Origin: Gemmataceae bacterium | GTDB taxonomy: Bacteria > Planctomycetota > Planctomycetia > Gemmatales > Gemmataceae | Reading direction: 5' to 3' | Assembly (NCBI GenBank): GCA_009692005.1 | Contig: SHZZ01000002.1 | Span: 124,001 to 188,000, forward strand | Length of the DNA stretch: 64,000 nucleotides | In this document: piece by piece, positions 1-64,000 of the stretch | Layout: each line of letters starts with the position of its first letter | Numbering within the stretch: position 1 is the stretch's first letter | The notes under the pieces: generated by a model | The model's database searches: none | What the model was told of the DNA's origin: nothing | Seen by the model: only the letters and a program-made list of their open reading frames with translations | Made by a program: the position numbers and the translations under genes

Positions 1-492
1 ATTGATGTACCAGCTATTGCAACCCCCATGGATTTCAATGTCCTGCATAATCGTCTCCGTGGAACTGGTAGTTTCCATGGAGGTTACATCAAGGAGGCGC
101 AGAATCGGCTTGGAGTTATGCCACTCGTGGATCAGGGCGGCTTCGGCCCGTTGAATTGCCTGGCGGGTGATTTCCCAATAGGCGTGGAGCCAATAGGGGT
201 CCCTGACCATGACCACAACTCGGTCTTTGCCATACCCTTTGGGCAAATCTTTGGGGGCCTTGCAAGAAAGATCCCTGGTGGGCACCCCTGCCATGTATTT
301 TGAAGTTGCAACGGCTTGCTCGGAACCAGTTTCTCTTGACACGCTGCGCTTTTTTGCGAGTGGCGCTTTTTTGGCCGCGAGGGTGGCATTTTTCCCAGGA
401 TTGGACTTTGGCTTCGACAACCGGGGAACCGAAATGGCAACTGGTTGGTTTTTCTTGGGCTTGGTCATTGGGAAGGGTTTTTTAAATGACAT
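1..492 (-). CDS. DUF4912 domain protein, 5' part (runs off the window)
   Basis: Open frame without a stop from the ATG at 492 to base 1, giving 164 N-terminal residues; the C-terminus lies outside the window. Residues 1-90 are basic and low in complexity (many Lys, Pro, Ser, Ala), probably disordered. From about residue 91 comes a VVVMVRDPYWLHAYWEI segment, the start signature of DUF4912, followed by a predicted beta-rich part (ILRLLDVTS). The family is found in planctomycetes and some other phyla and has no established function. The gene is divergent from the ATP synthase operon. The family call is from the DPYWLxAYWE signature only; biochemical role unknown. Confidence 0.75.
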   Translation of the reverse strand, partial: MSFKKPFPMTKPKKNQPVAISVPRLSKPKSNPGKNATLAAKKAPLAKKRSVSRETGSEQAVATSKYMAGVPTRDLSCKAPKDLPKGYGKDRVVVMVRDPYWLHAYWEITRQAIQRAEAALIHEWHNSKPILRLLDVTSMETTSSTETIMQDIEIHGGCNSWYIN

Positions 493-838
493 AGGTAGGA
501 CACTCCAGTTGCCTTTAATTCAAGGCAAGCGATGCAAAAGACATCCTTGTCATTTTAGGGGGTGAAACCAATCCTTTGGATTTCGTAAACTCAAATCCCA
601 ATTACCCTTACGCTGAAATTTGGCTACCAAAAAATGTTTCTTTTAGCCTTTTACCAAATTCAGCAAACCTCTTGGAGAAATCGGAGATTAGGTGGTTTCC
701 ATAAAATAAATTTATCAAGGGTGAAAGTCAAACGAAAAGTGGTGATTTCCTGGATTTCCCTTGAAAAATGTAAAACCGTACCGGTTTAGTAATTTTGACT
801 TGGAAATATTTTACAAATGGAAAATAATGGGAGCCGAG
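493..838. other. Divergent intergenic region upstream of the ATP synthase operon
   Basis: 346 bases between the DUF4912 start and the first atp gene, AT-richer than its surroundings. It must hold the promoters for both directions, but I see no -10/-35 pair good enough to call. An in-frame TTG at 761 and an ATG at 827 lie here but neither has a Shine-Dalgarno sequence as good as the one before 839. No tRNA, repeat or terminator seen. Confidence 0.6.
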
Positions 839-1036
839 ATGGTGTTCAAGGATAATTCTACAGGCTTCAGAACTTACATCGAACTCGCTTCGATCGGCCT
901 GGAACTTTTTATCCCCATTGGGCTTGGAGCGTTTCTCGACACCATGTGGAATGTAAAACCATGGCTGACCTTGGTGGGAATAGTTCTAGGCTGCACGGCG
1001 GCGACTCTGCATATTGTGAAAAGGATCAATTCTTGA
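839..1036 (+). CDS. AtpZ/AtpI-family small membrane protein of the ATP synthase operon
   Basis: 65 residues with two hydrophobic segments (about 13-32 and 37-56) and the layout of the AtpZ/AtpI family: a short polar head, ASIGLELFIPIGLGAFLD, a short loop, a second helix, and a basic end (KRINS). It is the first gene of the atp operon, the usual place for this family, which is thought to help assembly or Mg2+/Ca2+ supply of F1Fo. The ATG at 839 is preferred because GGGAG stands 5 bases before it; the frame is open back to a TTG at 761, which lacks a ribosome site. The stop overlaps the likely TTG start of the next gene. Confidence 0.75.
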   Translation: MVFKDNSTGFRTYIELASIGLELFIPIGLGAFLDTMWNVKPWLTLVGIVLGCTAATLHIVKRINS

Positions 1037-1461
1037 TTCAGGAAAACCCATTAACCCAAAGCCCTTGTAAGCCGACCCTGGCAAGCCAAATTTGTGCATT
1101 CCATGAATTAATTATGCTCCTCCTTTTCTTGTTGGCCTGGGGGGGGGTAATGGCGTTGCGCTGTTCCAATCCCATGCTTTTCGCCATTCCCTATGCGGGG
1201 GTTTGGATTTTTTCCTGCATGGCACTGGCAAAGGGGATTGGGGCCTGGATGGAAAAACTTGGCCCTTTGAAAAACAACCCTTTATTGTTCATCTCGCTTT
1301 CCATGGCGCGTCTTCTTTTCGTCCTGGTTGTTTTTGCCTTCCTCCGCGAAAATGTGCAAGCCGATATTCTTCGGCCCATGGTGTTGATCGGAGTCGGTTT
1401 TTTTATTTTTTCAAGTTTGGCCGGGGCTGTCTTGAAGTTGAACTCGCAGTCCCTTAAATGA
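1033..1461 (+). CDS. Four-helix membrane protein in the AtpI/AtpR position
   Basis: About 142 residues with four predicted membrane helices and short polar loops. The start is inferred as the TTG at 1033, overlapping the previous TGA (TTGA) and preceded by AAAAGGA about 7 bases upstream, which suggests translational coupling; an ATG further in (1111) would drop part of the N-terminus. Its place between an AtpZ-like gene and atpB matches the AtpI or AtpR slot of other atp operons, where such proteins assist assembly of the c ring. No diagnostic motif is seen, so the family assignment rests mainly on position and topology. Confidence 0.6.
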   Translation: MIQENPLTQSPCKPTLASQICAFHELIMLLLFLLAWGGVMALRCSNPMLFAIPYAGVWIFSCMALAKGIGAWMEKLGPLKNNPLLFISLSMARLLFVLVVFAFLRENVQADILRPMVLIGVGFFIFSSLAGAVLKLNSQSLK

Positions 1462-1518
1462 TTTCAATGAATTAATCCTTGGGAAATCCCCTCAAGCTGG
1501 CGATGACCGGGAGACTTG

Positions 1519-2418
1519 ATGTTCTCTGGACCGAAGACGATTCAACCGATGGATGAAGTCCAAGACCAGGTGGGTCATTGGCACTTTTTCGATGAGGGCG
1601 GAATTTTCCAAGACGGGTTATCCTTTCACCTCCCATTTCAGAATATCGATTTAGGGTTCATGGTTTTCTCGCTTAGCAAATTCAAAATATTAATGCTGCT
1701 GACGGCCATCCTGATCGCTGCTATTTACATTCCCCTTTGCCGGAAAGTTGCCAAGGGAGAAATCCTTCGCGGCCCATTCTGGAATGCTTTTGAAAGCCTT
1801 TTAACCTACATTCGCAATGAGGTCGCCAAGCCATGCTTGGGCGATCTGGCAGACAAGTATGTTCCTTATTTGTGGACGATTTTCCTCTTTGTTTTGTTCG
1901 CAAACTTATTTGGCTTGTTTCCCTTCTTGGGTTCGTCTACCGCCAATATGTCGGTCACTGGGGCCTTGGCCTTGATCAGTTGTTTCATGATTAACTACAC
2001 GGGAATTTCCAAATGCGGTTGGAAAGGTTACCTGGGTGGTTTCTGGATGAAAATTGATGTGCCGGTTCTGGGGCCAATAATTGGCGTTTTGCTTTATGTG
2101 CTTGAGTTCACCGGGGTGTTCATCCGCAGCGCCATTCTTGCTGTGCGTCTTTTTGCCAATATGTTTGCTGGCCATATGCTTTTGGCCACGATTTTGATGT
2201 TTTGCGTGCAGGTCGCGGGCAAGGGAATTTTTCTGCAAACGGGTGTAACCGGAATCAGTTTGGCGGCCTGTTTGGCTTTAAGCCTATTAGAAATACTCGT
2301 GGCTTTTTTGCAAGCCTTTGTCTTCACTTTCCTGACCGCCCTGTTTATGGGAATGGCGACGCACGACGGGCATGGTCATGAGGAGCATGCCGAGGGGGCT
2401 CAAGCGGCGCACCACTGA
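1519..2418 (+). CDS. atpB: ATP synthase Fo subunit a
   Basis: 299 residues, several membrane helices. The hallmark helix carries ILAVRLFANMFAGHML; its Arg (about 210) is the essential Arg that works with the c-subunit carboxylate in proton translocation. The C-terminal helix (about 250-280) is rich in Leu, Phe and Ala as usual. GGGAG lies 5 bases before the ATG at 1519, so this start is preferred over the in-frame TTG at 1516. The protein ends in a hydrophilic His-rich tail (9 His in the last 19 residues), unusual for subunit a. Inner-membrane stator part of Fo, working with subunits b and c. Confidence 0.95.
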   Translation: MFSGPKTIQPMDEVQDQVGHWHFFDEGGIFQDGLSFHLPFQNIDLGFMVFSLSKFKILMLLTAILIAAIYIPLCRKVAKGEILRGPFWNAFESLLTYIRNEVAKPCLGDLADKYVPYLWTIFLFVLFANLFGLFPFLGSSTANMSVTGALALISCFMINYTGISKCGWKGYLGGFWMKIDVPVLGPIIGVLLYVLEFTGVFIRSAILAVRLFANMFAGHMLLATILMFCVQVAGKGIFLQTGVTGISLAACLALSLLEILVAFLQAFVFTFLTALFMGMATHDGHGHEEHAEGAQAAHH

Positions 2419-2548
2419 TTATTTGGTTCGTATTGACAATGCTTAATACGGTCCTAAATAAACAATCGTGTTGTCCCTGAAGTTGTAAAGAAAGTAACTG
2501 CAGCTTTTTTTGAAATGTTCATGACATCTTTAGTGGAGGGTTTTTTTC

Positions 2549-2830
2549 ATGAGAAGTTTTTTCGTAGCGGTTTCCTCTTTGTTGGCCTTTGTCTTCCTGG
2601 CTGATCCAGCCATGGCGGCGGATGGGCTTGGTCAAATTGGCAAAGGCATTGGCGCCGGTCTTGCCATTGTTGGCGCGGGCATTGGCCTGGGCTACATTGG
2701 CGCTGGCATGGCGGAAGGCATGGCCCGTCAGCCGGAAATGGCCAACACTCTGCGTAATTCCAGCATCATCTTCGCCGCCCTTTTGGAAGGCGTTGCTTTG
2801 TTTGCCTTGCTCATTTGCTTCATGATCTAA
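2549..2830 (+). CDS. atpE: ATP synthase Fo subunit c, with N-terminal signal-like leader
   Basis: 93 residues, against 70-90 for most c subunits. Residues 1-23 look like a cleavable signal peptide (Arg, hydrophobic core, ADPAMA before the cut). Then comes the helical hairpin: a Gly-rich first helix (GAGLAIVGAGIGLGYIGAG), the polar loop ARQPE (59-63), and a second helix with the ion-binding Glu80 in ALLEGVAL. The residues next to Glu and in helix 1 do not match the Gln/Ser ligands of Na+-type c rings, so I infer proton specificity. Preceded by a 130-base gap after atpB and a GGAGGG ribosome site, as expected for the subunit made in the highest copy number. Confidence 0.95.
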   Translation: MRSFFVAVSSLLAFVFLADPAMAADGLGQIGKGIGAGLAIVGAGIGLGYIGAGMAEGMARQPEMANTLRNSSIIFAALLEGVALFALLICFMI

Positions 2831-2860
2831 GGTTTTTCCCCGCGAGGGATGGGAGGAACC

Positions 2861-3493
2861 ATGTTGGGACGGTTTTCCGTCATGGCGGTTTTGTGCCTGG
2901 CCTGCCTCATGGCAGGGTTTGAATCTTCGTGCCTGGCCTTTGCGGCCGGGGCGGAACCAGGGGGCCAAAGGGATATCTTTGGCTTTGCCGCCGACACTGG
3001 CTTGTGGGCTTTGGTCCTGTTTCTGATCCTCTTTTTCTTCATGAAAAAGATGGCCTGGGGCCCGATGCTCGAAGGGCTGCAAAAGCGCGAGGAAAATATT
3101 CGCAAGGCCATTGATGAGGCCGACGCGGCGCGGTTAAAATCGCAAAAACTGCAGGGTGAATTGGATGAAAAGCTCCGCAACGCCGGAGATCAGATCCGTC
3201 AAATGATTGAAGAGGCCCGCAAGGACGGCCAGGAACTCAAGGATTCCATGGTGACCAAAGCCCGTGAAGAAATAGCCACGGAAAAGCAGCGGTTGCAAAA
3301 GGAAATGCAATTGGGGCAGGACCAGGCCATGAAGGAGCTTTTAACCAAAGTTTCCGATCTGGCCCTGTTGATTTCTACCCGCGTGGTGAAGAAATCCCTT
3401 TCTATAGACGATCACAAGGCTCTGGTGAGCGATTGCCTTCGGGAGTTGGACAAATATCAACGAGAAGGTGAATTCCTGGCCGGGGCGCGTTAA
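2861..3493 (+). CDS. atpF: ATP synthase Fo subunit b
   Basis: 210 residues. It begins with a hydrophobic signal-like stretch (about 1-28), then a membrane helix (about 50-62) followed by a long charged helix rich in Lys, Glu and Gln (65-200) that forms the peripheral stalk. Family b subunits are about 160 residues, so the extra N-terminal hydrophobic segment accounts for most of the difference. Start at 2861 has GGGAGG 4 bases upstream; an in-frame ATG at 2849 has its purine run too close. Stop and the atpH start overlap by one base (TAATG), indicating coupling. Role: stator holding delta and alpha3beta3 against the turning rotor. Confidence 0.93.
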   Translation: MLGRFSVMAVLCLACLMAGFESSCLAFAAGAEPGGQRDIFGFAADTGLWALVLFLILFFFMKKMAWGPMLEGLQKREENIRKAIDEADAARLKSQKLQGELDEKLRNAGDQIRQMIEEARKDGQELKDSMVTKAREEIATEKQRLQKEMQLGQDQAMKELLTKVSDLALLISTRVVKKSLSIDDHKALVSDCLRELDKYQREGEFLAGAR

Positions 3494-4149
3494 TGGTCGA
3501 TGCCAATATCAACCTGGAGTTGGGCAAGAAGCTTGCTGAAGAGGCGCGGCACAAAACCGTGCTGGATAATGTTTCCCAGCGGGTTTGCCGTGTCTACGCC
3601 ACAGCGCTTTACCAGGCGGCCGAGGACAAAAATCAGGTAGACGAAATCGCCTTGGAACTAAACGCCTTCGACGAGTTTTACGCCGGACAACACAAGCTTC
3701 ATTCCTTGTTTGGAAGCCCGGTGGTTTCCCGCGCCGACAAGGCCAAGATTCTTGTGAACCTTTTTTCCAGCAAAGTTTCCACCTTGATTTCCAATTTCGT
3801 CCAGGTGGTCAATGAACACGACCGACTGGAATTGCTGGGCGGAATCTTTCGTTCTTTCCGCGGCTTGGTTGCCGAAAAAAAGGGGCTGGTTATCGTGCTG
3901 GCCACCTCCGCCCAAGAGCTTGGTCAGGAACAGAAAAATTCCTTGCAGGCCCTGGTGGAAAAAAAATTGGGGCAAAAGCCCTTCATGCAGTTTTTGGTTG
4001 ATGAAACCATTCTTGGCGGCCTGGTCATTCGGGCCGGCGATTGGCTTTGGGATGGAAGTTTGCTGAACCAGTACCGGGTTTTACGCGGTCAATTGATCGA
4101 GAGAACTACTTATGAGATTCAAAGCGGACGAGATAGCGTCAGTCATTGA
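3493..4149 (+). CDS. atpH: ATP synthase F1 subunit delta
   Basis: 218 residues; family members are about 175-180, and an N-terminal extension of roughly 30 residues explains the excess. The core shows the OSCP/delta pattern: [17 protein letters not shown] at the start of the helical bundle, [15 protein letters not shown] in the middle, and [20 protein letters not shown] near the C-terminus, matching the family GGxxIRxGDxxxDxSxxxxL signature. It links the b stalk to the top of F1. It overlaps atpF by one base and atpA by 38 bases, so translation of the three is probably coupled. Confidence 0.93.
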
Positions 4150-5794
4150 AAAGGAAATCAGCCAGTTTCAGGACCGGGTGGATGCCCGTGATGTGGGCCG
4201 GGTCCTGGAAGTGGGTGATGGTATTGCCCGGGTGTACGGCCTGACGGGTGTCATGGCCGGGGAAATGGTCGATTTTCCTGCCGCCGGAGTTAAAGGCATG
4301 GCCTTTAACCTGGAAGAGAATTCTGTCGGCGTAATCATCCTTGGCGATTTCCTGCAAATCAACGAAGGGGACGAGGTCCGCACCACCGGCGCCCTGCTGC
4401 GTGTTCCCGTTGGCGAGGCCATGATTGGCCGGGTGGTGGACCCTCTGGGGAATCCCAGGGATGGCAAAGGGCCAATTATTTCCACGCACACCCGGCCCGT
4501 TGAATCCACCGCTCCTGGGGTTGCTGGCCGCCAACCGGTCGATGAACCCATGCAAAGCGGCATCAAGGCTATTGATGCCATGACACCCGTCGGCCGCGGC
4601 CAGCGGGAATTGATCATTGGCGACAGAAAGACTGGGAAAACGACCATTGCCCTGGATACCATCATCAATCAAAAAGGCTCCGGGGTCATTTGCGTTTATG
4701 TGGCGATAGGCCAAAAGGATTCCACGGTGGCCAGGGTTGTGGAGTCGCTTCGCGCCAATGGGGCGATGGACTATTCCATCGTTGTGGTGGCAAGTTCAGC
4801 CGACCCCGCGCCGCTCCAGTATATCGCGCCCTACGCCGGTTGCGCCATGGCCGAATATTTCATGTATGAACAAGGCGCCGCCACCCTTTGCGTTTACGAT
4901 GATTTGAGCAAGCAAGCAACGGCCTACCGCCAGTTATCGCTTCTCATGCGTCGCCCTCCGGGCCGCGAGGCTTACCCCGGCGATATTTTCTATGCTCACT
5001 CCCGCTTGTTGGAGCGTTCTGCCAAGTTGGCCAATACCTATGTGATCGTGCCTGGAAACGCCGACGAATCTAAAGTCACGGAAAATTGCGGCGTGAACAA
5101 GGGATCAGATGGCAAGGGTGTGCTTTATGTCGGCCCTGCCGGAAAAGAACACGCGGAGAAACACGACCTCAAAAATTTTCCCGGGCACAAACTGGCGAAA
5201 ACGCCGACCTCTGGCGGTTCGCTAACGGCCTTGCCGATCATCGAAACCTTGGAAGGCGAAGTTTCCGCCTACATTCCCACCAATGTGATCTCCATCACCG
5301 ATGGCCAGATTTACTTGCAAGGCGCCTTGTTTAACTCCGGTGTTCGTCCTGCAATTGATGTGGGTATTTCTGTTTCTCGCGTGGGTAGCAAGGCTCAAGT
5401 GCCTGCCATGAAAGCCGTTGCCGGCGGACTGCGTCTTGACTTGGCTGCTTTTCGTGAGTTGGAAGCTTTTGCCCAATTAGGAACTGAATTGGATAAGGTC
5501 ACCCAGTTGCAATTAGACCGGGGTTACCGCGTGGTGGAAGTTTTGAAACAACCCCCCTACAAGCCCATGCATGTGGCAGACCAGGTCATGATTATTTACG
5601 CCGCCACCAAGGGGTTCCTCGATAAAGTGGAAAGGCCGAAAGTGCTGGCCTGGGAAACCCAGTTTTTGACTTTTATGAAAGAGCAGAAGGCGGAGGTTCG
5701 CAATGCTTTGCTTAAAAGCAATAAGCTGAGCCCGGATTTGACCAAGGCCCTGGAAGCGGCCATCAAGGAATTTAATTACCAGTTCAAGGCCTAG
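4112..5794 (+). CDS. atpA: ATP synthase F1 subunit alpha with a large internal insert
   Basis: 560 residues; usual length is 500-515. Beta-barrel domain (about 25-95), Walker A GDRKTGKT (170-177), Walker B around 257-264 (TLCVYDD), and the Arg finger segment [10 protein letters not shown] are intact. Between [10 protein letters not shown] (ends 306) and [12 protein letters not shown] (from 368) there are about 60 residues where most bacteria have 5-20; the insert is hydrophilic, rich in Lys, Gly and Asp. The start at 4112 has GAGAG 7 bases before it and overlaps atpH by 38 bases. Non-catalytic nucleotide-binding subunit of alpha3beta3 that supplies the Arg finger to the catalytic sites. Confidence 0.97.
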
Positions 5795-5820
5795 GCGGAC
5801 CCCATCGGGGATAGATAGCA

Positions 5821-6699
5821 ATGGCAAAAACCCGTGAACTTGTTGTTCGCAGAAAAGCGATTCGCAACATTCGCAAAATAACTCGAACCATGGAACTAAT
5901 CGCCACGGCGCGGTTCAAGAAAGCCATGGATCGGGCCACCGAGTCTTCCGCCTATACGAAAAAGATCGCGGAATTGACCGCTGACCTGGCCGCTCATGCC
6001 CAGGATGTCTCGCACCCCTTGCTGCAAAAACGAGACAAGATTACCAGGCGCCTGCTGCTGGTTATTTGTTCCAACCGGGGTCTGTGCGGCGGTTACAATG
6101 CCGGCATTTTGCGAGAAGCCGTAAGCCACTTCCAGGGTTTGAAAAAAACCGGGACTTCTTTCCATATCGAACTGAGCGGCAAAAGGGCGATCAACTATTT
6201 CAAGTACCAGCGAATTGAGTCCAACGCCAGCTACACTTGCTTTGAAGATAAGCCGAAGTTTGAGGAAATCGAACCTATCGCGGAGAAGTTCATCAACGAA
6301 TTTGTTTCAGGGAAAGTCGATGCTGTCGATGTTGCTTACATGAAGTTTCTAAGCCCTGCGCGGCAGTTCCCCGTGGTTGAGACTCTGCTGCCCTTTGCCC
6401 GCATTCCGGAAGGGTCTGGCCCGACCAAGCATGGCGCCGGCCCTGGATATGAATTTCTCCCCAATGCCGAAGAAATCCTCAAGGAACTTCTGCCGGAATC
6501 GTTCAAGGCTTCGCTGTTTAAGTGTTTCCTTGATGCCGCGGTTAGCGAGCAAATTGCCCGCCGGGTGACCATGAAAGCCGCCACGGAAAACGCGGATGAT
6601 ATGGTGAAAAGCATTTCCTTGCTTTACAACCGGGCCCGTCAGGCCCAAATCACCAAGGAAATTGCCGAGGTGGTTGGCGGCGCCGCTGCTCTGGAGTAA
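5821..6699 (+). CDS. atpG: ATP synthase F1 subunit gamma
   Basis: 292 residues, normal length. The N-terminal helix (RRKAIRNIRKITRTMELIA) and C-terminal helix (MKAATENADDMVKSISLLYNRARQAQITKEIAEVV, given here in parts only by position 255-289) form the coiled-coil rotor shaft; the middle holds the LLLVICSNRGLCGGYNAGI signature around residues 78-98. It turns inside alpha3beta3 and couples Fo rotation to catalysis. It follows atpA after 26 bases and precedes atpD. Nothing odd in frame or composition. Confidence 0.96.
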   Translation: MAKTRELVVRRKAIRNIRKITRTMELIATARFKKAMDRATESSAYTKKIAELTADLAAHAQDVSHPLLQKRDKITRRLLLVICSNRGLCGGYNAGILREAVSHFQGLKKTGTSFHIELSGKRAINYFKYQRIESNASYTCFEDKPKFEEIEPIAEKFINEFVSGKVDAVDVAYMKFLSPARQFPVVETLLPFARIPEGSGPTKHGAGPGYEFLPNAEEILKELLPESFKASLFKCFLDAAVSEQIARRVTMKAATENADDMVKSISLLYNRARQAQITKEIAEVVGGAAALE

Positions 6700-6719
6700 A
6701 AGAATTTTACGGAGTTTAG

Positions 6720-8192
<1,473 letters not shown>

Positions 8193-8201
8193 GAAGCATT
8201 T

Positions 8202-8603
8202 ATGGCAGTCAACCAAACCCCTTTGCGTTGTTCGGTGGTCACCCCCGAAAGGGCGGTCTTGGACCAAGAAGCGGAATATATCGCCATCCCGCTTTATGAT
8301 GGGGAATTGGGTGTATTGCCGGGGCGTGCGCCCTTGGTTTCCCGTTTGGGCTTTGGCTGCCTGCGGCTAAAAACCACTATGGGAGAAAATCTGTTGTTCC
8401 TTGAGGGGGGCACGGTTCAGGTCGCTGCAAATGTGGTAACCATTCTTACGCCACGCGCCTTGGAATTATCTGCCCTGGACACCAAGTCGGCGGAAAAGGT
8501 TCTGCGTGCGGACTTGGCTGGGAAAAACACTCCGGCGGATTCCCGAGCCCGGAAAAAAGCCCGGGCCATTCTTCGCGCGGCCCTCAAGGCTCCGCGCCGT
8601 TAA
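8202..8603 (+). CDS. atpC: ATP synthase F1 subunit epsilon
   Basis: 133 residues, usual length. The beta-sandwich domain (about 1-88) shows CSVVTPERAVLDQEAEYIAIPLYDGELGVLPGRAPLV, matching the family signature in which the DGxxGxLPGHxPL motif has Arg for His; the C-terminal 45 residues are helical and basic (ARKKARAILRAALK). It belongs to the central rotor and inhibits ATP hydrolysis. Last gene of the atp operon. Its TAA at 8601-8603 overlaps the TAA of glgX on the other strand through a shared TTAA, so there is no intergenic space. Confidence 0.93.
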   Translation: MAVNQTPLRCSVVTPERAVLDQEAEYIAIPLYDGELGVLPGRAPLVSRLGFGCLRLKTTMGENLLFLEGGTVQVAANVVTILTPRALELSALDTKSAEKVLRADLAGKNTPADSRARKKARAILRAALKAPRR

Positions 8604-10657
8604 CTTTTCTTTTCTGAAATTAATACCAAAGTGGAAAAACCACCCACCGGGTAAGTTCCCAGAAAAGGAACCACCGGCCCTTCATCCGTGGAAACAATTT
8701 CCAAAGGGGGCGCCAGGGAAGTGTCGATGACCCTGCGCCAAATCCTTCCCGTGGGGGAAACGGGAATGCGAATCTCCTTGGCTTCCTGTGATGCGTTAAA
8801 TACTACGAAAAAGTCCCGGTCCAATTCTCGGGAAGTGCGGTAGCCATTCAGGGCAAATGCCAGAAAGGTGGCAGTCTCTGAAAAGTCCGGTTCAAGGGGT
8901 TCCAATCCATGCCAAACAATATCGCCATCTTTGAGAAAGGACCGCCGCCTCAAAGCGGAATGGTTTTTTCGCAACTTGATGAGCAGCACCATGAAGCGGT
9001 GAAAGTCAGCGTTTTTTTGCAGCAATGTCCAATCCACCCAGGATGCTTCGTTGTCCTGGCACCAGGCATTGTTGTTTCCCATCTGAGTGCGAAGAAATTC
9101 ATCTCCTGCCAGAATCATGGGGATTCCCTGGGAAAGAAAAAGCGTGGTCGCCAGGTTGCGCACTTGCCTTTTCCTTAGCGCCAGAATGAAAGGGTCATCG
9201 GTGGGACCCTCCGCCCCGCAATTCCAACTGTAATTATGATTACAGCCATCCCGATTGTCTTCACCATTCCGATAGTTTTGCTTTTCGTTGTAAGAAACCA
9301 AATCCCACAAGGTGAAGCCATCATGGCAAGTAATGAAATTGAGGGAATGCCGCGGCTTTCTTCCCAGGGGTTCATACAAGTCGGAACTCCCACAAACCCG
9401 GGTTGCCAGTTGAGTGGCCATTCCCGGCATCCCAGTCCAGAATTGCCGGACATGATCCCGGTACATACCGTTCCATTCGCTCCAACGCCTGCCAAAGGGA
9501 AACATTCCAACCTGGTAAAGCCCGGCTGCATCCCAGGGTTCCGCGATTAACTTGGTGTCAGCGAGAACTCCATCCTCCGCGATCATTTCCACGATGGGCG
9601 GTTCGATTAATACTTGTCCCGTGTAATCCCGGCCCAAAATGGAAGCCAAATCGAATCGCAAACCATCCACCTGCATTTCCGCCACCCAAAACCGCAGACA
9701 ATTGATGATTAATTCACGCACAATTGGGTGATTACAATTCAGAGTGTTGCCGCAACCGGAAAAATTCAAATAGCTTCCTTTGGCATCCAGCATGTAATAA
9801 GTGGAATTGTCCAGCCCGCGGAAACTGTGGGTTTTTCCCCGGTAGTCCCCCTCCCCTGTATGGTTGAAAACCACATCGAGGATGACTTCGATACCGGCCT
9901 GGTGAAAGGAACGGACCATGTCACGGAATTCCACAATTTGCTGATTGGCCGGGCCTGAACTGGCGTAAGCGGCTTTGACGGCGCTAAATGCCAAAGTGTT
10001 GTAACCCCAAAAGTTTCGCAACCTTTCTCCTGTGACTGGATCAAAAAACGGGCAATCCTTTTCGTCAAATTCATGGATGGGGAGCAATTCAACCGCAGTC
10101 ACGCCCAGGGTTTTCAAATAAGGAATTTTTTCCGTCAACCCTAAAAAGGTCCCCCGTTGGGTGGTCAAAGAAGTTGGATGCCAGGTGAATCCTCTCACAT
10201 GGAGTTCGTAGATAATGGTGTCTTCCATGGGCGTGCAAAGGTGGACATCTTCGAACCCGGTCAGAATGTTTTTGGAAAACATTCCCAACCGTTCCGGAGG
10301 TGGTTCCAGGTCTTTGTTGTTGGCCCAGGTGGCGCCTCCAGAAATAGCAATTGCCGCCGGATCGATGAGGACCCGGTCTGGTTCGAAGGCATTGCCGGTG
10401 GCGTTGGGGCCATTCACGCGCCAGCCGTAGCAGAATTCCTCAGGAAGGCCGGCGAGCAGAATATGCCAATGGTCACCGGTCCTGTTTTTTCTTGGGTGTA
10501 GAACAATTTCCGCCAAGGCGGTTGCGCCATCCAAGGAATAAACGGCCAAGTGGACCTCCGTGCCATGCCTGCACAAAAGGGAAAAATTAATCCCCTCGGG
10601 AAAACCAGTTGCACCCAGGGGAAGGCATTTTCCCCTGGAAAGCCGGAGAGAATTCAT
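8600..10657 (-). CDS. glgX: Glycogen debranching enzyme GlgX (GH13, isoamylase type)
   Basis: 685 residues. N-terminal CBM48-like beta domain (about 10-110), then a GH13 barrel. Catalytic residues are in place: nucleophile Asp336 in DGLRFDLAS, acid/base Glu373 in LIAEPWD, third Asp446 in TCHDGFT; the region I signature DVVFNHTGEG lies at 261-270. This layout and the motif ELHVRGFT match GlgX/isoamylase enzymes that cut alpha-1,6 branch points in glycogen. The start has GAGG 6 bases upstream. Convergent with atpC with overlapping stop codons. No other glycogen gene is in the window, though the DUF4912 gene lies on the far side of the atp operon. Confidence 0.93.
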   Translation of the reverse strand: MNSLRLSRGKCLPLGATGFPEGINFSLLCRHGTEVHLAVYSLDGATALAEIVLHPRKNRTGDHWHILLAGLPEEFCYGWRVNGPNATGNAFEPDRVLIDPAAIAISGGATWANNKDLEPPPERLGMFSKNILTGFEDVHLCTPMEDTIIYELHVRGFTWHPTSLTTQRGTFLGLTEKIPYLKTLGVTAVELLPIHEFDEKDCPFFDPVTGERLRNFWGYNTLAFSAVKAAYASSGPANQQIVEFRDMVRSFHQAGIEVILDVVFNHTGEGDYRGKTHSFRGLDNSTYYMLDAKGSYLNFSGCGNTLNCNHPIVRELIINCLRFWVAEMQVDGLRFDLASILGRDYTGQVLIEPPIVEMIAEDGVLADTKLIAEPWDAAGLYQVGMFPFGRRWSEWNGMYRDHVRQFWTGMPGMATQLATRVCGSSDLYEPLGRKPRHSLNFITCHDGFTLWDLVSYNEKQNYRNGEDNRDGCNHNYSWNCGAEGPTDDPFILALRKRQVRNLATTLFLSQGIPMILAGDEFLRTQMGNNNAWCQDNEASWVDWTLLQKNADFHRFMVLLIKLRKNHSALRRRSFLKDGDIVWHGLEPLEPDFSETATFLAFALNGYRTSRELDRDFFVVFNASQEAKEIRIPVSPTGRIWRRVIDTSLAPPLEIVSTDEGPVVPFLGTYPVGGFSTLVLISEKKS

Positions 10658-10966
10658 GAACAGCCTCGGAATTGAAGACCAATTGAAAACGGTAATCGTA
10701 CCAAGGGCCTAACCTCAAGAGAAATTCAATATCGGGGAAATTTCTCTGGTGCTGGCCAAAAGCGCTTGCATTTATTTTGGAAATACTTAAGCTATAAAAG
10801 TTAAGTTTCCTTCCGTCCAAGCAAAAATCCCACTTTGAAGGATTAGCACCAAGCGATTATTGGAATGGTTTTTGGCTAGTTACCCACCATTGCCCACTTT
10901 ATCGGTTTGAATTTTGAAAAAGGAACTATCAGTTTTTTTGTTTTTTGAACTTTAGGAGGAATTCCA
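10658..10966. other. Divergent intergenic region between glgX and rho
   Basis: 309 bases, AT-rich, which should hold promoters for both genes. It contains a perfect 9-base inverted repeat (10718-10747), long T runs just before rho (10931-10947), and a consensus ribosome site AGGAGG at 10954-10959, 7 bases before the rho ATG. No -35/-10 pair with good spacing could be called; TATAAA at about 10792 is a possible -10 without a matching -35. A long rho leader would fit the known autoregulation of rho, but that is inference. Confidence 0.5.
10718..10747. repeat. Perfect 9-base inverted repeat in the glgX-rho intergenic region
   Basis: Left arm AGAGAAATT at 10718-10726, right arm AATTTCTCT at 10739-10747, separated by 12 bases. 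No T run follows on either strand, so it is not an intrinsic terminator. It lies about 60 bases before the glgX start and 220 bases before rho; it could be an operator or an RNA hairpin in a leader. Function unknown. Confidence 0.4.
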
Positions 10967-12367
10967 ATGCCCGTCGCGCATGGCGACGAAGGTTCCGGTT
11001 CCATGGCCAGAAGAAGGCCCATGAGAAAACCGCAAGAACCCTTCCAGGAAACCCCGTCACCCGCACCCCAGACCCCTGCCGACCCTTCCTTGAAAAACCA
11101 GCCAGGCACACGGTTGGACGATCTTTATCGTCTGCCGATGCCCAACTTGTTTCAATTGGCCGAACAGGAAGGTATTGCCGAACACACTGGCATGACCCGG
11201 GTTCAAATGATCGTATCCGTGGTCCGCAGGCAAATTGAACGAGGCCAGGTGGTTCGTGGGGCCGGGACCTTGGAAGTCCTCCCCGATGGCTATGGGTTTT
11301 TGCGTAGCGCTGCCCACAATTACCTGGCGTCGCCAGAAGATATTTATGTTTCGCCAAGTCAGATTCGCCGCCTGGGACTTAAAACTGGTTTAGTGGTGGA
11401 GGGCCCAATTCGGCTTCCCATTGAAGGCCAGGACAATTTTGCCTTGATGCAGGTGGAACTGGTTCGCGGTCGTATCCCCGATGATAAATCCCGAGCCACG
11501 GTTTTTGAAGACCTCACCCCACTCCACCCCAATAAGAGGTTGATCATGGAAACCTTGGGGGATGAATTGTCCACCCGGGTGATCGACCTTGTGACGCCGA
11601 TTGGCAAGGGCCAAAGAGGTTTGATTGTCTCGCCTCCGCGGGCTGGAAAAACGGTCCTGTTGCAGAAAATCGCCCTGGCCATCAAGAAAAACCATCCCGA
11701 GGCTTACCTGATTGTCCTACTAATCGACGAAAGGCCTGAGGAAGTAACGGACATGGTGCGCACGGTGTCGGGTCCTACCGCGGAAGTGGTTGCCAGCACC
11801 TTTGATGAACCCGCCAGTGAACATGTTCATGTCAGTGAAATCGCCTTGGAAAAAGCCAAGCGGATGGTGGAGGATGGCCAGGATGTGGTGATCCTTCTGG
11901 ATTCCATTACTCGCCTGGCCAGGGCGCATAACACGGAAGCCCCTTCCGGTGGAAAGCTTCTCAGCGGTGGGTTGGATTCCAACGCCATGCAGAAACCCAA
12001 AAGGTTTTTCGGCGCCGCCAGGAATATCGAAGATGGGGGCAGCCTAACAATTCTGGCTACTGCCCTAATCGATACCGGCTCACGCATGGATGAAGTGATT
12101 TTCGAAGAGTTCAAAGGCACAGGCAACATGGAACTCCACCTCGACAGGCGAATGGTGGATAAGCGAGTTTGGCCAGCCATCGACATTGCCCGGTCCGGAA
12201 CTCGCAAAGAAGAGTTGCTCATGCACCCGGATGAAATGGAACGGGTTCGGGCATTGCGCAGGGTCCTTGCGGATATGCATCCCGTGGATGCCATGGAATT
12301 GATGATTTCCCGCATGAGGAAGAGTAAGTCCAATGTCGAGTTTTTGTTAAACATGAACATGGCCTGA
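10967..12367 (+). CDS. rho: Transcription termination factor Rho
   Basis: 466 residues. An N-terminal extension rich in Pro, Arg and Gln (1-48) precedes the Rho N-domain (from [16 protein letters not shown]), the RNA-binding OSB fold with GYGFLRS (109-114), and the hexameric ATPase core with Walker A SPPRAGKT (222-229), the [10 protein letters not shown] segment, Walker [15 protein letters not shown], and Q- and R-loop region [16 protein letters not shown]-dependent helicase that ends transcription. The ribosome site AGGAGG is ideal. It is likely co-transcribed with the M32 peptidase 12 bases downstream. Relevant here because most convergent gene pairs in this window lack intrinsic terminators. 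Confidence 0.97.
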
Positions 12368-12379
12368 GGATTCCTTTTC

Positions 12380-13885
12380 ATGGAGGATTCCCGGACTGCT
12401 TATTCCCGCCTTGTGGCGCATTTTCGCAAAGCGGGTGTTTTTCATTCTTGTTTGGAATTGCTCGGTTGGGACGAACGAACCTATATGCCTCCGTCAGGGA
12501 GCGCCCTGCGAGCAGAGCAATCCAGCGCCATGGCGCGGCTTTTCCACGATTGGGTCTCCGAGCCCTGGATAAAGGATTCTTTGGAATTCCTGGAGCAAAA
12601 CCTCCACAAAAATGACCACAATTCCAAAATTTCTGCGAATGTCCGGGAGTGGAAACGCCTGGTAAAAAGAGCTAGTCAGGTGCCTCCCGCCTTGGTCGAG
12701 GAATTTGCCAGCGCCTCGGTTTTCGCTCAACAGGCATGGGTGGAAGCCCGTGCGAAAAATGATTTTCCTTCCTTCCTGCCCTGGTTGGAAAAAATCCTCC
12801 GGTTAAAACGGGAAGAATCGCGTTGCTATTCTGGTGGAGATCCTTCCTACGATTCCTTGCTGGAAGAGTATGAACCTGGCTGTACCACCGATTTTTTGGA
12901 TAAATTATTTGCCAGTCTGAAGCCGGAGTTGACCCGCATAGCCAAAGAACTGGAATTGTCTTGCCCCCAAGTGAAACAGCATCAAGCGGTTGAGTACCCC
13001 CTGGAGGCGCAAAAAAAGTTTTCCGAGTGGACCGCAGCGCAATGCGGGTTTGATTTTTCCGCCGGCCGCCTCGATACCACCGCACATCCGTTTTGCTGCG
13101 GCATTGGGCCCGGAGATTGTCGCATTACCACCCGCTTCAATCCTGGCAATTTTTTCATGGGATTCTTCGGCGTCCTGCATGAAACCGGGCATGGACTTTA
13201 CGAGCAGGGCTTGCCTTCTGAGGACTTTGGCCTCCCCACAGGTTCCGCCTGTTCCTTGGGTATTCATGAATCGCAATCGCGTTTGTGGGAAAATCAGGTT
13301 GGTAGATCCAGTTGGTTTTGGGAATGGTGTTACCCCTGGGCAAGAAAATTCTTCCCCGCCCAACTTAAGGATACCTCCCTGACAAACTACCTCAGGGAAA
13401 TTAACCGGGTGGTTCCTGGTTTGATCCGGGTTGATGCGGACGAAGTCACTTACAATCAACACATCATCCTCCGTTATGAACTGGAAAAAATGCTTATTGA
13501 GGGAAACCTGTCCCCAGTAGATTTGCCTTATGCCTGGAATGTGAAAATGCTTGAGTCCCTGGGTTTGCAGTCTGACACCGATTCTTCCGGCTGCCTTCAG
13601 GATATTCATTGGAGCGCCGGGCTAATCGGCTATTTTCCCACCTACCTTTTGGGAAATTTGTATTCCGCGCAGATTTACCAAAAGGCATCCACGGTTTTGG
13701 GTTTGGAAAAAACACCCTGTTCCCCAGAGGCGCTCTTACAATTGCGGGATTGGCTTAAAAGAAATATTCATTCCCTTGGAAAATTATATTCCGCGGATGA
13801 GTTATGCGAAAAGGCTACGGGGACAGGGTTGTCGCCAGGAGTGTTTGTCCAATACTTAAAACGAAAATATCAAAATGGAAATTAA
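12380..13885 (+). CDS. M32 family metallocarboxypeptidase (Taq carboxypeptidase type)
   Basis: 501 residues, the normal size for M32. All family signatures are present: zinc motif HETGH (267-271), the HESQSR box with the third ligand region (296-301), and the [13 protein letters not shown] segment (about 347-360) characteristic of M32. No signal peptide, so a cytoplasmic zinc carboxypeptidase with broad specificity is expected. It starts 12 bases after rho and probably shares its transcript. The stop is 6 bases from the stop of the convergent receiver gene. Confidence 0.92.
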
Positions 13886-13891
13886 AACTGT

Positions 13892-14254
13892 TTAGCCGTG
13901 GCTTGTGAGTTCTGAAAGTTTGTTTCGCAGAGCATCCAGAGAAACCGGTTTTAGAATATACCCATCAAATACTTCGTTCCCAGGTTCAAGAAAATCGGGA
14001 TTTGCCGACATGATTAGGACGGGAGTCCGTCGGTGTTTTTCATGGTTTTTGAAAACGACACCCAACGCGGTGCCATCTATTCCAGGAAGAGAGTGATCCA
14101 TGAGGATCGCGGCAAAAGGTTGTTGCACGATTGCCTTCGTGGCTTCCTCGCCCGAGGATGCACCGACTACCTGATAGCCCCATTCCTCCAGGTTTGTTTG
14201 AAGGATCAGACGGGTGAGTTTGTCGTCCTCGATTAGCAAGATGGCTGGCGGCAT
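13892..14254 (-). CDS. Stand-alone response regulator receiver domain (CheY-like)
   Basis: 120 residues, a single receiver domain with nothing attached. The acidic pair is at 10-11 (IEDDK), the phosphoacceptor Asp at 53 (ILMDHSLPG), the switch Ser at 83 (IMSANPD), and the conserved Lys at 102 (ILKPVS). All phosphorylation residues are thus intact. No partner histidine kinase is nearby, so its partner and output are unknown. It is divergent from the M2-like peptidase (98 bases) and convergent with the M32 gene. Confidence 0.92.
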   Translation of the reverse strand: MPPAILLIEDDKLTRLILQTNLEEWGYQVVGASSGEEATKAIVQQPFAAILMDHSLPGIDGTALGVVFKNHEKHRRTPVLIMSANPDFLEPGNEVFDGYILKPVSLDALRNKLSELTSHG

Positions 14255-14352
14255 GAATTTTCCGTGGTGGCGCTAAACCAATTATATTCTTTTGCCAGCG
14301 TGACAGAAAGCCATCATAATGTCATGGGCTGGAATCAAAGCGGGAGGCTGCC

Positions 14353-16032
14353 ATGAAGCGAAGTTTGGTAATCATTGGAATTTGTTTTTTTTCAACAAAT
14401 GTGCTTGGGGACCAGATAATGACTGCTCGGGCCAAGGATTTTATCGCCCGCCATGAAGCCAAAATGAAGCCATTGGAAATCGCGGCCGGATTAGCCTGGT
14501 GGGATGCAAACACCACTGGAGACCAGGCGGCTTTTGCCCGCAAGGAAAAGGTCCAAAACCAGATTGACGAGGCCCTTTCCAACCCGGAGCGGTTTAAGGA
14601 GATCAAGGCTTTAAAGGAAAATCGAGATAAAATCGACGACCGCATTCTGGCTCGTGGAGTGGATTTGCTTTTCCTGCAATATCTGGAAAAGCAAGTTCCT
14701 TTGGACTTGTTGAAAAAAATCACTTCGCTTTCCAACAAAGTGGAACAAGCCTTTAACGCTTTCCGTCCGGTTTTGAATGGTAATGAGGGCAGTGAAAACC
14801 TGGTTCGCTCTATTTTAAAAAACTCCCTGGATTCCGGGCAGCGAAAGGAAGCATGGGAAGCTGGGAAAAAGGTCGGCGCCATTCTGGAAAAGGATTTGCG
14901 GGAATTGGTAAAAGCTCGCAATGAAGCAGCCCGGATTTTGGGCTTTGCCCATTTTCATGAATTGCAATTGCACCTGAATGAGCAAAATGGCAAGGAGCTC
15001 CTCCGCCTTTTTAACGAACTGGATGATCTGGTGCGCGCGCCGTTTTCCCAAGTCAAGGAGGAAATCGATGCCAAGTTGGCCACACAATTAAAGATTCAAA
15101 AAAGCGATTTGATGCCCTGGCACTATCACGATCCTTTTTTCCAGGAGGCCCCCGCGATTTTTGGCGTCAACCTGGATGGGCCTTTCGTCAAGGCTGACTT
15201 GCTTGATTTTTCTCTGAAGTTTTACGACAGCATTGGGTTGCCCATCGGTAGGGTCATTGCCCGTAGCGACCTTTATGAAAAGAAAGGGAAAAGTCCCCAC
15301 GCTTTTTGCACCGACATTGACCGAGCTGGCGATGTCAGGGTCTTGGCCAATATTAAACAGGATGATTATTGGGCCTCCACACTGTTGCATGAATTCGGTC
15401 ACGCGGTTTACAGCAGCCTGAATATTCCCGACACCTTGCCCTATATACTTCGTGGTGAGGCCCACATCCTGACCACGGAAGGCGTGGCCATGATGTTTGA
15501 ACGCTTGACGAAGAAATCTGCCTTGTTAAAAGCCTTGGGATTGACTGTGCCGGACCCGGCTTCCTATGACAAAGCGGCGCTGAAAAATTTGCAACACCGT
15601 TTGCTGATTTTTTCCCGCTGGTGCCAGGTGATGTTTCGCTTTGAGAAAAGGATGTATGAAAACCCCGATCAGGATTTGAATGCCCTTTGGTGGTCCTTGG
15701 TGGAAAAATACCAGGGGTTGAGAAAACCCCCAGGGCGGAATGCCCCCGACTATGCCAGCAAGATTCATGTTGTCTCCGCTCCGGTTTATTACCACAACTA
15801 CATGATGGGGGAATTATTCGCTTCCCAGGTCCACCGGGCGATTTGTGATTCCCTTTATCCCGAAAAACGGGCGGAGGAAGTTATTTATTTTGGCGACCTC
15901 CGAGTGGGTAAATTCATGAAGGAAAAGGTGTTTGCCCCGGGAAAAACACTGCCTTGGAATGAACTCACCCGCCACGCCACGGGAAAAGAGCTTTCCCCCG
16001 CGGCCTTTGCCAGGGATTTTCGTTCCGAATAA
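14353..16032 (+). CDS. Secreted M2/M3-like zinc metallopeptidase
   Basis: 559 residues with a signal peptide (1-19; hydrophobic core, cut near VLG-D). Mostly helical. Zinc motif HEFGH at 346-350 and a downstream Glu in LTTEGVAMMFERL (376) as the likely third ligand, the gluzincin arrangement of M2 and M3 peptidases. The N-terminal part (EAKMKPLEIAAGLAWWDANTTG region, about 35-57) resembles bacterial M2 (ACE-like) proteins more than M3. The ATG has GGGAGG 6 bases upstream. Substrate unknown; probably a periplasmic peptidase. Monocistronic by spacing. Confidence 0.85.
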   Translation: MKRSLVIIGICFFSTNVLGDQIMTARAKDFIARHEAKMKPLEIAAGLAWWDANTTGDQAAFARKEKVQNQIDEALSNPERFKEIKALKENRDKIDDRILARGVDLLFLQYLEKQVPLDLLKKITSLSNKVEQAFNAFRPVLNGNEGSENLVRSILKNSLDSGQRKEAWEAGKKVGAILEKDLRELVKARNEAARILGFAHFHELQLHLNEQNGKELLRLFNELDDLVRAPFSQVKEEIDAKLATQLKIQKSDLMPWHYHDPFFQEAPAIFGVNLDGPFVKADLLDFSLKFYDSIGLPIGRVIARSDLYEKKGKSPHAFCTDIDRAGDVRVLANIKQDDYWASTLLHEFGHAVYSSLNIPDTLPYILRGEAHILTTEGVAMMFERLTKKSALLKALGLTVPDPASYDKAALKNLQHRLLIFSRWCQVMFRFEKRMYENPDQDLNALWWSLVEKYQGLRKPPGRNAPDYASKIHVVSAPVYYHNYMMGELFASQVHRAICDSLYPEKRAEEVIYFGDLRVGKFMKEKVFAPGKTLPWNELTRHATGKELSPAAFARDFRSE

Positions 16033-16067
16033 GCTGCGATTTTTCTATTAAAATCACTACCTTCACC

Positions 16068-16083
16068 AAGGCGGAACCGCCTT
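16068..16083. repeat. Short GC-rich inverted repeat before the DHS-like gene
   Basis: AAGGCGG (16068-16074) and CCGCCTT (16077-16083) pair with two bases between, effectively a 6-bp stem with a GAAC loop. It lies between the peptidase stop and the next start (16115). No T run follows within 10 bases, so a classical terminator is doubtful; it could attenuate readthrough or structure the leader of the next gene. Confidence 0.3.
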
Positions 16084-16114
16084 GCGGGTTGGCAGTTTTA
16101 GGCACGAGTGATTC

Positions 16115-17242
16115 ATGAAAAACCACGATTCCAAATGCGCCCATTACATCCGAAAGATCAGCCAGGGGAAAATTGATCCTCCGGCCCTCACCGGGGATTT
16201 TTCAACCAGACAATTGATCGATGAGGTTTTTCTTTCTTACAACAGCGGGAGACTGCGGGAAGCTTGCCGGATTTTTTCCGACAAAATGCTTGAAAAGGAC
16301 ACCGTCATTGGGCTATCCCTCAGCGGTGCGCTGACCCCCGCCGGGCTCGGCATGTCGTGCCTGGTGCCTCTGATTGAAGCCGGGTTTGTGGATTGGATTG
16401 TCAGCACTGGCGCCAACATCTACCACGACGCGCATTTTGCCCTGGGGATGGACCTTCACCAATCCCGGCCAGGGTTGGACGATCACCAATTGAAAGCTCA
16501 CCAGGTCATTCGCATCTATGACATTGTTTTTGATTATGAAAATCTGCTGGGGACTGACCTTTTTTTTCGAAAGCTAAGCCGGGGCAAGGCTTTTCAGAAA
16601 TCGATGGGGACAGCGGAGTTTCATCACCTGGCGGGGAAGTACTTATCCGTCCAAGAGGAAAAAGCCGGCCGTCAGGGGAAAAGTTTCCTTTGCGCGGCCT
16701 ACCGTTGCGGGGTCCCCGTGTTTACTTCCTCCCCGGGGGATAGCTCGATTGGCATGAACTTGGCAGCCTTGGACCTCGAAGGAAACGGCTTGAAATTGGA
16801 CCCCCTGGTGGATGTGAATCAATCTGCGGCGATTGTTTACGCGGCCAAAAAAGGAGGAAGAAGCGCCGTCGTCATTTTGGGAGGCGGGTCGCCTAAAAAC
16901 TTTATCCTGCAAACGGAGCCGCAAATCCAGGAAGTTTTGGGACTGGATGAGAAAGGCCATGATTACTTCTTGCAATTTACCGATGCCAGGCCTGACACCG
17001 GCGGCTTGAGTGGCGCCACCCCGCAAGAGGCCATGACTTGGGGCAAAGTCGATGAAGCGCAACTACCCGACACTGTTACTTGCTATTTGGATTCCACCGT
17101 TGCCCTGCCCTTGCTTACTCAGTATGCCATGCAAAAAACTAAGCCAAGAAAATTACGAAGGTTAATGGATCAGTTGCCTGAATTAATGGCAAAAATGAAA
17201 AAAGAGTATTTAAAGAGAAGGCAAAAAGCCCGGCCGGAATAA
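16115..17242 (+). CDS. Deoxyhypusine synthase-like protein
   Basis: 375 residues with the deoxyhypusine synthase fold signatures: LSLSGALTPAGLG (67-79), STGANIYHDAHFALG (97-111), FTSSPGDSSIG (203-213), VILGGGSPKNF (253-263) and the catalytic-Lys box SGATPQEAMTWGKV with Lys311 in place of the eukaryotic active-site Lys. Bacteria lack eIF5A, so the true reaction is not hypusine formation; bacterial homologues are known or proposed to make homospermidine by moving an aminobutyl group from spermidine. I infer NAD-dependent polyamine chemistry. It abuts the convergent PLP gene with no gap (TAA then TTA). Confidence 0.87.
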   Translation: MKNHDSKCAHYIRKISQGKIDPPALTGDFSTRQLIDEVFLSYNSGRLREACRIFSDKMLEKDTVIGLSLSGALTPAGLGMSCLVPLIEAGFVDWIVSTGANIYHDAHFALGMDLHQSRPGLDDHQLKAHQVIRIYDIVFDYENLLGTDLFFRKLSRGKAFQKSMGTAEFHHLAGKYLSVQEEKAGRQGKSFLCAAYRCGVPVFTSSPGDSSIGMNLAALDLEGNGLKLDPLVDVNQSAAIVYAAKKGGRSAVVILGGGSPKNFILQTEPQIQEVLGLDEKGHDYFLQFTDARPDTGGLSGATPQEAMTWGKVDEAQLPDTVTCYLDSTVALPLLTQYAMQKTKPRKLRRLMDQLPELMAKMKKEYLKRRQKARPE

Positions 17243-18367
17243 TTAAGTCCCCGCCGCCTTCAATCCTTTGGCAAACTCTTCCCGGATTTTTTCCTGGGAT
17301 TCCAATCCCAAAGAAACCCTCAGCAGGCCTTCCGTGATCCCCTGGCGAATTTTCTCCTCCGGTTCGAGTTGCCGGTGGGAGGTGCTCCATGAATGGCTGC
17401 AAGTGGTGGTGGAATGACCTAGAGATGGGCAAAAGGGAATGTCCCTGGCGGCGTGAAGAAATCGGTTGACTCCTTCCCGCCCACCTGGAATATCCACCGA
17501 CAGTAAATGACCGGGTAGGGCTCCCATTTGCTGCTCGGCTGTAACCTGGTCAGGGTGGTTTTTTAATCCCGGATATTCAACCCGAAGCGCCGGATAGTTT
17601 TCATTGAGCCAGGGGGCCAGTTCTCTGGCATTTTCGCAACTTCTTTTAACACGCATTTCCAAAGTTTCCAGACTGCGGGAAAGCAAATGGCAATCAAACG
17701 GGCCGGCGTTAAATCCCAAATCACATACTGACCGGGTGACTTCGGTCTTCCAGGCATTTCCTCCGACAAATCCCAGTGTGGAGTCGCTGTGCCCGCAAAT
17801 GATTTTGGTCAGGCTTTCCAGGACGAAATCCGCACCTAAATCCATCGGCCTGAAAATTACTGGCGAAGCAAAGGTGTTGTCCACTGCCAGCAAACATCCG
17901 TATTCCCTGGTTAACTCCCTGATAGCTAGCAAGGGGGGGACTCGCAGGGTTGGGTTGGTGATGGATTCCAAGAAAAACAAATCCTGTTTCTCTTGCAGAG
18001 CTTTTTGAACGGCATCTAGATCGCACTCGTCCACAAGCGTTACCTGAATGCCAAAACGGGTCAGGTCCTTTTGAAATACCTTTAGAGTACGGCCATACAA
18101 ACGCATGCCGGCGAGCAGCTTTTTCCCCGAAGAAAGCATTGCGAAAATTAGTGAGGAAATCGCTCCCATGCCGCTGGAAGTCACAAGTCCCCACTGGCAG
18201 TGTTCCCATTCGGCCAAGTGTGTTTGCAAAATTTTTGCATTCGGGTGGCCGTCGCGGGCATAGATGAATTCGCCCTCCGCGATCGAATTTTCGTAGGCAT
18301 CCAAGTCATGGAAACGATAAACCGAGTTGAAAAAAACCGTGTTTTCCAAGGGATTGGAATATTTCAT
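17243..18367 (-). CDS. PLP-dependent Cys/Met metabolism enzyme (cystathionine gamma-synthase-like)
   Basis: 374 residues from the ATG at 18367, chosen because GGAGG is 6 bases upstream; the frame is open to an ATG at 18391 lacking a ribosome site. Fold-type I PLP enzyme: substrate loop YARDGHPNAKILQ, cofactor segment SSGMGAISS, Asp in AVDNTFASP, and the Schiff-base Lys188 in ESLTKIICGHSD, the normal Cys/Met family SxTKxxxGHSD motif. The C-terminus has LLRVSLGLE. It may be a cystathionine gamma-synthase, beta- or gamma-lyase; sequence alone does not decide. The protein is shorter at the N-terminus than average. Confidence 0.88.
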   Translation of the reverse strand: MKYSNPLENTVFFNSVYRFHDLDAYENSIAEGEFIYARDGHPNAKILQTHLAEWEHCQWGLVTSSGMGAISSLIFAMLSSGKKLLAGMRLYGRTLKVFQKDLTRFGIQVTLVDECDLDAVQKALQEKQDLFFLESITNPTLRVPPLLAIRELTREYGCLLAVDNTFASPVIFRPMDLGADFVLESLTKIICGHSDSTLGFVGGNAWKTEVTRSVCDLGFNAGPFDCHLLSRSLETLEMRVKRSCENARELAPWLNENYPALRVEYPGLKNHPDQVTAEQQMGALPGHLLSVDIPGGREGVNRFLHAARDIPFCPSLGHSTTTCSHSWSTSHRQLEPEEKIRQGITEGLLRVSLGLESQEKIREEFAKGLKAAGT

Positions 18368-18401
18368 GGGTGTCCTCCCCCGGTTCTCCATGCGAGGTTG
18401 A

Positions 18402-19265
18402 TTATTGCTTCATTGCATTTTCTATCAACTGCACAAGCGTTTTTGCTTTCTGGTTGCGGTTTGGGCTGAGGCCCAGGCGGCTTAATTCTTTAAGGGCGGT
18501 TTCCTCCGATAGTCCCTGGCTTTTTCGGAAAAACAAATACCAAAACCCCGTGGACTGATTTCCATCCAGGTCAAAGACAAATTGTGGAGTCCGTTCGGTT
18601 TTTTCCAAATGGGATAGAAGTAATTTAAAGTTCTCCTTGGCCAAGGTTTTTTCATCCAAAGGTTGTAATGTCAACGGGATGCCGCGCTTTTGGAAAAGCA
18701 GTTCGATGGCCTTGGTTTCCCCCCCTGGTTCATGCAAAAATAAAACCGATTTGAATCCGCTGGATTTCAGCCAGTCAATGCCGTCGGGAAAAGGTAGCAG
18801 CCCGGTGGCAATTTTTGTTGTAACCGCCGCATAGCTGGGAATGTCCAGGGGATTATCCTTGGGAAGCAAATCGGCTTGAATAATCGGCGGTTCTTTCGTT
18901 GGATTCGCCACATTTTCCTTTGTTTTCCCCGGGATATTGTCAAGCGTTTCTGGTTTTAAAAGATTAATGGAATTGCCCTGGCTGCCATTCGGTTTTTGAG
19001 AAATGCTGGATTGTGTTCCAGGGGAAATGGAACCAACCACCCCAGGGGGAATTCCCGTCGGGCCAGGGATGATCGCTCCCGGAGGCGGGGCAAACCCCGC
19101 GGGTTGGTGTGCTGAATTGGGTAAGAGAGTTGGCGGACTTGCATCTTTATTGGCTGGATTGCGTAACTTGCGGAAAAGCATGAACCCGCCATGGGGTTTG
19201 TTTGCCATGTGGCCGCAACCGGAAATTGTGCCAACTAGGGCGAATACAAAAAAGAACTTGCGCAT
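18402..19265 (-). CDS. Lipoprotein with a degenerate dual-specificity phosphatase-like domain
   Basis: 287 residues. Lipoprotein signal with lipobox TISGC (Cys17). Residues 40-130 are Pro-, Gly-, Ser- and Asn-rich, probably an unstructured tether. From about 150 there is a compact domain with the order of a DSP/tyrosine-phosphatase fold: TGLLPFPDGIDWLKSSGFKSV, then a strand, then QFVFDLDGNQSTGFWY where the active-site loop HCxxGxxR(S/T)G would be. Asp232 stands in place of Cys and Ser in place of Arg, so it should be inactive as a phosphatase. Start chosen at 19265 (GGAGA before it); the frame opens 54 bases earlier. Function unknown; probably an outer-envelope binding protein. Confidence 0.7.
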   Translation of the reverse strand: MRKFFFVFALVGTISGCGHMANKPHGGFMLFRKLRNPANKDASPPTLLPNSAHQPAGFAPPPGAIIPGPTGIPPGVVGSISPGTQSSISQKPNGSQGNSINLLKPETLDNIPGKTKENVANPTKEPPIIQADLLPKDNPLDIPSYAAVTTKIATGLLPFPDGIDWLKSSGFKSVLFLHEPGGETKAIELLFQKRGIPLTLQPLDEKTLAKENFKLLLSHLEKTERTPQFVFDLDGNQSTGFWYLFFRKSQGLSEETALKELSRLGLSPNRNQKAKTLVQLIENAMKQ

Positions 19266-19489
19266 GGGTGTCTCCATAAAATCCAAACATTTATTGAACC
19301 AAAATACAATAATCTCCATTCAGCAAATAAACTCCCAGGGTCAAAGGAATTAGAAAAAAGTATGGGTTGTAGGGGTTTTTCAGGTTTTTATCCCGGGTAA
19401 TTCCCGCCCTTTCCACCCGTGTTCATTTCACGGTCCCCGGGGAGAGTCTAGGGTTAACTATTATTGACCCTTAAATACATGGACTCCTC

Positions 19490-20419
19490 ATGGCCAGCCT
19501 TAAAGAAATTGCCGCCAATCTCTTTGATGAAATTGCTGCTTATTCGGTTTATTTGAAGTCGGAAATGGCCGTGTCCGCAAACACTTATGCCGCCTATTTA
19601 AGGGATTTAACAAAATATCACGCGTGGACCGTTTCTCGAAAGGTGCCAACCTGCTTGGATCCCTCCATGGACAACCTTCTGGATTTCGTGGAATTCTTGA
19701 AGGAAGCGGGGTTATCTCATTCCAGCATTGCCAGACACCTGATTTCCTTGAAAGGGTTCTTCAGGTTTCAACGGCTGGAAGAAAAAAGCACAAATCAGTC
19801 GGTGGAACTGCTGGAGGCCCCGTCCCTTTGGGCCCGAATTCCTTTTGTCTTGAGTCCGGAATCAGTCACCAAGCTTTTGGAATCTCCAGATTTATCTAAT
19901 CGGTACTATTTGCGGGACCGCGCCATATTGGAGTGCCTCTACGCCACGGGTTGCCGGGTGTCCGAGGTTGTGACCTTGGAACTCAAGGATTTGCATTTGG
20001 AATCTAGTTTTTGCCTGTGTAAAGGCAAAGGCCGTAAGCAGCGAATTGTGCCTTTGGGTTCCAAGGCCAGGGCAGCCATGAGGGATTACCTGGAAGAGTC
20101 TCGTCCCAGGTTAACCCTGATGTTTGGCGACAGTGGTCCGGTGTTTTTAAGCAAGAGCGGCAACCGGCTGTCCCGCATTCAGATTTGGCGTCTGGTCAAG
20201 TATTATGCAAAAAAAGCTTGCTTGACGGGGAAAATAAGTCCCCATACCCTGCGCCACAGTTTTGCAACTCACTTGCTTTCGGGTGGTGCGGATTTGCGCG
20301 CCGTGCAAGACATGCTAGGCCATGCCAATATCCGAACCACCCAGTTATACACACATGTTGACCGAACCCGGTTGAAGTGGATTCATGCAAATTTTCATCC
20401 GCGGGGAAAAAAGATCTAA
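19490..20419 (+). CDS. Tyrosine recombinase XerC/XerD
   Basis: 309 residues. N-terminal SAM-like core-binding domain (about 10-100) and C-terminal catalytic domain with the full set of residues: Arg156 (ATGCRVSE), Lys180 in the beta-hairpin (KGKGRKQR), His252 and Arg255 (PHTLRHSFATHLL), His278 (MLGHAN) and nucleophile Tyr287 (TTQLYTHVD). Length and the absence of any mobile-element neighbour suggest the housekeeping enzyme that resolves chromosome dimers at dif; XerC and XerD cannot be told apart safely here. Monocistronic, followed by the nuo operon after 185 bases. Confidence 0.9.
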   Translation: MASLKEIAANLFDEIAAYSVYLKSEMAVSANTYAAYLRDLTKYHAWTVSRKVPTCLDPSMDNLLDFVEFLKEAGLSHSSIARHLISLKGFFRFQRLEEKSTNQSVELLEAPSLWARIPFVLSPESVTKLLESPDLSNRYYLRDRAILECLYATGCRVSEVVTLELKDLHLESSFCLCKGKGRKQRIVPLGSKARAAMRDYLEESRPRLTLMFGDSGPVFLSKSGNRLSRIQIWRLVKYYAKKACLTGKISPHTLRHSFATHLLSGGADLRAVQDMLGHANIRTTQLYTHVDRTRLKWIHANFHPRGKKI

Positions 20420-20517
20420 GGCGTTTTCCTCAAAGCCTCCAAGGCAAAATTTAGTCATCCAATTTTCCAGCTAAAAAAAGTGACTCCAGCATTCCTGGCA
20501 ATTACACTGTTAGCACC

Positions 20518-20547
20518 TTGACGATCCTTGGGTTCAATGCGTACTAG
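20518..20547 (+). promoter_or_regulatory. Weak candidate sigma-70 promoter for the nuo operon
   Basis: TTGACG at 20518-20523, an 18-base spacer, and TACTAG at 20542-20547, about 58 bases before the nuoA ATG. The -35 is 5 of 6 to consensus, the -10 only 3 of 6. It is the best pair in the 185-base gap between xer and nuoA, but such matches occur by chance. Confidence 0.22.
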
Positions 20548-20604
20548 TGAACATAAGGAAAAGTTTCGGGATTCAGTTGTTACCCGGCGTGAGGGTTTTT
20601 GTTC

Positions 20605-20997
20605 ATGGATTTTGACCTTTCAACCTACTACCCGATCCTTATCTACGCGGTGTTAATTGGCTGTTTTGCTGCTGGTGCCTTGATTGCATCCCATATTTTG
20701 GGCCCTAGAAAAGATACCAAAGTTAAAGGCATGCCGTACGAGTCGGGGATGGATCCGCTCGGCGATGCCAAGAAACAGTTTGATGTCCGGTTTTATATCA
20801 TCGCCATTTTGTTCCTGGTTTTCGATGTGGAACTGCTCTTTATTTATCCCTGGGCGGCATCGGCTTATGGGGCGGAAACTTCTACTTTACCCTTGAGATT
20901 CTCCACGCCGGCCTTCGTGGAAATGGTTCTGTTCACACTGACCCTGCTCATTGGCTATGTCTATGCGTGGAAAGCCGGGGTTTTTCAATGGCGCTAG
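20605..20997 (+). CDS. nuoA: NADH-quinone oxidoreductase subunit A
   Basis: 130 residues, three membrane helices. The signature KGMPYESGMDPLGDAKKQFDVRFY region (about 36-60) with the following ILFLVFDVELLFIYPWA helix is diagnostic for NuoA. Start at the ATG 20605 with GAGGG 9 bases upstream; the frame also has a TTG at 20599. First gene of a complete complex I operon A to N. The stop lies inside the start region of nuoB (10-base overlap). Confidence 0.95.
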   Translation: MDFDLSTYYPILIYAVLIGCFAAGALIASHILGPRKDTKVKGMPYESGMDPLGDAKKQFDVRFYIIAILFLVFDVELLFIYPWAASAYGAETSTLPLRFSTPAFVEMVLFTLTLLIGYVYAWKAGVFQWR

Positions 20998-21578
20998 ATT
21001 TTCTCAAAGACAATTTTTTGGTTTCCAAACTGGATTTTATCGCCAACTGGTGCAGGAAATACAGTCTTTGGCCCATGCCTTTTGCGACTGCTTGCTGTGG
21101 CATTGAACTGATGGCCACCGGTGCCAGCCGCCATGATATTGCCCGTTTTGGCGCCGAAGCTTTCCGTTTTTCTCCCCGTCAATGCGACCTGATGATCGTG
21201 GCCGGCCGGGTGGCCATGAAAATGGTTCCGGTCCTCCAGCGCATTTGGCAGCAAATGCCCGAGCCCAAGTGGTGTATATCCATGGGCGCTTGCGCTTCCA
21301 GCGGCGGCGTGTTCGATACCTATGCCGTGGTCCAGGGAATTGACCGCTTTATTCCAGTGGACCTGTACATTCCTGGGTGCCCGCCCCGGCCCGAACAGCT
21401 TCTACAGGCTGTCATTGACTTGCAAGCAAAAGTGGCCAGCACCGGAACGATTTTTGGGCTGGAATTTGAAAAGCGGACCCAACCGGAAGGGCCCCGCCCC
21501 TTGCAACTTACCTTGCCCGATAAGGACAAGTTAGTTGCGCCGGGCAACTTTTCCACTTCCACCCGTGTCCATTCCTGA
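20988..21578 (+). CDS. nuoB: NADH-quinone oxidoreductase subunit B
   Basis: 196 residues. Carries the four Cys that bind cluster N2: tandem Cys in TACCGIELMA, Cys in SMGACASSGG and Cys in PGCPPRPEQLL, plus the conserved RFSPRQCDLMIVAGR. N2 is the last iron-sulfur centre before quinone. Start at 20988, overlapping nuoA by 10 bases; the frame extends to 20967 inside nuoA. The C-terminal 35 residues are a polar extension without known motif. Confidence 0.96.
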   Translation: MALDFLKDNFLVSKLDFIANWCRKYSLWPMPFATACCGIELMATGASRHDIARFGAEAFRFSPRQCDLMIVAGRVAMKMVPVLQRIWQQMPEPKWCISMGACASSGGVFDTYAVVQGIDRFIPVDLYIPGCPPRPEQLLQAVIDLQAKVASTGTIFGLEFEKRTQPEGPRPLQLTLPDKDKLVAPGNFSTSTRVHS

Positions 21579-21602
21579 TTGTCCCTTAGGAAAATAATCA
21601 TC

Positions 21603-22106
21603 GTGAATTTTCAGGAACTCCAGGAGCAAGTGAAAAATCAATTTTCCCAAGTGGAAGTTCGTTTTTCTTCTTTTAGAAATAATAACCGGGCCGATGTCTC
21701 CGCTGGGGATGTGTTTTCTTTTCTGGAATTTCTGCAAAATAAAATGGGCTTCGATATGCTGGTGGACCTGTCGGCGGGTGATTATTCGCAATACCCAGGC
21801 GCCAAGCATCGCTACGGGGTCTGGTATGCGCTTTTGAACACCGTTGCAGGGACGCGCTTGATTGTCCGCACCGGTGTGGATGACCCCGATCCCCGTCTGG
21901 CCTCGGTCTTTTCCTTTTGGAAAGGCGCTGACTGGATGGAACGGGAAGTCTACGACATGTTTGGCATTGAATTCGACGGGCACCCGGACCTGAGGCGGGT
22001 TTTGCTCCCGGATGAATTCTCAGGCTTTCCACTGAGGAAAGATTATCCCCTTCGCGGATTGGGCGAAAGGCATAATTTTCAGCCGGTTATCCGTTCGGAA
22101 GGTTGA
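21603..22106 (+). CDS. nuoC: NADH-quinone oxidoreductase subunit C
   Basis: 167 residues if started at the GTG 21603, the better choice over the TTG at 21579 because AGGA lies about 11 bases before it and the family aligns from there. The signature [24 protein letters not shown] followed by LRKDYPLRG is diagnostic (about residues 118-158). Part of the peripheral Q module. Separate from nuoD, unlike the fused CD of enterobacteria. Confidence 0.92.
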
Positions 22107-22122
22107 TTACAAAGGATGTCCC

Positions 22123-23346
22123 ATGCCATTAAAACTGGCAGACGCAATTCCGGAAACTGGCGGCGAGGGGCGAGAGTTCCTTTGGAATCTCAATTTTGGC
22201 CCCCAGCATCCTGCGACCCACACCACTCTTCGCCTGATTCTAACTTTGGAAGGAGAAGTTGTCGTTCATGCGGTACCCGACATCGGCTACCTGCACAGCG
22301 GATTTGAAAAGCTGGGCGAACACCTCGATTTCAACCAGTATGTCACCATTGTCGATCGAATGAATTATATTTCCCCCGTGTCGAACGAAATCTCCTGGCA
22401 CCATACGGTGGAAAAACTGTTTGAAATTGAATTGACTCCTCGCTGCAAATATATCCGCACGATATTCGCGGAATTGATGCGGATCCACGATCATTTACTC
22501 TGTTGCGGCGCTGCCGCTCTTGACTTGGGCGCATTCACGGCCTTTTTGTATGCCTTTACCTTGCGGGAGAAAATCAACGACATTTGCGAACGGGCGTCCG
22601 GCCAGCGCTTCCACCCCAGTTATACCCGGGTTGGTGGATTGTTGAAGGATGTTGATGACCACTGGATTGCCCAAGTGCGTGATTTCGTCCGGTCCTTTCC
22701 AAAAACTCACGCCGAGGTCATGAAGCTTTTGCAAAGGAACCGAATTTTTGTCGACCGCTGCCGGGGTATTGGTGTACTCTCCCGGGAGGAAGCCATCAAT
22801 CGCAGTGTGACTGGCCCAATTGCTCGCGCCAGCGGAGTGACCCGGGATTTGCGCAAAGACGAACCCTACCTGGCCTATGGCGATTTGGATTTTAAGGTGG
22901 TTTGCGCGACTGAGGGCGATTGTTATTCCCGCTTTTTGGTGCGCATGGAAGAAATGGTGGAAAGCAATCGCCTCATTCACCAGGCCGTGGAAAATATTCC
23001 CTGTGGCCCCATAAATGTGGATGTGGAAACAAAAATCCCCCTGCCCAACCAGTTGTCGGTTTACCGCAGTATCGAAGGGCTGATCCAGCATTTTGAACTA
23101 AACATGACCAACCGGAAATGGAATGCGCCGGTCGAGGAAGTTTACGCTGCCACCGAGTCGCCTAACGGGGAACTGGGCTTTTATATCGTGTCAGATGGCA
23201 GTGGCGTGGCTTACCGGGCACGCACCCGGCCGCCCTCCTTCATTCATTTTTCCCTCTTCCCCCATTTGATAGTCGGGCATCAACTAAGCGATGTGCCGGC
23301 CATCCTGGGAAGCATCAATATCATTGCCGCGGAGTTGGATCGATGA
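22123..23346 (+). CDS. nuoD: NADH-quinone oxidoreductase subunit D (49-kDa)
   Basis: 407 residues, usual length. Shows LNFGPQHPATHTTLRL with the quinone-site His, DIGYLHSGFEKL, the YVTIVDRMNY segment, and a C-terminal SDGSGVAYRARTRPPSF. Forms the quinone-binding cavity with NuoB and NuoH. AAGGA lies 8 bases before the ATG. Its stop overlaps the nuoE start as ATGA. Confidence 0.96.
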   Translation: MPLKLADAIPETGGEGREFLWNLNFGPQHPATHTTLRLILTLEGEVVVHAVPDIGYLHSGFEKLGEHLDFNQYVTIVDRMNYISPVSNEISWHHTVEKLFEIELTPRCKYIRTIFAELMRIHDHLLCCGAAALDLGAFTAFLYAFTLREKINDICERASGQRFHPSYTRVGGLLKDVDDHWIAQVRDFVRSFPKTHAEVMKLLQRNRIFVDRCRGIGVLSREEAINRSVTGPIARASGVTRDLRKDEPYLAYGDLDFKVVCATEGDCYSRFLVRMEEMVESNRLIHQAVENIPCGPINVDVETKIPLPNQLSVYRSIEGLIQHFELNMTNRKWNAPVEEVYAATESPNGELGFYIVSDGSGVAYRARTRPPSFIHFSLFPHLIVGHQLSDVPAILGSINIIAAELDR

Positions 23347-23822
23347 GTTTCCTTAACTCTGAAATTACTGAAAAGATCCGCACCTTGATCGGGCTGTACC
23401 CGGCCCGTCAGGCCGTAACGCTGCCGGCATTGCACCTGGTGCAAGACCATTACCGATGTGTGCCGCAAGCGGCCATCCGCGACATTGCGGCCCTATTGGA
23501 AGTCAGCCCGGCCGAGGTTCATGACACCATGAGCTTTTATGGTTTTTATAAAACCGAAGCGAACCCCTTGGGGAAAAATCGCCTGTGGGTCTGCCGCAGC
23601 CTGGCCTGCGAATTGCGGGGATCGGAAAAAGTTTTGGAAAAGATCGTGCAAAAACTTCAAGTCCACCCGGGGCAAACCACCGCCAATGGCGCCATCACCC
23701 TGGAAGAGGCGGAGTGCATTGGCGTTTGCGAAGGCGCACCGTGCGTGTTGATCAATGATGTGCCTTGTTCCAATGTTTCACTTGAGAATGTGGAAAAGAT
23801 CCTGGATAACCTTCAGAAGTGA
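23343..23822 (+). CDS. nuoE: NADH-quinone oxidoreductase subunit E (24-kDa)
   Basis: 159 residues. Thioredoxin-like subunit holding the [2Fe-2S] cluster N1a: Cys pair with four residues between (CRSLAC) and second pair with three between (CIGVC), the usual pattern. The N-terminal helical bundle includes ALLEVSPAEVHDTMSFYGFY. Dehydrogenase (N) module, electron reservoir next to FMN. Overlaps nuoD by four bases. Confidence 0.95.
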   Translation: MSFLNSEITEKIRTLIGLYPARQAVTLPALHLVQDHYRCVPQAAIRDIAALLEVSPAEVHDTMSFYGFYKTEANPLGKNRLWVCRSLACELRGSEKVLEKIVQKLQVHPGQTTANGAITLEEAECIGVCEGAPCVLINDVPCSNVSLENVEKILDNLQK

Positions 23823-23852
23823 ATTGCAATCTTGGGAAGTGGGACCGGTTGA

Positions 23853-25196
23853 ATGGCCAAGTTTGAACCAGTATTGCTGAAAAGAATTGCCGTGGATCAT
23901 TCCGATTCCATCGGCACCTATATGGCCGATGGAGGCTACCGGGGTTTGACTCGGGCGCTAAAAGAATATTCTCCCGGGCAATTGGTGGACCTGGTGAAAA
24001 ATTCTGGTTTGCGCGGCCGGGGCGGCGCGGGGTTTCCCACGGGGTTGAAATGGACTTTTCTCCCCAAGGATCATCCCGGGCCCATTTACTTTTGCGTCAA
24101 TGCCGATGAGAGCGAACCTTGCACTTTCAACAACCGGGTGTTGATGGAAAAAGATCCGCACCAGGTGCTCGAAGGGATCATCCTCAGTTGTTACGCGGTT
24201 CAGGCCAGCAAGGTTTTTATTTATGTTCGCTATGAATATGGGCCAGCTTACCGGGCCATGGAGATGGCAGTCCGCCAGGCGTATGAAAAAGGGTTTTTGG
24301 GGAAAAACATCAAGGGTTCACCCTATAGCCTGGATGCGGTTATGCATCGCGGGGCGGCTGCGTACATTTGCGGTGAGGAAACCGGGTTGATTGAAAGCCT
24401 TGAAGGAAAGCGCGCTTGGCCGCGAATCAAACCCCCTTTCCCCGCTGTTGAAGGAGCTTTTCGCAAGCCTACCATTGTCAACAATATCGAAACAGTTGCC
24501 TGCGTGAAGCAAATAGTCGACCTTGGAGTCGATTGGTTTAAATCGATGGGAGTCCCTCCCAACCCGGCCATCCCACGCGATGCCGGCAGTTACGGGCCCA
24601 AACTCTACTGCATCAGCGGCCATGTGCAAAACCCTTGCCTGGTGGAACTCCCCATGGGCATTACCATGCGCGAGTTAATTGATGTGCATGGCCAAGGAGT
24701 TTGGAAAGGGCGGAAAGCCAAGGGGGGTATTCCCGGCGGCATAAGCATGGGGGTCATGACGGAAAAGGAATTCGATATTCCCCTGGACTTTAACGGGCCG
24801 GGCACCGTGGGTTGCCTCGGTTTAGGCACTGCCGCTGTCACCGTTTTCGACGACCAGACTTCCATTGTTGATGTGCTTTACAACATTTGCCGTTTCTTCG
24901 CACATGAGTCGTGCGGGCAATGCACCCCCTGCCGGGAAGGCACATCTTGGATGTTCAAAATGGTCGGCCGCATCCGCAATGGGCACGGACGGAAAGAAGA
25001 CTTGAATATTCTTGAGGAAGTGGGAAACCAGATCGGCATCATGCCTGGCACCACGATCTGCGGCTTGGCGGACGGCGCGGGCTGGCCGGTAAAAAACGCG
25101 ATTCGGAAATTCCGACAGGAATTTGAGACTTACATTCAAGGGGGCGAAAGTAGAAAGCCCCTGGTTGGCCTGCAAATGGCCCAGGCATCGCATTGA
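23853..25196 (+). CDS. nuoF: NADH-quinone oxidoreductase subunit F (51-kDa, FMN and NADH binding)
   Basis: 447 residues, usual length. NADH-binding GLRGRGGAGFPTGLKW (about 50-66), FMN-binding segment NADESEPCTFNNR and GEETGLIESLEG, and the C-terminal N3 cluster box ESCGQCTPCREGT with a further Cys in TTICGLAD. Electrons enter complex I here. The nuoG start codon lies 16 bases after its stop; the nuoG frame is open further upstream within nuoF but has no good start there. Confidence 0.97.
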   Translation: MAKFEPVLLKRIAVDHSDSIGTYMADGGYRGLTRALKEYSPGQLVDLVKNSGLRGRGGAGFPTGLKWTFLPKDHPGPIYFCVNADESEPCTFNNRVLMEKDPHQVLEGIILSCYAVQASKVFIYVRYEYGPAYRAMEMAVRQAYEKGFLGKNIKGSPYSLDAVMHRGAAAYICGEETGLIESLEGKRAWPRIKPPFPAVEGAFRKPTIVNNIETVACVKQIVDLGVDWFKSMGVPPNPAIPRDAGSYGPKLYCISGHVQNPCLVELPMGITMRELIDVHGQGVWKGRKAKGGIPGGISMGVMTEKEFDIPLDFNGPGTVGCLGLGTAAVTVFDDQTSIVDVLYNICRFFAHESCGQCTPCREGTSWMFKMVGRIRNGHGRKEDLNILEEVGNQIGIMPGTTICGLADGAGWPVKNAIRKFRQEFETYIQGGESRKPLVGLQMAQASH

Positions 25197-25212
25197 ACCG
25201 GAGTGGGTAGGA

Positions 25213-26850
25213 ATGGCAACTGTATACATCAATGACAAAGCCGTGGATATCGGCGACAAGCGGTTAAACCTCGTGCAGGTGGCCGAACTCGCCGGTGTCA
25301 CCATTCCCCACTACTGCTATCACCCTGCACTTTCGGTGGTTGCCAGTTGCAGGATGTGCTTGGTGGAACTGGGCGAAAAAACCCCCGATGGTTCGGTGCA
25401 AATGCAGCCCAGGGTAGTGCCGGCTTGCCAGACCCCAGCCAAGGATGGCGCGGTAGTGCAAACCGCAACTTCCAAAAGCAAAACTGCCCAGGGACAAACT
25501 CTGGAAGCTTTGCTCTTGAACCACCCTTTGGATTGCCCGGTCTGCGACAAGGCAGGCGAGTGCAAACTACAGGATTACAGCTATCAATTTGGGTTTGCCG
25601 AAAGCCGAATGGTGGACGAAAAAAATACTCCACCCAACAAACCGGACCTGGGCCCCAACATTAATCTGTTCACCGATCGCTGCATCATGTGCTCTCGGTG
25701 CGTGCGTTTCACACGGGAAATTTCCGGCACGTCGGAACTACATATTGTCAACCGGGGGACCCATTCTGAAATTGATGTTTTTCCCGGGGACCCCTTGAAC
25801 AATAAACTGGCGACCAATGTCGTTGACCTTTGTCCGGTTGGCGCTTTGGCCAGCAAGGATTTTCTTTATTCCCACCGCGTTTGGAATTTAAAAACCGTGG
25901 ATAGCGTCTGCCCGGGTTGCTCCACCGGTTGCAGTATTCATATCGATGCCAACAAAGATGTGGTTTACCGGCTCAGGCCTCGTGAGAATCCCTTGGCCCA
26001 GGGATATTTCATGTGTGACGATGGGCGTTTGGGATACCATTACGCAAATTCAAAAAATCGCTTGTCCGCTCCCAAGATCCGTTCTGGACAGGAATGGAAG
26101 GAAACTGGCTGGAAGGAAATTGTCAGTGGAATTGACAACGATCTGCGAGCCGTTGCTGCGGTGAATCCCAAGGGCGTTCTTGGGGTGCTTTCCCCTTTCC
26201 TCACTGTTGAGGAAGGATTTCTTTTGGCCCAATATTTGAAATCACTGAGCAAGGATGCGCGACTGGCGCTTGGCCCTATCCCCGTTACGGGAGAGGATGA
26301 CAACTACCCGAAAACCCGAAACGGCCAGCCGGCAAAAGTGCAATTCACCATCCGCCAGGAAAAGTGCCCGAACCGCAAAGGTATTGAGGCCATCCTGCAA
26401 CACTTTGAGGGGAAAATCGTCCACTTGCGGGATTCACTGCAAGGTGAAAAAGCTGAGGCCGTTTTTTTAACTGGTGGATATCCCCCTTCAACCCAGTCTT
26501 GGCTGGAACCGAACTTGGCAAAAGGAATTTCCAAGACGCCTCTGATTATCAACCAGGATCTGTTTGAAAATGCCGTTGCTGGGCAGTCGAAATACCTGCT
26601 GCCTGCTGCCGCCTTTGCTGAAAAAGAAGGAACTTTTGTCAATCACGCCGGGTTGGCGCAAGGCATCAAGAGGATTTGTTCGGGTCCACGCAAAGGACGC
26701 ACGGACGGCCAGGTTTATCTGGATCTTTTGGGTCGGAAAGGCTTGCTGCATGCTTTTAGCTTGCATAAGGAAATCGCCAGCGCCGTTCCCTGCTTCGCGC
26801 CCCTGCTTACCATGGGCCCTCAAGGCGTTAACCTGGAAAAAGGCAGCTAA
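25213..26850 (+). CDS. nuoG: NADH-quinone oxidoreductase subunit G, short form with N7-type cysteines
   Basis: 545 residues, shorter than the 680-900 of many NuoG proteins; the molybdopterin-like C-terminal domain is reduced. N-terminal ferredoxin domain with the N1b Cys (HYCYHP, CRMCLVE), then His/Cys ligands of N5 (HPLDCPVCDKAGEC) and the N4 set (CIMCSRCVRF ... CPVGAL). Following these is Cys-x2-Cys-x3-Cys-x27-Cys (from CPGCSTGC to MCDD), exactly the off-path N7 pattern of E. coli and Thermus. ATG at 25213 chosen; GGAG is 9 bases upstream. Confidence 0.93.
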   Translation: MATVYINDKAVDIGDKRLNLVQVAELAGVTIPHYCYHPALSVVASCRMCLVELGEKTPDGSVQMQPRVVPACQTPAKDGAVVQTATSKSKTAQGQTLEALLLNHPLDCPVCDKAGECKLQDYSYQFGFAESRMVDEKNTPPNKPDLGPNINLFTDRCIMCSRCVRFTREISGTSELHIVNRGTHSEIDVFPGDPLNNKLATNVVDLCPVGALASKDFLYSHRVWNLKTVDSVCPGCSTGCSIHIDANKDVVYRLRPRENPLAQGYFMCDDGRLGYHYANSKNRLSAPKIRSGQEWKETGWKEIVSGIDNDLRAVAAVNPKGVLGVLSPFLTVEEGFLLAQYLKSLSKDARLALGPIPVTGEDDNYPKTRNGQPAKVQFTIRQEKCPNRKGIEAILQHFEGKIVHLRDSLQGEKAEAVFLTGGYPPSTQSWLEPNLAKGISKTPLIINQDLFENAVAGQSKYLLPAAAFAEKEGTFVNHAGLAQGIKRICSGPRKGRTDGQVYLDLLGRKGLLHAFSLHKEIASAVPCFAPLLTMGPQGVNLEKGS

Positions 26851-26880
26851 CTTTTGCTGCGTGTGAATTAAGAGGATCAA

Positions 26881-28245
26881 ATGGTTGTTGAGTTTTCCTT
26901 GATTGTGACCCTGGCAACCATCATTGTTTTGATGGCGTGCCTGAATGGCCTGGTGGCCTATCTGACGCTTTTTGAGAGGAAGATCTCCGCCTATGTCCAG
27001 GACCGGGTTGGCCCCAATCGCGCTTTTTTTGGCATCGTTCAGCCTATCGCGGACGGCATCAAGTTCCTTTTAAAAGAAGATGTCATTCCAGCGCATGTGG
27101 ACAAGTTCTTTTATCTGCTTGCTCCCGCCATTGCCCTGGGAACCGCCTTTTTGGCGATTGCGGTGGTGCCTTTCGGTTCCACCCTTCCTCCACCGGCCCT
27201 TGTAGACCATCGGCCCGGGTCGACTACTTTTGGCAAAATGGTTTTTCCCTCCGTGACTTTGGAATTAGAGGAAGTTCTGCAAGCGGATCGGAAATTCTCC
27301 CAGGATTCCAAAACCCCCAGTTACGAAGAGAAGCTGAAAAAATACAACGCAACTTTTCAGTGCGTCGTTTCTCCCGGCGTGGACATTGGTTTTGTTTTTG
27401 TTTTCGCGGTGGGCAGCTTGGCGGTTTATGGCATCATCCTGGGGGGGTGGTCCTCCAATAATAAATACAGTTTGCTCGGTTCGTTGCGTTCCAGCGCGCA
27501 ATTGATCAGCTATGAAATTCCCATGGGGCTATCTGTGCTGGGAGTGGCGGTTGCTGCCGGTTCCCTGAATATGGAACGCATCATTCACCACCAGGTGGAA
27601 AATGGCTGGAATTTCATCTTCCAACCTCTGGCCATGATTCTTTTCGCCACCGCGATTTTTGCCGAGTGCAATCGCCTTCCTTTCGACCTTCCTGAAGCGG
27701 AGCAAGAACTGGTTGGGGGCTATCACACGGAATACAGCGCCATGAAATTTGCCCTTTTCTTCCTGGGCGAATACACCCACATGATTACCACCAGTTTCCT
27801 GATCGTCACCCTCTTTTTTGGCGGCTGGCATTTGCCCTTCTTGACTTCCCCGGACCAGACCGGCCTGTTTGCCATTCTGATTAAGGTGGGCATAACCTGT
27901 GGGAAAATGCTGGCCTTTATTTTCTTCTACATGATGATTCGTTGGACCATTTTGCGATTCCGTTTCGACCAGTTAATGAACCTGGCATGGAAGGTGATGT
28001 TGCCTTTGTCCTTGCTTAGTTTTCTGGCATTGGCAGGGCTTACCCATTTCCGCCCGCTGGGGAATCTTACTCCATGGGTAATGCCGCCAATTTCCCTGGG
28101 TTTATTGTTGGGCGCGGGATTGTTGGGACTTATTTTGCCAAAAAGTCCAACCCGGTCGCATGTTCCCAATCTCGGGCATGGCTCCGGCGGAATTGGTCCT
28201 GTCTGTCAAACGAACCAAGCCCGGCTGGAAAAGGTGGAATTTTAA
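26881..28245 (+). CDS. nuoH: NADH-quinone oxidoreductase subunit H with long loop insert and tail
   Basis: 454 residues; usual length is 320-350. Core signatures are intact: FERKISAYVQDRVGPNR (31-47), IVQPIADGIKFLLKED (52-67), WSSNNKYSLLGSLRSSAQLISYE, and the PFDLPEAEQELVGGYHTEYS loop lining the quinone channel. Residues about 100-166 form a polar insert between helices 2 and 3, where most have about 15 residues; by known topology this loop faces the periplasm. A C-terminal tail of about 55 residues with an extra hydrophobic stretch follows. Stop and nuoI start overlap by one base (TAATG). Confidence 0.95.
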   Translation: MVVEFSLIVTLATIIVLMACLNGLVAYLTLFERKISAYVQDRVGPNRAFFGIVQPIADGIKFLLKEDVIPAHVDKFFYLLAPAIALGTAFLAIAVVPFGSTLPPPALVDHRPGSTTFGKMVFPSVTLELEEVLQADRKFSQDSKTPSYEEKLKKYNATFQCVVSPGVDIGFVFVFAVGSLAVYGIILGGWSSNNKYSLLGSLRSSAQLISYEIPMGLSVLGVAVAAGSLNMERIIHHQVENGWNFIFQPLAMILFATAIFAECNRLPFDLPEAEQELVGGYHTEYSAMKFALFFLGEYTHMITTSFLIVTLFFGGWHLPFLTSPDQTGLFAILIKVGITCGKMLAFIFFYMMIRWTILRFRFDQLMNLAWKVMLPLSLLSFLALAGLTHFRPLGNLTPWVMPPISLGLLLGAGLLGLILPKSPTRSHVPNLGHGSGGIGPVCQTNQARLEKVEF

Positions 28246-28847
28246 TGATCAAGCCTGAAGAGATTACCTGGGTAAAACCGCCGACTTTTGGGTTAATGGA
28301 CCAGATATACCTGCCCGCGATAATTTCTGGGTTGGGAACGACCTTGGGGCATTTTGCCAAAACCGTTTTTGGAGGTCCGCAGGCCAAAGTCACCCAGTAT
28401 TTCCCGGAAGAACGACCAGAATTGCCCGCTAATTACCGCGGTGTCCACCGTCTCAATCGGGATGAGGAAGGCCGGGTCAAGTGCGTTGCTTGCTATATGT
28501 GTTCCACCGCATGCCCGGCGCATTGCATTGATATTGTTGCCGCCCCATCTCCTTGGCCGGACCGGGAAAAATACCCCGAGGTATTTGTGATAGATGAGTT
28601 GCGCTGCATTTATTGCGGCATGTGCGAGCAAGCTTGTCCGGTTGACGCCATTGAATTGACCAGCCTATTCGATCTGACAGGGCTCAGCCGCGAGGAAATG
28701 ATTTTCAATAAAGAAAAACTGCTCAGCGTCTTTGACCAAACCGTGGCCATGGGAAAAGACCCGGTCCGCACCAAGGCCGGCAGGTTAAGCGTTGCCAGTG
28801 AACCGGCGGGAGATGGTCTAACGGATTCCTCAAGCGTGCAATCGTGA
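28245..28847 (+). CDS. nuoI: NADH-quinone oxidoreductase subunit I (two 4Fe-4S ferredoxin)
   Basis: 200 residues from the ATG at 28245, with AAGGTGGA about 7 bases upstream. Two ferredoxin motifs: CVACYMCSTACPAHC and CIYCGMCEQACPVDA, binding clusters N6a and N6b. The N-terminal amphipathic stretch (LGTTLGHFAKTVFGG) fits membrane docking. The C-terminal 25 residues are a polar tail. The frame extends upstream inside nuoH but that part is the nuoH gene in another frame. Confidence 0.96.
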   Translation: MIKPEEITWVKPPTFGLMDQIYLPAIISGLGTTLGHFAKTVFGGPQAKVTQYFPEERPELPANYRGVHRLNRDEEGRVKCVACYMCSTACPAHCIDIVAAPSPWPDREKYPEVFVIDELRCIYCGMCEQACPVDAIELTSLFDLTGLSREEMIFNKEKLLSVFDQTVAMGKDPVRTKAGRLSVASEPAGDGLTDSSSVQS

Positions 28848-28892
28848 AAGTAATTGGGCATTTAGTAATGCTGGAGATTTGGAAGAGTGGCA

Positions 28893-29957
28893 ATGAAGTT
28901 TGACACATGGATGACTTGGACTAACTTGGTCCTCCTTCTCGGTTGGGCGGGAGTTTTCCTTGCCCTTCCTCGAAGGGAAGGGAAATTGCGTTTGTTGATT
29001 TCTTTTCCTGTGCTGCTCGGCTGCCTGGGAGCTGGGTTGACCCTTTACTTTCGGGAATACCGGTTTAATATTGAAACCCTGCTATTTCTTTTTTTTGCTC
29101 TCGGGGCCATTGTCGGGGGGGCGGGATTGGTCCTCTCCGCCAGCCCGGCTCGCGGCGCCATGAGTTTCACCATGGCCGTTATTTCCACCGGGGGTATTTT
29201 TCTCTTGTTGGCCGCGCCATTTGTCATGGCTGCCACCATTATTGTCTACGCTGGCGCCATCATTGTTACCTTCCTGTTCCTTTTGATGCTTGCCCGCCAG
29301 AATGGAAGCGACCTTTCAGATCAAGAGTCCCGCGATCCTTTGCTGGCTTCCTTGGCCGGTTTCCTGTTCATGGCAACGATGACAAATATTCTCCTGGATG
29401 CCTTCCCCGGTTCGACCGGAGCGGTTGCCAATCAATTGCAGGCCTTGGTGAAAGAGACCATCGAAATCGGGAAAATGAACGATCTGCAAGCCTTACGGGA
29501 AAAGGCGGGGGCAGGTGAAGGCAGTTTGTTATCGCGCTATAAAGCGGCGTTTGGCGGCAGCGGGTATTGGGTGGAGCGCATCGAAACCGATATCCAAAAA
29601 TCAGGAAGGTTCTCCTTCACGCAAGCCAAAGACCTCAAAGAGGTCAAGTTGGCGCTTACGGGGCTGGAGGGGATTGCCAACGATTTTCTTTACGACCGGA
29701 ATTTCCTCCATCCACCAAGAATTAAGGGGCACGCTCTCTCCACGCTGAGTGGAACTGACCCGAGCTTGCCAATTTCGGAAATCCGTAAGGATGCTAGCGG
29801 AAAGCCAGCCATGCCCGCCGAAAACTCCGCTTTTATTGGTCGCTCATTGTTTTCCGATTACTTGTTATCCGTGGAGTTGGCGGGTTTGCTCCTTTTGGCG
29901 GCTACCATCGGGGCGATCCTCATCGCGAAAAACCCCAGTGCGAGGGCCAACCCATGA
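28893..29957 (+). CDS. nuoJ: NADH-quinone oxidoreductase subunit J, expanded
   Basis: 354 residues, about twice the usual 165-200. Canonical NuoJ segments are present: helix at about 60-84, ATIIVYAGAIIVTFLFLLML (115-134) with the pi-bulge helix, and the last helix LFSDYLLSVELAGLLLLAATIGAI (319-342). Extra parts: two hydrophobic segments at the N-terminus (about 10-25 and 34-52) and a polar segment of about 145 residues (170-314) before the last helix, partly helical and charged. ATG at 28893 has GGAAGAG upstream; a GTG lies 6 bases earlier. Overlaps nuoK as ATGA. Confidence 0.9.
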   Translation: MKFDTWMTWTNLVLLLGWAGVFLALPRREGKLRLLISFPVLLGCLGAGLTLYFREYRFNIETLLFLFFALGAIVGGAGLVLSASPARGAMSFTMAVISTGGIFLLLAAPFVMAATIIVYAGAIIVTFLFLLMLARQNGSDLSDQESRDPLLASLAGFLFMATMTNILLDAFPGSTGAVANQLQALVKETIEIGKMNDLQALREKAGAGEGSLLSRYKAAFGGSGYWVERIETDIQKSGRFSFTQAKDLKEVKLALTGLEGIANDFLYDRNFLHPPRIKGHALSTLSGTDPSLPISEIRKDASGKPAMPAENSAFIGRSLFSDYLLSVELAGLLLLAATIGAILIAKNPSARANP

Positions 29958-30382
29958 GCCCCATTGATTTGAAAGCTTACCTGGTCCTTGGCGCCATTTT
30001 GTTTGGTTTGGGCCTGGTTGGATTCTTGACTCGAAGAAACATGATCATTATGTTTCTCAGCGCGGAATTAATGTTGCAAGGAGTGGCGGTGGATTTTCTC
30101 GCTTTTGGCCGTTTCCGTGGCAACTGGCAAGGTCAGTCGTTTGTGTTATTCATTCTCACCGTTGCCGCCTGTGAAGCTGCCATTGCCATGGGATTGGTTT
30201 ACACCCTTTACCGGCTGAAAAACTCATTGGATTCGGGAAAATGGAGCGACCTGCGTGAAGAGGGCTTGGATTCTCCGGATGATTTAGAAGGCGCCTGGGC
30301 TCCGGCGGAGAAACCCGATTACCCAGTTCTACCCCTGGCTGGCATCAAACCTCAAAGCGGCGAGGAAACCAGCCATGTATGA
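29954..30382 (+). CDS. nuoK: NADH-quinone oxidoreductase subunit K with C-terminal extension
   Basis: 142 residues; usual length about 100. Three membrane helices with the family features: GLVGFLTRRNMIIMFLSAELMLQGV containing the conserved membrane Glu (about 36), and a second conserved Glu in ACEAAIAMGL (about 72). After residue 95 comes an acidic, Pro-containing polar extension of about 45 residues not found in most NuoK. Overlaps nuoJ by four bases and nuoL by eight. Confidence 0.93.
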   Translation: MSPIDLKAYLVLGAILFGLGLVGFLTRRNMIIMFLSAELMLQGVAVDFLAFGRFRGNWQGQSFVLFILTVAACEAAIAMGLVYTLYRLKNSLDSGKWSDLREEGLDSPDDLEGAWAPAEKPDYPVLPLAGIKPQSGEETSHV

Positions 30383-32381
30383 AACCGCTTCCACTTACCT
30401 GTGGATAATCCCAACCGCCCCTTTCCTGGCGGGGCTGTTGACCTTTATTATTGGTCCGAAATTCCGCAGATATTCCTACCTTCCTTGCATATTGAGCGGA
30501 ATCCTGTCCTTTGTTTGCGCTTTAATAGTTTTCAAGGAAGTTCACTCTGCCACCAAGGCCTTGGACATTGTGAACCCGCCTTCCGTAAGCGTTTCCTATT
30601 TTGAATGGTTTCGCACGGGTGACCCGAATTTAGTTGGAGACGGCTGGCGCAAAGCTGGTGGCCTGCGCGCGGAATTTAGCCTTCGCCTCGACCCATTATC
30701 CGCTTCCATGGCCCTGATGGTGTCCTTTTTGGGAACCGTTATTGCCTTTTTTGCCACAGGGTATTTGCGCGACCATCACGGAAAATGCGATCCGGGTTAC
30801 CCCCGATTTTTTGCCGAGGTGGCTCTTTTCCTTGGCTCCATGTTATTGCTGGTTCTTGCGGACAATTTAGTTCTCCTTTACGCAGGTTGGGAAGGCGTTG
30901 GCCTTTGTAGTTACCTGCTGATCGGCTTCTGGTTTGAAAAACCTTCAGCGGCCCGAGCCGCACGCAAGGCGTTTTTAGTCACCCGCCTGGGTGATGTCGC
31001 CTTATTCCTGGGCTTTGCTGTGCTGTGGGTCCATTGCGGTTGCCGCCTTGATTTTGAATCAATTCTCAATCCGGAAAATTTCACGGGTGGCCTAGGGCTT
31101 GCCTGCTTGTTGTTGTTTCTGGGCGCCTGCGGAAAATCGGCGCAATTTCCACTTCATGTCTGGCTTCCGGATGCCATGGAAGGGCCTACCCCCGTTAGCG
31201 CGTTAATTCACGCAGCCACAATGGTTACCGCTGGAGTTTATCTCCTGGCCAGGTTTATGCCCTTGTTTGCTTCGGTTGCCGATGTGCAAATGGCGGTTAC
31301 CGGAATCGCCGCAATTACCAGTTTGATGGCGGCCTGGATTGCCCTTTTTCAAACCGATCTGAAGAGAATCCTGGCCTATTCGACCATGAGCCAGCTTGGC
31401 TACATGTTCATGGCTTTGGGATCAGGCTTCGACAGCAAATCGGGATTGCCTTTTCTGGCTTTTTCAGCGGCGATGTTTCACCTGATGACCCATGCTTTTT
31501 TCAAAGCCCTATTGTTTTTGAGCGCCGGCAGCGTCCTCCATTCCATGCACCATGTGGGCGACCTGCGACGAATCGGCGGGCTGAGAAAAGTCCTGCCCAT
31601 AACCCACCTGGCTTTCTTGTTTGGCGCCTTGGCCTTGGCTGGGGTTCCACCTTTTGCCGGTTTCTGGAGCAAGGACGAAATCTTGTCCGTTGTTCATGCC
31701 GCTTCCGGTCAATCCGCCTTCCCATGGTTTTACATTTTAGTTTGGATCGTGGGGATCTTTACCGCTTTCCTAACCGCGCTCTATACCTTCCGCGCTTATT
31801 TCCTCGTCTTTCACGGTCCCTTGAAACTTCCCGAGGAAGTCCACGGCCAAGCATCCGAGTCCCCGTGGACACTTACTTGCCCTTTAATTATTCTTGCCGT
31901 GTTTGCACTGTTCGCTGGATGGTTGCTGGCCCCGGATTCCATTTTCTCCCTGAGTTCGTTTCTCAGCCATGTCCCGGGTCTTCCCCATGTCCCGCCCCAG
32001 GGGCATGATTGGCTTACCGTTGGCCTGGCCACCTCAGCGGGCCTTGGCGGAGTAGCCCTGGCCTGGTTTAAGTTTGGCAAAAACTCCGGGGTTGTCCCTT
32101 TCGAGGAAAGGACAGGAATCTGGGCAGAATTAGGCAAAAATAAGTTTTATTTCGATGAACTCTTTTCCTTGTTGATCGTGCATCCTCTTCAATGGCTGTT
32201 TCTTCTTTGGAAAGTGCTCGACCACTATTTGTTAGACGGGATTGTGGATTTGCTGGCGCATTTTCCACGACTCCTGGCAGGTGTTTTTAAACCCATGCAA
32301 AATGGTTTGGTGCAATTTTACGCCCTGGCCATGCTGCTTGCCTTGACTGTGTTTCTCCTGGCGCTTTCCAAAACGATGTGA
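30375..32381 (+). CDS. nuoL: NADH-quinone oxidoreductase subunit L (antiporter-like)
   Basis: 668 residues, usual length. Antiporter-like proton channel: WEGVGLCSYLLIGFW with the conserved Glu, GKSAQFPLHVWLPDAMEGPTPVSALIHAATMV with key Lys and His, and LKRILAYSTMSQLGYM. A C-terminal lateral helix region links L to the rest of the membrane arm. Distal proton pump of complex I. Overlaps nuoK and is followed by nuoM after 6 bases. Confidence 0.96.
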   Translation: MYETASTYLWIIPTAPFLAGLLTFIIGPKFRRYSYLPCILSGILSFVCALIVFKEVHSATKALDIVNPPSVSVSYFEWFRTGDPNLVGDGWRKAGGLRAEFSLRLDPLSASMALMVSFLGTVIAFFATGYLRDHHGKCDPGYPRFFAEVALFLGSMLLLVLADNLVLLYAGWEGVGLCSYLLIGFWFEKPSAARAARKAFLVTRLGDVALFLGFAVLWVHCGCRLDFESILNPENFTGGLGLACLLLFLGACGKSAQFPLHVWLPDAMEGPTPVSALIHAATMVTAGVYLLARFMPLFASVADVQMAVTGIAAITSLMAAWIALFQTDLKRILAYSTMSQLGYMFMALGSGFDSKSGLPFLAFSAAMFHLMTHAFFKALLFLSAGSVLHSMHHVGDLRRIGGLRKVLPITHLAFLFGALALAGVPPFAGFWSKDEILSVVHAASGQSAFPWFYILVWIVGIFTAFLTALYTFRAYFLVFHGPLKLPEEVHGQASESPWTLTCPLIILAVFALFAGWLLAPDSIFSLSSFLSHVPGLPHVPPQGHDWLTVGLATSAGLGGVALAWFKFGKNSGVVPFEERTGIWAELGKNKFYFDELFSLLIVHPLQWLFLLWKVLDHYLLDGIVDLLAHFPRLLAGVFKPMQNGLVQFYALAMLLALTVFLLALSKTM

Positions 32382-32387
32382 CAAAAC

Positions 32388-34112
32388 ATGAATTCCCTTG
32401 TGCTCGCAATTTTAATTATCCCGCTGGCTGCTTCAGCCGCCTGTTTTCTATTGCGTAAGGCGGAAGGGTCTATAACCCGTTCAATTGCTCTGGCGGTTTC
32501 ATTGGCGCTGTTGGCGCTTACCTCCAAGATTTCCTGGGATTACTTGGAATTAGTCTCGGGACACTCTCAAATTGTTTCTAAAGGCAATACTTTCGCTCCG
32601 GTGGAAGGCAGCACGGTTATCAAGGAATTGTTTCGCTTCCAGCCTGCCACCGACACCCGGCCGGATGCCGGCGTGATCCGTTTTTACCTTGGAATCGATG
32701 GGTTAAATGTTTTTATTCTTCAACTTACGACCGTTGTTTTCCTCATGGGCGTAATTGCTGGCTGGAAATCGGTCAAGCATAATCCCGGCGCCTACTATGG
32801 GCTTTTGTTCTTCTTGGAATTTTCCACTCTCGGGGCTTTTCTCTCTTTCGACTTGGTTTTCTTTTACATTTTCTTCGAATTAACCATTGTCCCGTTGTTC
32901 TTTTTGATCGGCATGTGGGGCGGACCGAACCGGCAATATGCCGCAAAAAAATTATTCATGTACACCCTGGCTGGCGGGTTAATGACCCTGTTGGGGTTAA
33001 TTGCCCTGGTAACGGCTTTGGGGCAAAACCCAGGCAAGTCTAATACCCCAACCCCGGTGACTTTCAGTATTCCCGATCTGGTTTCCGATTCCATGAAAGC
33101 AAGCGCGTTAGTTAACAATATGGCTCCGGGCGACGAGGGGTTATCCAAACTTGGAACTCCTTCCGGGCATTACGCCAACATGCAAAAATGGATTTTCTTG
33201 GCGCTTATCCTTGGCTTTGCCATTAAAGTCCCGGCGGTTCCTTTTCACACTTGGCAACCGACCGCTTATTTTGAAGCGTCCACTCCTATTACCTTGATCA
33301 TGAGCGGCATCCTGGCCAAGTTGGGCGTTTACGGGTTTTTAAGAATTGTTTTGCCCTTGGTTCCCATGGCAACTATGGACATGGCCTGGTTACTCGGTTG
33401 GTTGGGCGCCATCGGAATCCTGTATGGTGCCGGTTGTGCCATTGCTCAGGATGATTTCAAGAAAATGGCCGCTTATAGCAGTTTGAGCCATCTGGGATTT
33501 TGCCTCATTGGCATCTTCGCACTAAACGAGACGGGCATAACCGGGGGCGTTCTTCAGATGATCAACCACGGGTTAATCACAGGCGCATTGCTTTTCTTAA
33601 TCGCTGGCCTTGGCGACCGTTACGGCACAACGCGGTTGAAAGACCTTGGTGGCCTGGGCGCTCGCCTGAAAGTCTTTGCCGGAATGACCATGTTCTTTTG
33701 CATGTGCGGGGCTGGCTTGCCTTTGCTCAACGGGTTTGTCGGGGAAATCATGGCTTTGTTTGGCATGTTTGATTCCCGCAATCCGGGTTACTCGGGAACT
33801 TGTTTGGCTGCTGCTTCGGCATTTGGCATGGTTTTAGGCGCCTGGTATTTGCTGAATTTCCTGATGAAAGTGTTTTTTGGCCCCGTGGAAGAACCGCCTT
33901 TCCGCAATGAGGAAATTCCAGGAGACCTTAGCCGCATGGAAAAAGCGATCTTGTTCCCCTTGGCCGCTGCATGCCTTTACCTTGGTTGCTTTCCTCAACC
34001 CGTAATTGAAACTATCCGGCCTGAAGTTAGGCTGATTTCAAAAATTGCTAATAACCAGGTAGTATCCCTTGTGAAGGAAGCGGTCGCACCAGCGCTTCCC
34101 AAGAACCGGTGA
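32388..34112 (+). CDS. nuoM: NADH-quinone oxidoreductase subunit M (antiporter-like)
   Basis: 574 residues, somewhat longer than the usual 490-510. Conserved parts: FFELTIVPLFFLIGMWGG with the membrane Glu, KVPAVPFHTWQPTAYFEASTPITLIMSG with Lys/His, and FKKMAAYSSLSHLGF. Extra length lies mostly in the N-terminal loop (about 50-110) and a polar loop near 210-260. Its TGA overlaps the GTG used as nuoN start. Second proton pump. Confidence 0.95.
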   Translation: MNSLVLAILIIPLAASAACFLLRKAEGSITRSIALAVSLALLALTSKISWDYLELVSGHSQIVSKGNTFAPVEGSTVIKELFRFQPATDTRPDAGVIRFYLGIDGLNVFILQLTTVVFLMGVIAGWKSVKHNPGAYYGLLFFLEFSTLGAFLSFDLVFFYIFFELTIVPLFFLIGMWGGPNRQYAAKKLFMYTLAGGLMTLLGLIALVTALGQNPGKSNTPTPVTFSIPDLVSDSMKASALVNNMAPGDEGLSKLGTPSGHYANMQKWIFLALILGFAIKVPAVPFHTWQPTAYFEASTPITLIMSGILAKLGVYGFLRIVLPLVPMATMDMAWLLGWLGAIGILYGAGCAIAQDDFKKMAAYSSLSHLGFCLIGIFALNETGITGGVLQMINHGLITGALLFLIAGLGDRYGTTRLKDLGGLGARLKVFAGMTMFFCMCGAGLPLLNGFVGEIMALFGMFDSRNPGYSGTCLAAASAFGMVLGAWYLLNFLMKVFFGPVEEPPFRNEEIPGDLSRMEKAILFPLAAACLYLGCFPQPVIETIRPEVRLISKIANNQVVSLVKEAVAPALPKNR

Positions 34113-35737
34113 ATATCCAGATGGACAATAGTATCCCCATGGAATTGCTGAAATTTCTTTCACCGGAAGGAACCCTGTTCCTTCTTGCCTCCTTGATACT
34201 TTTAATTGGGCCTTTTTTCCGGGAAAAGGTTTCCTGGCCATTGGTTTCCCTGATTGGGTTCCTGGTTTCTTATCTTCTTTTGTTGATGCAAGCGGGCACC
34301 GCCAGCCCGGGAGATAACCCCTACGCCAGCGTTGTCTTGGGCGGAACACTTTCCAATTTAATTCGGCATTTCTCCCTTGGGGCCGGGATTTTCCTCCTTT
34401 TTCTTTTCTGGGATCGCGATCGGTTTCAACCCGAAACCGTAGGCTTGCTCATGATCTTGGCCGGTGGCAGCTCCATGGTGGGAATGGCCAACGATTTGAC
34501 GGTTTTGTACCTCGGCTTAGAACTCGTCACTATTCCTTCCTACATCCTCTTGTATTGTCATGGCGACTCGAACTCGGCTGAGTCAACCATGAAATATTTC
34601 TTTCTGAGTATTCTGTCGTCGGCTTTCTTGCTGCTGGGAATTGCTTTTCTCTATGGTTTGACCGGTACAACCAATATCGCCGCAATTTCTGACGCCCTTC
34701 TCCTTGCAGATCCTGCCAAATTATTCGGAGCCGATGCTTTGGCAGCTCATCGCTTGCTTCTCATTCCCATTTTGGGAATCCTGGCCGGATTGGGTTTCAA
34801 AATTAGCATGGTACCCTTCCACTTCTACGCTCCCGATGTCTACCAGGGGGCGGGATATCGCATGAGCGCGGTCCTGGCAACCATGCCGAAAATCGCCGGC
34901 TTCGCTGGCTTAATCCGCATCTTTGCGTTTGCCCTGGACCATGGCGGACCTGCCCCAACGGATTTTGCCCGGGACAACATCCCAGTATTGTTTTGGATTT
35001 TGGCTTTTATTTCAATCACCCTGGGTAACCTTCTGGCGTTGTTACAGCGTAACATCCGCAGAATTATGGCTTATTCCAGTATCGCCCACACTGGGTATAT
35101 TCTGGCAGCCTTTGCCGTGGCATCGAAGGCGGCGCCGGACAGCGCCTTTACAGGACTTTCGGCGGCCATGTTTTACCTGATAGTTTATTTCTTCTCCACT
35201 TTTGGGATTTTCGCAATCCTGCATTACTTGGAACAGGGCCGAAAACCGATCCGCGATTGGGACGATCTGGCTGGAACTTCCAAAGATAATCCCGTCTTGG
35301 CGGTCGCCTTGGCGATATTCCTTTTCAGCCTGACCGGGATTCCCCTGACTGGCGGTTTTTTGGCAAAGTTTGCCATTGTTTATTGCTGTGCCAATGTTCC
35401 CTTTACCCTGGATGACCCCGTTTCCTGGGAAAGCCATTACCTTTTTATTCTCCTGGCATTGGTAATTGTTCTCAATGCCGCCGTGGCCGCTTGGTACTAT
35501 TTGAAACTGATTTCCGGTATATTCCTCAAACCCGTGATTTGGCTTGAGGATAAATCTTATTCCTTCAAGCCAGTGCTAATTCCAATCCTGGCCTCCCTTC
35601 TGATCACCGTCGTCCTGGGAATTTATCCTTCGCTGCTTTTGAAACCCAAGGCTTACCAGGAGTTGATCGAAAAAAGGCCGATTGCTCAGGGAGCCGGAAT
35701 TCATGGACCCTTCCAGCTTGCGGACGGGAAACAATAA
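34109..35737 (+). CDS. nuoN: NADH-quinone oxidoreductase subunit N (antiporter-like)
   Basis: 542 residues with the NuoN signatures LGLELVTIPSYILL, the KYFFLSILSSAFLLLGIAFLYG helix, GFKISMVPFHFYAPDVYQGA with Lys and His, and RIMAYSSIAHTGY. Start uncertain: GTG at 34109 overlapping the nuoM stop (GTGA), or ATG at 34121 or 34139, none with a strong ribosome site. Last structural subunit of complex I. The next gene begins inside its 3' end. Confidence 0.93.
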   Translation: MNIQMDNSIPMELLKFLSPEGTLFLLASLILLIGPFFREKVSWPLVSLIGFLVSYLLLLMQAGTASPGDNPYASVVLGGTLSNLIRHFSLGAGIFLLFLFWDRDRFQPETVGLLMILAGGSSMVGMANDLTVLYLGLELVTIPSYILLYCHGDSNSAESTMKYFFLSILSSAFLLLGIAFLYGLTGTTNIAAISDALLLADPAKLFGADALAAHRLLLIPILGILAGLGFKISMVPFHFYAPDVYQGAGYRMSAVLATMPKIAGFAGLIRIFAFALDHGGPAPTDFARDNIPVLFWILAFISITLGNLLALLQRNIRRIMAYSSIAHTGYILAAFAVASKAAPDSAFTGLSAAMFYLIVYFFSTFGIFAILHYLEQGRKPIRDWDDLAGTSKDNPVLAVALAIFLFSLTGIPLTGGFLAKFAIVYCCANVPFTLDDPVSWESHYLFILLALVIVLNAAVAAWYYLKLISGIFLKPVIWLEDKSYSFKPVLIPILASLLITVVLGIYPSLLLKPKAYQELIEKRPIAQGAGIHGPFQLADGKQ

Positions 35738-36725
35738 CCCCTCTGTTGATAGATCAAGTATTGCCTCGCAGGCTCTCCAATGTTTTTTTTCAAAACACCT
35801 GATAGATTCGCGAGTGGAGCAACTCCCTGGAGGCTTAAGCGGGGCCTGGGCCTTCAAAGCAGTCCTTGGTGAAAAACCATTTTGCCTCAAAGGGCACCGG
35901 CTGAATGGAAACCCCGCTCAACTGCAGACAGCGCATGCGATTCAATTGTTGGCCCAGCAACGGAATTTTTCACTACTCCCCAAACTGACATTTACTCCAG
36001 ACGGAAATTCGCTTGTTCTTCACAAGGACAGATTATGGGAACTCATGGAATGGATTCCTGGATCTCCGATCCTGCGAAAAAACCGAACTTTCGCCCACTT
36101 AAAAGCGGGAATGAAAGGGTTAAAAGATTTCCATCATTTTCTCAAGGAAGTAAAAAAGGGGGAATATTTACCACTGCCTGCCTGGGAGGCAAGGGTTGCT
36201 GCTATCCGCAGGCTGGTTCGCAATTTCAATTCTTTAACCCACTCAGGAAAAAAATTCTTGTTGGAACCGACTTTTCTTGAGGACCTTCTGGAAAAGGTAA
36301 AGTGGTGTTGTCATCAATTAGAAGAATCTTTGGTCCAACCGCCTCCGATGACTGCCATTCAATATTGTTGGGGAGATGCCCGGGCGGACAATCTCCTTTT
36401 TCAGGACGAACGGGTGATCGGTTTCATTGATGTCGCCGGGCTGCGCCTGGATGGGGTTGCATCTGACCTGGCCCGCTTCCTTGGGGACTTTTGCCTTGAC
36501 CACCCTGATTGGTTCACTAAAGGGTTGGATTATTACGGAGATATTTCCCTGGAGGAAGTCCGCCTGGTGAGAAAACTGGATGCCATGGGGATCTTGGCCT
36601 CGATCGCCAACTGGTTTGCCTGGATGCAAAAGGGTGAAATACCAGTGGATATACCGGCCATGGAATTTCGCCTGGTGGAATGGTTTGAGCGGTTGGGAAA
36701 ATGGAAAGAGCGGGGGACTTTTTGA
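35703..36725 (+). CDS. APH/choline-kinase-like phosphotransferase
   Basis: 340 residues. Kinase-like fold: nucleotide-lobe segment PFCLKGHR (likely ATP-anchoring Lys), LMEWIPGSP hinge, catalytic loop CWGDARADNLLF (Asp base and Asn), and the metal Asp in GFIDVAGLRLD. Trp in place of His before GD is normal for one branch of this family. The protein starts 35 bases before the nuoN stop with GGAG upstream (ATG 35703), so it is translated with complex I. Substrate unknown; small-molecule kinase is the family rule. The stop lies inside a GC-rich hairpin. Confidence 0.78.
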   Translation: MDPSSLRTGNNNPSVDRSSIASQALQCFFSKHLIDSRVEQLPGGLSGAWAFKAVLGEKPFCLKGHRLNGNPAQLQTAHAIQLLAQQRNFSLLPKLTFTPDGNSLVLHKDRLWELMEWIPGSPILRKNRTFAHLKAGMKGLKDFHHFLKEVKKGEYLPLPAWEARVAAIRRLVRNFNSLTHSGKKFLLEPTFLEDLLEKVKWCCHQLEESLVQPPPMTAIQYCWGDARADNLLFQDERVIGFIDVAGLRLDGVASDLARFLGDFCLDHPDWFTKGLDYYGDISLEEVRLVRKLDAMGILASIANWFAWMQKGEIPVDIPAMEFRLVEWFERLGKWKERGTF

Positions 36726-36736
36726 CCCCCCGCTCT
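36707..36736. terminator. GC-rich hairpin between the convergent kinase and rpsI genes
   Basis: Perfect 10-bp stem, AGAGCGGGGG (36707-36716) with CCCCCGCTCT (36727-36736), 10-base loop. The kinase stop codon (36723-36725) is inside the loop. On the minus strand, after rpsI, the stem is followed by a loose T-rich run (TTTCCATTTT), so it fits best as the rplM-rpsI terminator; on the plus strand no T run follows. Confidence 0.6.
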
Positions 36737-36755
36737 GTTGGATAACTCAAAAAAA

Positions 36756-37214
36756 TTAGCGCTTGCTGAACTGGAAGCTCTTGCGAGCACCCTTGCGCCC
36801 ATACTTTTTCCGTTCTTTCATTCGGCCATCCCGTGTCAAGAACCCGGAATCCCTGAGTTTCTTGGCCAGGGTGACCGGAGGGGTCCCCTCCACTTCCTCA
36901 ACGGTTTTCAAACCGAACATGTTTTTGAGCGCCCTGGCAAGCCCTTGAGACACCGCACCGGCCTGGCCAGAGATCCCGCCACCTTCAACCTTGGCGATGA
37001 CATCAACACCCTTGGTGATATCAGCAAGTTCCAGGGGACCGAGAATAAATCGCTTGTCCTTTTCCTCTGAAAAATACTTTTCCAGCGGCTTTCCATTCAC
37101 CAGGATTTTGCCACTTCCCTCGAATATACGCACGGAGGCAACGGCGGTTTTTCTCCGCCCAACACCCCAGTAATAAACCCTTTTCGCCTTGGTTTCGGCC
37201 ACGGTTCTCTCCAT
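36756..37214 (-). CDS. rpsI: 30S ribosomal protein S9
   Basis: 152 residues; core length about 130 plus a short N-terminal extension. Signatures: YYWGVGRRKTAVASVRI, GGGISGQAGAVSQGLARAL, and the invariant basic end (ERKKYGRKGARKSFQFSKR) whose last Lys-Arg reaches the P-site tRNA. Overlaps the rplM stop by one base (TAATG), the standard rplM-rpsI pair. Confidence 0.98.
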   Translation of the reverse strand: MERTVAETKAKRVYYWGVGRRKTAVASVRIFEGSGKILVNGKPLEKYFSEEKDKRFILGPLELADITKGVDVIAKVEGGGISGQAGAVSQGLARALKNMFGLKTVEEVEGTPPVTLAKKLRDSGFLTRDGRMKERKKYGRKGARKSFQFSKR

Positions 37215-37645
37215 TAAACCTTGAGTTCAATCGGTTGTTGAGCCTGATGGGGATGTTCGCTTCCCGCGTAGATTTTCAATTTCTTTATTTGCTGCCTTCC
37301 CAAAGGCGACCTGGGCATCATTCGCTTTACCGCTTCACGGATAATGCGGTCAGGATGGTTCGCCAACCATTCCTTGGCAGTGGCGGAACGCAAACCGCCA
37401 GGAAAATGGGTGTACCAGCGGTAGGTTTTGGTCGCCATTTTCTTTCCCGTGAAAACCAGTTGGGAGGCGTTCAAAACAACCACGAATTCGCCGGTGTCAT
37501 GATGGGGAGTAAATTGCGGGCGGTGCTTACCCCGCAGAATATTGGCGATTTGAACCGCCAAACGGCCAACGATCTGATTGGCCGCGTCAATGACAAGCCA
37601 CCGTTTAATAGGCTCTTGCCCAGGCTTGGCCAAATAAGTTTTCAT
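37214..37645 (-). CDS. rplM: 50S ribosomal protein L13
   Basis: 143 residues starting at MKTYLAKPG (ATG at 37645; GGAG 9 bases upstream). Frame is open upstream to 37798 but that part has no family similarity. Signatures: RWLVIDAANQIVGRLAVQIANILRGKHRPQFTPHHD, with the later RMMPRSPLGRQQIKKLKIYAGSEHPHQAQ (given by position about 103-131). Large-subunit assembly protein; first gene of the rplM-rpsI operon. Confidence 0.97.
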   Translation of the reverse strand: MKTYLAKPGQEPIKRWLVIDAANQIVGRLAVQIANILRGKHRPQFTPHHDTGEFVVVLNASQLVFTGKKMATKTYRWYTHFPGGLRSATAKEWLANHPDRIIREAVKRMMPRSPLGRQQIKKLKIYAGSEHPHQAQQPIELKV

Positions 37646-38193
37646 AAAAATCACTCCAAACACCAAAGAACCCATTTTATTTTTCAGGGCAGTTTCGTCA
37701 ATGCTGGCGAATAGCCTTTTCACTGTTTCCGGGCCCAAAATGGAAACTAACCTTCTTTTTATATATTTTGGTTGGCAGTTTTTCCATAGGGTTGTCATAA
37801 TAATACATTGTGTGGCTTTGACTTAACAACAAACGGAGCGAAAGTTCTGGGTAAAAAGCGGGGGTTTGGCCCCCAAATGCTAAGGGGTTTTCTCTAAAGG
37901 GGCTGATTTGTTTGCTTTTGTCGCAAGTTTATTAATGGCTTTTCAGCAAAGAATTCAAACCGCTTCCTGTTACCATTTCTGGCCAGAAGGCAAAAGAGAT
38001 TTGTTTTCCTGTTTCTTGTCATTACCTTGTCGGGAGGAAGGATTATTCAAAACAATCCTATGCCCAGCAGGGACCGGGGCAATTATAAACAGAACACCTT
38101 TCTTGCTTGGCTTGGAAGGTGAAACCCTTGGCGTTGTAATTATCCACGACTTTCCTCCAAATGATTCCTTAGGGAATTTCTTTGGGGAAGTTC
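37646..38193. other. Divergent intergenic region between rplM and rny
   Basis: 548 bases, the longest gap in the window. It holds a plausible minus-strand promoter for rplM (37800-37829), a small GC hairpin (GGGGG at 37860-37864 with CCCCC at 37870-37874, no T run), and an open frame at 37908-38204 that looks non-coding. RNase Y in other bacteria is not known for long leaders; a small RNA could be here, but I see nothing specific. Confidence 0.5.
37800..37829 (-). promoter_or_regulatory. Candidate sigma-70 promoter for rplM-rpsI
   Basis: Read on the minus strand: -35 TTGTTA (37829-37824), an 18-base spacer, and -10 TATTAT (37805-37800), 5 of 6 to the -10 consensus. It would give a leader of about 150 bases before the rplM ATG, long enough for a regulatory structure. 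No experimental support; judged from consensus only. Confidence 0.38.
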
Positions 38194-39756
38194 ATGGGTT
38201 TTGATCAAATTCTAAGTTTTTTATTCGTGAGCGTAGGCGCCGGGGGATTCGGCTATTTGTTGTCGAAAACGCTCGACAAACGAAAGCTAGGCTCCGCCGT
38301 TGAAAACGCTGAATCCATTGCCCGCAAGTCTCGCGAGGACGCGGATGCCATCACCCGCGACGCTGAAATAAAGGGCAAAGCAGATAATATCAAACGCAAA
38401 GAAGCCTTATTGGCTGAAATGCAAAAGGAAAAGGAAAACCTTTGGGAACAATTAAAGCGCCTGGAAAAGAAGGAAGACCAGGTCGAGGAGCGGGCCCTGG
38501 ATCTGCAAAAACGCGAACGCCTGACTGACTCGCTGCAAAAAAAACTGCAAGGCCAAAAAAACGAAGCTGAACAAAGAACGCTAAAGCTCGACGAAGTTCT
38601 TCGCGACCAGGAAAAAAAATTGCTAACGATCACCTCGCTGACCCGCGAGGAGGCTGAAAGGAAGCTGTTTGATAATCTGGATCGGACGCTTTCCAAAAAA
38701 ACTAATGAGCGGTTTCGAAGGTTTGAAGATAATCTGAAGTCTTCCACTGAGGAGCTTTCCCGGAGGACTTTGATCATGGCAATTCAACGCTTCGCGGGCG
38801 GAATTGCCACAGAGTCCACGGTAAGCACCGTGGATATTCCCAATGACGATGTCAAAGGCAGGATCATAGGCCGGGAAGGGCGAAATATCCGTGCATTTGA
38901 AAAACTGACCGGTGTTGATGTCATTATTGATGACACGCCAGGCGTGGTTGTTGTCAGCGCTTTTGACCGTGTGCGGCGGGAAATTGCTCGACTGGCTTTG
39001 ATCAAGTTGATCGAGGACGGGCGGATCCACCCGGCCCGGATTGAGGAAATTGTACAAGCCACCGAAAAAGAAATGGAAAAGCAGATCCAGGAAGCAGGGA
39101 GAAAAGCTTGGGAAGAAGCCAATGTCGCTCCCTTGCATGATAAGTTGATTCAATTGCTTGGACGGCTGGAGTACCGGACAAGCTACAGTCAGAATGTATT
39201 GCGCCACAGTTTGGAAGTTGCCCACATCGCCGGCATGCTGGCCGAGGAGTTCGGCCTTGATGGCAAACTGGCCAGGCGCTGTGGCTTGCTTCACGACATC
39301 GGCAAGGCGGCGGATCACGAAATGGAAGGAGGCCACCCGAAAGTTGGGGCGGAATTGGCAAGGAAATACGGGGAAACCAGCCCGGATGTCTTGCATGCCA
39401 TTGAAGGCCATCATGAAACCCTGTCCATTGACCGTGCCTACACAGTCCTGGTGGCCACGGCGGATTCCATTAGCGCTTCCCGACCAGGCGCCCGTCGAGA
39501 CTCCTTGGAAAGATATGTCAAGCGCATGGGGGATTTGGAAGGAATCGCCACCGGGTTCCCAGGTGTGGAACAAGCTTTCGCCATTCAGGCGGGCCGCGAG
39601 TTGCGAGTGATTGTCAATTCCACACAAACATCTGACGAGGACGCAGCCCGGATTTGCCACGAAATCGTCAAGGGGATAGAAAACCAATTGAGTTACCCGG
39701 GAGAAATCAAAGTGACCCTCATTCGGGAAACGAGAATCATTGAAGTTGCCAAGTGA
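38194..39756 (+). CDS. rny: Ribonuclease Y
   Basis: 520 residues. N-terminal membrane helix (about 4-24), a long charged coiled coil (30-195), a KH domain with [11 protein letters not shown] (223-233), and an HD domain with HSLEVAH and catalytic LLHDIGK (His367, Asp368), plus GHHE. Endoribonuclease that starts mRNA decay, anchored in the membrane. ATG at 38194 preferred; the in-frame TTG at 38182 is less likely. It shares an operon with the ymdB-like gene, a pairing also seen in Firmicutes. Confidence 0.95.
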
Positions 39757-40615
39757 AAACCCCAAACCGGCTAGAGTGCTGGTATCTGGCGACATAGTTG
39801 GCCCAGTCGGCGTGGAATTGCTGATTCGCTTCCTGCCCCTTTTACGAGTTCACTTGCAATTGGACGCGGTTCTGGCCAATGCGGAAAACGCGCACAATGG
39901 CTCCGGACTTTCATCGGGTTTGTTCCGAAAACTCCGCAAGGCTGGCATCGACTTGTTTACCCTTGGGGACCATGTCTATAAGCGGGAGGACATTCTGGCC
40001 GACATGGAAAAAGAAGATTGCCTTTGTCGCCCGGCCAATTACCCCTCCAGCGCGCCGGGAAAACCTTATGCGATTTGCGCCACCAAGTCCCTGGGCCAAG
40101 TGGCAGCTATTTCTCTTCTGGGCCGGACCTTCATGAAGCCGGTTGACTGCCCTTTTGCTGCTATTGACCGATTGCTTCCCGAAATCCAAACAAAAGCCAA
40201 AATGATCTTTGTCGATATCCATGCTGAAGCCACCGCGGACAAATACCTGATGGCCCACTTTTTGAAAGGAAAAGTAACTGCGATCCTTGGCACCCATACG
40301 CATGTGCCAACCGCCGATGAAACGCTCCTCGAAGGCGGGACGGCTTTTCAGTGCGATTTGGGGATGACTGGACCGCATGATGGTATTTTGGGGAGGAACA
40401 CGGCCCCAGTTCTGGAAACTAACCGGACCTTCAGACCAAACCGGTTTACTGTAAGTGAGGGGGATTGTCGGTTGTCGGGCGCACTAATCGAGGTTGATCC
40501 AGCCAGCGGTAAAGCCCTTTCCATTAAGCGGGTACAGTGGACCGCAGCGGATCTGGAAAAAATGCTGGAAACCCAATTAGGCGAATCCCATCAAGCAGAT
40601 AGTCGGGCCTTGTGA
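39740..40615 (+). CDS. YmdB-family metallophosphoesterase (TIGR00282 type)
   Basis: 291 residues. Metal-site signatures: SGDIVG (Asp18), [10 protein letters not shown] (Asn48, Glu49), LGDHVY (Asp77-His78, where most have Gly-Asn-His), [11 protein letters not shown] (His161, Glu163) and [10 protein letters not shown] (His186, His188). B. subtilis YmdB hydrolyses 2',3'-cyclic nucleotides and modulates RNase Y-related behaviour. It overlaps rny by 17 bases if the TTG at 39740 is used; a GTG at 39776 is the alternative and neither has a good ribosome site. The 3' end overlaps the convergent FHA-protein gene by 25 bases. Confidence 0.88.
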
Positions 40616-43600
40616 GCGCCGGATTTGTTAAATGTTTCCCGGATGAATTCCAGGTACTCATCATCGAGGTTGGGCAAATTCTTGATCACTTCGGCCGTCT
40701 TTTCTTTCCAGTCAAGCAGGGTGATGTCAAGGGATTGTTTCACCGCTCCCTCCAGCCATAGCAAGTAATCCTTTGTTTTTTCGGGATGAATATTCCCAGC
40801 GAATTCGGTGGAGCCATTATCTTCCTGGATCCAACTCAGGGCCGCTCGGGCCAGGGATTGAATGTCAGTTTTCCTGGAATAAGCGGCGGTTGCATGTCCT
40901 GCAAGAACCCAGGTCGGGCAACCCGCGCCATTCCATTTCAACATGCCGCTGCTTTCCAGAGTTAAGGAACTGGGCGCCAAGGGACCGTAACTTAGACCCG
41001 TGGCATGAATGGCGTCCAATCCATGAATAGCTTGCCAAACAATTTGCATCCAGGCTGAGATATTCCTTCCAAGAAAACTCCAATCCTCTGGCTGACAACC
41101 ATCGGCAATTTCTGCCAATACGGAAGGTACGCCCTTGATATCCAGAACCTCCAGAGTTTGGACCACATTCTCGTTGCGGATAGTCAAAGCCGCTCGGAAT
41201 TGCTGACGGTACTCATCCGGGTGGCATGGATCTTCCATTTCCTGTTCAGATAATTGGCGGAACAACACTTCTTTTTGTAAAACGGGATCGAAAACGCGAT
41301 AACGCACTTCCCTGGGATTGGATTGCAAACGGTCGATCACCCGGAAGCGGTCAATCATCAAGCCATCCAAGTTGCCAGCCTCGATAAGGGCCAACTGGTA
41401 AAAAGTAAGAAACCCGCCGTTCAAAAGCAAATTGCGGAAGGATTTTCTTTGATTGCAAGAAGCCCGAAGGAGGGATTCCAGTGTGGCGGAATCGATCAGC
41501 CCCAATTTGAGGAGCTGCTGGCCTAGTTTTCTATCGCCCGGCTCGCCCGCTTCCATGCCCGGACCTTCCCGGGATTGCAGTGCATTGCTAGCCCGTTCGG
41601 GGTTGTACAAGCCAATATTCAAGGCCGCCTGAGTGGAAAGTTGCCTGATCTTTTTTCGGTACCACTCTTGCATTTCTTCCAAATGCAAGTGAACCGCTTC
41701 CTGCCCGGCTCGAATAGTATCTTGATCCTGGCGAAGAATTTCTTCCTTCTTGGCCAAAATCTCTTTTTGCTGGAGCATCTCTTTCTCGCGAAAAAGGAAT
41801 TGCGCGTTTTTCCTCTCCAGCGATTCTTCCCCCGAGCGCAGGTTAAGTTTGATTTCCCCGACCTTATGCTGCCATTCCAAAAGGTTTTGCTTGAACGATG
41901 CTACCGACAGGCGGTGATCTTCTCTTGCCTGTAAAACGCGTGCTTCCAATTCGCGGAATAATCTTTCCCCGTTGGACGCTTCCGTATGGAAGGATTCCAT
42001 TTCTTCCCTGGCGGAATGGGAATACTGATGAAATTCCTGCAAATGTTCGCGCAAAGTTTCCCTGGCCGCAAGCAAACGAGAAAGCGATTTTTCCACCAGG
42101 CTCTCGAGTTCTGGAATACGGTCATCCATGCCGCCAAGTTTTCTGGAAAGGTCCTCGGCTTGCTGAAAGGTTTTCTTTGTGTTGTCCGCGTTATGCGCTT
42201 TTTCCAGTTCCAACTGGCGTTTTTCCGAGTCCAATTTCTCCAGGGCGGCGAAAATCTCGTCCCTGATCTGGATGTTTCCCCTCTGCTCATCCAGGTGCCT
42301 GGCGTGCCGATTTTCTAACTCCTCATGCCGAGATTCGAGTGTTTTTTCTCGTGCTTCTAATTCTTCTTTCAGGGCAACCAGGCTGGCCAGAGCATTTTGA
42401 TGTTCCAATTCCATTTCCCGGGCGCGTTCCTCCACGGTGGCCAAATCAACCACCAACCGCTGTTCTTTTTCAGCCAACCCCTGGTTGGATGCTTCCATTT
42501 CCTCGAATCGCTTGCGCAGAGCTTCTTGCACAAAGGCCAGATTTTTACCCGCGTCTTCCACTTCCCGTTCTTTGTTCAAATGAACCATGGTCTGGTTTTC
42601 TTTTTCCAGAACTTGGTTTTTCCATTGTTCTTCTTTTTCCTTTAGTTCTCTTCCCTTGGACTCAAACTCCGAAAGCCTGATTTGCAGCGTTTGGCCGCAA
42701 TGCCGATGCTCTTCTCTGGAAGCCTCAAGGAGAGACTGTTCCTCGACTAGCTTGAGTTTCTCTGCTTCCAGCGTGGCCTTGGCGCTATCCAGGTTTTTAA
42801 TTTCAATAAACAGGTTTCCGGATTCCGCCGCTATTTCCTGCAGTCGTTGTTGGAACTCACTTTCCGCCTTGACCAGTTGGATATCCCGTTGGTCCAACTC
42901 TCCTTCCCGTTCGATCAGGGTCTTCCGGTTTTTTTCCAGGGCTTTCTTTAGCGCCCAAACCTCGGAGATCTGCGTTTCTAATGCCGCATCCTTTTGCGCG
43001 GCAAAGACAGACTTTTCTTGTAGCTCCGCCTGCAACTTTTGCGTGCATTCCTGGTCTAACTTCAGTTGTTGATGCAAAGACCCTACGCTGCTTGCTTGCA
43101 ACTCTAGTTCCCGGCTGGCTTTCTGCAAGTCCCCGGAACGAAGGTCAACATCCTTGGCCCGCTCCCGCAAGTGCTGAAACTTCCGGTCCAACATATCCTG
43201 GAACCGTGCCAGGCGCGCGAAATCGGAATCCCGCAAATCTTGAATATTGCCTAATTGGCCCTTTTCCTTCACCAGTTGCTGGATTTGCAACAATAAATCG
43301 TCTCGGGAATTCTCCAGCTCCGCTTTTTCCTTTTTGTTCTTTTCCCCCAGAGAAACAATTTCCTGTTCAATAAACCCTTTTTCCGAATGAAGGGCGCTTT
43401 CCCGGGCGGCAAGTTCCAATTCCCTCTGCCCAAGTGAAGATTCTTTTTCCTGGAGATTGGCCTCCAGGGTTTTTAAAAGGGCGTTTTTCTTTTGGGCTTT
43501 GTGGACAAGCCAGGAAAGGAACTTTTTCCCACCTTTGGTTTTTTCCTTGAGGGTGGGAGAAGAGGGCTCCATTATTTCGCTGGGAATCGAAAAGGAAAAC

Positions 43601-43887
43601 TCATGCTCACCCACTTGAACCTTGTCCCCCTGCTTGAGGAAGGCATCGGTTAAAGGTTCCTGATTCAAGGTAAGGCCGCATAAGGGAGAATAAGTCTTGA
43701 TGTGGAAACCTTGAGATGGGCTTTTGGTGATTTGAAAAATCAGGGGAGGTAATCCCGCGGCGGGCAAGCGAAGATCACATCCGGGAACCGTCCCAACAAC
43801 CACGGAGTCTCCAAGAGGAATCACTTTGGGGTGTGATCCATGGCTGGTCCATTGGACCTTGGGCCCGGATTGAAAGGCATTGGTCAT
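40591..43887 (-). CDS. Large FHA-like, coiled-coil, pseudokinase protein
   Basis: 1098 residues in three parts. 1-112: FHA-like beta domain (VVVGTVPGCDLRLP ... LKQGDKVQVGEHEFSF) lacking the phospho-Thr-binding Arg, Ser and His. About 130-770: near-continuous charged coiled coil (Glu, Gln, Lys, Leu). 784-842: small domain LGQQLLKLGLIDSATLESLL ... FLTFYQLALIEAG, like the one preceding many planctomycete Ser/Thr kinases. 844-1080: kinase fold with VLFRQL for VAIK (Lys to Arg), LSYGPLAPSSL for the HRD loop (no Asp), and no DFG. So a likely inactive scaffold. No membrane segment. Downstream of mutL after 138 bases; may share its transcript. Function unknown. Confidence 0.75.
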   Translation of the reverse strand: MTNAFQSGPKVQWTSHGSHPKVIPLGDSVVVGTVPGCDLRLPAAGLPPLIFQITKSPSQGFHIKTYSPLCGLTLNQEPLTDAFLKQGDKVQVGEHEFSFSIPSEIMEPSSPTLKEKTKGGKKFLSWLVHKAQKKNALLKTLEANLQEKESSLGQRELELAARESALHSEKGFIEQEIVSLGEKNKKEKAELENSRDDLLLQIQQLVKEKGQLGNIQDLRDSDFARLARFQDMLDRKFQHLRERAKDVDLRSGDLQKASRELELQASSVGSLHQQLKLDQECTQKLQAELQEKSVFAAQKDAALETQISEVWALKKALEKNRKTLIEREGELDQRDIQLVKAESEFQQRLQEIAAESGNLFIEIKNLDSAKATLEAEKLKLVEEQSLLEASREEHRHCGQTLQIRLSEFESKGRELKEKEEQWKNQVLEKENQTMVHLNKEREVEDAGKNLAFVQEALRKRFEEMEASNQGLAEKEQRLVVDLATVEERAREMELEHQNALASLVALKEELEAREKTLESRHEELENRHARHLDEQRGNIQIRDEIFAALEKLDSEKRQLELEKAHNADNTKKTFQQAEDLSRKLGGMDDRIPELESLVEKSLSRLLAARETLREHLQEFHQYSHSAREEMESFHTEASNGERLFRELEARVLQAREDHRLSVASFKQNLLEWQHKVGEIKLNLRSGEESLERKNAQFLFREKEMLQQKEILAKKEEILRQDQDTIRAGQEAVHLHLEEMQEWYRKKIRQLSTQAALNIGLYNPERASNALQSREGPGMEAGEPGDRKLGQQLLKLGLIDSATLESLLRASCNQRKSFRNLLLNGGFLTFYQLALIEAGNLDGLMIDRFRVIDRLQSNPREVRYRVFDPVLQKEVLFRQLSEQEMEDPCHPDEYRQQFRAALTIRNENVVQTLEVLDIKGVPSVLAEIADGCQPEDWSFLGRNISAWMQIVWQAIHGLDAIHATGLSYGPLAPSSLTLESSGMLKWNGAGCPTWVLAGHATAAYSRKTDIQSLARAALSWIQEDNGSTEFAGNIHPEKTKDYLLWLEGAVKQSLDITLLDWKEKTAEVIKNLPNLDDEYLEFIRETFNKSGAHKARLSA

Positions 43888-44025
43888 AAAGCTCGCTCTG
43901 GAAGAATCCTTCCTTGTTGGACCATTTAAGAAAAAACCTAAAGGGTGTATAGGTCAGAATTTTGGGAAAGAATTGAAGCGAAAACCAAGGAAGAAAAGGC
44001 TGGGGCAAATTGGCCACCCAGAGCC

Positions 44026-45915
44026 TCAGGTTCTCCCAAACTGCCGTTCTAAATCCGTTTTTGGGATTAATAACGAAGTTGGTCTACCGTGAGGACAATG
44101 GTAATTTGACCTGGACAAATGGCGCATTTGGGCAAGCATCGCCATTTCCGTTCCTGTGAGTTTATCACCAGCCCGCACGGCGGAATGGCATGCAGTCAGG
44201 CTCATGACCTGGTGCAGTAGGGTTTCCCGGGATGGCATTGCACCCTTGGAATAAAGGTGGTCCACAATAGCTAAAAACAGATCTCCTGGAGATTTATTTC
44301 CCAGGATGGCGGGGATGCCATCCAACAATAGGGCCTTGGCGCCAGTTCCCCGGATTTCGAATCCTAATTCAGCGAAACTATCGAGGTTTTCAATTACTTG
44401 ACTCATTACTGAAGCCGGCAGCTCAATTGTTTCAGGAATTAACAGTTTTTGCTTTTGTACCTTCCCTTCCTGTAAACGGGATTTCAGTTGTTCATACAGC
44501 ACCCGCTCGTGCAGGGCATGCTGGTCGATGACGAGTACCCCCTCCGCTGTCTCAAGAAGGATGTAAGAGTCAAAAAATTGAATCGCCTTTAGGGGGGAAT
44601 CCCAGGATTGCTGAATCGGGGAAATAGCGCTTTCGGCAGAGCCAACTTCCGCGCCCTGTGATTGTCCCAAATTCGATATTGCAGATTGCCATGAAGGCAA
44701 AGCCGTTGAAGTTGATTCCTGTCTGAATGGAAGCCTCGGCAATGGCAGTTCATTTTGCGGGCCTGGCCCAGATTGCAGGCTGAACGGTTGCCTTTCTTGA
44801 TTAGTTCCAGGGGTTGAGAATGGGCCTGGGAAACTCGCTGGTAATTGGCCCTCTGCTGGCGGGCTTTTATCCGGGAAGGAATACCGGGAGGCGGGATTCA
44901 ATAGAGCCAGGGATTTTTTTACCGCGTTATGAACCAAATGGTGAACCATGCCAGCTTCGCGAAACCTCACCTCGGATTTGGCAGGATGGACATTGACATC
45001 CACTTTTTCTGGGGCCATGTCCAAAAATAAAAATGCGACGGGAAAGCGGCCGGTCATCAGGTGGCCCTTAAAACCTTCTTGCAGCGCGTGGGCCACCGAT
45101 TTATCACGAAACCAACGGCCATTCAGGAAAAAATATTGTGATCGCGAAGACCCCTGGTCTAAATTGGGCGAGCCGATAAACCCTGTCAGCCTGTAACCAG
45201 AAACGGTTTCCTCGACAGGGAGCAACTCGTCAGCAAAGTCCTTTCCAAACAAAAGGGCAGCCTTTTCCACCAGCCCTGTTCCCCCAGGGATTTGAAAAAC
45301 CACTTTTTCATTATTTCGATAAACCCAATGCAAGTCGGAACTGGCATGGGTTCCATGGGCTCTGGAGAGGATAAGCCGGTAAAGTATCTCGCTGATTTGA
45401 GCTGTGTCCGCCGCCGGGGATTTCAAAAACTTTCTTCGAACTGGCGAGTTAAAAAACAAGTGGCGGACCTCAACCCGGGTGCCAGGAGAGCCGTTCCAGG
45501 GAGCCGGTGCGGAAACCCTTTCTCCATCAGATGCAATTTGCCCCCCTTGGATCAAGTCATGCGGGCACGATTGAATGACCACCTTGGCCACGCTACCTAT
45601 GGAGGCCAGGGCCTCGCCGCGGAATCCCAGGGTATCCACCAGCGCCAGGTCTTCCGCAGAATGTAACTTGCTGGTCGCATGGCTGGCCATGGCCAAAGGC
45701 AGATCTTCAGGGTAAATGCCGTGCCCATTGTCCGTTACACGGATCAGATCCTGCCCACCTTGCTGGATTTCGACTTCAATCCTGCTGGCGCCGGCATCGA
45801 TCGAGTTTTCCACCAGTTCCTTGACCACACTTGCGGTTCTTTCAATGATCTCGCCCGCCGCGATTTGGTTGACGACATTCTGTGGCAACTGGCGGATTCT
45901 GGAAGTGGCCTGCAT
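44026..45915 (-). CDS. mutL: DNA mismatch repair protein MutL, endonuclease type
   Basis: 629 residues. N-terminal GHKL ATPase: KELVENSIDAG (Glu33, Asn37), TDNGHGI (62-67), TLGFRGEALASIG. Pro/Ser/Gln-rich linker about 345-440. C-terminal dimer domain has DQHALHERVLYE, i.e. DQHA-x2-E-x4-E (464-475), plus ACHSAVRAGD and CPHGRPTSL, the complete metal-site set of nicking MutL as in bacteria without MutH. Licenses strand-specific repair with MutS. Sits between the NtrC-type gene (upstream, 26 bases) and the FHA protein gene. Confidence 0.95.
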   Translation of the reverse strand: MQATSRIRQLPQNVVNQIAAGEIIERTASVVKELVENSIDAGASRIEVEIQQGGQDLIRVTDNGHGIYPEDLPLAMASHATSKLHSAEDLALVDTLGFRGEALASIGSVAKVVIQSCPHDLIQGGQIASDGERVSAPAPWNGSPGTRVEVRHLFFNSPVRRKFLKSPAADTAQISEILYRLILSRAHGTHASSDLHWVYRNNEKVVFQIPGGTGLVEKAALLFGKDFADELLPVEETVSGYRLTGFIGSPNLDQGSSRSQYFFLNGRWFRDKSVAHALQEGFKGHLMTGRFPVAFLFLDMAPEKVDVNVHPAKSEVRFREAGMVHHLVHNAVKKSLALLNPASRYSFPDKSPPAEGQLPASFPGPFSTPGTNQERQPFSLQSGPGPQNELPLPRLPFRQESTSTALPSWQSAISNLGQSQGAEVGSAESAISPIQQSWDSPLKAIQFFDSYILLETAEGVLVIDQHALHERVLYEQLKSRLQEGKVQKQKLLIPETIELPASVMSQVIENLDSFAELGFEIRGTGAKALLLDGIPAILGNKSPGDLFLAIVDHLYSKGAMPSRETLLHQVMSLTACHSAVRAGDKLTGTEMAMLAQMRHLSRSNYHCPHGRPTSLLIPKTDLERQFGRT

Positions 45916-45941
45916 TTCTGGTTCTCCTTAACCTTTAGTCC

Positions 45942-47510
45942 TTAGGCCCCATTGAATTCCTGGGTATCCAACCCCTCGGGCTCCAACCCTTCTGCTGATG
46001 AACCGGGCAGCTTTTTCAACTTTTTCTTCAGGCTGTCAGCAGACATTTGCAAGGATTCTGCCGCCAGGGAAATGTCGTTGTTGTTTTGCTCCAGAGCCTT
46101 TTTGATCCGATCTTGCATTTTCCAATCCTGGATAACTCGATAAAGAGTCCGTTCACCAATCCCCAGCATTTTGGCGGCCTCTTCCCGGTTTCCCTTGGTC
46201 AGGACCAAGGCCTGTTCGATGAAGTGCCTTTCGACTTCCATTAACGGACGGCCCAGCAGGTTATCCCCTGGTTTGGTCGAGTCCTTGAGTTGGAACCCGT
46301 CGGCGAGTTCTCCCTCCTGAAGGTCGTCCTGGTTTAAAATTCCATCCTGGTCCAAGACCACCATGCTTTCCACGAGGTTGCGCAATTCGCGGACATTGCC
46401 TGGCCAGTCATAAGCAACCATGGACCTGCGAACTGGCTCGCAAATGGCAGTCACTTTTTTCCCATGGAGTTCGTTGAACTCTTTCAGGAAACTGGCGCAC
46501 AAAAGAGGGATGTCTTCTTTTCGCTCTCGAAGCGGAGGGATGCGGATCCTTAACTTATTCAAACGGAAGTACAAATCATGGCGAAAAGTGCCTGCCGTGA
46601 CCGCCGACTCCAGATCCCGGTGGGTTGCCGACACCACCCGGACATTGACTTTAATTGGTTCATTGCTGCCGATTCGCACCACCTCGCCATTTTCCAGCAC
46701 GCGCAAAAGCTTGGCCTGCAACGGCAAAGGCATATCCCCCACTTCATCCAAGAATAAAGTTCCCCCATTGGCGTATTCAAAACGGCCTTTGCGGAGTTTA
46801 TCCCCACCGGTAAACGCTCCGGCATCGTGGCCAAACAATTCATCATCGAGAAGGTTTTCATTCAAGGCGGTACAGTTCATGGCTACAAAAGGTTTATTTT
46901 TTCGATTGCTATTGTTGTGAATCGCCTTGGCCACCAATTCCTTGCCTGTGCCTGTTTCTCCCTGAATCAAAACCGTGGCGCTGGTCGAGGCAATGCTTTT
47001 CAACCTGGAAACCAGTTCATGCATCTTGGGGCTGTTTCCCAGGACCCCTTCAAAACCAAATTTCTCGTTGAGCTGGCTTTTCAAATCCCGGTTTAACCGG
47101 GCCAACTTAAGCCTTTCCGAGGAGCGAGCCACGATGGCCCGCAACTCAGAAATGTCAACCGGCTTGGTCAAGTAATTTGCCGCCCCTTGCTTGATGGCCT
47201 CGACAGCGGTTTTCACATCGGCGTGCCCGGTGATAACGACGACTTCGGTTTCCGGCGACACCTCTCGAGCTTTCCTTAGAATTGCCAGTCCATCCAGGTC
47301 CGCCATCCGCAAATCAGTCAAAACCACATCAAAGTCTTCATTTTCAATCCGCCGGGCCCCTTCCTTCCCGCTATTGGCAGTATGGCATTCAAAACCGACC
47401 CTTTCCAAGCTCTCGCTCAGCGCTTCCGAATGCGACTTTTCATCATCAATAATCAAAACCTTAATTCCCTCTCCGGGCCTGGGATCTGGTTGTTCATCTT
47501 TCTGCTTCAT
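45942..47510 (-). CDS. NtrC-family sigma-54-dependent response regulator
   Basis: 522 residues from the ATG at 47510 (start uncertain; the frame opens to 47591). Receiver domain with acidic pair at 22-23, phosphoacceptor Asp66 (VLTDLRMADLDG) and Lys116 (YLTKPVD); AAA+ domain with Walker A GETGTGKE (184-191), sigma-54 loop GAFTGG (231-236, usually GAFTGA), and Walker B GGTLFLDEVGDM; Fis-type helix-turn-helix GNREEAAKMLGIGERTLYRVI, followed by a second HTH-like segment near the end (DISLAAESLQMSADSLKKKL). Activates sigma-54 promoters when phosphorylated. Histidine kinase not in the window. Divergent from the HD-type protein. Confidence 0.93.
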   Translation of the reverse strand: MKQKDEQPDPRPGEGIKVLIIDDEKSHSEALSESLERVGFECHTANSGKEGARRIENEDFDVVLTDLRMADLDGLAILRKAREVSPETEVVVITGHADVKTAVEAIKQGAANYLTKPVDISELRAIVARSSERLKLARLNRDLKSQLNEKFGFEGVLGNSPKMHELVSRLKSIASTSATVLIQGETGTGKELVAKAIHNNSNRKNKPFVAMNCTALNENLLDDELFGHDAGAFTGGDKLRKGRFEYANGGTLFLDEVGDMPLPLQAKLLRVLENGEVVRIGSNEPIKVNVRVVSATHRDLESAVTAGTFRHDLYFRLNKLRIRIPPLRERKEDIPLLCASFLKEFNELHGKKVTAICEPVRRSMVAYDWPGNVRELRNLVESMVVLDQDGILNQDDLQEGELADGFQLKDSTKPGDNLLGRPLMEVERHFIEQALVLTKGNREEAAKMLGIGERTLYRVIQDWKMQDRIKKALEQNNNDISLAAESLQMSADSLKKKLKKLPGSSAEGLEPEGLDTQEFNGA

Positions 47511-47711
47511 GGGAAAACATTCCGCTTTTACCGAATTATGGGAACGAGAGGCCATTCTATTCTTAATGGAAAACCTTGGCATGGTCAGCAAAAAATGCCC
47601 TTAAGCTCGTTAAAGTAAGCAAGATCGGAAAACCGATAAAAGATGGGGAAACCTTGTTTTTTTTGCCCCCATTGCGCAGGCAGGGGAAATTTGTCCAGCG
47701 GACTCGAATTT

Positions 47712-49157
47712 ATGAACATGACAGAACCCCAGATGCTCTTGGGAAAAATCGCGGCCCTTCGGGAACGATTGGAAAAGACCGCCCGGGAACCGTTGTCGCG
47801 TCCTGAAGACGGCCCACCCCACGATCGGATATTGGAACTGCGGTCCCGTTTAGAAAAAAGCGATGACTACGACACCATCTTGATTCAGGACTTGAAAAAG
47901 GATGAAACCCGCCGTTTTCCCACCCAGTGGACCTCGCAAGCCCGTAGCCTCCTTGTTTTTGGCAAAAACCTGGTAACGGAATTAAAGGACCTGGGGAATT
48001 CCTTTTGCCTTTTGGAAGGCCTTTTGGAACCTCAGGGCGATACTGGCCAAAAATTTTCTCCGGCTTTGATCAAGGTCTACAAGGAAACAGCCTCCATGGC
48101 TGATACGGCCCTGAGGATGATACCCAACTTCCCCGACTCCCCTTCGGGGCAACTTCAGTTATGCGCTGGGGTGGAAGCCATTTTTCAGGTGGTCTCTCAG
48201 CGGTTGCGAATTCTCAAGGGAGCTTGCGCTCGCAACGAAAACGAAATCCATAAAGTTCGCAAACTGGTTTCCTTGCATGGTCAAATTATCCGGGGCGAAG
48301 AGGTTCATCTGGCGGAATTACACGCGATTGGGGACACGCTATTGCAAGAAGCCCGGCGAGGCGATCCTCTGGTATTCCTAAGGGAAGATCCTTCCCGGTT
48401 GGAGCGCCATCTGGCCTGCAAAAGCATCACCCTGGCCAGGGTGATTGCCCGGGTTTCACTGCAGGATGGGAGTTACCGCAAGGATGCTCTGGAATTGGTC
48501 TGCGCTTCCCTGGTCATGGATGTGGGATTTCTCCCTGGTGAACATTCAGTCCCCGAGGGGGTGGAAAAAAACTGGGATACTCCGCCAAGGCAATTGGAAT
48601 CCCATTGCTGGACCGGTTCTGAACTGTTGAAAATATCGTTTCCGGAACAATCGCTTTATGCAGAAACCGCCTTGAAACACCATGAAAACCTGGATGGTTC
48701 CGGTTTTCCTTCGGGTTTGAAAGCTGCCGACTTGTCCAGGGCGGTTCGCCTTTTCTCGGCGTGTGAAAGATATGTCTCGCGTTGTTTGTCCGGCCCGTTG
48801 GATAAAGGGATTAAATCCAAGAGCGCCCTGGCCACGACACTACAGGACGGGGAGGAAGGTCGATTGGATAAACAAGTGGCGAATTTGTTGCTTGGACTTT
48901 CCTTCTACCCTTGTGGAACCGCGGTGGAACTTTCCGATGGTTCCATGGGCATGGTTCTGGCCACTCCCAATTCGACCTTGGATGAATCGCAAACACATGG
49001 GCAGGTTATTGCCATTTTCAGAGAAGCGGATGGAACCGTTCCCACCCGCCCGCGAATTTTAGACCTGGTCAGCCATTCCTCCCCTTCCATCCTTCGTTGT
49101 TTGTCGCAAAAAGAAAAAGAAGAAGTTTTGTCGGGTAGCCACCCGGAATGGAATTAG
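47712..49157 (+). CDS. Degenerate HD-GYP-type protein
   Basis: 481 residues from the ATG at 47712; an ATG at 47643 would add 23 residues including two Cys-x2-Cys-like pairs. Both starts lack strong ribosome sites. Residues 1-230 are helical and unassigned. From about 230 the order matches HD-GYP: the HD pair is Met269-Asp270 (CASLVMDVGFL), the next His298 is kept, HHE (323-325) is kept with DGSGFP for DGSGYP, and the final Asp is Glu (SACERYV). The first His is also gone. Cyclic-di-GMP hydrolysis therefore looks unlikely; a binding or sensing role is inferred. The 3' end abuts the CPBP gene. Confidence 0.7.
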   Translation: MNMTEPQMLLGKIAALRERLEKTAREPLSRPEDGPPHDRILELRSRLEKSDDYDTILIQDLKKDETRRFPTQWTSQARSLLVFGKNLVTELKDLGNSFCLLEGLLEPQGDTGQKFSPALIKVYKETASMADTALRMIPNFPDSPSGQLQLCAGVEAIFQVVSQRLRILKGACARNENEIHKVRKLVSLHGQIIRGEEVHLAELHAIGDTLLQEARRGDPLVFLREDPSRLERHLACKSITLARVIARVSLQDGSYRKDALELVCASLVMDVGFLPGEHSVPEGVEKNWDTPPRQLESHCWTGSELLKISFPEQSLYAETALKHHENLDGSGFPSGLKAADLSRAVRLFSACERYVSRCLSGPLDKGIKSKSALATTLQDGEEGRLDKQVANLLLGLSFYPCGTAVELSDGSMGMVLATPNSTLDESQTHGQVIAIFREADGTVPTRPRILDLVSHSSPSILRCLSQKEKEEVLSGSHPEWN

Positions 49158-49168
49158 GCGAGAAAAAA

Positions 49169-49861
49169 ATGTTGCCCTGGCGATACACATCCTATCTGCA
49201 AGCGACCCGGCATCCGTGGCCGAACTTTTTGTTTCTTCTTCCCCTGGTGGCCATTTATGAAATGGGTGTTGTCCTTTTAGGGGATTCGCGCGGCTCGGGC
49301 ATCCGCAATGGCGCCGATTGGTGGCTCCGCGATTTTTTACAACAACAGGGCGTTACTTTCATTTGGTTTGTCCCTTTGGCCCTTTTGTTTTACTTTGGTT
49401 TTCAAAGTTTTTTGCAATGGTGGTCGCGGCCGTTCGAATGTGCCGAAACCATTGGGGGAATTCTCCTGGAGGGCGGAATCTTTGGCGTTTCCCTTTGGTT
49501 TTTTTCCCAGGCGTGGGGGAACTCTGGAGTTTTTTCCGTTGATACTAGGGCCCTGCCCAATTGGATCACCTTGCTGGGCGCGGGAATTTACGAGGAGACC
49601 ATTTTTCGCCTGTTGGCTTTCCAAGGCCTTTTGCTCTTGTTCCCCAGGAAAGGGATAGCCCCGGTTGGCTTCGGAGTCGTGGCCTCCGCGATTTTCTTTG
49701 CCTCGGCGCATCACCTGGGCGCCAGTGGGGAATCCTGGGTCACGGAAGTGTTTGTGTTCCGTTTGCTGGCGGGGATATTCCTGGGGTTGATTTATTATTA
49801 TCGAGGGTTTGCCATCGCCATTGGCTCCCATGTGATTTATGACTTGATCGTCGCGGGATAG
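49169..49861 (+). CDS. CPBP-family intramembrane metalloprotease
   Basis: 230 residues with about six membrane helices. Family motifs: GAGIYEETIFR (Glu142, Glu143, Arg147), then FASAHH and GSHVIYDL with the later His residues, which together form the zinc site of CAAX/CPBP proteases. ATG at 49169 has AGGCGAG 7 bases upstream; an in-frame ATG at 49148 overlaps the previous gene by 10 bases. Co-transcription with the HD-type gene is likely. Substrate unknown; members cut membrane peptides or act in bacteriocin immunity. Confidence 0.83.
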   Translation: MLPWRYTSYLQATRHPWPNFLFLLPLVAIYEMGVVLLGDSRGSGIRNGADWWLRDFLQQQGVTFIWFVPLALLFYFGFQSFLQWWSRPFECAETIGGILLEGGIFGVSLWFFSQAWGNSGVFSVDTRALPNWITLLGAGIYEETIFRLLAFQGLLLLFPRKGIAPVGFGVVASAIFFASAHHLGASGESWVTEVFVFRLLAGIFLGLIYYYRGFAIAIGSHVIYDLIVAG

Positions 49862-50025
49862 AGTTTTCTGACCTGAAATAAAAAACTGTCTTGGTGGAAA
49901 TCCTGGCCCGGGCTGTTGGCAAAAAAGTTGCTAAACTAAAAATAGCCGTGAATGTTGTCCTGGCTTGAAACCCCGGCTGTAAAATCGTTAAGATTCAACG
50001 GTTTAGAATTCCGCAAAGGGTTAAC

Positions 50026-52398
50026 ATGGGTCGATTGTTTTCGACTGTGCTAGTTTTCCTCCTGGGAATTTTCCTGGCCTTAAACCAAGCTGTTTCTGGG
50101 CAGGAATCCAAGGTCGATTTCAATCGAGACATCAGGCCGGTTTTGGCGGAAAACTGTTTTTCCTGCCATGGACCTGACCAATCACAGCGCAAGGCCGGAC
50201 TCCGGCTTGACAAGGAAAATGAGGCCAAAGCTAATCGAAAAGGAACCACGGCCATTGTCCCGGGCGCCCCCGGTAAAAGCGAATTGATTTCCCGGATTCA
50301 ATCGGCAGATTCTGCAGAGATAATGCCTCCACCCAAATCAGGTAAGAAATTATCCCCGGATCAAATCCAGGGGTTGAGCCAATGGGTCAAGCAAGGGGCG
50401 CAGTGGTCTCAACATTGGGCCCATGAAAAACCAATTCTTCGCCAGGCGCCCTCGACGAAAAACAAGGAATGGTCACGGAATTGGGTTGATAAATGGTTGT
50501 TGTGGAAAATTGAAAACGCAGGGCTTTCCCCTTCCCCTGATGCCGTGAAAACCACGCTTATTCGCCGAGTTTATTTCGATGTCATTGGATTGCCGCCACC
50601 CCCAGAAGCGGTTGAAATATTTTTGAAAGACACCAGCCCCAAGGCATTGGAAAAAGTTGTTGATCAACTTTTAAAGAGTGAACATTTCGGCGAACGCATG
50701 GCCATGTATTGGCTCGACTTGGTTCGTTTTGCCGATACCGTGGGTTATCATGGCGACCAGGATCATCATGCTTCCCCTTACCGTGATTATGTTATCGATG
50801 CCTTCAATAGGAATCTCTCATTCGCTCAATTCACCATTGAGCAGCTTGCCGGGGATCTCCTCCCCAAGCCAAACTCGGACCAGTTAATTGCCACCTGTTA
50901 CAACCGGTTGTTACAGACTTCCCATGAGGGTGGAGTCCAGGCGAAGGAATATTTGGCGATTTACAGCGCCGACCGCGTCAGGAATTTCTCTGCCGTATGG
51001 CTGGGCGGCACGCTCGGTTGCGCCCAGTGCCACGACCACAAATTCGATCCCTACACCACGAAGGATTTTTATTCTCTGGCCGCTTTCTTCGCCGATATTG
51101 ACGAGGCCAAACATTTGAAGGGCGGCGCCGACTCCATTCCCACCAAACGCCTGCCGGAAGTGGCCCTGCATTCCTCCAGGGAACTCGCGCAAATAGAAAA
51201 GTGGAAGGCAGCCCTGGCCCAGCTTGAGAACGATCCTCAGGGCAATCACCAGGCTGAAATTGGCAAGACCAAAGAAAAACTGAAAGAGTTGGAGAAAAGC
51301 AAGCGGCTGGTCATGGTGACCCAGGCCATCACCCCGCGGACCATCAGAGTCCTCCCACGGGGAAACTGGCTGGATGACACCGGCGAAGTGGTGGCACCGG
51401 CTGTGCCCCAATTTTTGGGGAAAGCTCCCGTCAAGGAAAAGACGCAAACCCGGCTGGACCTGGCCAACTGGCTGTTCGATACCAAGGAAGGGGTTGCTGA
51501 GTTGACTGCCCGGGTTTTTGTCAATCGGGTTTGGTCCCTTTTTTTTGGCAATGGCCTGGCGAGAAACCTCGATGATTTTGGGGCCCAGGGAGAATTCCCC
51601 GTTCACCCCGAGTTGCTCGACAACCTGGCGTTGGAATTCCAAAATTCAGGCTGGGATGTCAAAGCTCTGATCCGCCTGATCGTTTTGTCCCGCGCCTACA
51701 GTCAATCGTCAACTTGGACCGCAGACCTGCTGGCCAAGGACCCTAATAATCGGCTTTTCGCCAGGCAGAGTTCTTTTCGCCTGCCTGCGGAAATGATCCG
51801 CGACAATGCCTTGGCTATAAGCGGGCTCCTGGTTTCGGAATTTGGGGGCGGCAGCATCAAGCCCTACCAGCCAGCCGGTTACTACCGTCATCTGAATTTT
51901 CCCAAGCGGGAATATGTGCCCCATGCGGATGCGCGCCAATGGAGAAGGGGAGTTTATATTCATTGGCAACGGCAGTTTTTGCACCCGATGTTGAAAGCAT
52001 TTGACGCACCAACGCGGGAAGAATGCACCGCCAAGCGCCAGCAATCCAACACCCCCCTTTCGGCCCTGGTTTTGATGAATGACCCGACTTTTGTCGAGGC
52101 TGCTCGGATCATGGCGTTTGGGGCTTCCAAGGAATCCGCAGAAAACGACGAGGTAAGGATGCAAAAATGTTTTCTCCGCGTCACTTCGCGGAATCCAGAA
52201 AAGAAAGAGACCGAGGTATTACTGAAAGTATTGGCCCAGGCTCGCCAAGAATTCCGGGCGCAACCCGCCCTGGCCGAGAAATTGCTTCAAACCGGGTTGG
52301 CCAAAATCACTGGCCAGATCGATTCCGTTGAACTTGCCTCTTGGGTCAGCGTGTGCAGAGTCCTTTTAAACCTGGCGGAAACTAATTTCCGAAACTGA
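50026..52398 (+). CDS. PSD1, DUF1549 and DUF1553 domain secreted cytochrome
   Basis: 790 residues with a signal peptide (1-25). Planctomycete cytochrome C domain (PSD1) with one haem site CFSCH (Cys44, Cys47, His48) and a possible axial Met100 (IMPPPKSG), then DUF1549 (about 150-360) and DUF1553 (about 460-720). A short helical segment rich in Lys/Glu (385-425) lies between. These proteins are confined mainly to planctomycetes and verrucomicrobia and always pair with DUF1501 genes; roles in sulfatase or polysaccharide systems are suggested but unproven. The next gene follows after 12 bases. Confidence 0.93.
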   Translation: MGRLFSTVLVFLLGIFLALNQAVSGQESKVDFNRDIRPVLAENCFSCHGPDQSQRKAGLRLDKENEAKANRKGTTAIVPGAPGKSELISRIQSADSAEIMPPPKSGKKLSPDQIQGLSQWVKQGAQWSQHWAHEKPILRQAPSTKNKEWSRNWVDKWLLWKIENAGLSPSPDAVKTTLIRRVYFDVIGLPPPPEAVEIFLKDTSPKALEKVVDQLLKSEHFGERMAMYWLDLVRFADTVGYHGDQDHHASPYRDYVIDAFNRNLSFAQFTIEQLAGDLLPKPNSDQLIATCYNRLLQTSHEGGVQAKEYLAIYSADRVRNFSAVWLGGTLGCAQCHDHKFDPYTTKDFYSLAAFFADIDEAKHLKGGADSIPTKRLPEVALHSSRELAQIEKWKAALAQLENDPQGNHQAEIGKTKEKLKELEKSKRLVMVTQAITPRTIRVLPRGNWLDDTGEVVAPAVPQFLGKAPVKEKTQTRLDLANWLFDTKEGVAELTARVFVNRVWSLFFGNGLARNLDDFGAQGEFPVHPELLDNLALEFQNSGWDVKALIRLIVLSRAYSQSSTWTADLLAKDPNNRLFARQSSFRLPAEMIRDNALAISGLLVSEFGGGSIKPYQPAGYYRHLNFPKREYVPHADARQWRRGVYIHWQRQFLHPMLKAFDAPTREECTAKRQQSNTPLSALVLMNDPTFVEAARIMAFGASKESAENDEVRMQKCFLRVTSRNPEKKETEVLLKVLAQARQEFRAQPALAEKLLQTGLAKITGQIDSVELASWVSVCRVLLNLAETNFRN

Positions 52399-52410
52399 AC
52401 TAGGATTGTT

Positions 52411-53832
52411 ATGAACCGTTCCCTGGCAAGACGAACATTTCTAAACCAATCCGGATTGGGATTGGGTTCAGTTGCCCTTGGGGAGTTTCTTCAAGGACAG
52501 GCAAACGCTCAGTCGGGCAAAAGTCCGCCCCAGAAGGGGCTGCCTGGCTTTCCAAACTATCCAGCCAGGGCCAAGCGAGTCATTTACTTATACATGTCAG
52601 GCGGGCCATCCCAGTTTGAGACTTTTGATTACAAGCCCAAGATGAAGGAGATGGATGGCAAGCCCATGCCGGAATCCTTTACCAAGGGCCAGCCAATTGC
52701 GCAGCTCCAGGGCCAGGCCTTGAAGGTCCAGGGCCACCTGGCAGGGTTCAAACAGTACGGCAAATCCGGGCAATGGGTCAGTGAATTCCTCCCCTGGACC
52801 GCGAAAATGGCAGACGAGATTTGCGTCATCCGTTCCATGGTTACTGAGCAAATCAATCACGACCCGGCCCACACTTTCATGAACACCGGCACGGGTATTT
52901 CCGGCCGGCCTTCCATGGGGTCATGGGTGACTTATGGCCTGGGAAATGAAACGGAAAACCTGCCCGGCTTTGTTGTTCTTACCAGTGTCGGCGGGAGAAA
53001 CCCCCAGCCGATTTCCTCGCGTCAATGGGATGCTGGTTTTTTGCCCCCGAAATTCCAAGGAGTGGAATTCAACTCGACCGGGGAACCTGCCTCTTATGTG
53101 GCCAATCCACCAGGCGTTTCTCCCAATTTGCAAAAAGGGCTGGTTGACGCTGTCAGGGTATTGGATGCAAAAAGGAATGAGCAAGTAAAAAACCCGGATA
53201 TCGAATCTCGCCTCGCAGCCTATGAGCTTGCATTTCGCATGCAAACCGCAGTTCCGGAACTCATGGATATTTCTAAAGAACCCCAAAAGGTTTTGGAAAT
53301 GTATGGCGCCAAACCTGCCGATGGGTCTTTTGCCTCCAACTGCCTGCTGGCGGTTCGGTTGGCCGAGCGGGGCGTGCGCTTTATTCAACTTTACCATCGC
53401 GGCTGGGATCACCATGGCGACCTGGTTCGCTACATGGGCATCTGCTCCGACCTGACTGACCGGCCCGCCTTTGCCTTGATCCAAGACTTAAAAAGGCGCG
53501 GGCTGCTTGACGATACCCTGGTGATTTGGGGCGGGGAGTTCGGCCGAACACCGATGTTCCAGGGAAAAGGCGGCCCGGGGCGCGACCACCATATCAAAGC
53601 CTTTTCCATGTGGATGGCCGGTGCGGGAATCAAATCCGGGGTGAGCCATGGGGAAACCGATGAACTTGGCTACCACGCCTCGAAAGATGTGGTTCATGTG
53701 CGCGACATGCACGCCACCATGCTGCATTTACTGGGTGTGGATCACACGCGCCTGGCGGTGAAATACCAGGGCTTGAATTTGCGCCTGACAGGGGTAGAAC
53801 CCGCCCGGGTGGTAAAGGAAATTCTCACTTAG
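52411..53832 (+). CDS. DUF1501 domain protein, Tat-exported
   Basis: 473 residues. N-terminal twin-arginine signal ([15 protein letters not shown]). DUF1501 core: [20 protein letters not shown] (near 58-77), [12 protein letters not shown], and the alkaline-phosphatase-like end with [23 protein letters not shown] and [26 protein letters not shown]. The fold is related to sulfatases/alkaline phosphatases with metal-ligand Asp and His. Its stop overlaps the convergent Gfo/Idh/MocA stop by three to four bases. Paired with the PSD1 gene upstream. Confidence 0.93.
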
Positions 53833-55166
53833 GCCAAAACCCAGCCTTTGCGGTATTCCCGGCGGATGAAGGGATCGGCCTCCGGACAATTCCGGGCTTT
53901 CATGGCAATCGGATCCCAATCCAACTTTTTGCCGACGCGAAACGCCACATTGCCCAGGTGATTGGCTTCAGTCAGCCAGCCGGCGTATTCAAAATTGCAG
54001 GTCGTGGGCGCGCCGGTCTTGCAGGCATGAATCCATTCCTGGTAGTGGCCCAGGGACTTGGGAATAAAAGCTTCCGGCTTTTTGAAATCCTTGAATTGCT
54101 CTTCGGGCAGGAGAAGGTGTTTGCCATAATCGGCAAGCAACATGCCCTTGGAGCCGACAAAAAGCACGCCGCTATTCCAGTTCGGAATTTTCCCCTGGAT
54201 GAGTTGCGGGGGCCTGTGCGTTCCTTGATACCAGGTTAACCGCACTGGGGGCATAGCGCCTCGGGCGGGATATTCATAAACCGCCTCCATGGAAGCCGGG
54301 GCGATTTCCCCATGCGGGGCTGGCCCCTTTCCTTCCACAGTCAAGGGGTATTTTAAATTGAGGGCCCAAAAGGGCAGGTCATTCCAATGGCTGCCCAAGT
54401 CCGACATGGTGCCGTTGCCAAAATCCCACCAGCGGTACCATTTCGGCCCTGGATAATAAACGGTATGAAAGGGCCGCAACGGCGCTGGACCAATCCACAG
54501 ATCCCAATCCAACTCCTTGGGAACGGGAACAGTTTCCTTCGGCCGTTCAGTCACATAAACAATATCCCGGTGTTTTTTCGCTTCTTCTTCCGACTGTAAA
54601 CCCCAGGCCCGGCCAACCCAGACATGGGCTTCATGCACCGGCCCAATAGCATTGGTTTGAATTAACTCCACCACGCGGCGGTAATTATCTCCGGCGTGGA
54701 TTTGCGTTCCCATTTGCGTGGCCACCCGGGTTTTTCCAGCCGCTTCCCGAATCACCCGCGCTTCCCAAATGTTGTAAGTAAGGGGTTTCTCGCAATAAAC
54801 ATGCTTGTTTAACTTCAGCGCGGGCAAAGTGGCAAAGGCATGGGTGTGCTCGCAAGTGCTGACCACAACGGCGTCGAAGTCGTTTGCGTGGTCGAACATT
54901 TTACGGAAGTCGGTAAACTTTTTCGCCTTGGGGTGGTTGGCCCCCGCGCGCTCAACTGCCTGGGAATTGACATCGCAAATGGCCACGATGTTTTCCGAGG
55001 AAACACCGGACATGTTTCCCGCGCCCCGGCCTCCGGCCCCAACGATGGCAATATTCAGTTTGTTGACTGCACCTTGGGCCCGAAGGAACCCCGGGCACGC
55101 CAGCACCCCAGCCGCCATCGCAGAAGTTTTTAGAAACCCCCGGCGATTTACTTTCTTCTTCACCAT
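53829..55166 (-). CDS. Gfo/Idh/MocA-family oxidoreductase, Tat-exported
   Basis: 445 residues. Twin-arginine signal ([13 protein letters not shown]) then a Rossmann domain with [12 protein letters not shown] and the NAD-binding EKPLT motif ([10 protein letters not shown]), and the C-terminal beta-sheet domain. The Asp/Lys/His catalytic set of the family is suggested by CEKP and a later region around [12 protein letters not shown]. Export with bound NADP is the norm for planctomycete members, glucose-fructose oxidoreductase being the model. GAGGG stands before the ATG. Likely co-transcribed with the DUF1080 gene 15 bases upstream. Confidence 0.92.
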
Positions 55167-55181
55167 GGTTGCCCTCAGTTC

Positions 55182-55925
55182 TTAGGGAAGTTCCCTGACT
55201 TTGATATTTTTGAATTCAATCGGCGATCCTTCCGATTCCAAACAGATAAACCCTTCCTTGGGAGTGCAGTTGTTCCCGCCGGAAACCTCTTCCCCATTCA
55301 CCCACAGGCGCACTTCGCCATTGATGGCCCGGATGTAGTAATGGTTCCAAATGCCAACGCCTTTGCTCAGGTTTTTAACCGGAAAGCTGCGGCTGCCATT
55401 GGGCGAGCTGGGAGCAAAGGGTTTCATTTTTGATTTGCCAACCGCGAAAACATCGCCGTTGGTGGTAAACCAATCGGGTTTCTTCTTATTTTGTTTCTCA
55501 AAATTCTCAGCGTAGCCGTGATCGAGAATTTGCACTTCAATTCCGGCCTTGGGAAGTTGGCCGCCTTTTAATCCCTGAAGGCCCTCCTCGCTGGCCCAAA
55601 GGAAGACACCCGAATTTCCCGCCGATTTCATGTGCCGCCAATGCAGGACAATCTCAAAATTCGTAAAAGACTTTTTAGTCCTGGTCACTCCGACTGGCTT
55701 CCCTGTGCAGTAAATGACTCCATCTTTCCAGGTCCAGGTTTCCGCATCGCAATTAACATTCTGAAAGTCGTCCTCTTCAAGATTTTTCCAGCCAGCGCCC
55801 TGGCCATCTATGATTGCTCGTTGAACCGGGGCCTTACTGTCCTCAGCCCTTTCTTGCGCATAGGCCAATGCGGCCAAACCCAGAGAAAAGAAAGAAACCG
55901 CCAAGGTTTTGCTAAGTGTGTTCAT
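55182..55925 (-). CDS. DUF1080 (3-keto-disaccharide hydrolase-type) secreted protein
   Basis: 247 residues from the ATG at 55925 (signal peptide 1-23). Beta-jelly-roll of DUF1080: WKDGVIYCTGKPVGV, NFEIVLHWRHMKSAGNSGVFLWASEEG, EVQILDHGY, WNHYYIRAINGEVRLWVNGEEV and FKNIKVRELP. Some DUF1080 members hydrolyse 3-keto-glycosides, and the neighbouring Gfo/Idh/MocA oxidoreductase could make such 3-keto sugars, a sensible functional pair (inference). The gene precedes that oxidoreductase on the minus strand. Confidence 0.9.
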   Translation of the reverse strand: MNTLSKTLAVSFFSLGLAALAYAQERAEDSKAPVQRAIIDGQGAGWKNLEEDDFQNVNCDAETWTWKDGVIYCTGKPVGVTRTKKSFTNFEIVLHWRHMKSAGNSGVFLWASEEGLQGLKGGQLPKAGIEVQILDHGYAENFEKQNKKKPDWFTTNGDVFAVGKSKMKPFAPSSPNGSRSFPVKNLSKGVGIWNHYYIRAINGEVRLWVNGEEVSGGNNCTPKEGFICLESEGSPIEFKNIKVRELP

Positions 55926-56006
55926 GGTGATCTCTGGTGAAAAAAACAAGCAAAGTGAAAATCACCATACATGGAATTCCGGTCCAGTGCCATATAAAAT
56001 GGTGAT
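55924..56006. repeat. Three copies of ATGGTGAT spaced about 37 bases
   Basis: ATGGTGAT at 55924-55931 (overlapping the DUF1080 start on the other strand), its inverse ATCACCAT at 55961-55968, and ATGGTGAT at 55999-56006. Start-to-start distances are 37 and 38 bases. The pattern lies exactly in the upstream region of the DUF1080/Gfo genes. Possible operator sites for a regulator; could also be coincidence given the small size. Confidence 0.3.
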
Positions 56007-56140
56007 CCATCAGAATTAAATGGCAACTGTAAAGTAAAAGGAATTGGATGGTAACTATGTGTTGCCACCCCGTTCAAACGAAGCTCGGCAAGGGGTTGGC
56101 GACCTCCTTTTTTATGATGCAAAAATAGGTGGAGAAAAAA

Positions 56141-57499
56141 TCAAGTGTTTCCCAAACTGATCCGTGGGACACTCATGGCATCAAGTTCCGCGGCAAATAG
56201 CTGGGATTCGCCAATGCCGAACAGGCCCGCCACTATCCGTTCGGGAAACACTCCGATTTGCGTGTTTAACTCCGTGACGGCGTTGTTGTAATTAGCCCGA
56301 GCGTGGGCAATTTTCTCCTCCAGAGCCGTGATCTCGTCACCCATCTTTAAATACATCTGGCTGGCTTTCAATTCGGGATAGTTCTCGGCCAAAGCGATGA
56401 GGCGGATGATCCCACCCACCATGTCTTTTTCCGAGCCAATGCGCACCGAGGAACCCCCTGCCACGGCCCGACCGCGGATTTCCCCCAAAGTTTCCAGCAC
56501 GGCTCTTTCATGTTGCATATACCCGCGAACAGTTTCCACCAAAGAGGGAATCAAATCGTAGCGCTGTTTCAAAATGACATCCACCTGGCTCCAGGTTTCC
56601 CGAACCCGGTTCCTGAAGATGACCAGCGTGTTGAATACGCGAATGAACCACAGGAGGAAAACCATGGGAACGCCCAAGAAGACCCCAAAACCGATTCCCA
56701 TCTTGGAAAAGGATTCATCGGTTTTAGCAGTTTCCCCTTCCACCATTCGGCCAAGGCCATAAAAGGCGAGGTAAAAACCAAAAAAGGCGAAAGTGCTGCC
56801 AAAATGGCCGAGTGTCTTTTCATTGGCCTCGGCATCCTTGAGAAAGGTGGGCCGATCCTTCAAAGTGACAATCAGGGGAATATGTTCCTTGGGAATCAGA
56901 GATTGTTTTCCCTCGGCCACCACTCCCACCGCGGATGCGGGACCCTCAGCCGGGGTATAGGTGCAAGAATAACTCATAACCCCTACCTGGTAGCCATCAC
57001 CCCACTGGTCGTAAAAAGTCGCCTGGGCAGGGTCAAGCCAGAGAAAATGTTCGCCATCCACAATGCGGAAAGGTGAGGAATCGCTGCCGGACTCCCGGGT
57101 TACCCAAGTTGTTTCCCTAACCGTCCGCCCATTGGAATCAGTCCTGGTTGTAGTGACTTGTTCTTGAACGGAATAAGAATAATTAACCGCTAAAAGAGGA
57201 AAGTAAGGAATTTGCACCGGGTTGTCGCAGGCGATTTCGCCATGAACCCAAACATCATCATCGACATTCACCAGACGGATGGGAAGAGGCGGGGCGCCGG
57301 CCAAGATGGCGTTTCTGCGATCGAGGCTCCTCATTTTCATCCACAGGATCCAGGCCAGAAGCGCCATTCCCGCGCCTATCCAAGCCGGCCGACTTGGATC
57401 ATGCTGCTTGATCATTGTTGCAAGCGTGAAAATTATCAAAACTAGCAAGCCAAGTATAATTCCCAGGATGAGAAATACTTTTTTGATAAACGCAAACAT
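56141..57499 (-). CDS. LemA-domain protein fused to an N-terminal GIDE-like domain
   Basis: 452 residues. Membrane helices at about 9-30 and 38-54; a GIDE-like domain (about 66-220: VHGEIA, Pro-aromatic patches, SSPFRIVDGEHFLWLDP); helices at about 234-250 and 268-290; then a LemA domain (288-448: FRNRVRETWSQVDVILKQRYDLIPSLVETVRGY region, AENYPELKAS, ARANYNNAVTELN). LemA proteins are usually about 190 residues with one N-terminal helix; the GIDE domain belongs to MUL1-like membrane ligases and some bacterial proteins. Function unknown; the architecture suggests an envelope stress or membrane-shape role. Confidence 0.8.
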   Translation of the reverse strand: MFAFIKKVFLILGIILGLLVLIIFTLATMIKQHDPSRPAWIGAGMALLAWILWMKMRSLDRRNAILAGAPPLPIRLVNVDDDVWVHGEIACDNPVQIPYFPLLAVNYSYSVQEQVTTTRTDSNGRTVRETTWVTRESGSDSSPFRIVDGEHFLWLDPAQATFYDQWGDGYQVGVMSYSCTYTPAEGPASAVGVVAEGKQSLIPKEHIPLIVTLKDRPTFLKDAEANEKTLGHFGSTFAFFGFYLAFYGLGRMVEGETAKTDESFSKMGIGFGVFLGVPMVFLLWFIRVFNTLVIFRNRVRETWSQVDVILKQRYDLIPSLVETVRGYMQHERAVLETLGEIRGRAVAGGSSVRIGSEKDMVGGIIRLIALAENYPELKASQMYLKMGDEITALEEKIAHARANYNNAVTELNTQIGVFPERIVAGLFGIGESQLFAAELDAMSVPRISLGNT

Positions 57500-57560
57500 G
57501 CGTCCCCCCGTAAAGTTGCGTGATACCCCAAAGTTAGCTGAGTTGGAGGGAAACGGAAAT

Positions 57561-57589
57561 AAAAAAAGCCATGCTTTTCAGCATGGCTT
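57561..57589 (-). terminator. Intrinsic terminator of the HEAT/Spy-like gene
   Basis: Minus-strand hairpin: AAGCCATGCT (57589-57580 read in reverse) with its exact complement at 57575-57566, GAAA tetraloop, then seven T (57567-57561). Perfect 10-bp stem with a stable loop and T run directly after, 18 bases beyond the stop at 57608. The clearest intrinsic terminator in the window. Confidence 0.88.
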
Positions 57590-57607
57590 GAGTGATTGAG
57601 GGGAATA

Positions 57608-58615
57608 TTATTCCGGAGGCCTGCCCTCCGGAGAACCGCCCCGCCTTCCAGGTCCACTGTCAGGCCGGTTGCCTGGTTGCCGAGTCCCCGGGCCGGACTT
57701 CTTCAATTCTTCCAGCTTTTTCTTTTGTTCCGCGTTCAAAATGGAATCGATCTTTTTCTTCATTTCCTCCTGCAACGGACGCATGGCTTCGGGGATTTTG
57801 GAAAAGTCCGGTCGCTGGTTGTCCTTGCGAAGTTTATCAAGATATTCGCCAGCCTTTTTCTTGTTTTCCTCAACGGCGGCTTTGATCTGCTCATTTTGTT
57901 TGTCGGAAAGATTCAGCTCTTTGCCAAATCGCTCGTAGGGGAAGCCGCCGAACCCTACACTAGAAAACCCTTTACCTTTACCATCCCCCTTGCCACGGTT
58001 TTTGCCATCACCTTTGGTATCGTTAGGGGATCGGGCGGGAGGTTCGCCGGGTGACTTTTTCAATTCTGGCTGAGGACCAACTTTTTCCTTTCCGGTTCGT
58101 GGGCCCATCGGCCCTTTTCCTGGTGCAAACCCTTTTGGAGAAAACCCGCTTTCCCCGGGGAAACCCGGCCTGGTGGATTTGCCGAATTGACCGCCCCAGT
58201 TCCCTTTGCGCGGATCGAACCGCTGGAAGCCGCCAAGGCCAAAAGGCGCCGGCCTATTGAACCCTTTGCTTCCGGCGCCAATTTTCCCCATCACCGACTT
58301 GGCGGCCGTGGCCACGGCGGAATCCTGGCTCTCGGCCAGTTTAGCCAATGCAGGCAAAGCCGGCCGACCTATGGCAACCAAGGCCGCACGGCTGCTGTTG
58401 CGAACCGTGTCGTGCCGATCGGTCATTTTATCTGTCAAAGTTTTCACCCAGGCATCCACAACTGGATCGGCCTTGGGCTCCGGGCGAGTGGTTTTGATTT
58501 TTCCCGGAGGTTGTTTGCCTTTATCCTGACCGCCTGGTGGTTGGGCAACCAAAGCGCCTAGGCCTGCCAGGCAGATTACTGTCCCCAAAAGGGAAAACTT
58601 GATAATACGAATCAT
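57608..58615 (-). CDS. Secreted HEAT-repeat and Spy/LTXXQ-like protein
   Basis: 335 residues from the ATG at 58615, which has AGGAGG 6 bases upstream. Signal peptide (about 1-24). One to two HEAT-like helices (about 53-113, SRAALVAIGRPALPALAKLAE). A low-complexity Gly/Pro/Lys/Phe stretch (115-230). Then a helical segment (about 235-315) with LNLSDKQNEQIKAAVEE and MKKKIDSILNAEQKKKLEELKK, similar to LTXXQ/Spy periplasmic chaperones, followed by a Pro/Gly/Arg tail. Probably envelope; role unknown. Own terminator downstream. Confidence 0.68.
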   Translation of the reverse strand: MIRIIKFSLLGTVICLAGLGALVAQPPGGQDKGKQPPGKIKTTRPEPKADPVVDAWVKTLTDKMTDRHDTVRNSSRAALVAIGRPALPALAKLAESQDSAVATAAKSVMGKIGAGSKGFNRPAPFGLGGFQRFDPRKGNWGGQFGKSTRPGFPGESGFSPKGFAPGKGPMGPRTGKEKVGPQPELKKSPGEPPARSPNDTKGDGKNRGKGDGKGKGFSSVGFGGFPYERFGKELNLSDKQNEQIKAAVEENKKKAGEYLDKLRKDNQRPDFSKIPEAMRPLQEEMKKKIDSILNAEQKKKLEELKKSGPGTRQPGNRPDSGPGRRGGSPEGRPPE

Positions 58616-58751
58616 AAACACCTCCTATTGAAATAAACTGCTTGGCAACTTTCAAACCACAGGATACCCAAAATTGATTAAAGCCTTGTTAAGTTGATAA
58701 AAAATAAGAAAGATTTAACCTTTGAAAATGGAATACCCTGCCATGGCCTGA

Positions 58752-59033
58752 TCATCCGGGTTCCCGGTTTAAGGATGTTTTCCGGATTAAAGTCAATTTT
58801 TCTTGGCGGGAAAGGCTTTTGATCCTGGCCTCTTTTTTGGCAGCAAACGACTTATTTCTGGCATTTTGCTGATAAACCAGGGTTACGGGCCGACGGGATT
58901 GGGTGTACCGGGCCCCTTTTCCCAGGTTGTGCATGGCGAGGCGGTGTTCCAGGCGGTTGGTTATCCCCGTGTATAGGGTGCCGTCCTCGCATTGAACAAT
59001 ATACACCAGCCAGGTTTTTCGCTTCACAGCCAT
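58752..59033 (-). CDS. GIY-YIG nuclease-like small protein (UPF0213/YhbQ type)
   Basis: 93 residues, the typical length. Signature: VYIVQCEDGTLYTGITNRLEHRLAMHN (11-36, given by position) with the two Tyr, Arg27/Arg31 and His35-Asn36, then GKGARYTQSRRPVTLVY and a late KKEARIKSL with the Glu. Family members resemble the UvrC N-domain; E. coli YhbQ cuts DNA in vitro. Starts 16 bases after the large secreted protein's stop on the same strand, so probably read from the same transcript. Confidence 0.9.
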   Translation of the reverse strand: MAVKRKTWLVYIVQCEDGTLYTGITNRLEHRLAMHNLGKGARYTQSRRPVTLVYQQNARNKSFAAKKEARIKSLSRQEKLTLIRKTSLNREPG

Positions 59034-59049
59034 GTTTCAAGCGAGGTAA

Positions 59050-62037
59050 TCAACGGCAAATGAGTGTGTCCGCCACTTGCAAATCTAATTGCAAAAGAGT
59101 TTTTACGCCATCCCGTTTCACCGCAACTTTTTTCCCGCTGGCCAGGGTGACTTGCCCTTTGACCTGGAAATTCAATTCCACTTGCAAATTGACAATTGGT
59201 TTGGAACTCCAATTGACCAAAGAAATTGCCAGGCCATGGGGGGAATCAATTATGGTTGACTCGACCAAAGAATTGGAACAATTGACCGGTTTCACCAGAG
59301 AGTGAACTGCGGAGCCAATCAATTTGCCCGATTCGCTATCGAAATCCATGGGTAGGAAGTGAACCATGGCATTTTCATTGGCGCCCCGGTCAAACGGCTT
59401 TTTAGGGATTGCAGGTTTGAAGTAGGAAAGTCCAGGAAGGAAACCGCAATAGATCACTTTGCCTTTCCCTGCAGTCTTTGAGAATACCGCCGGAGAGCCA
59501 TCCTTGAACTTTGCCTCAACATTTACCCCTTGGGTTTTGCTTTGGCTTTTCACGCCAATTACAGGAATGGTTTTCCCGTTTTCAAAGTGGACGGAATCAA
59601 TCGGCTCGGCAAAAGGAAGGTCTTGTTTAATAAATTTCACTTGCGCGTCTTTGGGTTCCACCAGCATTTCATCCTGAATGCCCGCCAGTTCCATTAAAGG
59701 AGAGTTTTTCTGATCCAGTTCATCCCGCATACCGGCCCCGGCGGTCAAGAACAGCGTTCCCCCTTGCTTCACCCAGGAAATTAACGCCGCGGTAGACTGA
59801 CGGGTGATATGCCGGTCCGTTAAATACAGCGCCTTGTATTTTTTAAGGGTGCCATCCTGTGCGTCGGCATCGACCAGAAAATCCAACGGAACTTGCTGGT
59901 TGCGAATGGCAATGTAAAGGGCGCGCTTGGCCGCCCCAAACGATCCATGTGTATCACCCCAAATATCCGAGGTTTCACTGAACCAGAGGCCGGTTTCTCC
60001 TTCCCGCACCTTGCCGTCCTGAACAATATCCTCAAACAGTCCCAATTCATTAAACCCACGCAACACCGAGGCATACATGGCGGGGTCGGAGACATGGTTT
60101 TCCGTGTAGGCCACCTGAACCGGCCGAAATTCAAACAGGTTGACCATTTTCATGCCATGACCCAGGGCGCCGTAAAATAGCCTGCGCCACATATCCGGAG
60201 TGTTGTTGGGCGCGTGCGGCATGACATAATAGTGAATTTTTCTCCCCTCTTTACCACGAATCCCGGCGCGGAAAAGATCCAGGGAAATGTTGTTCATTTG
60301 CGGAGTCCCCACTGGAACTTGCCAAATGTAATCCTCGCTCCACGGCAAGGTCATGCCATCCTGCCTGAATACCGAAATCCATTTGAAGACTTCGCCGAGG
60401 AACATATGCTCGGTGGGATAATGGGGGGAAAAGTTGGCTCCAATGCCTGCGTTGGGAAAATGCCCGCGCAAAATATCAGTCCGCTGCTTGATGCCCTGAA
60501 TGCCAAAATGATAGAGGTAGCGCTGCGACCAATAAAAAACCCGTGGGTTTTGACTTTTACTTCCCACCTCGGGAGAAAAGATCACTTGCTGCCATTGGGA
60601 AAAGGCTGGGCTAATTTCTTGGGGAGTAACTCCCTGAGATTTCAGCCAATTCTGAAAAGCCACATTGGTGGCTTCGCTTTTTCCTGGAGTAGGGAGGCCA
60701 ATTTCATCCCCCAGGCTGACCACCACAACTTCCTTGGCCTTGTCACCCATTTTTTGGGCGAACTCAGCCAGCTTTTCCGTTGCCACGCCGCGCACATCGA
60801 CATAGCCCCTGCCTTTGCTTTTTCCTTCGCCTTCTGTTTCGGCCAGTGCAAACATTTTTTTGAAACGGGCAACTGCCGCTTGGTGTTTGCCCTCTTCCAG
60901 GGGAGTAAAAGTGGAAGCGAAGATCGGGGTGCGGGTGGGTGTCTTTCCATGAATCGGCTGCTTATCCAAGTAGTCGAGCAGGTCGTAAAGCACCTGGTCA
61001 ATTTTGCGTATTCTTTTTGACCGTCGAGTGTCAGCGTCTGCCGCTAGAACCAGGCTGCCCTTGCCACCCGAAAAAATACCAATGATTTCTTTTTTGTCGC
61101 TGCCCATGGCAAACTCGGCCTTGTACGGCCCATCGCTCGTCCAGGTCCATTGCCCGTCGTTCAGGGAATCCATCAAACCGCCCACCTCGACCCAGTCGCT
61201 GGCTTTTCCTTCCTCGACGCGCACGGACACTGGTTGCCATTTTCTGATGTGAACCCAGTAGGGGGAGTGTTCCTGCCAGTTTCCGCCGTTATGCCCCTTG
61301 GCGCTGGCAAAAGTTAATACCTGGTTTCCCGGGTTGGAAACTCGCAGCCAAACATCCCCCGATTGCGTCAGCATGCCATCGAGTGGGAGGTAATTTTCTT
61401 TTTCGATCCGTTGCTTCACTTGATCATGATCCGTGGTCAGCATGACCAGGTCGATATTTCTGCGGGCGGCGGGTTCCGGCTGCTTTTGCGCAATCAGGGT
61501 GATTTCCGCCACCCCCGCTTGCAGGTCCGCGAAAGCGTCGTGCCCTTCCCAAACCAGATTTTCTCCCGCCCCCCAATCCCAGGCGACTTCATCCTTTAAC
61601 CGTTGAGAAAAGGCCCAAATTTTCAAGTTCTTGCGGGCGCCGTATAGCCGTTCCAGCACTTTTTTCCCACCCTGCTGAACGCTTAGGGTGAACTGGGTTT
61701 CAAATCGGTACGCCGCTTCATAGCGCACCAAAACCTGGTATTTCCCCGCCTTGGCAATTTGCACTTTTTGGGAGGCGGCAGCTTTTTCGCATTGCTCACT
61801 GGCGCCCAGGAAGGCCTTGCGGCTGAGAAACGAATTGGCAAAAGTGGCCGCGTAATAATTTTCACCCCATTTCCCTGCCTTCCATCCGGGCCCGGTTGAG
61901 GTGAAGTCTTCTCCCTCGGCTATGATTAACCCGTCCGGCTGGGGCGACAATATTTTCCCTTTGGGTTGTTCACCGTGAACTGCCCATACCAAAGAAATTA
62001 CGGTGGCAAAGCAAGCAATGCGTACGAGGAATACCAT
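59050..62037 (-). CDS. Large secreted glycosidase-like protein of unknown family
   Basis: 995 residues from the ATG at 62037 (signal peptide about 1-22). Residues about 35-160 form a carbohydrate-binding-like beta domain (IIAEGEDFTSTGPGWK ... AGKYQVLVRYEA). The middle (about 350-680) looks like a TIM-barrel: VVVVSLGDEIGLPTPG, FGIQGIKQRTDILRG, HYYVMPHAPNNTP. Around 690-760 is a beta-galactosidase trimerisation-like domain (ALYLTDRHITRQSTAALISW, QGGTLFLTAGAGM). The C-terminus is beta-rich. This order resembles GH42-type enzymes but I cannot name the catalytic residues with confidence. Starts inside the region upstream of the SDR gene. Confidence 0.6.
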   Translation of the reverse strand: MVFLVRIACFATVISLVWAVHGEQPKGKILSPQPDGLIIAEGEDFTSTGPGWKAGKWGENYYAATFANSFLSRKAFLGASEQCEKAAASQKVQIAKAGKYQVLVRYEAAYRFETQFTLSVQQGGKKVLERLYGARKNLKIWAFSQRLKDEVAWDWGAGENLVWEGHDAFADLQAGVAEITLIAQKQPEPAARRNIDLVMLTTDHDQVKQRIEKENYLPLDGMLTQSGDVWLRVSNPGNQVLTFASAKGHNGGNWQEHSPYWVHIRKWQPVSVRVEEGKASDWVEVGGLMDSLNDGQWTWTSDGPYKAEFAMGSDKKEIIGIFSGGKGSLVLAADADTRRSKRIRKIDQVLYDLLDYLDKQPIHGKTPTRTPIFASTFTPLEEGKHQAAVARFKKMFALAETEGEGKSKGRGYVDVRGVATEKLAEFAQKMGDKAKEVVVVSLGDEIGLPTPGKSEATNVAFQNWLKSQGVTPQEISPAFSQWQQVIFSPEVGSKSQNPRVFYWSQRYLYHFGIQGIKQRTDILRGHFPNAGIGANFSPHYPTEHMFLGEVFKWISVFRQDGMTLPWSEDYIWQVPVGTPQMNNISLDLFRAGIRGKEGRKIHYYVMPHAPNNTPDMWRRLFYGALGHGMKMVNLFEFRPVQVAYTENHVSDPAMYASVLRGFNELGLFEDIVQDGKVREGETGLWFSETSDIWGDTHGSFGAAKRALYIAIRNQQVPLDFLVDADAQDGTLKKYKALYLTDRHITRQSTAALISWVKQGGTLFLTAGAGMRDELDQKNSPLMELAGIQDEMLVEPKDAQVKFIKQDLPFAEPIDSVHFENGKTIPVIGVKSQSKTQGVNVEAKFKDGSPAVFSKTAGKGKVIYCGFLPGLSYFKPAIPKKPFDRGANENAMVHFLPMDFDSESGKLIGSAVHSLVKPVNCSNSLVESTIIDSPHGLAISLVNWSSKPIVNLQVELNFQVKGQVTLASGKKVAVKRDGVKTLLQLDLQVADTLICR

Positions 62038-62160
62038 GGTATCGCGCCCTGGAGGAAAGTTGGAGGACAAGCAGGGAACCTTTAGGGTGGTTCAAAAGGC
62101 TAAACCACTAGCCTGGGAGAGACAATAATATTCTCCTGGGCCGCGGAATTTTTGGAAAAC

Positions 62161-62895
62161 TCACATCGTGCGGCCGCCATCCACAACCAAGACCTGGCCG
62201 GTGATCAGGGAATTATCCAGCGAAAGAAACACAATCGCCGAGGCAATATCATCAGGCGTGGCAGCCCGTTTCATGGGAGTTTGCCCCATGGCCGCTTCCA
62301 CCATGTGGGGATGTGGAGCCAGCCAGCGGGTCAACACCGGCCCCGGGGCGACGGCGTTCACCCGCACCTCGGGAGCAAAGGCTCTGGCCAGCGACTTGGT
62401 CATGCAGTTTAACGCCGCCTTGCTCATGGCATAGGGAATGGAACTGCCGCTGCCTTGCAACCCAGCTACTGAAGTAACTGTGACTATGCAACCATGGCGT
62501 TTTTTTAGAGCGGGCATGGCGGCCCTGCAAGCGTAAAAACTTCCACGCATGTTCACCGAAAAAATGTCCTCCCAGACCATGTCGGTGAGGGCGTCGAGAT
62601 TGGCGTGATCGATAAAATGCGTCGTGCCTGCGTTGTTGACCAGGATATCCAGGCCGCCGAATTGTTCCTCGCAAGTTTTCACCAGGGCGCGCACTTGCTG
62701 GTCATCAGCGACATTACCTTTCAGCGGGATGGCAGTTCCCCCCTGTTTGCGGATTTCAGCGCAGGTTTCTTCCGCTTCCTTGGCCGAGCGAGAATAATTA
62801 ACCCCCACCTTGCAACCTCGGCTGGCCAAGAGAAGGGATGCGGCCTTGCCAATCCCCGTGCCGCCGCCAGTAACCAAAGCCACCCTTGATTGCAT
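62161..62895 (-). CDS. Short-chain dehydrogenase/reductase
   Basis: 244 residues, classical SDR. Cofactor motif TGGGTGIG (9-16), NNAG (87-90), catalytic Asn115, Ser142, Tyr155 and Lys159 (YAMSK), and the C-terminal VDGG. The acceptor substrate is not evident; FabG-like or sugar dehydrogenase both fit. AGGAG stands 6 bases before the ATG. Reads toward the large secreted protein, with a 123-base gap. Confidence 0.92.
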   Translation of the reverse strand: MQSRVALVTGGGTGIGKAASLLLASRGCKVGVNYSRSAKEAEETCAEIRKQGGTAIPLKGNVADDQQVRALVKTCEEQFGGLDILVNNAGTTHFIDHANLDALTDMVWEDIFSVNMRGSFYACRAAMPALKKRHGCIVTVTSVAGLQGSGSSIPYAMSKAALNCMTKSLARAFAPEVRVNAVAPGPVLTRWLAPHPHMVEAAMGQTPMKRAATPDDIASAIVFLSLDNSLITGQVLVVDGGRTM

Positions 62896-62936
62896 TTTTC
62901 ACTCCTGATTCATTGACTTGGAATATGTTGGCGGGC

Positions 62937-63629
62937 TTACTTTTTGGGTTTGGCCGCTTTGACTTCAGCCTCGGTCAAGGGCCGGACCCGGATGTTGCGC
63001 ACCGCGCCCGTTGTATCGTAGGTGGCAAAACCAAATGGCCGCGATTCATTGCACTCGATCCGGATGGAAATTTTCATCCCCGTGGTGTCCTGATCAACCA
63101 GGTTTTCGTTATCGATCCAACAACCCAGGTAGGAGTTGGTTACCAGCACCCGGATTTTGTACCATTGGTTGTCCTTAAAATCCTTGGCCTGGCCGGTCGA
63201 GTTTTCCGAAGCGTCCACTCCGTCGATATTGGATAACCCGATCACCGATCCGCCCCATCCACCCACGACGAAGGAGCAAAAGGAATCGGCCACTGGAAAG
63301 GTCACGGTGCCAAAGAAATCCCGGCCGTTAATCCGTTTCCCTTCAAACTCGACTTCATAGTTCACCTTGGGGAAATCTTTTTTGTCGTAGGTGACCCCGG
63401 TCATTTTGGTTCCGGGTTCCATGACGATGGCGCCATCCTTGACATAGACTTTCCCCGGCTTGAAAAAATCCGCAGCCTTCCAACCATCAAGGTTCTTGCC
63501 ATTGAAAAGGGCTTTCCATTTTTTGGCCTCGGCGGCTTCCTTGTCTTCCGCCCGCAAGTTACATATCAACCCTGCGAACAAAAAAATGCTTGCCAATATT
63601 CTCAAGAAATTCAAGCGAGGGTATTTCAT
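62937..63629 (-). CDS. DUF1080 (3-keto-disaccharide hydrolase-type) secreted protein
   Basis: 230 residues from the ATG at 63629, preceded by AAGGGA 8 bases upstream; the frame opens further but lacks a ribosome site. Signal peptide about 1-27. DUF1080 jelly-roll: WKALFNGKNLDGWKA, KDGAIVMEP, NYEVEFEGKRINGRDFFGTVTFPV, DNQWYKIRVLVTNSYLGCWIDNENL, and NIRVRPL. Second DUF1080 gene in the window. Follows an intergenic gap of about 100 bases after the DUF1552 gene. Confidence 0.88.
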   Translation of the reverse strand: MKYPRLNFLRILASIFLFAGLICNLRAEDKEAAEAKKWKALFNGKNLDGWKAADFFKPGKVYVKDGAIVMEPGTKMTGVTYDKKDFPKVNYEVEFEGKRINGRDFFGTVTFPVADSFCSFVVGGWGGSVIGLSNIDGVDASENSTGQAKDFKDNQWYKIRVLVTNSYLGCWIDNENLVDQDTTGMKISIRIECNESRPFGFATYDTTGAVRNIRVRPLTEAEVKAAKPKK

Positions 63630-63731
63630 GACTTTTCCCTTCGTAAAATCAACCGATCTCAAGGCAGGAGGGTGCAACCTGACATGAAAATAATGGAGGG
63701 GCTTCTCTTGGGGAAGAAAAATCCGCCTTGT

Positions 63732-63998
63732 TTAAGTCAAGGAAAGCGGGCCTTCTTTGCAGTATTCAGGATTGCCAAATTTTTCCAGCCGGCACCCGAA
63801 CCCGTGGGCCAACGACATGAGCAACCGGTTGTGAGGCACCTTGGGCAGCTTCAGCGATTTCCCCATCTTTATCCCGGGTAAACCGCCCAACAGAACAAAG
63901 GGGATGTTTTCCAGAGTATGGGAATTTCCTTTGCCCAATTCGTTGGCCCAGACGATCAGGGTGTTATCCAATAGGGTCCCCTGCCCGCCTGGTTCCGG
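63732..63998 (-). CDS. DUF1552 protein, C-terminal part (runs off the window)
   Basis: The frame is open from beyond base 64000 to the stop at 63732, giving the last 88 residues. Diagnostic end of DUF1552: [44 protein letters not shown], and [15 protein letters not shown]1552 proteins are Tat-exported and usually lie next to PSD1/DUF1592-type cytochromes. The visible part says nothing more about function. Confidence 0.85.
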
Positions 63999-64000
63999 CG

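Follow-up and report, generated by a model that had tools for sequence, protein, structure and literature searches.

A single-copy Gemmatales protein whose FHA-like and kinase-like domains have lost their signalling residues: probably a structural or docking protein

The 64,000-nt window (the whole stretch of DNA analysed here) encodes a protein of 1098 residues that carries, in one chain, an FHA-like head devoid of phospho-Thr-binding residues and a pseudokinase domain. Chance is not the explanation: dozens of homologs, evolving under purifying selection, show the two folds together with the two sets of losses. As selection maintains the same losses, in one gene per genome, through nearly an entire group of complex planctomycetes, the product probably has a structural or docking role and is unlikely to be a broken enzyme. 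Of the functions considered, we favour, with some reserve, an adaptor that is blind to both phosphorylation and ATP, acts via protein contacts and is conserved in Gemmatales and one sister lineage.

Gene and domain organization

The ORF starts with ATG and its bounds are exact; an earlier, sequence-only reading of this DNA had given the same limits and length. The features discussed below are:

40591-43887, minus strand: whole gene, 1098 aa (pseudo-FHA, long helical middle, helical module, pseudokinase, C-terminal tail); ORF and single-copy homologs
43576-43866, minus strand: FHA-like head, residues 8-104; AlphaFold2 model, structural and profile matches, Pfam matches in relatives
43789-43794, minus strand: G32-T33 where the FHA Gly-Arg is expected; alignment of members
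43738-43752, minus strand: L46-P47-P48-L49-I50 where V-S-R-x-H is expected; profile match and member alignment
41593-43554, minus strand: long helical, probably coiled-coil middle, residues 112-765, with one proline up to residue 762; composition and proline-free stretches
41353-41532, minus strand: helical 'LTxYQ' module, residues 786-845; model
40672-41352, minus strand: pseudokinase domain, residues 846-1072; model, structural match to PknA, profile match to StkP
41257-41259, minus strand: R877 where the beta-3 Lys is expected; alignment of members
40981-40989, minus strand: Y967-G968-P969 where HRD is expected; alignment of members
40921-40929, minus strand: G987-A988-G989 where DFG is expected; alignment of members
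40594-40605, minus strand: tail R-L-S-A-COOH, residues 1095-1098; member comparison
39740-40615, plus strand: ymdB-like phosphodiesterase gene, convergent; neighbourhood scan
44026-45915, minus strand: mutL, upstream neighbour; synteny comparison
45942-47591, minus strand: NtrC-type sigma-54 activator; synteny comparison

Both domains of the protein score below their own Pfam cut-offs, no Pfam or NCBIfam family covers it, and the Pfam scan revealed no further domain. The CP1, DYD, DLHK, ActPs1 and ActPs2 pseudokinases are characterised by constraint patterns of each family and by companion domains, for CP1 a COG3899 ATPase. No transmembrane segment was found (top 19-residue Kyte-Doolittle mean 1.2). 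SMC, helix-rich and similar NCBIfam matches of relatives were rejected as coiled-coil cross-matches, far under cut-off. Promoter and terminator scans gave no signal above shuffle level, and there were no Rfam matches within the window.

Distribution and selection

A search of the genome contigs with the single protein gave no matches; relatives were gathered with an 11-row alignment, a 27-row alignment being too diverse for searching. The gene occurs in single copy in 81 of 95 Gemmataceae genomes (60 of the 66 good ones), which include the close relatives of the 1098-residue protein, and in 5/7 genomes of a second Gemmatales family. With a strict threshold the family appeared to be limited to Gemmatales, which was ruled out by full-length homologs in one family outside the order (f5), where a diverged sister form is present in 3/3 genomes. 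These homologs were reached via an FHA profile; two further long proteins, G123 and G232, lie near the score gap.

In the tree, the family clusters with its f5 homologs (support 100/99), and eight further kinase-domain proteins, mostly with intact motifs, fall outside this cluster. The dN/dS values lie between 0.04 and 0.30 throughout the homologs. In an alignment of six sequences, including the lineage outside the order, the beta-3 Arg, the Gly replacing the DFG-Asp, P-x-W and an R-x-x-A tail are invariant.

FHA-like head

Structure prediction of the two ends of the protein yielded the FHA and kinase folds (AlphaFold2, VIA-align) that had been proposed from the sequence alone. Residues 1-120 were modelled as an FHA head with pLDDT 84, and the model was grouped with FHA domains (Foldseek, VIA-align), the Z-scores being 15.0 for Ki67 and 14.7 for FhaA. 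The FHA domain of FhaA was also matched by the family profile (E 1.4e-7), so both fold and homology place the head among FHA domains. Of the 45 heads, 29 gave a match to the Pfam FHA model (PF00498) at E up to 1; L054 scored above cut-off, and the 1098-residue protein itself reached only E 0.27. The YscD_cpl model (PF16697) matches 44/45 at E up to 1.

Judged by the Gly-Arg, Ser, His and Asn-Gly-Thr positions, this head is not a phospho-Thr-reading FHA domain. The Arg is absent from 45/45 members, as is the Ser, which is replaced by Pro in 42 of them; the His position is hydrophobic in Gemmatales heads. Absence of the Arg, Ser and His had been claimed by the sequence-only reading and is confirmed here. 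The S/T-N-G-T loop is gone as well, with Asn75 retained close by.

Pseudokinase domain

Residues 785-1098 were modelled as a kinase fold with pLDDT 89 and pTM 0.86, aligned by VIA-align to PknA (Z 19.4, rmsd 3.3 over 221 residues) and PknB (Z 18.7). The family profile matched StkP (E 1.9e-12), and L131, a member of the f5 sister family, matched PknB_PASTA_kin at 1.5e-13, under that model's cut-off. Both the two-lobed fold and sequence homology therefore assign the domain to the protein-kinase-like (Hanks) fold superfamily.

R877, P969 and G987 set it apart from catalytically competent Ser/Thr kinases. The three replacements noticed earlier, Arg for the beta-3 Lys, YGP for HRD and the missing DFG, all hold. 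Arg occupies the beta-3 position in 55/55 members; the HRD place, H-G-R in the family, has Gly in all 55 and Asp in none. Lys and the HRD-Asp were found in 0/55, while the DFG-Asp, replaced by Gly in 49 members and lost in 53, is present in two relatives (L088 and L091), which lack the Lys and the HRD-Asp. The Gly-loop and the alpha-C Glu are both gone, Gemmatales homologs lack the activation segment, and a family motif, G-E-P-x-W (here G-C-P-T-W), follows the DFG place. Residues supporting the fold are retained: the HRD-His and the DFG-Gly in 53/55 each, and the alpha-F Asp in at least 90%. As far as can be read from these positions, non-catalysis of the domain is strongly supported.

The origin of the domain from a planctomycete Ser/Thr kinase is well supported, since the LTxYQ module is common to active-looking kinases of the same class; so is the later loss of the kinase role, as the catalytic losses are fixed family-wide. 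Kinases such as L037 and L038 carry the module just before the kinase fold and share about 24-26% identity with the protein over residues 784-998. However, they keep VALK, HRD and the metal-binding Asp, and have neither the FHA-coil front nor the C-terminal tail described below.

Helical middle

Proline is absent from residues 112-591 and 593-762, and E, K, R and Q make up about 40% of the middle, a composition consistent with approximately 650 residues of helix. Its dN/dS is 0.08-0.30 in relatives. The coiled coil of about 640 residues proposed by the sequence-only reading thus agrees with a helical, nearly proline-free middle in this protein, but not with every homolog: in genera g15, g23 and g52 the coil is replaced by a shorter, proline-rich linker, whereas the FHA head and the C-terminal tail stay. 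In g15 the kinase N-lobe is gone too. The case for the coil as an essential part is thereby weakened, and a rigid-rod scaffold is no general description of the family.

C-terminal tail, companion protein and alternative functions

The tail follows the pattern [RK]-x-[STA]-[AG], found at the C-terminus of 52/54 members, compared with 6/280 (2%) of other, neighbouring proteins. All intact homologs end in two small residues (SA, TA, AA, AG or TG), and the tail is retained both by the f5 sister family and by genus g15, whose proteins are reduced. This genome also encodes a companion FHA-coil protein (G000:C96:9862-12045), whose FHA head and coil start are homologous to those of the 1098-residue protein (27% over 182 aa, E 1e-10) and which likewise has a small-small C-terminus. 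It differs in having no kinase domain, and some members of its family have a near-canonical FHA domain.

FHA domains prefer pThr. It is conceivable, though unlikely, that the protein is a regulatory substrate like MviN/MurJ, i.e. that an active Ser/Thr kinase phosphorylates the R-x-S/T-A tail, which is then read by an intact FHA protein, e.g. the companion. Ser or Thr followed by Ala indeed ends 40/54 tails, nearly always two residues past the basic residue, companions are present in many genomes having the family, and those designated L138, L141, L149 and L150 retain the near-canonical FHA. In MviN itself, PknB phosphorylates the tail and FhaA recognises the modified form (PMC12599244). On the other hand, 11/54 tails have an A-G end and two an A-A end, which lack a Ser/Thr there, the f5 tails read K-A-A, M-A-A and S-A-A, most tails have Ser rather than the preferred Thr, and the companion of this genome (L135) has also lost the FHA Arg.

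The tail might instead be a degradation signal, an ssrA-like C-degron for ClpXP or a similar protease, which would make the protein a turnover-controlled structural factor. The fixed small-small free C-termini, together with an invariant -AA end in the companion family (9/9 sequences), would suit such a role, which we nevertheless consider quite improbable. The basic residue at -4 and the AG endings fit the usual LAA degron class poorly, and the tmRNA tag of this genome was read as AEPQFSMAV, without an AA end, which leaves an ssrA-like degron as a minor rival.

An active atypical enzyme, using the invariant Arg877 and its neighbours to hold nucleotide and transferring another group, as SelO or SidJ do, is very improbable here. 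The beta-3 Arg and E860, a Glu in the former Gly-loop, are both present in 55/55 members and could be catalytic or form a pocket-filling salt bridge. However, the HRD and DFG positions retain no invariant residue able to bind metal, be it Asp, Asn or another, the activation segment is missing in Gemmatales, and the lost N-lobe shows that pocket chemistry is not needed in g15. A decaying pseudogene, or a kinase recently inactivated in this genome, for which the stepwise reduction in the g15 lineage might be cited, is already refuted by conservation: the losses occur in two families as well as in a sister lineage, dN/dS stays well under 1 throughout, and long frames without internal stops persist in dozens of genomes.

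In g15 both the coil and the companion are missing, which is suggestive. The companion was also undetected in G001 and G010, which have a coiled homolog, and it evolves fast; no conclusion can therefore be drawn from the joint loss.

Comparison with known systems

A close parallel comes from type VII secretion in Firmicutes. YukC/EssB is a pseudokinase that has lost all catalytic motifs and does not bind ATP, and the FHA domains of YukB/EssC lack the phospho-Thr residues, as do the Gemmatales heads (PMC9600267, PMC4925161). YukC co-purifies with the FHA region of YukB, a contact judged to be phosphorylation-independent (PMC9600267). However, in the secretion machine EssB and EssC are separate proteins, both in the membrane (PMC9600267, PMC4925161), whereas the planctomycete protein has both modules in one chain with a helical spacer. 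It is no EssB/EssC member: it has no predicted membrane segment, and no T7SS component was found among ten window proteins scanned.

MviN/MurJ (ActPs3) of Mycobacterium is a triple-motif pseudokinase with a shortened activation loop, partnered by the FHA protein FhaA, and its C-terminal tail matters (PMC12599244). Besides a deletion in the activation loop, ActPs3 pseudokinases are characterised by a constraint pattern of their own; in the Gemmatales family the activation segment is likewise deleted. In contrast, MviN spans the membrane and functions in cell-wall synthesis, and the FHA domain of its partner recognises phosphorylation (PMC12599244), while the Gemmatales FHA sits in the same chain as the pseudokinase and has lost the residues for such recognition. 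GLW pseudokinases have GLW for HRD, a bulky Leu or Trp for the beta-3 Lys and a C-terminal membrane helix (PMC12599244); H-G-R (here Y-G-P), the beta-3 Arg and the lack of a membrane segment separate our family from them. The cytoplasmic Yop-YscD domain of type III secretion (PF16697) shares the FHA fold and matches more heads than the FHA model, but the 1098-residue protein is below its cut-off and none of ten neighbours scanned is a type III secretion gene; the likeness is one of fold, not of system. A review of seven bacterial pseudokinase families makes no mention of planctomycetes, coiled coils or an FHA-coil-pseudokinase architecture (PMC12599244).

Proposed function

For the 1098-residue protein we infer the role of an adaptor, and with it the following partners. 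It would act through protein-protein contacts only, independently of ATP and Thr phosphorylation, with the head and the pseudokinase each holding a fixed partner; by analogy with YukC/EssB and YukB/EssC, they might also bind each other on neighbouring molecules. Where present, the helical spacer would dimerise and set the distance between head and pseudokinase. The tail would serve as a docking peptide whose partner reads the free C-terminus. Since some pseudokinases bind nucleotide via other residues, the sequence alone still allows for ATP binding. Of the structural scaffold built from a signalling enzyme that had been proposed earlier, the kinase ancestry stands and the scaffold role is plausible.

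Each Gemmataceae genome encodes roughly a hundred Ser/Thr kinases, and the cells contain internal membranes of an unusual kind (PMC11032199, PMC8567305). As a speculation to which we attach little confidence, the two FHA-coil proteins might constitute a Gemmatales-specific structural system, in which dead heads bind the dead kinase tails of neighbours head-to-tail, giving a phosphorylation-independent polymer or tether, with the free small-residue C-termini held by a dedicated receptor. Such a system could organise the nucleoid or the membranes, which are strongly invaginated in these bacteria.

Bacterial pseudokinases are little studied, and this single-copy protein, with the domains that write and read Ser/Thr phosphorylation both made into fixed parts, offers a clean example, open to testing, of how signalling domains become architecture. 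The reduction series points to the head and the tail end as the parts that matter, rather than the coil or the ATP pocket.

Genomic neighbourhood

The neighbouring mutL and NtrC-type genes, pointed out in the sequence-only reading, are indeed adjacent here, but this arrangement is confined to genera g1, g20, g23 and g52 and does not occur in the other neighbourhoods inspected, and no partner gene recurs over 57 loci. Adjacency limited to four genera does not point to a role in mismatch repair or NtrC signalling, and as neighbourhoods vary, genome context names no partner. The convergent ymdB-like gene, which overlaps the 3' end by 25 bases, is also found in g15, g23 and L076.

Domain folds and lost residues

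The protein is encoded by the following gene of the window:

40591-43887, reverse strand, ORF of 1098 aa (FHA-like head, helical coil, pseudokinase and C-terminal tail)

As the full-length protein reached no family in a Pfam scan, the domain calls were tested by profiles and structure. AlphaFold2 models built on the alignment gave an FHA fold for the N-terminal head (pLDDT 84) and a kinase fold, preceded by a helical module, for the C-terminal part (pLDDT 89, pTM 0.86). In structure comparison the head matched the FHA domains of Ki67 and FhaA (Z ~15) and the kinase model matched PknA, PknB and others (Z 18-19). The sequence profiles agree with these folds, the head matching FhaA (1.4e-7) and the kinase domain StkP (1.9e-12). 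Both modules proposed in the sequence-only reading are thus predicted.

The same reading held that these modules had lost their functional residues; better alignments restored none and firmed up the loss. Among 55 aligned members, the beta-3 Lys is replaced by Arg in all, the alpha-C Glu and Gly-loop are lost, and HRD mostly reads H-G-R, H-G-H or H-G-N, with Asp in none; the DFG Asp is retained in two (loci L088 and L091). Residues that hold the fold, i.e. HRD-His, DFG-Gly and the alpha-F Asp, are retained. The FHA Arg after Gly is absent from all 45 heads aligned, Ser has become Pro in 42 of them, and the His position is hydrophobic. dN/dS values in nine close pairs (head 0.04-0.29, coil 0.08-0.30, kinase part 0.06-0.16) show that the dead FHA and kinase domains are under maintenance.

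Distribution and possible order of losses

Long homologs occur in nearly all same-family genomes and in several from a second Gemmatales family (40 related genomes searched), the closest sharing 36% identity over its whole length. Named contigs, among them those of Zavarzinella formosa, Gemmata sp. IIL30 and Limnoglobus roseus, assign the family to Gemmataceae/Gemmatales. A profile built from 55 C-terminal domains found exactly one copy in 81 of 95 Gemmataceae genomes (60/66 among good ones). When 297 genomes sampled from the class were searched, only Gemmataceae and five of the seven genomes of the second family gave matches at E 1e-25.

A less strict FHA-head search extended the family to f5, which lies outside the order: its three genomes all encode full-length sisters of 1216-1308 aa. 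In a tree, these group with the Gemmatales proteins (support 100/99), apart from eight other kinase-domain proteins of these genomes, at least one of which (L006) is itself degenerate. Their kinase part shares the beta-3 Arg, the missing HRD Asp and G-x-G/S-E-P-x-W with the Gemmatales proteins, but these sisters have kept the His of the FHA head as well as an activation segment that contains a P-E motif. This one comparison of sequences suggests that the kinase died first and that the FHA pocket eroded further later.

Two kinase-like loci, L006 (G000:C84:173450-174043; H-G-N for HRD, N-F-R for DFG) and L039 (G023:C356:68173-68700; H-R-N and D-L-T), possibly represent separate pseudokinase families in Gemmataceae.

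Gene neighbourhood

The neighbouring mutL and NtrC-type regulator genes, mentioned in the sequence-only reading, recur in the order ntrC-mutL-pseudokinase gene in genera g20, g23 and g52; neighbours differ in the other loci inspected, and nothing about function follows from them. A further neighbour in the window is:

39740-40615, convergent to 40591-43887 with a 25-base overlap, ymdB-like gene

Convergent ymdB is also found in g15, g23 and L076. Six loci (L071, L088, L092, L093, L114, L115) carry, upstream on the opposite strand, a gene for a protein of ~1090-1220 aa; these proteins form one homology cluster.

Reduced proteins and the C-terminal tail

A shorter proline-rich linker replaces the coil in g23 and g52. 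The g15 proteins (L136:3051-5102, L137:2839-4563; 574-683 aa) lack both the coil and the kinase N-lobe and retain the FHA-like head and an R-I-S-A tail; the convergent ymdB supports their orthology. The parts spared by natural variation are the head, the tail and part of the C-lobe.

The last two residues are both small in all 54 intact homologs, against 18 of 280 other proteins (>=250 aa) from the same loci, and 52 of 54 carry the tail [RK]-x-[STA]-[AG], against 6/280. These are related sequences and not independent trials, yet most other positions differ (33-40% identity to the window protein). The tail pattern is also kept in the f5 and reduced g15 proteins.

Putative role

Our results show two protein-interaction folds whose chemistry has been lost, kept as a single-copy gene. 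We suggest that the protein is a contact-based adaptor. The best precedent is the YukC/EssB pseudokinase, whose binding partner is the FHA region, likewise degenerate, of YukB/EssC (PMC4925161 for EssC); their contact is judged phosphorylation-independent (PMC9600267). There, however, the modules lie on separate proteins, whereas here they are fused, which would invite head-to-tail or closed-loop contacts. The main rival, modelled on the MviN-FhaA pair (PMC12599244), is that the tail of this family would be phosphorylated, but A-G tails without Ser/Thr argue against this as a general rule.

In a census of planctomycete kinases (PMC11032199), kinases were scored by their Pkinase domain and the Lys-Asp-Asp sites in it, a test that the window protein would not pass. 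No description of the family was found in the open-access literature, subscription papers and preprints lying outside the search. Pseudokinases and degenerate FHA domains are each already known; what appears new is that the two are combined, that this arrangement is conserved across the order and that the tail is conserved too.

Companion FHA-coil family

A second Gemmatales family consists of FHA and coil without a kinase. Its member in the window genome (727 aa) is encoded by:

L135:860-3043 (= G000:C96:9862-12045), reverse strand, FHA-coiled-coil protein, no kinase

The companion is homologous to residues 8-176 of the N-terminal part of the window protein and was detected in 78 of 95 Gemmataceae genomes at E 1e-20, some matches being partial or FHA-only. 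A near-canonical FHA is retained in some members, and the C-terminal -AA is invariant (9/9 aligned sequences). The tmRNA tag of the window genome (L159:1501-1892) was read as AEPQFSMAV; it ends unusually, and not in Ala-Ala.
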